Below are positions 1 to 34,289 of a stretch of 34,289 nucleotides of DNA, in pieces. The stretch is from an uncultured bacterium (GTDB lineage Bacteria; Planctomycetota; UBA8108; UBA1146). Within the stretch, counting starts at the first letter, position 1, and the number at the start of each line of letters is the position of its first letter. The notes beneath the pieces are model-generated. The model was not told where the DNA came from, ran no database searches, and saw only the letters and a program-made list of their open reading frames with translations. The position numbers and the translations under genes were made by a program. The stretch spans positions 1-34,289 of the forward strand of contig CAJXMG010000029.1 in assembly GCA_913056395.1 (NCBI GenBank), read 5' to 3'.

Positions 1-3000
1 GTTCCTGACGAGTGTCAGATGGCAGACTCTGTTTTAGCAGATTGCAATATGAATGGTCTTTTGGATGCCTGTGAGCCTGTTCAACTATCAGAGACCAGTG
101 GAGCAGCGACCGCAGTAGGAACCATGGATGGCCCTCATCTGCTGATGACTGATCCTGGAAGCCGATCAATCGAGTTGTACGAGCGATTGGGCACGGCATG
201 GAATCAGAAAGATGCCATCGTTCCGTCGGATGCAGACGATAACGACGGTTTCGGACTTTCCATGGCAATTTCGGATTCGCTATTGGTAGTTGGTGCTCCC
301 AATAAAAGCGGTGACCGAGGCGCAGCATACGTTTTTGAAAAGCAAGGAAATAGCTGGGTTCAGGTTCAGATTCTTCAGGCTGCCAACCCCTTGGAAGGTG
401 ACGTTTATGGTTTCTCTGTTTCAGTGCTGGGGTCCACCATTGCGGTGGGTGCACCTCAGTCAGCGGCAGAGGATCCAGATAACCCTGTAGATGCAAATGT
501 TGCTGACGACCCAGGATTTGTGGAAGTCTGGACTCATAACGGAACTGAGTTCGAAAGAACCGCTTCTCTAGATAATTTCGATCCATTCAATGGAGGTGGA
601 GAAGAGTTCGGAAGATCCCTCGCCCTAACCGATAATGGTTGGCTGATGATTGGCTCACCCAATGATGGTCCTCCGGGTGGCGCAGGAAGAGTTTTTGGTT
701 ATCGGTTTAACGGAACCGATTGGACGCTGATACAGGAAATCTCTACGACAGACAGTCCCCAAGGAGCTGCGTTTGGTACAACTTTATCCTGGAGTGCAGG
801 GACTCTAACTGTTTCTGCAGAAAGAACTCTGGCACCAGTCGTTGAGGATCCGCGAATCGGTGCAGTTTACACATTCGAAAATACAGAAGATGGAAATGCT
901 TGGAGTCAAACTGACAAGCTGTTCAGTCTTCAAGCTAACTCTCAGGAGTACGGATTCAGTCATCAAATCAGCGGTAAGATGCTGATTGTTGGAGAACCAG
1001 GAGTCGATTCTTCTTCAGGAATGGTCCACTTATATAACCGTATGGAAGATGCCACCTGGAGTTTGGTGGAAATGATCCGACCCATCTCTATCGTCAACGG
1101 CGATAATCTGGGAATTTCGGTTGCAACTAATGGAGACTGGATTGCCTATAGCGCTGATGGTCTCTTCACTAATATTGAGCACAGGGAAATCGTTCCTGAT
1201 TGCAATGCAAATGGAGCAGATGACCGTTGTGAGATTCGTTCTGGTCTGATTCCTGATTGTAATGGAAACATCATTCCTGATTCTTGTGATATCGCCAATG
1301 GTACAGAATTAGATTGTGATCTCGATGGCGTTCCGGACGCCTGTTTCCTGGCAAATGGGGGACCGGACTGTAACGCCAATGGTGTTCCCGATTCCTGTGA
1401 TATTGCTTCTCTGCAGAGCAGTGATTGCAACGCCAACGGAATCCCCGACGAGTGTGAAGCAGACTGCGATGAAAATGGCACTCCGGATGATTGTGACCTG
1501 GCCTCTGGCGCGCCGGATTGTAATGCGAATGGGACTTTGGACAGCTGTGATATTGCCAGTGGTACTTCCGTCGATTGTGATCTGAACACGGTTCCCGACA
1601 GTTGCGACCTTGCCAATGGTGCTTCTGATTGCGATACCGATCTGGTTCCAGATCACTGCCAGATTGCGGCAGATCCTGCTCTGGATTGCGATATCAACGG
1701 TGCCATTGATTCCTGCGAATTGCTGGCAAATGCCGGACTGGATTGCAACTCCAACAATCGTATCGACAGCTGCGATATCGCAGAAGGTACGAGTGCGGAC
1801 TGTGACCTTAACGGTAATCCCGACGAGTGTCAGATCTCTTCCGGTTTCTCCATTGATTGCAATACCAATGCGATCCCCGATGAGTGCGAAAATCCGTTCC
1901 TCGAGTCGACTCCTCCGACTTTCGTGACTTCTGTGGCGAATATTGCCCTTGATTCTGAGCTCGGGGTTTGCGGAGCAACGGCCTCCTGGACCGATCCAGA
2001 GTTGACGGATAATTGCGATGACCTTGTTGAATTAAGTTCCAGCCATCCGAATGGCGGCCAATTCCCTGTTGGAATGACAGAAGTCACTCTGACAGCGATG
2101 GACGATCACGGAAACAGTTCGACGAGTACCTTTACAGTGACGGTGACAGATGTTGAAGATCCGCAGATTACAGCAATGCCTGCCACTATTGAGATCAACA
2201 ATGATCTTGATCAGTGCGGTGCAGCAGTAACCTGGATGGAACCAACGATTACCGACAATTGCTTGGTCAGCAGCAGTGGCCCCGATTTAGCCAATGGTTC
2301 TTTCTTTGAGGTTGGAAGCCATACGGTGACCTACACGGCGACCGATTCTGCTGGAAGAATGGCCACTGCCAGCTTTGACATTATTGTGACGGACGCGCAG
2401 GCCCCGGCTTTCACCAGTACCCCTGAGAACATGATTCTCGACACTGATCTCGATCAGTGTGGTGCGGTGGCCAACTGGGCTCCGGCTGTCCCCGGTGATA
2501 ACTGTGCAATCCTGTCGACCACCAGTACCCATAACCCGGGTGATTTCTTCCCGACCGGTACTTCAACCGTTACGACTACGACCACTGATACTGCGGGACT
2601 GACCGCTGTCCACTCTTTCACGATTACTGTGAATGATGTTCAGGCGCCTGCTCTTTCCGATATGCCAGCAGATATGGTGGTATTGGCGGAAGAGGGGCTG
2701 TGTGAGGCCAGCGTAGACTGGTTAGCTCCATTGACCTCTGATAATTGCTCTGGTGAGACTCTCGATGGAAGTCATATGCCGGGTAGTTCCTTCGCTGTTG
2801 GAAGTCACACTGTGACTTATACTGTGACAGACACCAGTGGTCTTTCCACTACTGCGAGTTTCACCATCGAGGTCCAAGATCAGCAGATTCCCCTGTTCGA
2901 TCTTGCTCCGATGACGATGACGCTTCAGGCAGACGCTGGGCAATGCCAAACCACTGCTGAGTGGGCTGCGGTAGAGACATCTGACAACTGTGGTGTCCTT

Positions 3001-5127
3001 CAGTTGACTTCAAGTCATCTATCGGGAGATACATTCCAGGTTGGATCGACTACCGTTTCTATGGACCTTGAAGACATTCACGGTAATAGTGCGACATACT
3101 CATTTGACGTTATTGTTCAAGATAATGAACAGCCAGCCATTTTAGATATGCCTGCAACGATTATTCAAGATAACGAAACCGGTCTCTGTGGTGCGTCTGT
3201 GAGTTGGATTGATCCGACTTCTACGGATAACTGTGGAGTTGCTGAGCTTTCCAGCAGTCACATGAATGGCGGTAGTTTTGCTGTGGGTACAACAACAGTG
3301 ACATACACTGCTGTGGATATTCACGGAAATAGCTCAACCAGTTCTTTCGATATTGTTATCAATGACAATGAAGCTCCGACAATTTCCAGCCTGAGTGGAG
3401 ACTTGTTCTCTTCAAATGATCAAGGTAGTTGCGGTGCAATCTTGGTTTGGGCAGATCCCAGAGCAGACGATAATTGCTCTGTTCAGTCCTTCACTAGCTC
3501 TCATCAGAGTGGATCCTTCTTCGAGATCGGTACGACGACTGTGACTTATACCGCTATCGATATTTACGGTAATCAGTTGGCTCAATCCTTCGATATCACA
3601 GTGACAGATGACGAAAGTCCGACTCTTGCAGGTGATCTTGGGGATATGACAGTTTCCACCGACCCTGATCAATGCAACGCCCTCGTCACGTGGGCAGAGC
3701 CTGAGGCTGTCGATAACTGTGCTGGCGCTACCTACAGTAGTGATATTGCCAACGGGTCGATCTTTGATCTGGGATCTACTTTAGTGACCTACATCACGGT
3801 TGATGCTGCTGGTAACAGTGTCGAGAATTCGTTCACTGTCACGGTTGTAGATAGTCAAAACCCCGTATTTGATTCGGCCCCAGAGAGCGTCACCTTGAGC
3901 TCTGAACCTGGTCAGTGTTTTGCAGAACATTCATGGGCTGCTCCACAAACTTCGGATAACTGCACCGGTTTGAATATGAATACCAGTCACCCTTCAGGAA
4001 CAATGTTCTCTGTGGGATCTACTGACGTGACCATGTTCTTGACAGATGGTTCAAATAACTCTGTGCAGCACACCTTTACCGTTACGGTGATAGACAATGA
4101 AGATCCACAGTTGAGTGGTGTACCCACCGACATGGTATTGACTGCTGATCTTGCAATGTGTGGTGCCGTCGTTGATTGGGAGCTGCCCGTAGCAACTGAC
4201 AACTGTGAGGTAAGTGATCTGGTCAGTGAATATGAGCCTGGTGATTTCTTCTCAGTCGGTACGACAACAGTCTCTTACTCCGTCGCCGATGGCAGTGGTA
4301 ATCTGGTTACCAGTTCATTCACGGTCACCATTACAGATGATGAAGCACCAATCATTGCAACCTCTGGTGATTTGAGCATCGCTGCCCCGGTTGGTACTTG
4401 TAGTGCGTTTGTGAGCCTCCCCCCGGCTACCGCGAGCGACAACTGCCAGGTTGTGGCATTGACCAATAATCTCAATGGAGGTTCGGATGCCAGTGGTACT
4501 TTCGAATATGGGTCAACGCTGATCACATGGACCGCAACTGACGGTGCAGGTAATACCACCACATTTGATCAGACGGTTTCTGTGTCGGTCGATATGACAG
4601 ACTGCAACTCAAACGGTTCACCAGATGTGTGTGAAATTGTTGCGGGTTCGGTGCTTGATTGTGACGGCAATGGAGTTCCCGACGAGTGTGATACTGATTG
4701 CGATGGCAACGGTATTCCTGATACTTGCGACATTGCCAGTGGAACAGCCGAAGACTGCAATGGAAATGATATTCCGGATACTTGTGATTTGACCTCTGGT
4801 ACGAGTGTTGACTCCAATGGCAACGCGACTCCGGATGAGTGTGAGCCGAGCTTCCGCCGTGGTGATGCCAATGAAGATGGAGCGGTCGATATCGCAGACG
4901 CCATTTTCATGCTTTACACCTTGATGTTGAATGGTCCCGAGTCCGGTTGCGCAGATGCGACCGATTCCAATGACAGTGGATCCCATGACATTGCCGATGC
5001 GGTGTTCATCCTCAGTTACCAATTCGCTGGAGGTGATGCTCCTCCTTCACCGGGCTCAGATGCCTGTGGAGTGGATGCCACGCCAAATGATGGTATGAGT
5101 TGTGACAGCTACAACGGTTGTCCCTAA
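1..5127 (+). CDS. Giant secreted HYR-repeat protein with dockerin-like C-terminus (5' end outside window)
   Basis: The reading frame is open from base 1 and the first codons already spell a repeat unit (VPDECQ), so the true start lies upstream. Order of parts: one or two Cys/Asp repeats (bases 1-75); an FG-GAP/beta-propeller-like stretch (about 240-1160) with recurring 'VGAP' strands; 13 'DCNxNGxPDxCDI' repeats (1198-1890); 11 HYR domains of about 81 residues (about 1903-4590), each with a 'C-x-A' and a 'DNC' cysteine; five more Cys/Asp repeats (4600-4845); and a dockerin-like end with paired Ca loops (GDANEDGAVDIAD and its partner). Large extracellular or cell-surface proteins with this architecture are common in Planctomycetota. 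Adhesion or matrix function is inferred. The stop is followed by a bidirectional terminator. Confidence 0.93.
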   Translation, partial: VPDECQMADSVLADCNMNGLLDACEPVQLSETSGAATAVGTMDGPHLLMTDPGSRSIELYERLGTAWNQKDAIVPSDADDNDGFGLSMAISDSLLVVGAPNKSGDRGAAYVFEKQGNSWVQVQILQAANPLEGDVYGFSVSVLGSTIAVGAPQSAAEDPDNPVDANVADDPGFVEVWTHNGTEFERTASLDNFDPFNGGGEEFGRSLALTDNGWLMIGSPNDGPPGGAGRVFGYRFNGTDWTLIQEISTTDSPQGAAFGTTLSWSAGTLTVSAERTLAPVVEDPRIGAVYTFENTEDGNAWSQTDKLFSLQANSQEYGFSHQISGKMLIVGEPGVDSSSGMVHLYNRMEDATWSLVEMIRPISIVNGDNLGISVATNGDWIAYSADGLFTNIEHREIVPDCNANGADDRCEIRSGLIPDCNGNIIPDSCDIANGTELDCDLDGVPDACFLANGGPDCNANGVPDSCDIASLQSSDCNANGIPDECEADCDENGTPDDCDLASGAPDCNANGTLDSCDIASGTSVDCDLNTVPDSCDLANGASDCDTDLVPDHCQIAADPALDCDINGAIDSCELLANAGLDCNSNNRIDSCDIAEGTSADCDLNGNPDECQISSGFSIDCNTNAIPDECENPFLESTPPTFVTSVANIALDSELGVCGATASWTDPELTDNCDDLVELSSSHPNGGQFPVGMTEVTLTAMDDHGNSSTSTFTVTVTDVEDPQITAMPATIEINNDLDQCGAAVTWMEPTITDNCLVSSSGPDLANGSFFEVGSHTVTYTATDSAGRMATASFDIIVTDAQAPAFTSTPENMILDTDLDQCGAVANWAPAVPGDNCAILSTTSTHNPGDFFPTGTSTVTTTTTDTAGLTAVHSFTITVNDVQAPALSDMPADMVVLAEEGLCEASVDWLAPLTSDNCSGETLDGSHMPGSSFAVGSHTVTYTVTDTSGLSTTASFTIEVQDQQIPLFDLAPMTMTLQADAGQCQTTAEWAAVETSDNCGVLQLTSSHLSGDTFQVGSTTVSMDLEDIHGNSATYSFDVIVQDNEQPAILDMPATIIQDNETGLCGASVSWIDPTSTDNCGVAELSSSHMNGGSFAVGTTTVTYTAVDIHGNSSTSSFDIVINDNEAPTISSLSGDLFSSNDQGSCGAILVWADPRADDNCSVQSFTSSHQSGSFFEIGTTTVTYTAIDIYGNQLAQSFDITVTDDESPTLAGDLGDMTVSTDPDQCNALVTWAEPEAVDNCAGATYSSDIANGSIFDLGSTLVTYITVDAAGNSVENSFTVTVVDSQNPVFDSAPESVTLSSEPGQCFAEHSWAAPQTSDNCTGLNMNTSHPSGTMFSVGSTDVTMFLTDGSNNSVQHTFTVTVIDNEDPQLSGVPTDMVLTADLAMCGAVVDWELPVATDNCEVSDLVSEYEPGDFFSVGTTTVSYSVADGSGNLVTSSFTVTITDDEAPIIATSGDLSIAAPVGTCSAFVSLPPATASDNCQVVALTNNLNGGSDASGTFEYGSTLITWTATDGAGNTTTFDQTVSVSVDMTDCNSNGSPDVCEIVAGSVLDCDGNGVPDECDTDCDGNGIPDTCDIASGTAEDCNGNDIPDTCDLTSGTSVDSNGNATPDECEPSFRRGDANEDGAVDIADAIFMLYTLMLNGPESGCADATDSNDSGSHDIADAVFILSYQFAGGDAPPSPGSDACGVDATPNDGMSCDSYNGCP
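1198..1890 (+). repeat. Array of 13 Cys/Asp-rich repeats (thrombospondin-3/EF-like)
   Basis: Thirteen in-frame units follow the pattern D-C-N/D-x-N-G-x-P-D-x-C-D/E-I/L, joined by short linkers such as ASGTS. The alternating Asp/Asn positions resemble calcium-binding loops and each unit carries two cysteines. Calcium binding is inferred from the pattern only. Confidence 0.85.
1903..4590 (+). repeat. Eleven tandem HYR domains
   Basis: Eleven units of about 81 codons repeat the signature x-P-x-C-G-A-x-V-x-W-x(6)-DNC, then SSH-x-G-x-F-x-VG-TTTVTYTA-D-x-GN, a core of the HYR (hyalin repeat, Ig-like) family. Each unit keeps two cysteines that could form one intradomain disulphide. Unit 11 carries a short insertion (DASGT) before its FEYGSTLITW strand. 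Confidence 0.88.
4600..4845 (+). repeat. Second array of five Cys/Asp-rich repeats
   Basis: Five more units of the same type as the 1198-1890 array sit between the last HYR domain and the dockerin-like end. The final unit is degenerate: it reads VDSNGNATPDEC and has lost the first cysteine. Confidence 0.8.
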
Positions 5128-5157
5128 TTCTCTGGATTGAAATCAGGGATGTAAAAA

Positions 5158-5186
5158 GGGCCGAAGCGAGTTTCTCGCTTCGGCCC
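5158..5186. terminator. Bidirectional intrinsic terminator
   Basis: A perfect 13-bp stem (5158-5170 with 5174-5186) closes a TTT loop. On the plus strand it is followed by TGATTTATTTT. On the minus strand it is followed by TTTTT (from AAAAA at 5153-5157). It lies between the convergent genes ending at 5127 (plus) and 5210 (minus), so it can serve both. Confidence 0.88.
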
Positions 5187-5209
5187 TGATTTATTTTGGC
5201 AGCTCTTGC

Positions 5210-5530
5210 TTACTCTGCGTCCGATTCTTCTGCTTCCACAGACGGGGCGACGATTTCGAGTGTATCAAGAAGTATGTGGCTGATTGCCTCGAGGTCGTCC
5301 AAAGTGATGTGGTTCTGCTCTTCGAGTCCTTCGAAGACATTGACCATCGTATCCTTGAAGTCGGAATCCAACTGTTCCTTGACCTCGTCGGGAGCATTGT
5401 CGAACTCGTTAGGGTCTTCCATCACCTTGCCGAAGTGTTTCTCTTCGAGCTGACCTTGAAGCTGTTCAAATGCTTCGACCAGTTGCACGAGGCAATTTTG
5501 CAGATTGTCATTGACCGACATGTTACTCAC
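5210..5530 (-). CDS. Small acidic hypothetical protein
   Basis: About 106 residues, strongly acidic, predicted mostly helical, with no signal peptide or membrane segment. The C-terminus is an Asp/Glu-rich tail (EAEESDAE). The GTG at 5530 is preferred as start because AGGAG sits six bases upstream; an ATG three codons later is poorly placed for that site. It lies 160 bases downstream of the CC-x2-C repeat gene on the same strand, but a terminator separates them, so it is probably its own transcription unit. I do not recognise the family. The helical acidic character suggests a cytoplasmic adaptor or regulator, which is only a guess. Confidence 0.72.
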   Translation of the reverse strand: MSNMSVNDNLQNCLVQLVEAFEQLQGQLEEKHFGKVMEDPNEFDNAPDEVKEQLDSDFKDTMVNVFEGLEEQNHITLDDLEAISHILLDTLEIVAPSVEAEESDAE

Positions 5531-5599
5531 CCTTCACTCCTGAAAGCCGCGACCGGCTGTGGTCTGGACAATTTGCTCCGCAATCTCTGGCAGGTCCAC

Positions 5600-5639
5600 A
5601 AAAAAGCCCCGGAAGATCGGGAATTCGATCTTCCGGGGC
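5600..5639 (-). terminator. Intrinsic terminator after the CC-x2-C repeat gene
   Basis: A perfect 14-bp stem (5606-5619 with 5626-5639) has a six-base loop. Read on the minus strand it is followed directly by TTTTTT (5605-5600). It ends the operon of the nuclease-like gene and the metal-binding repeat gene. Confidence 0.88.
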
Positions 5640-5689
5640 GTGCCTGGTACAGAGCTGAACCAGGGCAATATCTGGAGAATCTCCCAGAC

Positions 5690-6334
5690 TTACTTCTTCA
5701 TTTTCGCCTTCTGCAACATTTTGACGGCGTCTGCGGGGTTGTCAGTGACCTTCTTCACACAGCCTTTGCAGCAGACACGAACAAGGGTGTTGGCAACGAT
5801 GACGTCCTTCGGCTTGCCCATGCTTCCAAGATCTTCACCGCTGATGACGCACTTGGTGGTGGGGTACTTCTTGCCCTGATTGGCGATGATCAACTCATCG
5901 AGTTTCTTCAGGGTCGGAGCAGGATTTTTCATCAGCTTGCGGGCACAACCGCCACAGCAAACGCGAACGAGGCGGTTGTTGACAACCACGTCTTTGCTCT
6001 TGTCTCCCAGAGGCTCATCACTGAAGAGGCACTTGTCAGTGGGGTAGCTCGCTTTCTGTTGGGCAACAATTTTCTCGTCGACCTTGGCGAGGTACTTGGC
6101 GGGGTTTTTCTTGAAGGCGGGGAGGCAGGCCTTGCAGCAAAACTTCACCTGACGACCTTCGTGGATATGGACAAATGGTGCACCCATGGAGCCCAGGGTT
6201 TTACCGGCGACAGCGCAGGAACTGATGGGGTAGGTTTCAGAAGCGGGGGTGACCTTCTTGAGTTTGGCCTCGTCTTCGTCGAACGCAATGTTCGGGAGTA
6301 ATGCCAAAGCCATGACGGTAATGAAATGGATCAT
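5690..6334 (-). CDS. Secreted protein with three TRASH/YHS-like CC-x2-C metal-binding repeats
   Basis: 214 residues with a short hydrophobic N-terminus (about residues 2-17) that looks like a signal peptide. Three repeats follow, each starting YP-x3-C and ending CC-x2-C: Cys 40/66/67/70, 102/126/127/130 and 162/188/189/192. Between them each has a small 'G-x-x-LG' turn and a V-x-V strand, and each ends in an NPA helix (KNPAKYL, KNPAPTL, DNPADAV). The spacing resembles treble-clef TRASH/YHS metal-binding modules, so binding of a soft metal (Cu, Zn) is likely by inference. AAGGAAAGG lies just upstream of the ATG. It starts 35 bases after the nuclease-like gene, so they are probably co-transcribed. 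The Lys-rich surface could also contact nucleic acid. Confidence 0.85.
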   Translation of the reverse strand: MIHFITVMALALLPNIAFDEDEAKLKKVTPASETYPISSCAVAGKTLGSMGAPFVHIHEGRQVKFCCKACLPAFKKNPAKYLAKVDEKIVAQQKASYPTDKCLFSDEPLGDKSKDVVVNNRLVRVCCGGCARKLMKNPAPTLKKLDELIIANQGKKYPTTKCVISGEDLGSMGKPKDVIVANTLVRVCCKGCVKKVTDNPADAVKMLQKAKMKK

Positions 6335-6369
6335 GGAATATTCCTTTCCTTGAGTTTTGATTCAGGGCT

Positions 6370-7491
6370 TCACTCAGAAGCCGGTTCCTCTTTTTTGGGT
6401 GTCAGCAGGGTGACCCTGCACTTGACGGCAAAGTGATCGCTGTAGCCTTCTTCCCAGCGTCCTCTGAACTTGCGGAAGCGAGCGGGTCTGAAAGCATTGC
6501 GCTCGGTGTCTTTCATGAAGTCGGGAGCATGGACTGCGACACTGTCCTTGCGGATTTGCAGGCCACGACCATCGAGCAACCCAGACGAGACGATAATCTG
6601 GTCAAAGCAGTTCCAGCACCAGCCATTCCAGTAGTAGTAGGTGCCATTATCGGTGGAATTGGCGAAACCCCAGGAAGGGTTCCAAAGTCTGGGGGAGTAG
6701 TCGTTACGGCCCTCTTTCCGGGGGGCGGTGTTACTCGGGTGAGTGACGGCCCGAAGCTCCCTTACCGCCTTGAGAACCTCGCGGACAGAAGGATCCCACG
6801 GATCATCATTCAGGTCCCCGAGAAGGATGATCTCCGCAGCAGGGTCCTTCGACAGGTGACCGTCGATGATCCCGCGGGCGACCTGGGCAGCGGCTTTTCG
6901 CTTGGGAGCGCTTTCCTCAGCTCCACCCCAACGGGAAGGCCAGTGATTGACCAGAAAGGTGACTTTTGTCCCGGAGAGGGTCATCGGAACCTCAAGTACC
7001 CCCCGTGTGGCAGTGTTCCCTTCACCGATGTCGATCTTGTGAAGAGTGGATGGGCCATCTTCAGCAAAAGGTTTGCGGTAAAGTAGTGCCAGATCAATTC
7101 CCCGGTGATCGGGAGAATCCTGGTGAACGATGGACCACTGCTCTTCGACCAGATCCGGGTGACGGGTCAAATCCTCCAGAACCCTGCGGTTTTCGACTTC
7201 ACAAACTGCGAGGAGATCTGTTTCCATCGACACGATCGCCTTGGCGAGGTGCTCGAGTTTGCGCTCGTAGCGAGCCTGATCCCACTCCTTCTCAGGAAGG
7301 TACTCGTCGTCTCCCGGATTGTCCGGGTCATCCTCGTAGTCGAAGAGATTTTCCAGGTTCCAGAATGCGATGGTGTATTCCTGGGCCTCTTCTGTCCCGG
7401 TATTCGAAACCGGAACGGATGTGGGGGCTTCATCTGCGGGAGATCCGCCGAGGAGAAGCAGTGACAGGAGGACAGAGATCGGATGTAGCAT
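6370..7491 (-). CDS. Secreted endonuclease/exonuclease/phosphatase (EEP) family protein
   Basis: 373 residues with an N-terminal signal peptide (hydrophobic run at about 5-16). Family landmarks occur in order: FWNLENLFD (43-51, metal/phosphate Asn), CEVEN (97-101, metal Glu), RGIDLALLYR (130-139), NHWPSRWGG (182-190, His), GDLNDDP (225-231), FDQIIVS (296-302) and YSDHFAV (350-356, catalytic Asp-His). All catalytic positions appear present, so it should be an active Mg-dependent phosphodiesterase or phosphatase. Substrate is not determinable; extracellular DNA and phosphodiesters are candidates. It heads a two-gene unit with the CC-x2-C repeat gene and is divergent from the gene at 7607. Confidence 0.92.
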   Translation of the reverse strand: MLHPISVLLSLLLLGGSPADEAPTSVPVSNTGTEEAQEYTIAFWNLENLFDYEDDPDNPGDDEYLPEKEWDQARYERKLEHLAKAIVSMETDLLAVCEVENRRVLEDLTRHPDLVEEQWSIVHQDSPDHRGIDLALLYRKPFAEDGPSTLHKIDIGEGNTATRGVLEVPMTLSGTKVTFLVNHWPSRWGGAEESAPKRKAAAQVARGIIDGHLSKDPAAEIILLGDLNDDPWDPSVREVLKAVRELRAVTHPSNTAPRKEGRNDYSPRLWNPSWGFANSTDNGTYYYWNGWCWNCFDQIIVSSGLLDGRGLQIRKDSVAVHAPDFMKDTERNAFRPARFRKFRGRWEEGYSDHFAVKCRVTLLTPKKEEPASE

Positions 7492-7606
7492 TTTCTCACT
7501 CTTCCAATTTTGTGGACCGTGGCATATCGTCGACCGAAAGCGCTACTGCGGCAACCCCGGATCTGCTTCAATGCTCCGGTTCCCGCAGAAAGCAGTCAGG
7601 AGTTCC

Positions 7607-8047
7607 ATGGAGAATCACCCCACCCCGCAAAATGTCACATTTTCAATGCCGAGCCTCATTCTGGGGATTTGCGGTTGCCTGTTGCTGGGAAGCGTCTTCG
7701 GAGGATCGGTTCTGTTCAGTCAGGTCTCCGGATCAGGCTTCAGTCGTCTCTTTGGAGTCTGGCCTGCGGGAGTCGTCGAAGAATCCCATGAAATGCCGAT
7801 CGGCTACGACCTCAAGGGCAAGGACAAGGCGCGAAAAAAGGTCTCCGAACAAAGGCAGTTGCTCTCATTGCCCGCTCATTACGGAAGCCTGGTGGGGGTC
7901 ACAGGAAGTGGACAGCAGGCGATCCTCTGGTATCAGGATGATATGGGTGTGATCCGCAATGTGATCATTGAGGCTGATGTGATGGAGCCCTTGCGAATTG
8001 ATCCGAAGTTGACCTTCAAGCGTGAAGCGGACATCTTGCGCGACTGA
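7607..8047 (+). CDS. Small single-pass membrane protein of unknown function
   Basis: 146 residues. ATG 7607 is chosen because AGGAG ends four bases before it; the frame is open further upstream but that part opposes the nuclease-like gene and its promoter. After about 14 residues comes a membrane helix (SLILGICGCLLLGSVFGG), then an extracytoplasmic part of about 105 residues with a basic stretch (KGKDKARKK) and a compact beta-rich end containing LVGVTGSGQQAILWYQDD and VIRNVIIEAD. The C-terminal part could be a small beta-barrel or SH3-like fold, a guess from alternating strands. I do not recognise the family. It converges with the patatin gene, with only eight bases between them. Confidence 0.7.
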   Translation: MENHPTPQNVTFSMPSLILGICGCLLLGSVFGGSVLFSQVSGSGFSRLFGVWPAGVVEESHEMPIGYDLKGKDKARKKVSEQRQLLSLPAHYGSLVGVTGSGQQAILWYQDDMGVIRNVIIEADVMEPLRIDPKLTFKREADILRD

Positions 8048-8063
8048 TTCCTGCTTCAGGAAT
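8047..8063. terminator. Possible short bidirectional hairpin between convergent genes
   Basis: ATTCCTG and CAGGAAT (8047-8053 with 8057-8063) form a 7-bp stem over a three-base loop, in the few bases between two convergent stop codons. The plus side is followed by a loose T-rich stretch (GGTTTCGCTTTT). It is weak as a terminator. Confidence 0.35.
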
Positions 8064-9234
8064 GGTTTCGCTTTTCAAGACTCGCCGGGGTGTCCTGATC
8101 CTGAAGGAACGGGATCAGTTCGTCCGCCCTTTCCCGAGCGTCTCTTTCTCCCATTTCGATAAGGGCCTGAACATATTCGGGCTGGAACATCAGCAGTGAG
8201 AGCAAGTCACTGCTGCTCGATTCCTGCGTTCCCAATCCCCGCTCCATGAATCGAAACGGACCGGGAAGCTGCGGCTCAAAGTGCCCCGCCAGTTCTCCGG
8301 GATCTTCAGAGGGTCGAGCCGTAAACATGTCGACGGGACGAAGACCCATTCGATCTTCCTCTGGCAACTTCAGTAACAGTTGGTTGAAGCGCTCGACGTT
8401 ACTGGCATCGAAATCCATGGCATCGAGGAAGATGGCATTCATGAGGACTCCGGCAACCTGGGCCGGGGGAGGATAAGTTCCCTCGTTGCTCAATGGAGGC
8501 AGTACTCCGTTGGGAAGGTAGCGGGTAGAGATCGCCAGAATCTTGTCTGCGCCCAAATGCATCGCCGGTGAGAGTGGTGTCGTCAGTCGAACTCCACCAT
8601 CTCCGTGCCAACATCCCTCGACTTTGATCGCGGGAAAAACCAGCGGAATCGCACAAGACGCCATGATGTGATCCAGACGGATTTTGGTTTCAATCCCGGA
8701 TCGATAAGTGCGTTGCCACTCGTGGGTATTGTTGCCGTGAATCCAGGTCACCGATCTTCCACTGTCATAATCGGTGGTGGTGATGGCGAGAGAATCCAGG
8801 TGCCCCCGGAGGATGTTCTCTTCCACACCAGGAATCTTGCCGTTCTTCAGGCAGCCAGTTTGGCGCGTCAGATATCGACGAAGGGGTTGAGTGTCCACGA
8901 GCCCGCGAGCAGTGGGGGCGAGCGTACTTCCGCCACTAAGGAGTTTCATGCCCCAGCGCGAGACCATCTTGGCCAGAGACCACGTGCTGGCCTCGAAGAC
9001 CTGATCCACAGTCAACTCGGACCACAGTTTTTTGAGATCTCTGGAAGCATCTGCGAGGGTTCCCCGATAGCGGGCAAGGTGAACCGCATTGATGGCACCG
9101 GCGGAGGTTCCACAAAGGATTGAGAAGCGCAGATCCGGGATGCGTTTACCGATGTAGCGCAGGTAACCGGCCTGATAGGCCGATCGGGCGCCACCGCCCC
9201 CCAAGACCAATGCGATTTTCGATTTTGCCGACAT
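8056..9234 (-). CDS. Patatin-like phospholipase family protein
   Basis: 392 residues. The oxyanion-hole motif GGGGARSAYQ (12-21), the nucleophile elbow GTSAG (42-46, Ser44) and the catalytic-dyad motif GDGGVR (211-216, Asp212) are all intact, so a serine acyl-hydrolase acting on phospholipids or other acyl esters is expected. There is no signal peptide, which suggests cytoplasmic or membrane-associated action like RssA/YchK-type proteins. The C-terminal 100 or so residues (a helical region with EDPGELAGHFEPQLPG) extend past the core domain. It is divergent from the glycosyltransferase gene and convergent with the small membrane protein gene. Confidence 0.93.
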   Translation of the reverse strand: MSAKSKIALVLGGGGARSAYQAGYLRYIGKRIPDLRFSILCGTSAGAINAVHLARYRGTLADASRDLKKLWSELTVDQVFEASTWSLAKMVSRWGMKLLSGGSTLAPTARGLVDTQPLRRYLTRQTGCLKNGKIPGVEENILRGHLDSLAITTTDYDSGRSVTWIHGNNTHEWQRTYRSGIETKIRLDHIMASCAIPLVFPAIKVEGCWHGDGGVRLTTPLSPAMHLGADKILAISTRYLPNGVLPPLSNEGTYPPPAQVAGVLMNAIFLDAMDFDASNVERFNQLLLKLPEEDRMGLRPVDMFTARPSEDPGELAGHFEPQLPGPFRFMERGLGTQESSSSDLLSLLMFQPEYVQALIEMGERDARERADELIPFLQDQDTPASLEKRNHS

Positions 9235-9411
9235 GATGCATGCACTCCCGCAGGCCCATTGATGGACGCAGTTCCTTATCTAAAGATTCCATCTTTTGGC
9301 GATTTGGGCATATCTGAGACCTCCATGCTTGCTCCTGATCGATGGACGTGGCCTCATCCTTCAGGTGGTTCTGAAGATTTCCGGACCCTGTTTTTGCGGA
9401 TGGGAGCAAGG

Positions 9412-10122
9412 GTGCTGACGGTAGTGATTCCTGTCTGGAATGGCAGAAGTATGCTCGACAGGGCGATCTCTGAAACTTTGGAGTATCTGGATACCCTCGA
9501 GGAGGAAGCCGAATTATTGGTCGTTTCCGATGGGTGTGACGATCGACCGGAAGAGATTCTCGGACCTTGGACCGAGAGGGATCCGAGACTTCGGTGGGCA
9601 ACCCTCGACCGTCACAGGGGAAAGGGTGCAGCGGTTCGCAAGGGTGTTCTCGAAGCCCGCGGAGATCTGATCGCCATGCTGGATGTGGATCTGTCGGCAA
9701 AGCCTGATTCTCTGGATGATCTGCGTGCGGTGATGTCTCCCGCAGTAGCCATCGTTTGTGGCTCGAGGGCCTTGAGTGAATCGAAGTTGCCGAAACCCCA
9801 GGGCCCCTTGAGAAGTTTGTCAGGGAACCTGTTTCGAGCCTGGGTCATGGCGATGACCGGACTTGAGATTCGTGATACCCAATGTGGCTGCAAGTTGTTT
9901 CGTGCCAGTGCCGTAAAAGGGATTTTCCAGGAGTTGAAAACGGAAGGCTTTGCCTTCGATGTGGAACTGCTGGTATTGGCGAGGGGAAGGGGACTCAAGA
10001 TCGAAGAGGTCCCCATCGAGTGGAGCGACTCAGACCAAAGCAGTGTCCGGTTGTTTCAGGATGGTATTCGAATGATCTGGACCGTCATGTCTCTCAAAGA
10101 TCCGTGGCAGGGGAGAGACTGA
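9412..10122 (+). CDS. GT2 glycosyltransferase, dolichyl/polyprenyl-phosphate glucosyltransferase-like
   Basis: About 236 residues from GTG 9412, chosen because GGGAG lies five bases upstream and because the protein then begins at the family's first strand (LTVVIPVWNG). The frame is open back to 9259 with TTG/ATG codons and ATG 9400 is also possible, but the extra residues look non-coding. Motifs: VVIPVWNG, SDGCDD, GKGAAVRKGV, MLDVDLSAKP (DxD-type metal site) and DTQCGCKLF, the last typical of the DPG/DPM synthase branch. No C-terminal membrane helices are present, so it probably works at the inner membrane face on a lipid phosphate acceptor. Sugar and acceptor are inferred. Confidence 0.88.
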   Translation: MLTVVIPVWNGRSMLDRAISETLEYLDTLEEEAELLVVSDGCDDRPEEILGPWTERDPRLRWATLDRHRGKGAAVRKGVLEARGDLIAMLDVDLSAKPDSLDDLRAVMSPAVAIVCGSRALSESKLPKPQGPLRSLSGNLFRAWVMAMTGLEIRDTQCGCKLFRASAVKGIFQELKTEGFAFDVELLVLARGRGLKIEEVPIEWSDSDQSSVRLFQDGIRMIWTVMSLKDPWQGRD

Positions 10123-10167
10123 CCGATCTCCGGCTGTGGTGGAACACCCGGAATCTTGACGATATAT

Positions 10168-10184
10168 TCAGGGCAGTACCCTGA
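10168..10184. promoter_or_regulatory. Inverted repeat upstream of the cytochrome lipoprotein gene
   Basis: TCAGGG and CCCTGA (10168-10173 with 10179-10184) are perfect 6-bp arms around a five-base centre, 35 bases before the cytochrome start. A TTGAC box lies just upstream at 10156-10160. It could be an operator or a small hairpin. No T-run follows, so it is not a clear terminator. Confidence 0.3.
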
Positions 10185-10218
10185 CCCGAACCACTTCTGA
10201 AACAGAATGGCCAAGTGA

Positions 10219-10944
10219 ATGCACTCTGCAGGATTCAAACGGTATCTGACAGCGGTGAGCATGCTGTTCCTGTCAGTACTTATTATTGCCGGCTGTGGTT
10301 CCGGCACACCTGAGGGGTCCGGTCAGAAAGTGAATCAGGCCCCGGCAGGCGTGACGGAAACGAGTGGGGGTGATCAATCTGAAAAGACCCCCGCTGTAAA
10401 TAAACCCGCCAGCTCCGCTAACGATAAAAGCCCCGCAGGAGGTTCGGCCGAAGGCGATGACACCGCTGAAAAAACTCCCCGATCTGTGGTCGATTTCCCC
10501 ATGCCAGACCTGACATTGCTGTCCGATGCGGCCTTTCAACGCAATGCGAAGATGGGGCGCCTGGTCGCAAAGCGTCGTTGCATCCTGTGTCATAAGATCG
10601 AGGGGCGTGGAGCGATCCTCCAGCCACCCCTGGTACAGGTCTCCATGCGTCGTTTGAAGCGCATGCTCGACTATGATGAGTACCTTGAGGAGCTTCAGGG
10701 TAGCGACCCGGACAGATTTACTGCCGGCCAAAAGACCTTCGACGCCATCGTCGCGGAGCAGGATGTTCTGAAAAGCATGCGTCTGTGGTTGAAGGGTTAC
10801 CTCAAGCAGCCCACCTTCGACAACTCTCAGGCAAAAATGCCCTTGCAGGTGCTCATTCCTGCAGAAATCGAACAACTTGCCTGTTATGTCATTCAGTTGG
10901 CTGTCGAGGGCTATCAAAAGGGTGAAACCCCCCTCGAAGACTGA
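10219..10944 (+). CDS. Cytochrome c-type lipoprotein
   Basis: 241 residues. A lipoprotein signal ends in the lipobox IIAGC (Cys26). A Pro/Ala/Ser/Asp-rich linker (about 27-90) follows. The C-terminal half has a single heme-binding motif C-I-L-C-H (Cys121, Cys124, His125) and a likely axial Met at AKMPLQ (Met207), as in class I cytochromes c, though the stretch between them is longer than in a minimal domain. It should be membrane-anchored on the outer side of the inner membrane and carry electrons; the partner is unknown. ATG 10219 has no clear Shine-Dalgarno site, but the signal peptide fits this start. No oxidase or dehydrogenase genes are adjacent. Confidence 0.85.
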   Translation: MHSAGFKRYLTAVSMLFLSVLIIAGCGSGTPEGSGQKVNQAPAGVTETSGGDQSEKTPAVNKPASSANDKSPAGGSAEGDDTAEKTPRSVVDFPMPDLTLLSDAAFQRNAKMGRLVAKRRCILCHKIEGRGAILQPPLVQVSMRRLKRMLDYDEYLEELQGSDPDRFTAGQKTFDAIVAEQDVLKSMRLWLKGYLKQPTFDNSQAKMPLQVLIPAEIEQLACYVIQLAVEGYQKGETPLED

Positions 10945-11111
10945 CAGACCTGTCGCAACTCTCTGCGGACTTAACTGTCATCACTGGCAGATGGGTGAGG
11001 TCTGCCCAACCCGATTCACTTCCAAAACCCACCAACCGTATACCTCTTTGCTGACGGTGCAGCCTCCGGCCAGCGGGGCTAGGCGAAAATGGGGGGGTGG
11101 ATAATCTAGGC

Positions 11112-11311
11112 ATATCAAGTTTCTCTACGCCGTGTTTCGCACTCTTCGGAATGACTTCGGGGGACGTCACCCGTGAGCTGGCAACAGCAGATCGAAACAC
11201 CCACTGCGGTTCCTCACCGCAGACACTTCGCGGGAGAAGCGGGGGACACCTGTGACGATTCTGAATCGTCACCTACCCTCTGACCCACTCCTCGGGTCGG
11301 AGGGTTTTTTT
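11112..11311 (+). ncRNA. Candidate structured non-coding RNA, family unassigned
   Basis: This protein-free gap can be folded by hand into nested helices. P1: 11119-11125 with 11234-11240, plus 11128-11130 with 11230-11232. P2: GTGTTTCG 11132-11139 with CGAAACAC 11193-11200. Inside P2: CTC/CGG 11142-11149 with CCG/GAG 11171-11177, TGAC 11152-11155 with GTCA 11166-11169, and a CTG-GCAA-CAG tetraloop hairpin (11178-11187). P3: CTGCGG 11204-11209 with CCGCAG 11217-11222. P4: GTGACGAT 11252-11259 with ATCGTCAC 11265-11272. P1-P2-P3 make a three-way junction. A GATAAT -10-like box sits at 11100-11105; the 5' end at about 11112 is inferred from it. An intrinsic terminator ends it. No plus-strand gene follows closely, so it is not an obvious riboswitch. 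The length suits 6S RNA, but I cannot assign it. Confidence 0.62.
11276..11311 (+). terminator. Intrinsic terminator of the candidate RNA
   Basis: CCCTC-T-GACCC (11276-11286) pairs with GGGTC-G-GAGGG (11294-11304), 11 bp with one T-G wobble over a seven-base loop, followed by seven T (11305-11311). The nearest plus-strand gene ends 330 bases upstream, which supports an independent transcript here. Confidence 0.92.
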
Positions 11312-11340
11312 ATGCCCTGATTTATCTGGAAAATGAGGCG

Positions 11341-11808
11341 TTAAACGCCGGCGAGACCCATATCGCTCTCATCGAGAAGGTTGAACCCATCTTCCAGAAG
11401 CAGATTTCTGGCGGTTTCATTTTCGTCGACATGAATGATGAGAACACCAAAACCATGGGGGCGGGTCAACATGGGGTAGGCGTAGTGAATGTTGATTTCA
11501 GCCTGGATCAGGCTGCGACAGATCATGCGGATTCCTGCACGCTCATTGGGAACCTCTACAGCCAGAATCTGACTGACAGAAGTGGGGACACCATTCTCCT
11601 CCAGAGCTTTGCAGGCGGTTCCGACGCGATCGACGACCATGCGAACGATGGCATGGTCCGCACTGTCGACAACGGAGAGGGCATGAACAAGGATGTCTTC
11701 AGCGGTGAGATGGCGCAGAATCTCACGCAACTTGCCCACACGATTATCGAGGAACAGGCTCAACTGTCTGACGTAGGGATCTGTGTAATCCTTTTCAGTC
11801 TTTAGCAT
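11341..11808 (-). CDS. Tandem ACT-domain protein
   Basis: 155 residues from ATG 11808, chosen because GAAGGGG lies eight bases upstream; an in-frame TTG nine codons earlier (11835) is possible. Two ACT-type beta-alpha-beta units follow: about 14-80 (QLSLFLDNRVGKLREILRHL...) and about 82-150 (ILAVEVPNERAGIRMICRSL...). Each shows the usual loop residues (N-R-V-G, N-E-R-A-G) after the first strand, where amino acids bind in this fold. There is no enzyme domain, so it is a stand-alone ACT protein, probably an amino-acid sensor or regulator. It converges on the candidate RNA and its terminator. The regulatory role is inferred. Confidence 0.88.
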   Translation of the reverse strand: MLKTEKDYTDPYVRQLSLFLDNRVGKLREILRHLTAEDILVHALSVVDSADHAIVRMVVDRVGTACKALEENGVPTSVSQILAVEVPNERAGIRMICRSLIQAEINIHYAYPMLTRPHGFGVLIIHVDENETARNLLLEDGFNLLDESDMGLAGV

Positions 11809-11856
11809 CAGTAGAACCCCTTCTCTCCTCGCCAATATTTCTGAACAGGGTAGCGA

Positions 11857-12693
11857 TCACGGGCCGCTGTTGCGACCCGGTGCGCCTCCTCCACCGGTAT
11901 TGCCATTATTGCTGTTACCGGAGTTGTTATTGTTGCCGTTGTTGTTGGAGGGAGGACCACCCCAGCCTCCTCGGCCACGTCCCCAGTCATCCTGGGGGAT
12001 TTCCAGATATTGCTCGTACTGGTTGGCGGTCAGGATTCCGGAAATTTCTTCATTCTGTTCTTCGCGAACCGTATTGAGAAGATTGCGGGTTTCACTTCTT
12101 CCGAGGTCCATCTCTCGGGCTTCCATCATGATCTGCATCCGCTCGGAGGAGTGGTCCACCATCAGGCTGGAAAATTGTTGGGCAGTACGATCGTCCAGTT
12201 GCAACTGTTCCGCAATTCGATTGGCTCGATCTGCCGACCTTTCGAGGGCACGTTCCTGCATTCTTTGCATGCGCTCTGCGCGTTCTTCTTCCTCGATGGC
12301 TTCAATGGTGTCACGGATTTGGGAATCAAACTCTTTGGCGGAGATTCCTGCGAGGGCGCCGCCCGTTCCGCTGTCACGGTTGCGGGGTACCTCTCTGGCA
12401 ATCGCCTGCATGCTGGCACGATCCTGGACAAGTCGGTTGGCGAGGGCGGTGACCAACTCCTCAGGGATATTTTCCTCCGAAGCGGATTCAGGCCCGGTGT
12501 AGGTGAAGACCTGGGCTTCACTCTTTTCCTCAGCCTGATTCTCCAGAGTTTCAATACGCTCTTTCAGCACCTGAAGGGTGTTGTTGGACTTTTGGATCTC
12601 TTGTCTGGCCTGTTCAATCTGTCCTTTTTGTTGAATAAAGGTACCGAAGCTGACAGCTCCCAAAATCCCGATGGCGATCATTACGTATTTCAT
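11857..12693 (-). CDS. Membrane-anchored coiled-coil protein with Spy/LTxxQ-like region and Asn/Gly-rich tail
   Basis: 278 residues from ATG 12693, which has AGAGGA about six bases upstream; an upstream in-frame extension looks non-coding. N-terminal membrane helix (about 3-19), coiled coil (about 22-57), then a long helical region (about 115-230) containing RANRIAEQLQLDDRTAQQF and LTANQYEQY (221-229), which resemble the LTxxQ helices of Spy/CpxP-type periplasmic proteins. The tail (about 236-278) is low complexity, rich in Gly, Asn and Pro. Members of the Spy fold act as periplasmic chaperones or metal-stress proteins; that role here is inferred. It lies 88 bases downstream of ftcD on the same strand. 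Confidence 0.8.
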   Translation of the reverse strand: MKYVMIAIGILGAVSFGTFIQQKGQIEQARQEIQKSNNTLQVLKERIETLENQAEEKSEAQVFTYTGPESASEENIPEELVTALANRLVQDRASMQAIAREVPRNRDSGTGGALAGISAKEFDSQIRDTIEAIEEEERAERMQRMQERALERSADRANRIAEQLQLDDRTAQQFSSLMVDHSSERMQIMMEAREMDLGRSETRNLLNTVREEQNEEISGILTANQYEQYLEIPQDDWGRGRGGWGGPPSNNNGNNNNSGNSNNGNTGGGGAPGRNSGP

Positions 12694-12780
12694 CTTGTTC
12701 CTCTCAATGAACATGGAGGGAATCCCGGAGGAAACTCTCCGATGTCCCAACCCCGCTAATTGTGGCGAAGTTGCTCCAGA

Positions 12781-14622
12781 TCACAGGATTTTATCAACTT
12801 GATCCCGTGATTCCCTCAGGAATTGGTCTGCTTGGGCAGAAATCGTGGCAGTTTCTTCAATCAGGGCTGATTTCCACTCGGAATCCTGCAATTCACCCAG
12901 ATTGACCCGCACGTTGTAAAGCGCACTTTCAACCCCGGCACGGGCCATCCAGCAGGCGGTCCCGGCATCGGTAATGCTGGCGGGCATCCCCCGTCGGGTG
13001 GCTTCCATGGCCAACTGCAGAACCTCCAGGCAGAGCCGTGCCGTGTTCATCGGTACCTCGGTGGCATGGCGATAGCCGGCCTCGATGGCTTTCAGTCGTA
13101 CTTCATCCTGATCGGGACTACCCTGGGGCAACCGCATCGCCTGAATCACCTGTTCAAAGGCAGCGGTATCTTCATCCACCGCACGTAACAGATCGTCCTT
13201 CAGTTTTTGGGCATGGATGGCCAACTCTTCCATCTCCGGTTGCCTCTTGCGGTACTTGCGTTTGCCGTAGGTCAGATTGGCAACCATCGATCCCAGAGCC
13301 GCACCCAATGCTCCTGCAAGGGCGGCAATCGATCCACCACCTGGCGCCGGTGAGTCCCGGGACACTTCATCCGTAAACTCATGAATCTCCATCCCTGTCA
13401 ACTCACCACGGGTAGTGGGCATGCCAAGAACGGAAGCGTCGGTATCGAATGGAGTGATGTCAGAAAGACCGAGTGATTGCACTGCTGTGGCGATGATGTC
13501 CTTCACGGGAACACCGCCGCTCGATCCCTGACTGCGAAGGTAGTGTTGGCCACTCTCGTGAATCGCACGATAGGGAACCACCCCGACGAGCTCAGATCCG
13601 GTGATGACCAACCCTCTCGATTCTGCCAGATCACGACAGGCATCGACGACGTGGTGCATGTTGGTCACGTTGAAATCGGTCAGATTGATGGAGATTTGTG
13701 CCCGTCCATATTCCGGAATCACCCAGCCCACCGCCCGGCAGTGTTCAAAGGTGCCCCGCTTCATGACCATCTCGCCGTCCAGCTTCTCAGGGTCCTGACC
13801 AAAGAAAGCGACTTCATCTGCGAGGCTGGTGCCGTTTTCTTTCAGGTGTTGGTCCAGAGCATCGCGGGAATCGAAGATTTCCCCCGTCAGATTGGAGGGC
13901 CATTGTCCCTCTGATTCGGAGTAGCGCAGAAGTTTGCCGCTGGAGTAGTAGGGGGTTTTCTGTTCGATGCGAACAGCACGACCTTTTTCGCGAATCTCCA
14001 TCGCCAGATCATCTGCTTTGGGTTTGTCACGGGTATTCAGGTTGACGTTGTAGGCGATCAGGAATTCCCGGGCACCGACAGTCACCACCCCGGGTCCTGG
14101 CTTGAACTCAGCGGGTCCAAAGTCCGGCTTCCATTCGGGGTCCGTCATTTTTTCAGGAAGCGCTTCATACTCACCCCGACGAACATCTGCCAAAGACCTG
14201 CGATCTTCCGTCAGTGCGGCTCGGTCATACATGTAGACCGGAATCTCCAACTCTTCACCGATTCGTTTGCCGACAGCCCGGGCCACCTCGATACAGTCTT
14301 CCATGGTGACACCGCTGACGGGGATGAAGGGGCAAACGTCCGTTGCGCCATGACGGGCATGAGCGCCGTGATGTTGACTCATGTCGATCAATTCGGATGC
14401 CTTTTGCACCAGTCGAAAGGCGGCCTCTGCGATCGGGTCCGGTGCTCCCACCAGTGTGATCACAGTCCGATGGGTGTCAGAGCCAGGATCCACATCTAGG
14501 CAACGAACTCCCGGAACTGCGGTGGCGGCAGCTACGATCTGGTCGATTTTGACCTGATCCCTGCCCTCGGAAATGTTGGGAACACATTCGATCAGGCCCT
14601 CTTGGCCTCTGTTTTCGCTCAT
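12781..14622 (-). CDS. ftcD: Bifunctional glutamate formiminotransferase / formimidoyltetrahydrofolate cyclodeaminase
   Basis: 613 residues. The transferase half runs from CVPNISEGRD (13-22) through HHGAHARHGATDVCPFIP (84-101, with the catalytic His in this segment) to about residue 340. The cyclodeaminase half (about 411-613) starts with MEIHEFTDEVSRDSPAPGGG, the signature of that enzyme. Both act in histidine breakdown: formiminoglutamate donates its formimino group to tetrahydrofolate, then ammonia is released to give methenyl-THF. The single-chain fusion is the same arrangement as in animal FTCD, but about 70 residues longer. AGGAGG lies five bases before the ATG. No other hut genes are in the window. 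Confidence 0.95.
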   Translation of the reverse strand: MSENRGQEGLIECVPNISEGRDQVKIDQIVAAATAVPGVRCLDVDPGSDTHRTVITLVGAPDPIAEAAFRLVQKASELIDMSQHHGAHARHGATDVCPFIPVSGVTMEDCIEVARAVGKRIGEELEIPVYMYDRAALTEDRRSLADVRRGEYEALPEKMTDPEWKPDFGPAEFKPGPGVVTVGAREFLIAYNVNLNTRDKPKADDLAMEIREKGRAVRIEQKTPYYSSGKLLRYSESEGQWPSNLTGEIFDSRDALDQHLKENGTSLADEVAFFGQDPEKLDGEMVMKRGTFEHCRAVGWVIPEYGRAQISINLTDFNVTNMHHVVDACRDLAESRGLVITGSELVGVVPYRAIHESGQHYLRSQGSSGGVPVKDIIATAVQSLGLSDITPFDTDASVLGMPTTRGELTGMEIHEFTDEVSRDSPAPGGGSIAALAGALGAALGSMVANLTYGKRKYRKRQPEMEELAIHAQKLKDDLLRAVDEDTAAFEQVIQAMRLPQGSPDQDEVRLKAIEAGYRHATEVPMNTARLCLEVLQLAMEATRRGMPASITDAGTACWMARAGVESALYNVRVNLGELQDSEWKSALIEETATISAQADQFLRESRDQVDKIL

Positions 14623-14850
14623 CGAAACCTCCTGAAGTCCACATCATGCTCCAGATCCGCAGGGTCATCGAGTTATCCGCAAAGACGAATCGGCGCCCTG
14701 AACCTGCGAAATCGCGGATTTTCGGCAAATCTCAGATATTTCTTTCAAAAGGGGATACTTCACTCCTGAAGGCACGTTCCTCCATTGCATGAATTGTCAC
14801 AGGCCTTTCTCTGGCCCAAAAGTTAGCGAAGTGGGGTAGGACGTGTTGTT

Positions 14851-16236
14851 TTGGGGCTGAAATCCAATTTGATCTTTCTGGTGCTCTTTCTTGCATGGGG
14901 AATGGCGATCTGGTTCACCATCGATTCCTTCCTCAAGGCAGAGCAGTGGAAGCAAACGGTCCAAATGGGATTCAGCCAGCCTGAAGAGCTGGTGAATCAA
15001 CAAGCCTCCGCGGACAACGGGGAGCACTCTGTCCAAATATGGCAGGGGTTGAGCCAAAGACTGATCGAGGAAGATTTCAGGATCCTCACTGAAACCTGGA
15101 CGGCACTTGACCAGTCCAAAACAGTCTCCAACGAACTCGTCGAAAATCTGGGGTCGGTCATCCGCAGAACCCTGTTTCGGATGTGTAGCCAAGTTGGCAT
15201 GTGCATGGAGAACAAGACTTCGATCATGCAGAAACAGCGCGAGTGCAGTTCCAATCAATGTTGCATGAAATTCAAACTCTGCTGGCCCTCTCCCTTGTCC
15301 CAATATCTGGTTCATTTTCAAGAAGAGGTCCGGTCAAGAAACTTGAACTGGGGAGACTACAAGGAAAGCCGCAATCGTTGGGTCAAGGCTGGCGATGATT
15401 TTTGCTGCAAAATCAACGAGTTGGCATTGATCTGGCGGGATCTCGATCATCGGATCCTGTCACAGGAGCGTGTCTTCAATACAGAGTTCAGAGACAGAGT
15501 GGATCAAAAGCTGGAGGATCTCGCTCAAAAAAGTTCTCATTACTTCAAGCACTTGAACGGATTCATTGATGAGATGGAGAGACTGTCTGAGAGCCATATG
15601 AAATCTCTGGACCTCAGGAATACAGGATACTTGCTTGGGCTCTTTCTCCTGGCTCCCCTGACCTATCTCGTCATCATCTTCAGTCTGGTACGACCTGTCT
15701 CTGTCGAGAGGCAAGAGCCCACAGAATTGGCGATTTCCGGAGTGGTTCGGAAATCACAAAGACCGGACTTTTCTGACTTCGAGGGAATGAAATTGGAAAC
15801 GCTTCCAGACGGGGATGCGATCAAGATTCTCCGATCCATGGCGGGATGGAATTGTCTGATCATTGAAGACGATGCAGAAGGCCGTCAATTCTTGCAGGAG
15901 ATGCTGGAAGATTTTGAACTTCATTGCGTCGGAGTCGAAAGCAATAACGATTTGAGCGTGGAGCGACTCGAATCCTATGATCTCATCGTCAGTGATGTCT
16001 CTCTGGGCCCTGACAATCTCAATGGAATCGATTTCACTCGAATGATGCGTGAGAAGGGCTGCACGATCCCTGTTTTATTGGTCTCAGCCCATTTCCCTGC
16101 GGATGCGATGAAGTGGGAGCAATCAGATTCAGTGACTCTGGGTATTCGTAAGCCACTGGAGTACTCATTGCTGGTTGGGGGATTGGCAAAACTGTTCGAG
16201 CTTCATGGAGAAAACGGACCGCTGGAGTTCTCCTAA
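14851..16236 (+). CDS. Membrane-tethered protein with Cys-rich sensor segment and C-terminal receiver (REC) domain
   Basis: 461 residues from TTG 14851 (AGGA nine bases upstream). Two membrane helices, about 7-26 and 259-280, enclose a mostly helical extracytoplasmic part with eight cysteines (112, 118, 132, 137, 138, 144, 185, 186). After the second helix comes a linker and a receiver domain (about 333-455): IIEDD acidic pocket (337-341), phospho-acceptor Asp382 in IVSDVSLG, Ser412 in VSAHF, and Lys434 in GIRKPLE. No histidine kinase, HAMP, DNA-binding or GGDEF/EAL domain is present. A phosphorylation target fixed to the membrane, perhaps signalling outward or docking a partner, is inferred. 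It is convergent with the AsmA-like gene. Confidence 0.85.
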   Translation: MGLKSNLIFLVLFLAWGMAIWFTIDSFLKAEQWKQTVQMGFSQPEELVNQQASADNGEHSVQIWQGLSQRLIEEDFRILTETWTALDQSKTVSNELVENLGSVIRRTLFRMCSQVGMCMENKTSIMQKQRECSSNQCCMKFKLCWPSPLSQYLVHFQEEVRSRNLNWGDYKESRNRWVKAGDDFCCKINELALIWRDLDHRILSQERVFNTEFRDRVDQKLEDLAQKSSHYFKHLNGFIDEMERLSESHMKSLDLRNTGYLLGLFLLAPLTYLVIIFSLVRPVSVERQEPTELAISGVVRKSQRPDFSDFEGMKLETLPDGDAIKILRSMAGWNCLIIEDDAEGRQFLQEMLEDFELHCVGVESNNDLSVERLESYDLIVSDVSLGPDNLNGIDFTRMMREKGCTIPVLLVSAHFPADAMKWEQSDSVTLGIRKPLEYSLLVGGLAKLFELHGENGPLEFS

Positions 16237-16253
16237 AATTGATTCGAGTTCTC

Positions 16254-19200
16254 CTAGAGTTCCTGTTGTTTCACCTTTCGAACGGTGATTTCAGGATCGT
16301 CGACAGTTCCCATCACCCGGAATCTCAGCAATCGATTGGCAATATCTGAGATGAGCGGGGTTCCGCCGAGGGTTTGTGGCTCAAAGACGAGATCGATGGT
16401 GCGATCGAAGTTGAACTTGCCCTTGCCAAAGATCTCACCGGTAGGACTGTCCAGTTTCAGCGATCCCATTCCTTTGAACTCAAAAGCGGAATTGGCGATG
16501 GTGAAGATACCGTCCGCCTCTTTGATTTTATTGTTCCTGCGATTGAGCCCTTCAAAAGGGTTGATCAAAGCGCCGGCAATCAATGGGATGCGCGCGAGGT
16601 TGCCGTTGCGAATCTGGAATGATCCGTCACCGAAGGTTGAGCCCCCTTCACCGACATTACCTGCGAATCGGGTGTCAATCCCGGTTGTTCCCGCAATGTC
16701 CGGTCTGCCAAACAGATTGCTGGAACCCTCTTCAAGTTTGAGACCATCCACACGGATCTCACCGGCATAGGTTCCTGCCTGATCATTGAGGTCGACAAAG
16801 AAAAAGCCGTCGAGTGTTCCCCCATAAATACTGGCGGGGCCGATCTCGGCCTGGAAAAGACGTGATCGGTCCTCGGGCAGTTTCTCTAACACCCAACCGG
16901 TCGGGAGTTCAAATGTGTCTGCACCACCGTCAGTCAGTCTGGGGTGAGTTTTTCCATAACTGAAGTCGAGTGTTCTCGACTCGGGAATCGTGGCGAGAAA
17001 TTTATTGAAATCCAGTTCGAGGTTTCGCAGTTGACCATAAAAGGTGTGTCCGCTACCCGGTTCGATACCGCCGTGCAGTTCAAAATCGGCGGATAATTGA
17101 TCCGCATTGATGCCGAAATCGAGACCGCCATTTTTGAGTTTTCCCTGGGCGTCGTACTGCACGATCTGGATGTTCTCCCCTGAAGCGTTCACGCCGAATC
17201 GGTGCAGAATGTCGAGGGTGCCGGTGGCTTCCCCGGCGATATTCATTCGCTGAAAGAATGCCTTCGGATCTGGAGGAAGGTTGGAAACAAACTTCTCTTC
17301 GTCGAGGGGTAAACCTTTTTTGTCCGGTCCCTCTTCGATCAATAGTTTGATGGCCAGCAAGGAAGCCTCTTCGCCCAGAGGAACCTCAGAATCGTCAGGC
17401 CCGATTTCTCCTGACACACGGATCACAGGAGAAGTGGTGGGATCCGTATAGAGCTCGTCCAGCCGAACCCTTTTCTCAGTGCTGGAGAAGACGACCTGCC
17501 CACCATGAAAGACCAACGGGTATGGAAGAGCGTCGTATCGTAGTTGAAGGGGTTCGGCAACTCTGGAGCGAACGTAGACACTCAGATCCGCAGCGTCCTT
17601 GCGATACAGTTCGACCACGGTATCGAGAGCCCCTCCGCCGTTGAGAATATCGAGGGCACGCAATCTTGCTTCGACATCGTCTGGCAGTGCCGCCAAAAGC
17701 TCCTCGTCGGGAACGAGTCTGGAACTCTCGAAGGGGAGTTCCATATCCCCGTTTGCCAGATCCACATATCCGGCTTTCAAATCCACAGGGCTGACCCCGT
17801 GCATTCCGTTAAGGCCACGGAGCAGCATCTTTTTCGCGCCTATGTCGAAGATGATTTCTCCGCGGACATCGTTGATTCGATAGGGAAAAGCCTTGTGCGA
17901 CAGGCTCGCCCGATTGGGTTTGACGATCACTTTCAGTTCGAGAGGATCGCCTTCTTTCAACCGTTCCATGGTGATGGCGAGGTCTGAAACCCCTGAAGGG
18001 TTGTAGTCGTCGTAGAAGGGAGAAAACCGATCACCCAATGCGGTACGAACCCGATCATCCACCGGAATTCCCGTTCCCTCGATCAGTAGATAACGTGCTC
18101 CCTGGCGAACCATTTCAAAAGATCCACGTGCCCTGACTGGTGTTTCGGGCAAGCCGCCTGCCAGATCGATCTCCAGAAGATTCGGGGTATAGCGGATCTC
18201 TCCACTGATGTCGCGCAGGGGATAGGGGTAGGGTGCATAGTTTCCATCAACCTTGTGAAGAGAAAGGGAGATCTGGCTGATTTTTGGTGGATACTCTTCA
18301 CCAGTCGCTGATATGGAAAAATCAAACTTCCCCGAAGGGTTATAGGTTTCCCAGGCATCTTTCCCTACCTGAGGGAGAATCTCATAAATCTGCGGCTCAA
18401 AGGAAAGCCCCTTCAGCGAGGCTTTGAGATCACTGGCTCCAGGCTTGAGAGTGTCCAGTTTGATTTCACCCTCAAGGCGTGCATCCGCTCCGAACACTTT
18501 GCCGGTCAAAGGGTTTCTGAAAGAGATGGCTTCGGGAGTCAGGGTCAATTCTCCGGAGAGAGATTCGAGGGTGACAGCAGGTTCTGCCAGTTGAAGGTTG
18601 CCCTCGGAGATGTTGACCGTCATAGAGTTGCGGATCTCTTGAGCGTTCCGGAAGAACAACTCATGTCTAAGGGAGGCGACTCCACTGGGGTTGTATCGAT
18701 CCCAGATCTGTCGCAGTGCGGGTGGCATGCGCCGTCGAAGTTCTTCGTTCAGGGTGAGTTCGTCGACTTCAAAAACCAGTTCAAAGTCACCCAGGGCAAG
18801 GCGTCCTCCACCATCGAGACGGATACTCTTTACTGAAGAATCAAAGGCCACACCGTCCATCACCCAGAGCTCAGGATCTTCGGCTGAAACCTCAAAGCGC
18901 AGCTGACTGATATCGAGTCCACCTGGGCTGTGAACCACCGTTTCAGGGCAAGTCTGCAGTTCCAGATTGGTGATGGCAAACTCGGGTGGGTTCAGGGCCG
19001 TTTCTGTCGGAGTGATTTGAGACTGCTCAAAGGTCAGTGGTCCCTGCATCGGTGCCGTTGAACTCCTGAAGAAGGAGAGCAGGGTCAAATCACCAAAGTC
19101 ATCGCGCTCCAGAACGATGGTCGATCCATCCAGTTCCACCCGGTCGATTTCAAAGTCACCTGTGATCATTGCCAATATCGAGAGATCCAGGTCGAGTTGA

Positions 19201-19538
19201 CCGATGCGGATCAGTTCGGGGAAACGACTGCCTGCGGGGGAGTAAACGACCAGATCCTTGACGAGGATGGTGGCGGGCCATTGCCACTCTACATTTCCGA
19301 TTCCGAAACCGGTGGTGATTCGATCTTCAAGAAGGGTCTGTGTCCTCAGGTAGAGCTGCTCAGGGCTCAAGACCCGTTCTGCAACCCAGAAAACGACACC
19401 CGCAAGACACAAGGGGAGAATCAGAAACAGGATGATGCGGTGACGTCGGCGAGCCAGTTGGCGCGTCCGTGTCGGTTTGGAAACCCCTCTGGGTAAAGGG
19501 GGCGGTTCAGTGGGGTTTGTCTCGGGAGGTGTACTCAC
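16254..19538 (-). CDS. AsmA-like / YhdP-TamB-type large envelope protein
   Basis: 1094 residues. Short Pro-rich cytoplasmic N-terminus, one membrane helix (about 34-54), then a very long beta-rich periplasmic part with recurring 'YNPSGxxD' segments. The C-terminal part (about 900-1080) with GDGSFQIRNGNLARIPLIAG and FRVMGTVDDPEITV matches the AsmA-like C-terminal region. Members such as YhdP and TamB form periplasmic bridges that move phospholipids between membranes. GTG 19538 overlaps the alr stop as GTGA, so translation is probably coupled. It is the last gene of the minus-strand chain starting at 22019. Confident on family, less so on the exact subgroup. Confidence 0.85.
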   Translation of the reverse strand: MSTPPETNPTEPPPLPRGVSKPTRTRQLARRRHRIILFLILPLCLAGVVFWVAERVLSPEQLYLRTQTLLEDRITTGFGIGNVEWQWPATILVKDLVVYSPAGSRFPELIRIGQLDLDLSILAMITGDFEIDRVELDGSTIVLERDDFGDLTLLSFFRSSTAPMQGPLTFEQSQITPTETALNPPEFAITNLELQTCPETVVHSPGGLDISQLRFEVSAEDPELWVMDGVAFDSSVKSIRLDGGGRLALGDFELVFEVDELTLNEELRRRMPPALRQIWDRYNPSGVASLRHELFFRNAQEIRNSMTVNISEGNLQLAEPAVTLESLSGELTLTPEAISFRNPLTGKVFGADARLEGEIKLDTLKPGASDLKASLKGLSFEPQIYEILPQVGKDAWETYNPSGKFDFSISATGEEYPPKISQISLSLHKVDGNYAPYPYPLRDISGEIRYTPNLLEIDLAGGLPETPVRARGSFEMVRQGARYLLIEGTGIPVDDRVRTALGDRFSPFYDDYNPSGVSDLAITMERLKEGDPLELKVIVKPNRASLSHKAFPYRINDVRGEIIFDIGAKKMLLRGLNGMHGVSPVDLKAGYVDLANGDMELPFESSRLVPDEELLAALPDDVEARLRALDILNGGGALDTVVELYRKDAADLSVYVRSRVAEPLQLRYDALPYPLVFHGGQVVFSSTEKRVRLDELYTDPTTSPVIRVSGEIGPDDSEVPLGEEASLLAIKLLIEEGPDKKGLPLDEEKFVSNLPPDPKAFFQRMNIAGEATGTLDILHRFGVNASGENIQIVQYDAQGKLKNGGLDFGINADQLSADFELHGGIEPGSGHTFYGQLRNLELDFNKFLATIPESRTLDFSYGKTHPRLTDGGADTFELPTGWVLEKLPEDRSRLFQAEIGPASIYGGTLDGFFFVDLNDQAGTYAGEIRVDGLKLEEGSSNLFGRPDIAGTTGIDTRFAGNVGEGGSTFGDGSFQIRNGNLARIPLIAGALINPFEGLNRRNNKIKEADGIFTIANSAFEFKGMGSLKLDSPTGEIFGKGKFNFDRTIDLVFEPQTLGGTPLISDIANRLLRFRVMGTVDDPEITVRKVKQQEL

Positions 19539-20707
19539 CGCTCCATTCCCTTCTCCAACTCTGATTCAACTTTCGGTTCGTTCTGATTGCCACTGTCCAG
19601 TTCCTCACTGACAGCGATCCTCTGAATCCTTCTTCCCAGAAGGCATGTGACTTCATAGGGAACCAGCCCGCACCAGTCCGCCATCTCCCGGGCGGTGATT
19701 TCATCGTCCCCATCCGATCCCAGCAAGGTGACCAGATCACCGACCGATACTCCGGGGACATCAGTGACGTCGACGATGGTGTAGTCCATCGTCACCCGGC
19801 CGACGACGGGGACCCGATGCCCCCTGACCAGCAGTTCTCCCTTGTTGGAGAGTGTCGTCGGCAAGCCATCGTGGTATCCGATGCTGATCGTCGCCAATCG
19901 TGAGTCACGGTTGGTGACGAAGGTTCCACCATAACCGATGGGCCGGCCCTCGGGATGATCCCTGAGGTAGACGATTTGACTATGGAGGGAGAGGGCAGGG
20001 TTCAAGCTGACGGAAGTGGGCAAATGGCGGGTAATTCCATAAATCCAGCCCCCCAGACGGACCATGCTGGTGCTCCCGGAAAAATGATCCAGGGCCGAAT
20101 GGGTGGCATCGACATGAATCAGTTCCGGAGTGATGTCTCTGGCTTTCAGGTCCGTGAGGAAATCTTGAAACAGGGATCGCTGGAGGTCGGTTTGATCGTG
20201 ATCTGCAGGGCTGGCGAGGTGGGTGCCGACGCCCTCCAGATGAAGCCACGGACTCTTGGCAATCTGACTGGCATGTTGGCCGGCATTTCCATGGCTGACT
20301 CCCAGCCGACCCATCCCGGTATCGACCAGGAGATGAACCTTGACCTTTCGACCCAGAGTGATGGCCAACTCTTCCAGCTCCGTGATCCGTCCAGGTGAAT
20401 GGATGGTGACGGTGATCTCGCGATCGATCACTTCTGGAAGTTCCGTGGGGAGCAATGCTCCGAGTACCAGAATCGGAGCTTCGATCCCCTCATTGCGGAG
20501 ATCGATGGCTTCACGGGAAGATCCGACTCCGAGGTAGTCGATTTTTTCTGCCTGCAGTCTTTTGCAGACCGCAATGGCACCGTGTCCGTAGGCATCCGCT
20601 TTGACTACAGCGAGAATCTTTTGCCCTGGAAGCAATGACCGGGCTTCCGCAAGGTTGGCAGAGATTCGATTCAGGTCAATCCGTGCCCACGCACGTTCGC
20701 TTCTCAT
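19535..20707 (-). CDS. alr: Alanine racemase
   Basis: 390 residues from ATG 20707, whose ATGA overlaps the stop of tsaB; an upstream in-frame extension lies inside tsaB and is ignored. The PLP lysine sits in AVVKADAYGHG (about 33-43) and the second catalytic Tyr in ISIGYHDGLP. The usual motif is GY(A/G)DG, so His in place of Ala/Gly is unusual. MDYT and GRVTMD of the C-terminal beta-barrel are present. It makes D-alanine for peptidoglycan. A C-terminal tail of about 20 residues (EELDSGNQNEPKVESELEKG) runs past the barrel. It overlaps the AsmA-like gene at its stop. Confidence 0.95.
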   Translation of the reverse strand: MRSERAWARIDLNRISANLAEARSLLPGQKILAVVKADAYGHGAIAVCKRLQAEKIDYLGVGSSREAIDLRNEGIEAPILVLGALLPTELPEVIDREITVTIHSPGRITELEELAITLGRKVKVHLLVDTGMGRLGVSHGNAGQHASQIAKSPWLHLEGVGTHLASPADHDQTDLQRSLFQDFLTDLKARDITPELIHVDATHSALDHFSGSTSMVRLGGWIYGITRHLPTSVSLNPALSLHSQIVYLRDHPEGRPIGYGGTFVTNRDSRLATISIGYHDGLPTTLSNKGELLVRGHRVPVVGRVTMDYTIVDVTDVPGVSVGDLVTLLGSDGDDEITAREMADWCGLVPYEVTCLLGRRIQRIAVSEELDSGNQNEPKVESELEKGMER

Positions 20708-21459
20708 GAGCGGCCCTGTTCCGCCAGTTTCTGGCGACGCACCTCTTCTGCACGACTGACTCGAAGGTATCGCGGTTGCAGTTGGTGGGGGTTGTCCCAA
20801 CCGGGGGGAGCCGGAGTTCCTGAAGCGATTGCCTGCACCCATCTTGAGGCGAGGATCAGACCGGATTTGGCAGGGGGCTGATCCCGTTCGATACTGGCAA
20901 CGGGATTGCTTTCAGGCCAATCCACATCCCTGCAGCCACTGCCGACGACTCCCATCCCCTCGGTGATCAGCGAAGGAAGTTCCTCCACTCTTACCGCCCG
21001 TTCATCTTCGATAACTTCGATGTTCCCCTCTTTGACATCGAAGATGCCCAGATCCCGATCTCCACCGCTGGCATCCAGAATGGCGGCCCAGCGTCCGCAG
21101 GTTTCTGTTCCCAAACCGTGGATCATGCACTCGAGCGATGAAAGACCGAGAGTGGGGATTCCGAGTGCCCAGCCGATCGCCTTGGCTGCGGCAACTCCAA
21201 TTCGTATTCCGGTGAAGGAGCCGGGGCCTCGGCTGACCGCGACGATTCCCAATTGGGATCGTGAACCATGCTGACCGATGAGGTCATCGATACGGGGCAT
21301 CAGTTCCTTGCTGTGGACCAGTCCAGGACTGAAAAGTTGTTCGTCGATGAACTCACCGGCGACGGTTCCCAGTGCGATGGAGCCTTGTCTCTGGCTCGTT
21401 TCAATCATCAGGATCCAGCGGTCATCAGCGGGGATCTTTTGTGCAGAATTCTCTGACAT
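20704..21459 (-). CDS. tsaB: tRNA threonylcarbamoyladenosine biosynthesis protein TsaB
   Basis: 251 residues. LMIETSQRQGSIAL (about 13-26) begins the ASKHA fold, and AVSRGPGSFTGIRIGVAAAK (about 74-93) is the TsaB (YeaZ) signature. The protein partners TsaD and TsaE in making t6A37 on ANN-decoding tRNAs and is essential or nearly so in most bacteria. Start and stop overlap its neighbours: TGATG with the upstream hexapeptide gene and ATGA with alr. tsaD, tsaE and tsaC are not in the window. Confidence 0.95.
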   Translation of the reverse strand: MSENSAQKIPADDRWILMIETSQRQGSIALGTVAGEFIDEQLFSPGLVHSKELMPRIDDLIGQHGSRSQLGIVAVSRGPGSFTGIRIGVAAAKAIGWALGIPTLGLSSLECMIHGLGTETCGRWAAILDASGGDRDLGIFDVKEGNIEVIEDERAVRVEELPSLITEGMGVVGSGCRDVDWPESNPVASIERDQPPAKSGLILASRWVQAIASGTPAPPGWDNPHQLQPRYLRVSRAEEVRRQKLAEQGRS

Positions 21460-22019
21460 CAGTGGCGGTCTCCGTATCGCTGATAAAAGTCACGGGCATT
21501 GTCGGCATACTTGCGAGCGGACCATGCGAAACTCTCACGCTCTTCATCGGTGACTTCGCGAACCACTTTTCCGGGTACACCGAGCACGAGTGACCCATCC
21601 GGGATTTGACTTCCCGGCGGAACCACCGCACCGGCAGCGATCAGGCAGTGATCGCCGACGACCACATCTTCCAGCAGGACAGAGCCCATGCCGATCAGGG
21701 TGTTGGAGCCGATGCTGACGCAATGGATGATGGCTCCATGGCCAATGGTGACGTCATTGCCGATGGTCAACGGCTTGTCCGGGTCGGCATGGATCATCGT
21801 CAGATCCTGCACATTGACCCGTTCTCCAAGAGTGATGCGGGCGTCATCTCCCCGAAGCACTGCGCCGTACCAAATACTGCAGCCTGCCCCAAGGTGCACA
21901 TCGCCAACGATGGTGGCGCTGCTGGCATGGTACCAGTCGTCCTGGCAGTGAAACCGCTCACCCAGGCGCAAATCCCGGGGAGGGTTGTCGGAGAGATTCC
22001 CCTGATTGATCTCCGTCAT
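21459..22019 (-). CDS. Gamma carbonic anhydrase-like hexapeptide-repeat protein
   Basis: 186 residues from ATG 22019; a longer frame reaching 22076 adds a segment with no coding character. A left-handed beta-helix of hexapeptide repeats runs from about residue 30 to 150 (SIWYGAVLRGDDARITLGE, TIGHGAIIHCVSIGSNTLIGM). The metal-site histidines typical of the gamma-CA/PaaY/YrdA group appear as MIHAD, IGHGA and IIHC. The C-terminal helix (SFAWSARKYADNARDF) also fits this group. It may bind Zn or Co; carbonic anhydrase or thioesterase-type activity is not proven from sequence. It heads the chain with tsaB, alr and the AsmA-like gene. Confidence 0.9.
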   Translation of the reverse strand: MTEINQGNLSDNPPRDLRLGERFHCQDDWYHASSATIVGDVHLGAGCSIWYGAVLRGDDARITLGERVNVQDLTMIHADPDKPLTIGNDVTIGHGAIIHCVSIGSNTLIGMGSVLLEDVVVGDHCLIAAGAVVPPGSQIPDGSLVLGVPGKVVREVTDEERESFAWSARKYADNARDFYQRYGDRH

Positions 22020-22064
22020 CGCTGTGCTTTCCCGTTGTGGAATATGGTGAACCTGGCCCCCGGG

Positions 22065-22101
22065 TCTCCCCGGCATTAACTCCGGATCTCCCCGGCATTA
22101 A
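22065..22101. repeat. Two direct copies of a 15-bp sequence
   Basis: TCTCCCCGGCATTAA occurs at 22065-22079 and 22087-22101, 22 bases apart, between the divergent genes starting at 22019 (minus) and 22185 (plus). Two helical-turn spacing would suit a dimeric regulator, or it is a chance tandem duplication. Confidence 0.5.
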
Positions 22102-22184
22102 ACGGGGCCCTTGCCCAAGGCCACTATCACTCACGATAATCAACACCGGGGGATGCGGCAACGCCTGCGAAGGGAGGAGTTCGG

Positions 22185-22556
22185 ATGCCACATGCGATTT
22201 TGGTGGGGCAACTGGATCTGGAGGAGGTCTGGAAAGCCTTCTCTCCGCACAAAAAGGTCGAGGGTGCCCGGGTTCAGAATTGGTCCGCCTGCTTCATGCG
22301 CAATGATGCCAAGCAATTGCTGTTCCGGTGTATCGCCCGCGATCTGGGAGTCACCCAGACCTTCTTTGCTGTGGTCGAGGACAAGGGCAAATCCTTCACG
22401 GTCAAATGCGTGGATGATCCCAATCTTGAGAAGGGCCCCATTATTCAGCAGATGATTGCTCATATCAGTTCTGATCTGATCGACCGGGGATTGCGACTGG
22501 AAAAAACCAACCTTGCCGACCTGCAAGGGATCGATTCCCAGGAGGAGGCTGAATGA
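22185..22556 (+). CDS. Hypothetical protein, coupled to the following secreted-protein gene
   Basis: 123 residues. The start is clear: AGGAG five bases before ATG 22185. The protein is soluble, with alternating helices and strands (WSACFMRNDAKQLLFRCIARD; FTVKCVDDP) and an amphipathic helix near the end (IIQQMIAHISSDLIDRG). It has no signal peptide. Its stop overlaps the next start as ATGA, so the two are probably translated together. I do not recognise the family. It is read away from the hexapeptide gene, sharing the region with the 15-bp repeats. Confidence 0.78.
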   Translation: MPHAILVGQLDLEEVWKAFSPHKKVEGARVQNWSACFMRNDAKQLLFRCIARDLGVTQTFFAVVEDKGKSFTVKCVDDPNLEKGPIIQQMIAHISSDLIDRGLRLEKTNLADLQGIDSQEEAE

Positions 22557-23422
22557 GTCGTCGTTGGCTGGTGGGTTTGTTTGGGAGTCTGCTCTTCATC
22601 CATCTTCCCCTGTGGGCGGATGAAGATGTGGCAGACCCTTCTGCAAAGGAGCTCGTGACTCCTGATCTGAAACCTGGACCGGTCCCCGAGAAGTTTCGCA
22701 GGGTGACCACCGCATTTGAGACCTCCATTCCGGTCTTTGGTGTCCATGTTCTGGCGGTCAAGGGTTTTGATGCTGCCCGGCACCGGCATGTGGCGGCGGT
22801 TCTCGCCGAATATCTCGACAACGATGAAGATGGCAAGGCAGACAATCCACAGGTCGTCGAAGCGATGGCTTCCAGAAGTATGGCGATGGTGCTCTTCAAA
22901 TCGGAACGGGATATGGATCGCATCGATCGTTCCGGAATGGAAGCCTACGACTTTCGTTATCTGCAGGGGCAGTTTCAGTCAGAGACCCTGCCCAAAGGTG
23001 AGTTCGATGCCACCCTCGAAGAGGTACTGCATTTGGTCACCATGGGTTATGCAGAAACCTACCCGCGGATCTTTGGCACATTGCCGGGCACTGCACTCAG
23101 CGAGTGTCTCGACCGGGCTCGCGGCGGCCACTTCTCGCAGGTTCCACGCAAGTACCCGGAAGAAGCGTGGTTTCACTATGACGACCGCAGCTGTGAATAC
23201 GGCTGTATGGGAGTGGAGTACCTCTACTGGGGATTGACGTCACTTCTCGGTGCCCAGTCCGATCCGCGGAGGGGCCGTCAGATCGCGGATGAGTGGCAAC
23301 TGAATACTCCCAGCCTGATGCGTGAGAGGGATCCGTGGCTGACAGCCCTGTTGACGGATCCCCGTTACCGCTGGGCCAGCAAGCTTCCGGATGGCGATTA
23401 CGCTCCCGCTCCCAACAAGTAG
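22553..23422 (+). CDS. Secreted hypothetical protein with Ca-loop-like and E-x2-H motifs
   Basis: 289 residues with a signal peptide (about 1-21, cut near WADED). EYLDNDEDGKADN (86-98) matches a D-x-D-x-D-G-x-x-D calcium loop. LEEVLHLVT (155-163) contains Glu156, Glu157 and His160, reminiscent of a metal-ligand helix though it is not a full HExxH. CEYGCMGVEYLYW (214-226) carries a C-x3-C pair and another Glu. I recall similar proteins of unknown function in marine bacteria and algae, but cannot confirm that here. A metal-dependent hydrolase is a guess. It is convergent with the BtpA-family gene, five bases apart. Confidence 0.8.
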   Translation: MSRRWLVGLFGSLLFIHLPLWADEDVADPSAKELVTPDLKPGPVPEKFRRVTTAFETSIPVFGVHVLAVKGFDAARHRHVAAVLAEYLDNDEDGKADNPQVVEAMASRSMAMVLFKSERDMDRIDRSGMEAYDFRYLQGQFQSETLPKGEFDATLEEVLHLVTMGYAETYPRIFGTLPGTALSECLDRARGGHFSQVPRKYPEEAWFHYDDRSCEYGCMGVEYLYWGLTSLLGAQSDPRRGRQIADEWQLNTPSLMRERDPWLTALLTDPRYRWASKLPDGDYAPAPNK

Positions 23423-23427
23423 GACCT

Positions 23428-24225
23428 TCAGGATCTCGCTATATCCACGAGTGTTTTGACCCGTTCCACATCCACCGGTGAACTCACGCCACCCGCCTTT
23501 TTCAGGGAAGTTCCAACGATGACTCCATCGGCAATATCGAGGATGGCGCCGATGTTGTTTTCATCGACACCGGATCCGACCAGGACGGGAGTTGAGGGAA
23601 CCGCCTCCCTGACCACCTGAAGTTCCTGCAGGTCTGCTGCAGCACCGGTCGCAGCGCCGGTGACGATGACTGCTCCTGCCTGACCGCGCAGTGCCACATC
23701 TTTTGCCGCCTGGCTGAGGTCAAAACCATCCGGGCGAAGGGCATGCTTGACTCCGACATCCGCGGCGATGGCGATGGCCTCTGCACCGAGAGCCTTGCGT
23801 TCACGCAGGGTTTGGTGAGCCTTGCCTTCGATCCAGCCTTGATCTGTGAGCATCGCTGAAGTGTGAACGTTGACGCGGATAAAGCAGCCGTTGCTTGCGG
23901 CAGCGATGGCAAGCGCCGCAGAAGCATCGTTGCGCAGGACGTTGACACCCACAGGAACACTTCGGTTCAGATCGGTGATCGCCTGCACGATGGCGGTCAT
24001 GTCCGCCACCGTGTGGGGCGGGACCTGATCGGAGAAGAAAGGAGCATCGCCAAAGTTTTCAACGATGACTCCTGATACGCCACCATCGAAGAGGGCGCGG
24101 GCATCGGCGAGGGCGTGGTCGAGGATCTCATTTCTGGAGAGGGTGTGCCCGGGACTTCCAGGCAAGGCGGGAAGATGGACGACGCCGATCACCGCGCGTG
24201 AGCCGCAAGGAAAAGGAAAACTCAT
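23428..24225 (-). CDS. BtpA/SgcQ family protein
   Basis: 265 residues from ATG 24225, chosen because AGAGGAG lies five bases upstream; the longer frame to 24306 is less likely. A TIM-barrel protein with IGVVHLPALPGSPGH (13-27), GVIVENFGDAPF (about 52-63), VGVNVLRND (about 91-99), VLVGSGVD (near 215) and DGVIVGTSLK (near 235), all hallmarks of the BtpA family. BtpA affects photosystem I stability in cyanobacteria; homologues in non-photosynthetic bacteria such as SgcQ sit in sugar-related loci and look like phosphosugar-binding barrels. The role here is unknown. It is divergent from the SDR gene. Confidence 0.93.
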   Translation of the reverse strand: MSFPFPCGSRAVIGVVHLPALPGSPGHTLSRNEILDHALADARALFDGGVSGVIVENFGDAPFFSDQVPPHTVADMTAIVQAITDLNRSVPVGVNVLRNDASAALAIAAASNGCFIRVNVHTSAMLTDQGWIEGKAHQTLRERKALGAEAIAIAADVGVKHALRPDGFDLSQAAKDVALRGQAGAVIVTGAATGAAADLQELQVVREAVPSTPVLVGSGVDENNIGAILDIADGVIVGTSLKKAGGVSSPVDVERVKTLVDIARS

Positions 24226-24335
24226 CGGGACTCCTCTCGAGGAAAAGTATCTTACCCTTGACAGCGGTGGGGGGCATCGTTGTGCTTGGCTTTTCAGGGA
24301 AGACACTCGCCCCGCTCAGGAGAGGCAGTTATTCG

Positions 24336-25052
24336 ATGAGTTCGAATTCACATCAGGATCGCTGTGTGATCGTCACCGGTGCCAGCCGCGGTCTCGGTCG
24401 GGTGCTGGCGATCGAATTGGCTCAAGCGGGATGGAGAGTGGGGGTCGTCGCACGTGACGGAGAGGCTCTCGAGACACTCGCCAGCGAGCATCCCGAAATT
24501 CAGATGGCCACTGCGGATCTCACCTCTGATCAGGAAGCCAAAGAGGCCATCGAAGCTTTGGCCACTTCCATGGGCAGGCTCGATGCCATCGTCAACAACG
24601 CAGGCAAGGTCCACTTTGAACCTTTCGCAGAAATGAGTGCGCAACGATTCTCACAAGTGATCGGGCAAAACCTGATGACGGCGATCCATTCGACGAAGGC
24701 AGCCCTGCCCTGGCTGCGGAAGCAGGAATCAGGCTCCATCGTCCAGATCTCGTCGATTTCAGGAATTCAGCCCCTCCCGGGGGGATCCGCCTACGCCGCC
24801 GCCAAACATGCCCTCGTGGGCTGGTGCAGGTCCATCTTTTCGGAACTTCGCCGTGAAGGGATCCGGGTGAGCCTGATTCATCCAGGGTCAATTGCGGCTG
24901 AAAGTGCTCAAATCGGCTCTGAGAAGGCCTCTGTGACAGATCCGCTCGATCCCGGGGAAGTGGCTTCGGTGCTGATCCAGCTGCTCGAGGCCCCTCCCGG
25001 GACGGTCCTCAGCGAGGTCGAAATCCGTCCCCTCCTGCCCCCTGCCAAATGA
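24336..25052 (+). CDS. SDR-family NAD(P)-dependent oxidoreductase
   Basis: 238 residues from ATG 24336; the longer frame from 24198 overlaps the BtpA-family start and is ignored. The cofactor motif TGASRGLG (about 14-21) and the NNAG motif are present. The catalytic Ser lies in ISSISG and the pair Tyr/Lys in YAAAK. NAD versus NADP is not certain; the Arg after the first turn (VVARD) leans to NADPH. Substrate is unknown. 3-oxoacyl reductase-like enzymes have this size, but no fatty-acid genes are nearby. An AGGAGAGG lies rather far upstream of the start. Confidence 0.93.
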   Translation: MSSNSHQDRCVIVTGASRGLGRVLAIELAQAGWRVGVVARDGEALETLASEHPEIQMATADLTSDQEAKEAIEALATSMGRLDAIVNNAGKVHFEPFAEMSAQRFSQVIGQNLMTAIHSTKAALPWLRKQESGSIVQISSISGIQPLPGGSAYAAAKHALVGWCRSIFSELRREGIRVSLIHPGSIAAESAQIGSEKASVTDPLDPGEVASVLIQLLEAPPGTVLSEVEIRPLLPPAK

Positions 25053-25261
25053 CGGAAACCCAATAATGGCAACAGGTTGACTCATTTTCGCAGGAGCGGT
25101 ACTCTGATCTGCTTGTGCCCGGTTCCAGTTTGGCTCCACTTTCCCTTCGATCCGGCTAGGATGTGAGTTCGGGAAATCGACCCCGGAATGCGGCTTGAAG
25201 AGTCGTGTTTCCGGCGGTGGGAGTGTTTGTCCGGGACGGGTGATAGACCCACGGGAGAGAT

Positions 25262-26071
25262 TTGATCAGACCGACCATCATTGCGGGGAACTGGAAGCAC
25301 AATCCAAAACGTTCCGCTGGCGAGTCGCTTTGGCGAGGAGTCATCGGAGGGGTGGAGGATCGTCGCAACCATTCCGACGTCGATCGTCAGCAATTGGAAG
25401 TGCTGATCTTTCCGCCGATGCCCTGGCTGGGCTGGATTGCAGGATGTGCCGAAGAGGCCGCAGCAGTCGGTTGGGGTGCACAGTGTGTTTCAGAGTGCAC
25501 CACCGGTGCGTTTACCGGTGAAGTCGGTGCAGAGCTGGTGCGTGACTTTGGTGCGCAGTGGTGTCTGGTTGGCCACTCGGAACGCAGGACCCTTTTCGGG
25601 GTCGACGACAACAGCGTCGCCCGCCGTGTTCGGCAGGCGCTGGATCATGAACTGAAACCGGTGCTGTGCATCGGTGAAACGCTCGAGCAGCGTGAAAGTG
25701 GGGAGACCCGCCAGATCGTCAGCGAGCAGTTGGAGAAGGGGCTTTCCCTTTGTAAAGAGGGAGAGTTTCCTGTCGTCGCTTACGAGCCGGTCTGGGCGAT
25801 CGGTACGGGGGTGACGGCGACAGTCGAACAGGTAGCAGAGGTACACGGGTTTCTCAGAAACCGGCTCTGCGAACTTCAGGGAGAGGGCGCGCAAGCGACT
25901 CCGATCCTGTATGGCGGCAGCGTCAAGGCAGAGAATGCCGCGGACCTTTTGGGTCTCGACGATGTCGATGGTGCCCTTGTCGGGGGAGCAAGTCTGGAAG
26001 CGGAAAGCTTCCTGGGGATTGTAGATGCCGGATTTGCGTGTCGAAGTGGCCGCAAGCCGGAAACTTTTTGA
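25262..26071 (+). CDS. tpiA: Triosephosphate isomerase
   Basis: 269 residues. TTG 25262 is the start (GGGAG four to five bases upstream; the protein begins IRPTIIAGNWK as usual). Catalytic His lies in LVGHSERRTLFG and catalytic Glu in AYEPVWAIGTG. YGGSVK and LVGGASLE form the phosphate site. The first loop reads GNWKHN, where most family members have Met or Leu instead of His. It interconverts DHAP and glyceraldehyde-3-phosphate in the cytoplasm. secG follows 13 bases later, a pairing seen in many bacteria. Confidence 0.96.
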   Translation: MIRPTIIAGNWKHNPKRSAGESLWRGVIGGVEDRRNHSDVDRQQLEVLIFPPMPWLGWIAGCAEEAAAVGWGAQCVSECTTGAFTGEVGAELVRDFGAQWCLVGHSERRTLFGVDDNSVARRVRQALDHELKPVLCIGETLEQRESGETRQIVSEQLEKGLSLCKEGEFPVVAYEPVWAIGTGVTATVEQVAEVHGFLRNRLCELQGEGAQATPILYGGSVKAENAADLLGLDDVDGALVGGASLEAESFLGIVDAGFACRSGRKPETF

Positions 26072-26084
26072 ATGAGGTGAAGCC

Positions 26085-26651
26085 GTGTTGATTTCGGTTC
26101 TTTACGTTCTTCTCGGGTTTGTTTCGGTGTTGATGGGCCTGGCGATCCTCTTGCAGGAGCCCAAGCAGGCCGGCCTTTCCGGGGCCTTTGGACTCGGCGG
26201 CGACAATCAGATGCTGGGAACCAGTCCGGCCAGTGGCATCGCCAAGTTGACCCGCCTGTTGGCTGTGGTCTTCTTTGCGTTGTGTCTTGGAGTTGGCATT
26301 CTCGCCAAGGAAGAAAGTTCCTCATCGATGCTCGAGGATGATCCTTCCAACCCGGCGCTGACCACCGATGAGACCGCCGGTGTCGATGTCGGTGACGCAC
26401 TCGGAGGTGACGTGGCCGGTGAAGGCGGAGCCGTCATCGAGGTGGTCGATCCTGTGGCTACGGGGAACACCGATGCTGCAGCGACTTCCACAGAAGGAGA
26501 AGCGGCTGAGGCTACTCCCGCTGAGACCACACCCGCTGAGGCCGATGGTGAAGCAGATGCTGCTGCAGAAGATGCGGCTGGCACCGCTACTGAAACAGAG
26601 ACCACTCCTGCAGAGGGATCAACCCCTGCCGGTGGAGCGGGACAGAGATAA
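26085..26651 (+). CDS. secG: SecG, protein translocase subunit, with long acidic Ala/Thr-rich tail
   Basis: 188 residues from GTG 26085 with GAGGTGA just upstream. Two membrane helices (about 2-22 and 55-78) surround the family loop ILLQEPKQAGLSGAFGLGG. They belong to the SecYEG channel. Typical SecG ends soon after the second helix; here about 105 further residues form an acidic, Ala/Thr/Glu/Pro-rich low-complexity tail. It lies right after tpiA and five bases before yicC, so it is part of the same transcript. Confidence 0.93.
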   Translation: MLISVLYVLLGFVSVLMGLAILLQEPKQAGLSGAFGLGGDNQMLGTSPASGIAKLTRLLAVVFFALCLGVGILAKEESSSSMLEDDPSNPALTTDETAGVDVGDALGGDVAGEGGAVIEVVDPVATGNTDAAATSTEGEAAEATPAETTPAEADGEADAAAEDAAGTATETETTPAEGSTPAGGAGQR

Positions 26652-26655
26652 GACC

Positions 26656-27540
26656 TTGGCTTCTCCATTGCGCAGCATGACCGGATTTGGATCCGGAGAC
26701 GTGAAGGGGAATGACCTGCGGGTCAAGGTGGAGTTGAGGTCGGTCAATCACCGCTATCTCAAAGCCTCCTTTCACCTGCCGGATCGTTTCTCGTCTTTGC
26801 AGGGCAAAGTGGATGCCTGTCTGCGCGAAAGAATCGAAAGGGGTGCCATTCACCTTTCGGTTTTTGTTGAAGAAATGAACACCGCAGTGGCGCCGATTGA
26901 CGGCGAGGCGATTGCGGCAAGATACGAGCAGCTTTGTCGTTTGCGTGACGAGGTTGCACCGGAACAAGAGATCCGTTTGATGGATGTGGTGGCCTTGCAT
27001 GAGGCGTCCTCTTCCTCCGGATCGGAAGCGAACGACGAGACGGACCAACAGTTGTTGGAAGCGGTCGAAGCGGCCATCGCAAATCTGCGCCAGATGCAGG
27101 AGAGCGAAGGAGAGCGGCTTCGGCAGGAGTTCTCCCGTTTGCTGAAGGATACAGAAACAGCTCTGGATGAGGTGGAGAACGCCCTTCCCGAGGCGATGGA
27201 ATGGCTCCGGGATCGCTACAGTGATCGGATCCAGCAACTGGTCGATTCCGCCGGCGGCGATATCGACCCCAAGGATCTCGTTCGCGAGGTCGGTGTACTG
27301 ACCGAGCGGTCCGACATCACCGAGGAGTTGTCGCGACTCCGGGGCCATGTCGACGAGTACCGCAAGGTGGTAAACGAAGGTGGCCGGGTCGGCAGAAGAC
27401 TCGACTTCCTGACACAGGAGATGTTTCGCGAGGCCAACACGATGACTTCCAAACTTCCCCGACATGATCTCGCCCACACAGTGGTCGGCATCAAAGTGAA
27501 CGTGGACCGTTTGCGAGAGCAGACGCAAAACATCGAATAG
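26656..27540 (+). CDS. yicC: YicC/YloC family endoribonuclease
   Basis: 294 residues from TTG 26656, which gives ASPLRSMTGFG, matching the family's conserved RSMTGFG start; ATG 26677 would cut this off. A much longer open frame upstream overlaps secG and is ignored. The N-terminal domain contains VELRSVNHRYLK and the C-terminal DUF1732 part has SDITEELSRLRGHV, GRRLDFLTQEMFREANT and RHDLAHTVVGIKVNVDRLREQ. Members are reported as metal-dependent endoribonucleases. It overlaps the possible gmk GTG start by one base and sits in the yicC-gmk-rpoZ order known from Bacillus. Confidence 0.93.
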   Translation: MASPLRSMTGFGSGDVKGNDLRVKVELRSVNHRYLKASFHLPDRFSSLQGKVDACLRERIERGAIHLSVFVEEMNTAVAPIDGEAIAARYEQLCRLRDEVAPEQEIRLMDVVALHEASSSSGSEANDETDQQLLEAVEAAIANLRQMQESEGERLRQEFSRLLKDTETALDEVENALPEAMEWLRDRYSDRIQQLVDSAGGDIDPKDLVREVGVLTERSDITEELSRLRGHVDEYRKVVNEGGRVGRRLDFLTQEMFREANTMTSKLPRHDLAHTVVGIKVNVDRLREQTQNIE

Positions 27541-27599
27541 TGACACGAATAGGACTCGAGTCGAGACTCGGGCGCGAAGTGAGAGAGGGAGCCGTGTCG

Positions 27600-28184
27600 A
27601 TGGGATCATTGCCGGCTTCAGGTGTTCTGGTCGTTCTCTCCGGACCTTCCGGGGTCGGAAAGACAGCGATCAGTGAGAAGGTGATCGAGCGGGGCAACTA
27701 TGTCCGTGCGATCACCGCAACGACCCGCTCACCCAGGGATGGGGAGCAGGACGGAGTCGATTACCACTTCCTCAGTCGGGAAGCGTTTGAAGAGCGCATC
27801 GGTCAGGGAGGGTTTCTCGAATACGCAGAGGTGCATGGCAACCTCTACGGCAGCCCGCGGGCGGATATTGAGAAACAGCAGCAACAGGCGCATGCGGTTT
27901 TGTTGCTGATCGATGTCCAGGGTGCGAAGACTCTGCGAGAGCAGGATGTCGACGCCTTGCATGTCTTCCTCGAGCCCCCGGGGCTGGAAGAGTTGCAGCG
28001 TCGCCTTGCCGGTCGTGGAGATGAAACAAGTGAAGAGATGGAACTGCGTCTGGAAAATGCCCGGGCGGAGTTGGAACAGAAAAACAATTATGACCACTGC
28101 GTGGTCAACGACGACCTCGAGCAGGCTGCGGATCGATTGGTTCGTATCCTTGAGGAAGAGTGGCAACGCAGAGTCGGTCAGTAA
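27600..28184 (+). CDS. gmk: Guanylate kinase
   Basis: 194 residues from ATG 27600 (GGGAG eight bases upstream); GTG 27594 and GTG 27540 are in-frame alternatives. P-loop GPSGVGKTAIS, GMP-binding TTRSPRDGEQDGVDYHF, and LLIDVQGAK and RLAGRGDE are the standard guanylate kinase blocks, and the chain is of usual length. It phosphorylates GMP to GDP in the cytoplasm. It precedes rpoZ by 53 bases. Confidence 0.96.
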   Translation: MGSLPASGVLVVLSGPSGVGKTAISEKVIERGNYVRAITATTRSPRDGEQDGVDYHFLSREAFEERIGQGGFLEYAEVHGNLYGSPRADIEKQQQQAHAVLLLIDVQGAKTLREQDVDALHVFLEPPGLEELQRRLAGRGDETSEEMELRLENARAELEQKNNYDHCVVNDDLEQAADRLVRILEEEWQRRVGQ

Positions 28185-28237
28185 CAAAAAATATGCGGAG
28201 TCACTCCTGAGGGAGCACTCCAAGGATGGAGGACATG

Positions 28238-28585
28238 ATGCTGGACGTCGATATCGAGGACCAGCTGGTGGAGAAGACGGGTGGAAAGCTGCAGCTGACC
28301 GCTCTCATGCAAAAGCGCATGGTGGAACTCAAGCGCGGTGCCAGACCGCTCATCGAGACCACCTCCACCGATCTTCAGGAAATCGTCATTCAGGAGATTC
28401 TTCAGGACAAGGTCGTCCTGGCGGAGCTCGAAGAGAAGGAGAAGGACTTCCTTTCCGAAGCCCGCAAACTCTCCGGCGAAGGCGATTCCAACGAAGAGCG
28501 CGAAGTGTTTGGATCCGACCTCAAGAAGGTCAAGGAAGAGCGGATCAAGGAGCTTTCCGAGTTCCTCAATCCCACCAGCGAGTAG
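28238..28585 (+). CDS. rpoZ: RNA polymerase omega subunit
   Basis: 115 residues from ATG 28238, chosen because GGAGG lies five bases upstream; ATG 28226 and 28235 are in frame and also possible. From this start the protein aligns with the omega N-terminus: DIEDQLVEKTGGKLQLTALM, then QKRMVELKRGARPLIE, then a helix (TDLQEIVIQEILQDK). The last third is a highly charged helical extension (about 65-115) beyond the core. Position directly after gmk supports the call, since gmk-rpoZ is a common order. Sequence divergence keeps this slightly below certain. Confidence 0.82.
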   Translation: MLDVDIEDQLVEKTGGKLQLTALMQKRMVELKRGARPLIETTSTDLQEIVIQEILQDKVVLAELEEKEKDFLSEARKLSGEGDSNEEREVFGSDLKKVKEERIKELSEFLNPTSE

Positions 28586-28590
28586 GAAAA

Positions 28591-28630
28591 CGGGTGAGGT
28601 GCGTCGGGGATGCGCCTCACCCGCCTTTAT
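28591..28630 (+). terminator. Long hairpin between rpoZ and coaC, likely terminator or attenuator
   Basis: A 15-bp stem with two wobbles (28591-28605 with 28609-28623) over a GGG loop is followed by CCTTTATTC. AAAA precedes the stem. The T-run is imperfect, so read-through into coaC is plausible. The ATG at 28610 lies inside this stem, which argues against it as the coaC start. Confidence 0.7.
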
Positions 28631-28636
28631 TCAACC

Positions 28637-29212
28637 ATGTCGAACGATGACCACTGGAATGACAAGATTCTGCTCCTCGGTGTGACCGGAGGAGTCGCCG
28701 CCTACAAGGCCGCAGATCTCGCTTCCCGCTGGACCCAGCGCGGTGCAAAAGTTCGTGTTCGAATGACACCGTCAGCCTGCCGTTTTGTTCAGCCCCTGAC
28801 CTTTGAAGCGGTGACGCGCCAACCGGTGACCACCGAAATTTGGCAGCCCCTCGGCACCGGTGAGCGTCCGGAGCACATCGGCTCCGGTGACGATGCAGAT
28901 CTCTTTGTCATCGCTCCTGCCAGTGCGGATCATCTCGCCAGGCTTGCCCAGGGTTTTGGCGACGATACCGTGTGCCTGACTGCTCTTGCCTGGGAAGGCC
29001 CTCTGGTCATTTGCCCGGCAATGAATGACCGCATGTGGCGCAACCCCGCCGTGCAGGCCAATGTGCAGTTACTGCGTGATCGGGGTGCGACGGTGGTCGA
29101 TCCGGGAGTGGGTCATCTGGCCTGCGGGTCCACCGGTCCCGGTCGTCTGGCAGATCTGGATGACATCGATGCCTGTGTCATCGGAATCCTTGGCCAGAAA
29201 GAACTCTCTTGA
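28637..29212 (+). CDS. coaC: Phosphopantothenoylcysteine decarboxylase (separate CoaC)
   Basis: 191 residues from ATG 28637. Flavoprotein fold with LLLGVTGGVAAYKAADLAS (FMN-binding), the APASADHLARLAQG segment, PAMNDRMW (the catalytic PAMN motif) and CGSTGPGRLAD (the flexible-loop Cys motif). It decarboxylates 4'-phosphopantothenoylcysteine in CoA synthesis. Most bacteria have CoaB and CoaC fused in one chain; here they are two genes overlapping as TTGA. No Shine-Dalgarno site is visible before the ATG. Confidence 0.93.
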   Translation: MSNDDHWNDKILLLGVTGGVAAYKAADLASRWTQRGAKVRVRMTPSACRFVQPLTFEAVTRQPVTTEIWQPLGTGERPEHIGSGDDADLFVIAPASADHLARLAQGFGDDTVCLTALAWEGPLVICPAMNDRMWRNPAVQANVQLLRDRGATVVDPGVGHLACGSTGPGRLADLDDIDACVIGILGQKELS

Positions 29213-29913
29213 ACCCTCCGGTCCTCCTGGTCACCGCAGGTCCTTCCCGTGAAGCCATCGATGATGTGCGTTTTTTGAGCAACGGCTCCAGTGGGCGCAT
29301 GGGCATCGAAGTGGCCCGCAAGGGGGTCGAAGCCGGGTGGGAAGTTCATCTGGCTCTGGGCCCGGTGGAAGCGGAGATTCCCGAAGGAGTTCATCACCAT
29401 CCATTCGTCAGTGCCTGCGATCTGGAGGAGGTGACCTCCCGGCTGTGGCCACAGGTGGATGCCCTGGTGGCCACCGCTGCGGTCTGTGACTACCGTCCCG
29501 AGGAGCGGATCTCCGGCAAGAAAAAGAAGGAGCCGGGGGATTGGAATCTGACCCTGGTCCGAAATCCCGACATTTTGCTGAATCGCTCTCAGGAGCGGGA
29601 TGGCCCCATGGGACCGCGGATTCTGGTCGGTTTTGCCCTTGAGGCGGATTCCGATGAGGAAGAAGCTCGGCGAAAGGCCGTGAAGAAAAATCTGGATCTG
29701 GTACTTTGCAACTCGCCAGGGAACTTGGGTGTAGCCACGGGGGACTACACCTGGATCGAGCCCGGGCAGCCTTCCGTCCATTTGCCGGGCATCTCCAAGG
29801 AGATGTTGGCGGCCAGAATGGTCGAGTTTATCGGCACTCAGGTGGCGCTTCGCCGCGGTCACCGTGCCAGTATGGGGAATGATGAGTCGGAGTCGCAGCA
29901 AGCGAAGTCGTAA
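29209..29913 (+). CDS. coaB: Phosphopantothenate-cysteine ligase (separate CoaB)
   Basis: 234 residues. TTG 29209 overlaps the coaC stop (TTGA). The CoaB domain is complete: TAGPSREAIDDVRFLSNGSSG, AAVCDYRP, and NPDILL with GFALEA downstream, then the nucleotide-binding end (EFIGTQVALR). It ligates cysteine to phosphopantothenate using CTP in the bacterial type. The C-terminus (RRGHRASMGNDESESQQAKS) overlaps the start of ftsK. Together with coaC it replaces the usual fused Dfp. Confidence 0.93.
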   Translation: MNPPVLLVTAGPSREAIDDVRFLSNGSSGRMGIEVARKGVEAGWEVHLALGPVEAEIPEGVHHHPFVSACDLEEVTSRLWPQVDALVATAAVCDYRPEERISGKKKKEPGDWNLTLVRNPDILLNRSQERDGPMGPRILVGFALEADSDEEEARRKAVKKNLDLVLCNSPGNLGVATGDYTWIEPGQPSVHLPGISKEMLAARMVEFIGTQVALRRGHRASMGNDESESQQAKS

Positions 29914-32401
29914 CAAGGCCGGGGGAGAGGGAACTCTCTTTCAGGAGGCGACCGCCATGTTGGTGGTTTGCTTCACCGCCTTCTTCCTGATCGCACTTTA
30001 CAGTCAGTATCTGGTTTCCACCGGCAAGAGTACCGAGAACGCCTGTGGTTTCATCGGCGAGTTCTTTGCCACCACCCATTTCACGCTCTTTGGTTTGATC
30101 TCCGGATTTTTGGCCGCTTTGGGGATCGGTGTGTGGGCCGGCTTCCGACTCTTCAACAAGCCCATCGATCAGGCCTGGGCCCGTGCAGCGGGTGTGACCA
30201 TTTTCTTTCTGGCTGTCTGTTCTCTCGAATATCGTTTCACGGAGATTCCCCTTCTTCCCGATATCGAGTACCGGGGCGGAATCCTCGGCGCGTATCTGGG
30301 GCGTTGGGCTTTCGATGCGTTTGGCATCACCGGAACCACCATCTTTGCATTCCTCTCACTCAGTCTCGGATTGATGTTCATGACCGGAATGCCGGTCGCT
30401 CACTTTCTGCGAACCGGTTTGATGATGCTCGCGGGAGTGATGGCGAAGCTCGGCGGCAAAACACCTGATCTCGCGCGCAAGGTTGCGGGAGGATTGGGCA
30501 CCGCAGGCGAAGCCACCCGCGGAGCACTGCAGAAAATTTCCAAACCGAAACCTTCCACCGAAGTCACTGCTGAAGAGCGGGGTCAGTTGCTCGGCGACCC
30601 CGTTGAGGAAGAAGAGGTAGAAGAAGAGTACGAGGAGTATGAGGAAGAAGATCCTCACGCCGAGTACGAAGAAGAAGAATACGAAGAAGAAGACGAGCAG
30701 GAAGACGAAGAAGAAGAGTACGAAGAGGAAGACGAAGACGAGGATCCTCACGCCGAGTACGAAGAAGAAGAGTACGAGGAGGAGGAGGACGAAGAAGAAT
30801 ACGAGGAGGAAGAGGAAGAGGTCGAGGAAGTCCCCATCACGCGGACGATCCGCCTCGGTCCCGAGCAGTCTGAACCGGCGGTCACCACCTACGAAGAGCA
30901 GCTGACCTTCGATGGGGCCTATTCTCCGCCGCCTCTGACCTATCTGGAGGATCCCAAAGCGGTCGATCACGAGGAGGGCAAAGAAGAGCTGAACCAGGTG
31001 GCGACCCAGATCGAGGAGAAACTGCGCTCCTTCAAGATCGAATCGATGGTTTGCGACGTTCAGCGGGGCCCGGTGATCACCCAGTACGAGCTGACCCTCG
31101 AACCGGGGGTCAAGGTCAGCAAGATCGTCGGCCATTCCGACGACCTGGCGATGGCTTTGGCTGCGCTGAGTGTTCGTGTGGTGGCACCGATCCCTGGCAA
31201 GTCGACGGTCGGTATCGAGGTTCCCAACAAACAGCGGGAATCGGTGGTTCTGAAGGAACTTCTTCAGTCGCGCGCCTTTGCCGATTCGGAACTGAACCTG
31301 CCCCTGCTTCTCGGCAAGGATGCGGCGGGAGTGCCCATCGTCGCCGATTTGACCAAGATGCCACACCTGCTCATCGCCGGTTCCACCGGATCCGGAAAGT
31401 CGGTGTGTATCAACACCATCATCACTTCGATGCTGATGACCCGTTCACCGGAAGAACTGAAGCTGATTCTGGTGGACCCGAAGATGGTCGAACTTTCCAC
31501 ATTCGAGGATATTCCCCACCTGCTGAACCCGGTGATCACCGATCCCAAGAAAGCGCCGGCGGCACTGGAGTGGCTTGTGCGCAAGATGGACCAGCGCTAC
31601 GACCTGCTCTCCAAAGTCGGCGTCAGGGATCTCAAGAGTTTCAATGACCTCGAACATGAAGACCGTTACAACCGCCTCATCGAAAAGGGTGTCAGCCACG
31701 AGGAAGCGGACGAAGTACCGAAGAAACTTCCCTACATGGTCATCGTGATCGACGAACTCGCGGATCTGATGATGACCAGTTCCAAGGAAGTGGAGAACTC
31801 CATCATTCGTCTGGCACAGAAGTCCCGCGCCGTCGGCATTCACCTGATCTTGGCGACCCAGCGTCCATCCGTCGATGTGGTTACCGGTTTGATCAAATCG
31901 AACCTGCCTTCACGGATCTGCTTCAAGGTCGCATCGAAGATCGATTCCCGTACAGTGCTCGACAAGATCGGCGGCGAGAAACTGCTGGGTATGGGTGACA
32001 TGCTCTATCAGCCGCCCAACTCCGACACTCTCGAGCGGGCCCAGTGCACCTACGTCTCCGACAAGGAGATCAACAAGATCGTCAAACACCTGCGCAAGGA
32101 AGCGAAGCCCCAGTTCTCCCAGGAGATCAACAACTTCCTGGAGGGACAGCAGGAAGGTGGCGGTGATGGCGTTCCCGGAGCAGACGATGATCGCTTCGAC
32201 GAAGCGGTGCGCATCGTCATCGAGACCGGTCGCGGATCGACTACTCTGCTTCAACGCAGGCTGGGCGTCGGCTACACCCGTGCTTCCCGCATGATGGACC
32301 TGATGAGTGAATACGGCATCCTCAGCGCCTACAACGGTTCCAAGGCGCGGGAGGTTCGTGTCACCCTTGAGGAATGGGAAGAGATGTCTTCACAGACTTA
32401 A
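29882..32401 (+). CDS. ftsK: FtsK/SpoIIIE-type DNA translocase
   Basis: 839 residues from ATG 29882 (ATG 29879 or GTG 29864 are alternatives, none with a good ribosome site). Four or five membrane helices in residues 18-190, then a linker (about 240-320) made almost only of Glu, Tyr and Asp. The motor follows: Walker A GSTGSGKS (about 501-508), Walker B with IVIDELADLMM, then ATQRPSVDVVTGLIKSNLPS and the KIDSRTVLD segment. The gamma winged-helix end (ETGRGSTTLLQRRLGVGYTRA) should read KOPS-like DNA signals. It resolves chromosomes at the division septum. Start lies inside coaB. Confidence 0.96.
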   Translation: MSRSRSKRSRNKAGGEGTLFQEATAMLVVCFTAFFLIALYSQYLVSTGKSTENACGFIGEFFATTHFTLFGLISGFLAALGIGVWAGFRLFNKPIDQAWARAAGVTIFFLAVCSLEYRFTEIPLLPDIEYRGGILGAYLGRWAFDAFGITGTTIFAFLSLSLGLMFMTGMPVAHFLRTGLMMLAGVMAKLGGKTPDLARKVAGGLGTAGEATRGALQKISKPKPSTEVTAEERGQLLGDPVEEEEVEEEYEEYEEEDPHAEYEEEEYEEEDEQEDEEEEYEEEDEDEDPHAEYEEEEYEEEEDEEEYEEEEEEVEEVPITRTIRLGPEQSEPAVTTYEEQLTFDGAYSPPPLTYLEDPKAVDHEEGKEELNQVATQIEEKLRSFKIESMVCDVQRGPVITQYELTLEPGVKVSKIVGHSDDLAMALAALSVRVVAPIPGKSTVGIEVPNKQRESVVLKELLQSRAFADSELNLPLLLGKDAAGVPIVADLTKMPHLLIAGSTGSGKSVCINTIITSMLMTRSPEELKLILVDPKMVELSTFEDIPHLLNPVITDPKKAPAALEWLVRKMDQRYDLLSKVGVRDLKSFNDLEHEDRYNRLIEKGVSHEEADEVPKKLPYMVIVIDELADLMMTSSKEVENSIIRLAQKSRAVGIHLILATQRPSVDVVTGLIKSNLPSRICFKVASKIDSRTVLDKIGGEKLLGMGDMLYQPPNSDTLERAQCTYVSDKEINKIVKHLRKEAKPQFSQEINNFLEGQQEGGGDGVPGADDDRFDEAVRIVIETGRGSTTLLQRRLGVGYTRASRMMDLMSEYGILSAYNGSKAREVRVTLEEWEEMSSQT
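30650..30777 (+). repeat. Direct repeat inside the FtsK acidic linker
   Basis: A near-identical stretch encoding DPHAEYEEEEYEE occurs at 30650-30684 and 30743-30777, 93 bases apart, with one mismatch. It points to an internal duplication in the Glu/Tyr-rich linker and could be length-variable between strains. Confidence 0.7.
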
Positions 32402-32413
32402 TATTAGATCGAA

Positions 32414-33004
32414 TTATCTGTGAAAATTTCTCAGAGTGTGATTCTTCAGGAAGGTCTGATAGTTTTTAAGGCAAAATTCTGGATTGAACTCATGATTATT
32501 GCCGTCTCTATGAAAATGGTAATCCTCTGAAAAGACATCTTCATCCTCTTTACCGAGGATCGGTATTGAATGACACATTACAGCTTCAAAAAACCGGTAG
32601 GACCATGGGCAGTCCCCGACAGGGGCTAAGCCAAATCGGGCAGAGCTCATTGAGCAATAATAATCTTTATCCATTTTAAACTTGGTTTTCGAATTTCTAC
32701 CGTAATCAGAAGATTCACAGCCAGAGTAATTTCGAAGCCAATCCCGATTTGTTGATATGAATCCACGAAAAAAGTAGTCTCGTGATTTCTCTTTCGGGAG
32801 AGACTCAACGAAAGTCAATATTTTTTCGGGAAAAACAAGCGGGATCCAATCTGTTTCTGGTGACCAGCATCTTCCATGGTAGTGGTCTATTTCAATGGTA
32901 TCGTTCGGGAGTTGAACTTCCTCTAGAGCTGTAGCGAAAAAGTACTCTTGGAGAAACTTATATTTTCTTTCTCCATTAAAGAGGGAAAGAAAACGTCTAA
33001 ACAT
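32414..33004 (-). CDS. Exostosin-like (GT47-type) glycosyltransferase domain protein, AT-rich
   Basis: 196 residues from ATG 33004 (GAGGTGA just upstream; GTG 33010 is the longer choice). The C-terminal half carries RFGLAPVGDCPWSYRFFEA followed by SIPILGKEDEDVF, which matches the exostosin/GT47 nucleotide-sugar motif (GDxxWSxRxxEA...xIPV). The size is about half of a full exostosin domain, so it may be a minimal or truncated enzyme. The stretch is clearly more AT-rich than the FtsK gene beside it, suggesting horizontal acquisition. Donor and acceptor sugars are unknown. Confidence 0.78.
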   Translation of the reverse strand: MFRRFLSLFNGERKYKFLQEYFFATALEEVQLPNDTIEIDHYHGRCWSPETDWIPLVFPEKILTFVESLPKEKSRDYFFRGFISTNRDWLRNYSGCESSDYGRNSKTKFKMDKDYYCSMSSARFGLAPVGDCPWSYRFFEAVMCHSIPILGKEDEDVFSEDYHFHRDGNNHEFNPEFCLKNYQTFLKNHTLRNFHR

Positions 33005-33088
33005 GGTCACCTCAGTTCGATCGGATTTATATCAAAGCTACAACAAGCATGAATTCTGTAATCTTTTTCCAATGAGATCTCCAGGAAC

Positions 33089-33394
33089 TCAGTCTGCTTG
33101 ATTCCGCCGGGACGAATTGGTCAACAAGGCTGCGATCAGGGAAAGGGTGCCGGTTGAAACGGCTCCGATCAAGCCAAAGGTGATTTGAACCAGATCCTCC
33201 ATATCACCTTCTCCGGCCCAACCTACCCCTACTCCGAGAAGTCCCCCTGAAATCACACCCAGAAGAAGACTTAAACCCCAGTGAAGGTGTCTTAGAAAAA
33301 AGACCAGAAGGAGACTCGCACAGACGCCTCCAACGGTGATGGGAATGTTGAGGTCATAGTAATAGGAGGCCAGAAAAATCAGTGTTGGCATCAT
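33089..33394 (-). CDS. Small membrane protein, unknown function
   Basis: 101 residues with three hydrophobic segments: about 17-34 (ITVGGVCASLLLVFFLRH), 39-58 (GLSLLLGVISGGLLGVGVGW) and 68-90 (QITFGLIGAVSTGTLSLIAALL). AAGGGG lies about eight bases before ATG 33394. No family is recognised. It is on the same strand as, and 85 bases upstream of, the exostosin-like gene, so the two may be co-transcribed. Confidence 0.7.
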   Translation of the reverse strand: MMPTLIFLASYYYDLNIPITVGGVCASLLLVFFLRHLHWGLSLLLGVISGGLLGVGVGWAGEGDMEDLVQITFGLIGAVSTGTLSLIAALLTNSSRRNQAD

Positions 33395-33507
33395 TCAACC
33401 GCCCCTTTCAGATCTCCTGACTGTCGATTAACTTGATATTCAACCTTGATTCTTCAGTGGAGGAAATAGGGAGAGAGCCCGCTTGCTCTTTCAGAGAGGG
33501 GATTTAC

Positions 33508-34020
33508 ATGGGGTTATATGGGAAGTTCATTTGTCTTGCTGGGTTGACCATTGCACTACTCCTTTCCGGCTGTGCCAATTCCACCCGCGTGATTCAGAAC
33601 ATTGGACTGGGCGAAGACGTTTTCTCTCTGGGTTGGGCCGGTTACCCCAAAGAGGGATATGGCATGATCGCTGAATTTCGGTCTTATCGTTTTGACGACC
33701 CAATAACCGGCGAAAGAGAAGGCGCGGGAGGTATGCACCTGGGGGTGACGAGAAAGTTGAATGACCAATTCGGAGCTCACTTGGGTGTAGGATTCAGAGA
33801 AGGTTCCAATTCCCTTGATTCAGATGAGGGATATGTCTTGGGTGTGCAGTATCTCACAGACAGCAGATTTTCATTGGGTCTCCAATATGACGGAGTCAAA
33901 GAAGAACCGTTGTTCACCGTGGGGATCGATGACCCCTTGTGGTTCATGACCATCATCGATGGTCTGGTTGACGGGATCTTTGATGACGACGATGACGATG
34001 ACTTTTTTGACAGTCATTAA
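33508..34020 (+). CDS. Lipoprotein with beta-rich body and poly-Asp tail
   Basis: 170 residues from ATG 33508, chosen for GAGGGG seven bases upstream and because a lipoprotein signal (IALLLSGC, Cys about 22) follows at once; the frame is open back to 33433. The body alternates aromatic/glycine strands (HLGVTRKLNDQFGAHLGVGF; YVLGVQYLTDSRFSLGLQYD) like a small outer-membrane barrel. The C-terminus ends in seven Asp in a row then FFDSH. Possibly calcium-binding. Family not recognised. Confidence 0.82.
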   Translation: MGLYGKFICLAGLTIALLLSGCANSTRVIQNIGLGEDVFSLGWAGYPKEGYGMIAEFRSYRFDDPITGEREGAGGMHLGVTRKLNDQFGAHLGVGFREGSNSLDSDEGYVLGVQYLTDSRFSLGLQYDGVKEEPLFTVGIDDPLWFMTIIDGLVDGIFDDDDDDDFFDSH

Positions 34021-34159
34021 GCCCACACTGGCAGCAAAGCGGTCGCCTTGCCCCAAATGAGGCCAGTGCCCGAAATAGGGTCATTTTCTATTCTGGATTC
34101 AAAGGGCTATTTTGAGTACCTTTGCCTGTGACCCGAATCCTTTTTCGAAAGAAGGCTTC

Positions 34160-34289
34160 ATGCGTTCTTCTCAAACTTCTGTGAGCTTCGGCTTCCTCAT
34201 GGTGGCTCTGGTTTTCCTCTTTGCTCCGGTCGCTTCGGCGCAAAACGTTCCGTTTCCTCTTCCTGGGGGAGGGGTTTCTATTCCTGTTC
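34160..34289 (+). CDS. Start of a secreted protein (3' end outside window)
   Basis: Only the first 43 codons are present. GAAGG lies five bases before ATG 34160. A clear signal peptide (hydrophobic FGFLMVALVFLFAPVA) ends at ASA-QN, and the mature protein begins with NVPFPLPGGG. Function cannot be judged from this fragment. Confidence 0.75.
   Translation, partial: MRSSQTSVSFGFLMVALVFLFAPVASAQNVPFPLPGGGVSIPV

Follow-up and report, generated by a model that had tools for sequence, protein, structure and literature searches.

Which kind of gene occupies a gap of 396 bases without any protein gene in the genome of an uncultured planctomycete? The gap lies in a stretch of 34,289 nucleotides that was analysed as a whole (hereafter the window), between the end of a plus-strand gene at 10944 and the 3' end of a convergent minus-strand gene with an ACT domain at 11341. 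From the sequence alone, the original prediction had placed there an independent structured RNA gene of unassigned class with its own promoter and terminator, acting in trans or as a housekeeping RNA and possibly related to 6S RNA. The gap itself was borne out, and it almost certainly contains an RNA gene of about 199 nt at 11113-11311 on the plus strand, which is presumably expressed. The family to which this RNA belongs has no earlier description and is found in planctomycetes of three genera that are uncultivated and for the most part marine.

Extent and fold of the RNA gene

Taken alone, the segment 11113-11311 folds better than its dinucleotide shuffles (z -4.64, with none of 200 shuffles equally good), and z is -4.35 against shuffles for 11100-11311. 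The 5' end at 11113 is a putative one, set by promoter spacing rather than mapped. In the minimum-free-energy fold of 11113-11311, the helices P1 to P4, the GCAA-capped hairpin and the terminator with seven T all lie at the coordinates first proposed for them. The predicted three-way junction of P1, P2 and P3 proved real, and a second one (P2/P2a/P2b) was found where P2 ends. In the window fold, J1/2 measures a single nucleotide, and the predicted core is made of three-way junctions. The parts of the RNA are the following:

11113-11311, plus strand: RNA gene of about 199 nt, with relatives in 13 family genomes
11119-11130, plus strand: 5' strand of P1, of which 11119-11126 and 11128-11130 pair with 11230-11240 (minimum-free-energy fold)
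11132-11139, plus strand: 5' strand of P2, pairing with 11193-11200 (minimum-free-energy fold)
11147-11173, plus strand: P2a hairpin (11147-11149 and 11152-11155 with 11166-11169 and 11171-11173), with the conserved loop UUCGGGGGA
11177-11188, plus strand: P2b hairpin (11177-11180 with 11185-11188), with a GCAA loop (minimum-free-energy fold)
11193-11200, plus strand: 3' strand of P2 (minimum-free-energy fold)
11204-11222, plus strand: P3 hairpin (11204-11210 with 11216-11222)
11226-11247, plus strand: core motif CUUCGCGGGAGAAGCGGGGGAC, comprising a joiner, the 3' strand of P1 (11230-11240) and an exposed GGGGGAC (11241-11247)
11252-11272, plus strand: P4 hairpin (11252-11260 with 11264-11272)

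Folding the genera independently gave a common architecture of P1, the P2/P3 junction, the P2a/P2b junction, P4 and the terminator, from which the fold of one relative (G001) deviates inside P2. MAFFT by itself does not align P2b and P4 correctly, and the covariation count therefore draws on two other alignments, a sequence-only one (A3) without any lean towards structure and a model-fitted one of 13 sequences (A4) that does lean this way. In A3, 86.3% of cells pair, compared to 79.0% when shuffled and at most 51% with slid partners, and two-sided changes occur at 13 pairs (1 of 500 shuffles). In A4, 89.2% pair and two-sided changes affect 22 of 35 core pairs, a count that none of 500 shuffles reaches; since the sequences are related, these shuffle counts are not probabilities.

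Across the 13 sequences, two-sided changes are found in all eight pairs of P2, in five of eight pairs of P2a and in four of the six counted pairs of P3 (94.9% paired). A compensatory example from P2a is UGAC/GUCA, which reads UAAC/GUUA in G001 and AGAC/GUCU in G010. P1 has 96.6% of its cells paired and a two-sided change at one pair, and the core motif is invariant in 12 of 13 sequences except for one position. In the other genera, P2b carries a UUCG loop and a different sequence at the same position and with the same pairing, and the P4 hairpin is retained despite unrelated sequence.

The boundaries of the gene are marked by the following elements:

11079-11084, plus strand: -35-like element CTAGGC (family consensus [CG]TAG[TGC]C; 77% mean cross-genus identity)
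11102-11107, plus strand: -10-like element TAATCT, overlapping GATAAT at 11100-11105 (61% mean cross-genus identity)
11275-11311, plus strand: intrinsic terminator (stem 11275-11286 with 11294-11305, T run 11305-11311)
11287-11293, plus strand: terminator loop ACUCCUC, the proposed anti-Shine-Dalgarno seed, kept in three genera while the stem changes

The GATAAT box named in the original prediction is present, but the -10 frame common to the relatives is the overlapping TAATCT, 17 nt after CTAGGC. Across relatives, the two elements read [CG]TAG[TGC]C and TA..[CT]T; they are 17 nt apart in 12 of 13 genomes and 18 nt apart in one (counted by eye), and the spacer between them has a mean cross-genus identity of 43%, below that of either element. 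We nevertheless infer a promoter with caution because the -35-like element departs from the sigma-70 consensus, which may point to a sigma factor of an unusual type or to a site for an activator. The -35-like region is also part of a longer conserved stretch of about GGGGYTAGTCG (window 11079-11107 and 12 relatives), and no RNase P or SRP RNA locus that was inspected showed such a pattern. All 13 RNA-bearing genomes have the terminator and, as anticipated, it is a strong one, ranking first among the six terminator-like sites of 10500-11900 (shuffles average 1.4). Covariation and conserved promoter spacing together support an independent structured RNA gene, and a promoter and an intrinsic terminator of its own, as looked for in trans-acting base-pairing sRNAs, are found here at the level of sequence.

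Distribution and gene neighborhood

Of the 16 family genomes, 13 carry the RNA, in three genera and one copy each, with core identity down to 51%. A DNA search found it in all seven genomes of the window's genus (83-100% identity) and also matched a second genus, and covariance modeling, for which the first model was built on A3, added a third genus (G015, 72.6 bits). A second model, run across the class, gave no further copy at E below 0.1, and 392 sampled genomes of the phylum gave no added copy in a shallow search that scored only eight first-look candidates per genome. A pattern scan of 84,980 species genomes yielded 81 stretches, among which the model recognized 12 planctomycete family members and none other above 22.1 bits; 11 of these 12 records carry planctomycete or simply bacterial titles, including TMED53, UBA1146 and MCMED-G47. 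The phage records searched contained no match. Within the range of these searches, the RNA family thus appears to be lineage-specific. The twelfth record of the pattern scan (QNYK01000007.1, locus L047) is titled as a Bacillota bacterium; its content matches genome G010 of the planctomycete family, and the title is probably wrong.

In all three genera the RNA lies in the order patatin, glycosyltransferase, cytochrome c-like lipoprotein, RNA, convergent ACT gene, an unassigned gene and formiminotransferase-cyclodeaminase. Because of this synteny, the copies are best regarded as orthologues rather than mobile copies. The lipoprotein gene (10219-10944, plus strand) has a CxxCH motif (CILCH) without any Pfam match and immediately precedes the RNA in every relative checked. 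On the other side, the gene with a pair of ACT domains (PF19571; 11341-11835, minus strand) is convergent with the RNA in those relatives that have enough contig. Its match row reports an in-frame TGA in G002 and G003, and two further genomes of the family, G007 and G008, have this gene without the RNA beside it.

Comparison with known RNA classes

None of 4227 Rfam 15 families scores at or above its gathering score in the window, and five relatives have no family at E ≤ 1, in agreement with the unassigned class that had been proposed. The window alone has a weak likeness to Xoo2 (RF02241) that is confined to P4 and the terminator and reaches 30.3 bits vs a gathering score of 45; the five relatives do not match, and we rejected this identity.

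The suggestion of a divergent 6S RNA is not supported: the 6S model (RF00013) matches neither the window nor any of 30 relatives, with five of 14 control genomes positive, and the predicted fold is no rod opened at its center by a large single-stranded bubble, the feature of 6S that mimics an open promoter. Like 6S RNA and Ms1, the new RNA is a stand-alone gene of roughly 200 nt with a closing stem and conserved synteny, but it differs from both by the missing central bubble; Ms1, at about 300 nt, has such a bubble (PMC9130861). The idea of a housekeeping RNA is likewise not supported, given that RNase P RNA is encoded elsewhere in all 16 family genomes (G000:C9:39589-39965 in that of the window) and SRP RNA elsewhere in 14 of 16 (G000:C9:50593-50690 in that of the window), and the searches found the new RNA in no more than three genera, all of one family. 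Identity with RNase P or SRP RNA is rejected for the same reason, and ARAGORN finds no tmRNA in the window.

CsrB/RsmZ-type sponges share exposed, repeated GGA motifs with the new RNA, which differs in having only a few such sites and in that CsrA was detected in none of 13 RNA-bearing genomes, so that a sponge of this type was rejected. Within the family, CsrA is found only in G008 and G009 of genus g3 (loci L128 and L129), where the RNA was not found. An Hfq-dependent sRNA was rejected as well, since Hfq (PF17209) is detected in none of the 16 family genomes and in five control genomes. A riboswitch for a downstream gene is contradicted by the convergent orientation of the next gene in all relatives checked; no plus-strand gene follows, which supports the earlier view of an RNA that would act in trans.

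Conserved loops and possible functions

Conserved unpaired bases, which the original prediction had passed over, are found in the P2a loop (UUCGGGGGA), after P1 (the joiner CUUCG and the tail GGGGGAC) and in the terminator loop (ACUCCUC). The two G-rich motifs UUCGGGGGA and GGGGGAC are nearly invariant and, together with CUUCG, constitute the most conserved bases of the molecule; the motif YUCGNGGGA occurs twice, in the P2a loop and at the joiner/P1'. The terminator loop has at most one change across relatives though the surrounding stem varies, and in folds of genus g4 a part of it falls into the stem.

Among 313 crudely called genes in 434 kb of the window's genome (the window plus loci L130-L149), the 6-mer with the highest enrichment upstream of starts is GAGGAG (21 vs 2 in a background roughly twice the size), and AGGAGT ranks third. 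The loop ACUCCUC is complementary to both and hence to the commonest Shine-Dalgarno (SD) hexamer. Among 55 terminator-like hairpins in the same 434 kb, the only one with CTCCTC in its loop is the RNA's own terminator; a random 7-nt loop would contain one of the top three complements with a probability of 0.0015, a figure left uncorrected for a match that was spotted after the fact. Complements of the G-rich motifs show no enrichment at the starts of these genes. Taken together, the motifs GAGGAG, AGGAGG and AGGAGT are enriched upstream of starts, at 38% of genes vs 15% in the background.

As the best, if tentative, explanation we propose a stand-alone trans-acting regulatory RNA of about 199 nt from a new lineage-specific family, transcribed from its own promoter to its own terminator, that would block ribosome-binding sites via its terminator loop. 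Action in trans is suggested by the convergent next gene, i.e., the lack of a downstream gene on the strand of the RNA. The P1/P2/P3 core would serve as a rigid scaffold and the exposed ACUCCUC would pair with the purine-rich ribosome-binding sites (GAGGAGU) of target mRNAs, blocking their translation without Hfq. In this model, UUCGGGGGA and GGGGGAC would probably serve as binding sites for a protein or else cover the terminator loop by docking on it until it is needed. As isolated duplexes, the loop pairs with GGGGGA of the same molecule at -7.3 kcal/mol vs -11.6 for GAGGAGU, so that intramolecular pairing is a possible way of hiding the seed.

Similar modes of action have been described. 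The NfeR1/alpha-r14 sRNAs of Rhizobiales have conserved anti-SD motifs in loops on divergent stems and block translation in trans (PMC10746234), as proposed for the new RNA. They carry three CCUCCUCCC loops on three hairpins, compared to one CUCCUC terminator loop and a three-way-junction core, and there is no sequence relation or Rfam match between them. LhrC of Listeria monocytogenes binds an SD region partly via its CU-rich terminator loop (PMC4132741) but is multicopy with three redundant UCCC motifs, whereas the new RNA is single-copy and has a GC-rich scaffold with G-rich motifs.

Several points weigh against an anti-SD sRNA, namely that the loop match was spotted after the fact, that part of ACUCCUC falls into the stem in the g4 folds, that a bare anti-SD hexamer confers no target specificity and that the mechanism does not need the G-rich and CUUCG motifs, the most conserved bases. 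Since starts show no enrichment for complements of the G-rich motifs, the main role may instead be protein binding or scaffolding. The RNA could then be a sponge or a regulator of RNA polymerase, somewhat like 6S or Ms1 without being homologous, with UUCGGGGGA and GGGGGAC as binding sites and the anti-SD-like loop as incidental. This possibility is nearly as likely as the anti-SD mechanism, and sequence alone cannot decide between them. Unpaired G-rich motifs on a rigid scaffold as the most invariant bases and the double occurrence of YUCGNGGGA speak for it, and the niche of 6S RNA may be open because the latter was not detected in these genomes and is reported absent in Pirellula and Rhodopirellula (PMC5673643). 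However, a bubble like that of 6S is missing from the fold, CsrA as the evident candidate for binding GGA was detected only in genus g3, where the RNA was not found, and the conservation of the terminator loop is left without explanation.

A bolder version of the same idea, which we consider unlikely, is that the regulatory RNA belongs to a functional class of its own, binding protein with a scaffold of two three-way junctions that carries YUCGNGGGA/GGGGGA repeats. Such an RNA would replace the undetected global regulation of the 6S, Csr or Hfq type, and the G-rich motifs could conceal its anti-SD terminator loop by pairing with it. Equally, there is only a slim chance that the RNA is a 3' UTR element of the lipoprotein gene, i.e., a cis-acting stabilizer and terminator from which processing might release an sRNA. 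Gene and RNA are neighbors with conserved synteny in every relative and no terminator-like site was found between them, but conserved promoter elements with a 17-nt spacer just before P1 and long internal conservation beyond the needs of a terminator argue otherwise. An orphan riboswitch or other ligand-sensing element with its own transcript as output is very improbable: multi-helix junctions and invariant joiner residues would be aptamer-like, but the next gene is convergent and no Rfam riboswitch matches. Finally, a short protein-coding gene is largely refuted and the least probable of all. Both conserved motifs do share one reading frame in most g1 and some g4 copies (TSGD...LRGRSGG), but core lengths of 136-140 nt break this frame, stops come early in G010 and G015, and the ATG is lost in G001, G002, G003 and G010, in G001 by a substitution under which the base pair persists.

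Knowledge of planctomycete small RNAs is sparse, with a review table counting eight sRNA families for the whole PVC group vs 345 for Proteobacteria (PMC9029176). The RNA described here adds a well-supported new family in planctomycetes without detectable Hfq, CsrA or 6S RNA and, because its hosts lack these detectable regulators, offers a handle on post-transcriptional control in such bacteria. Its covariance model, conserved motifs and predicted seed loop permit direct tests.
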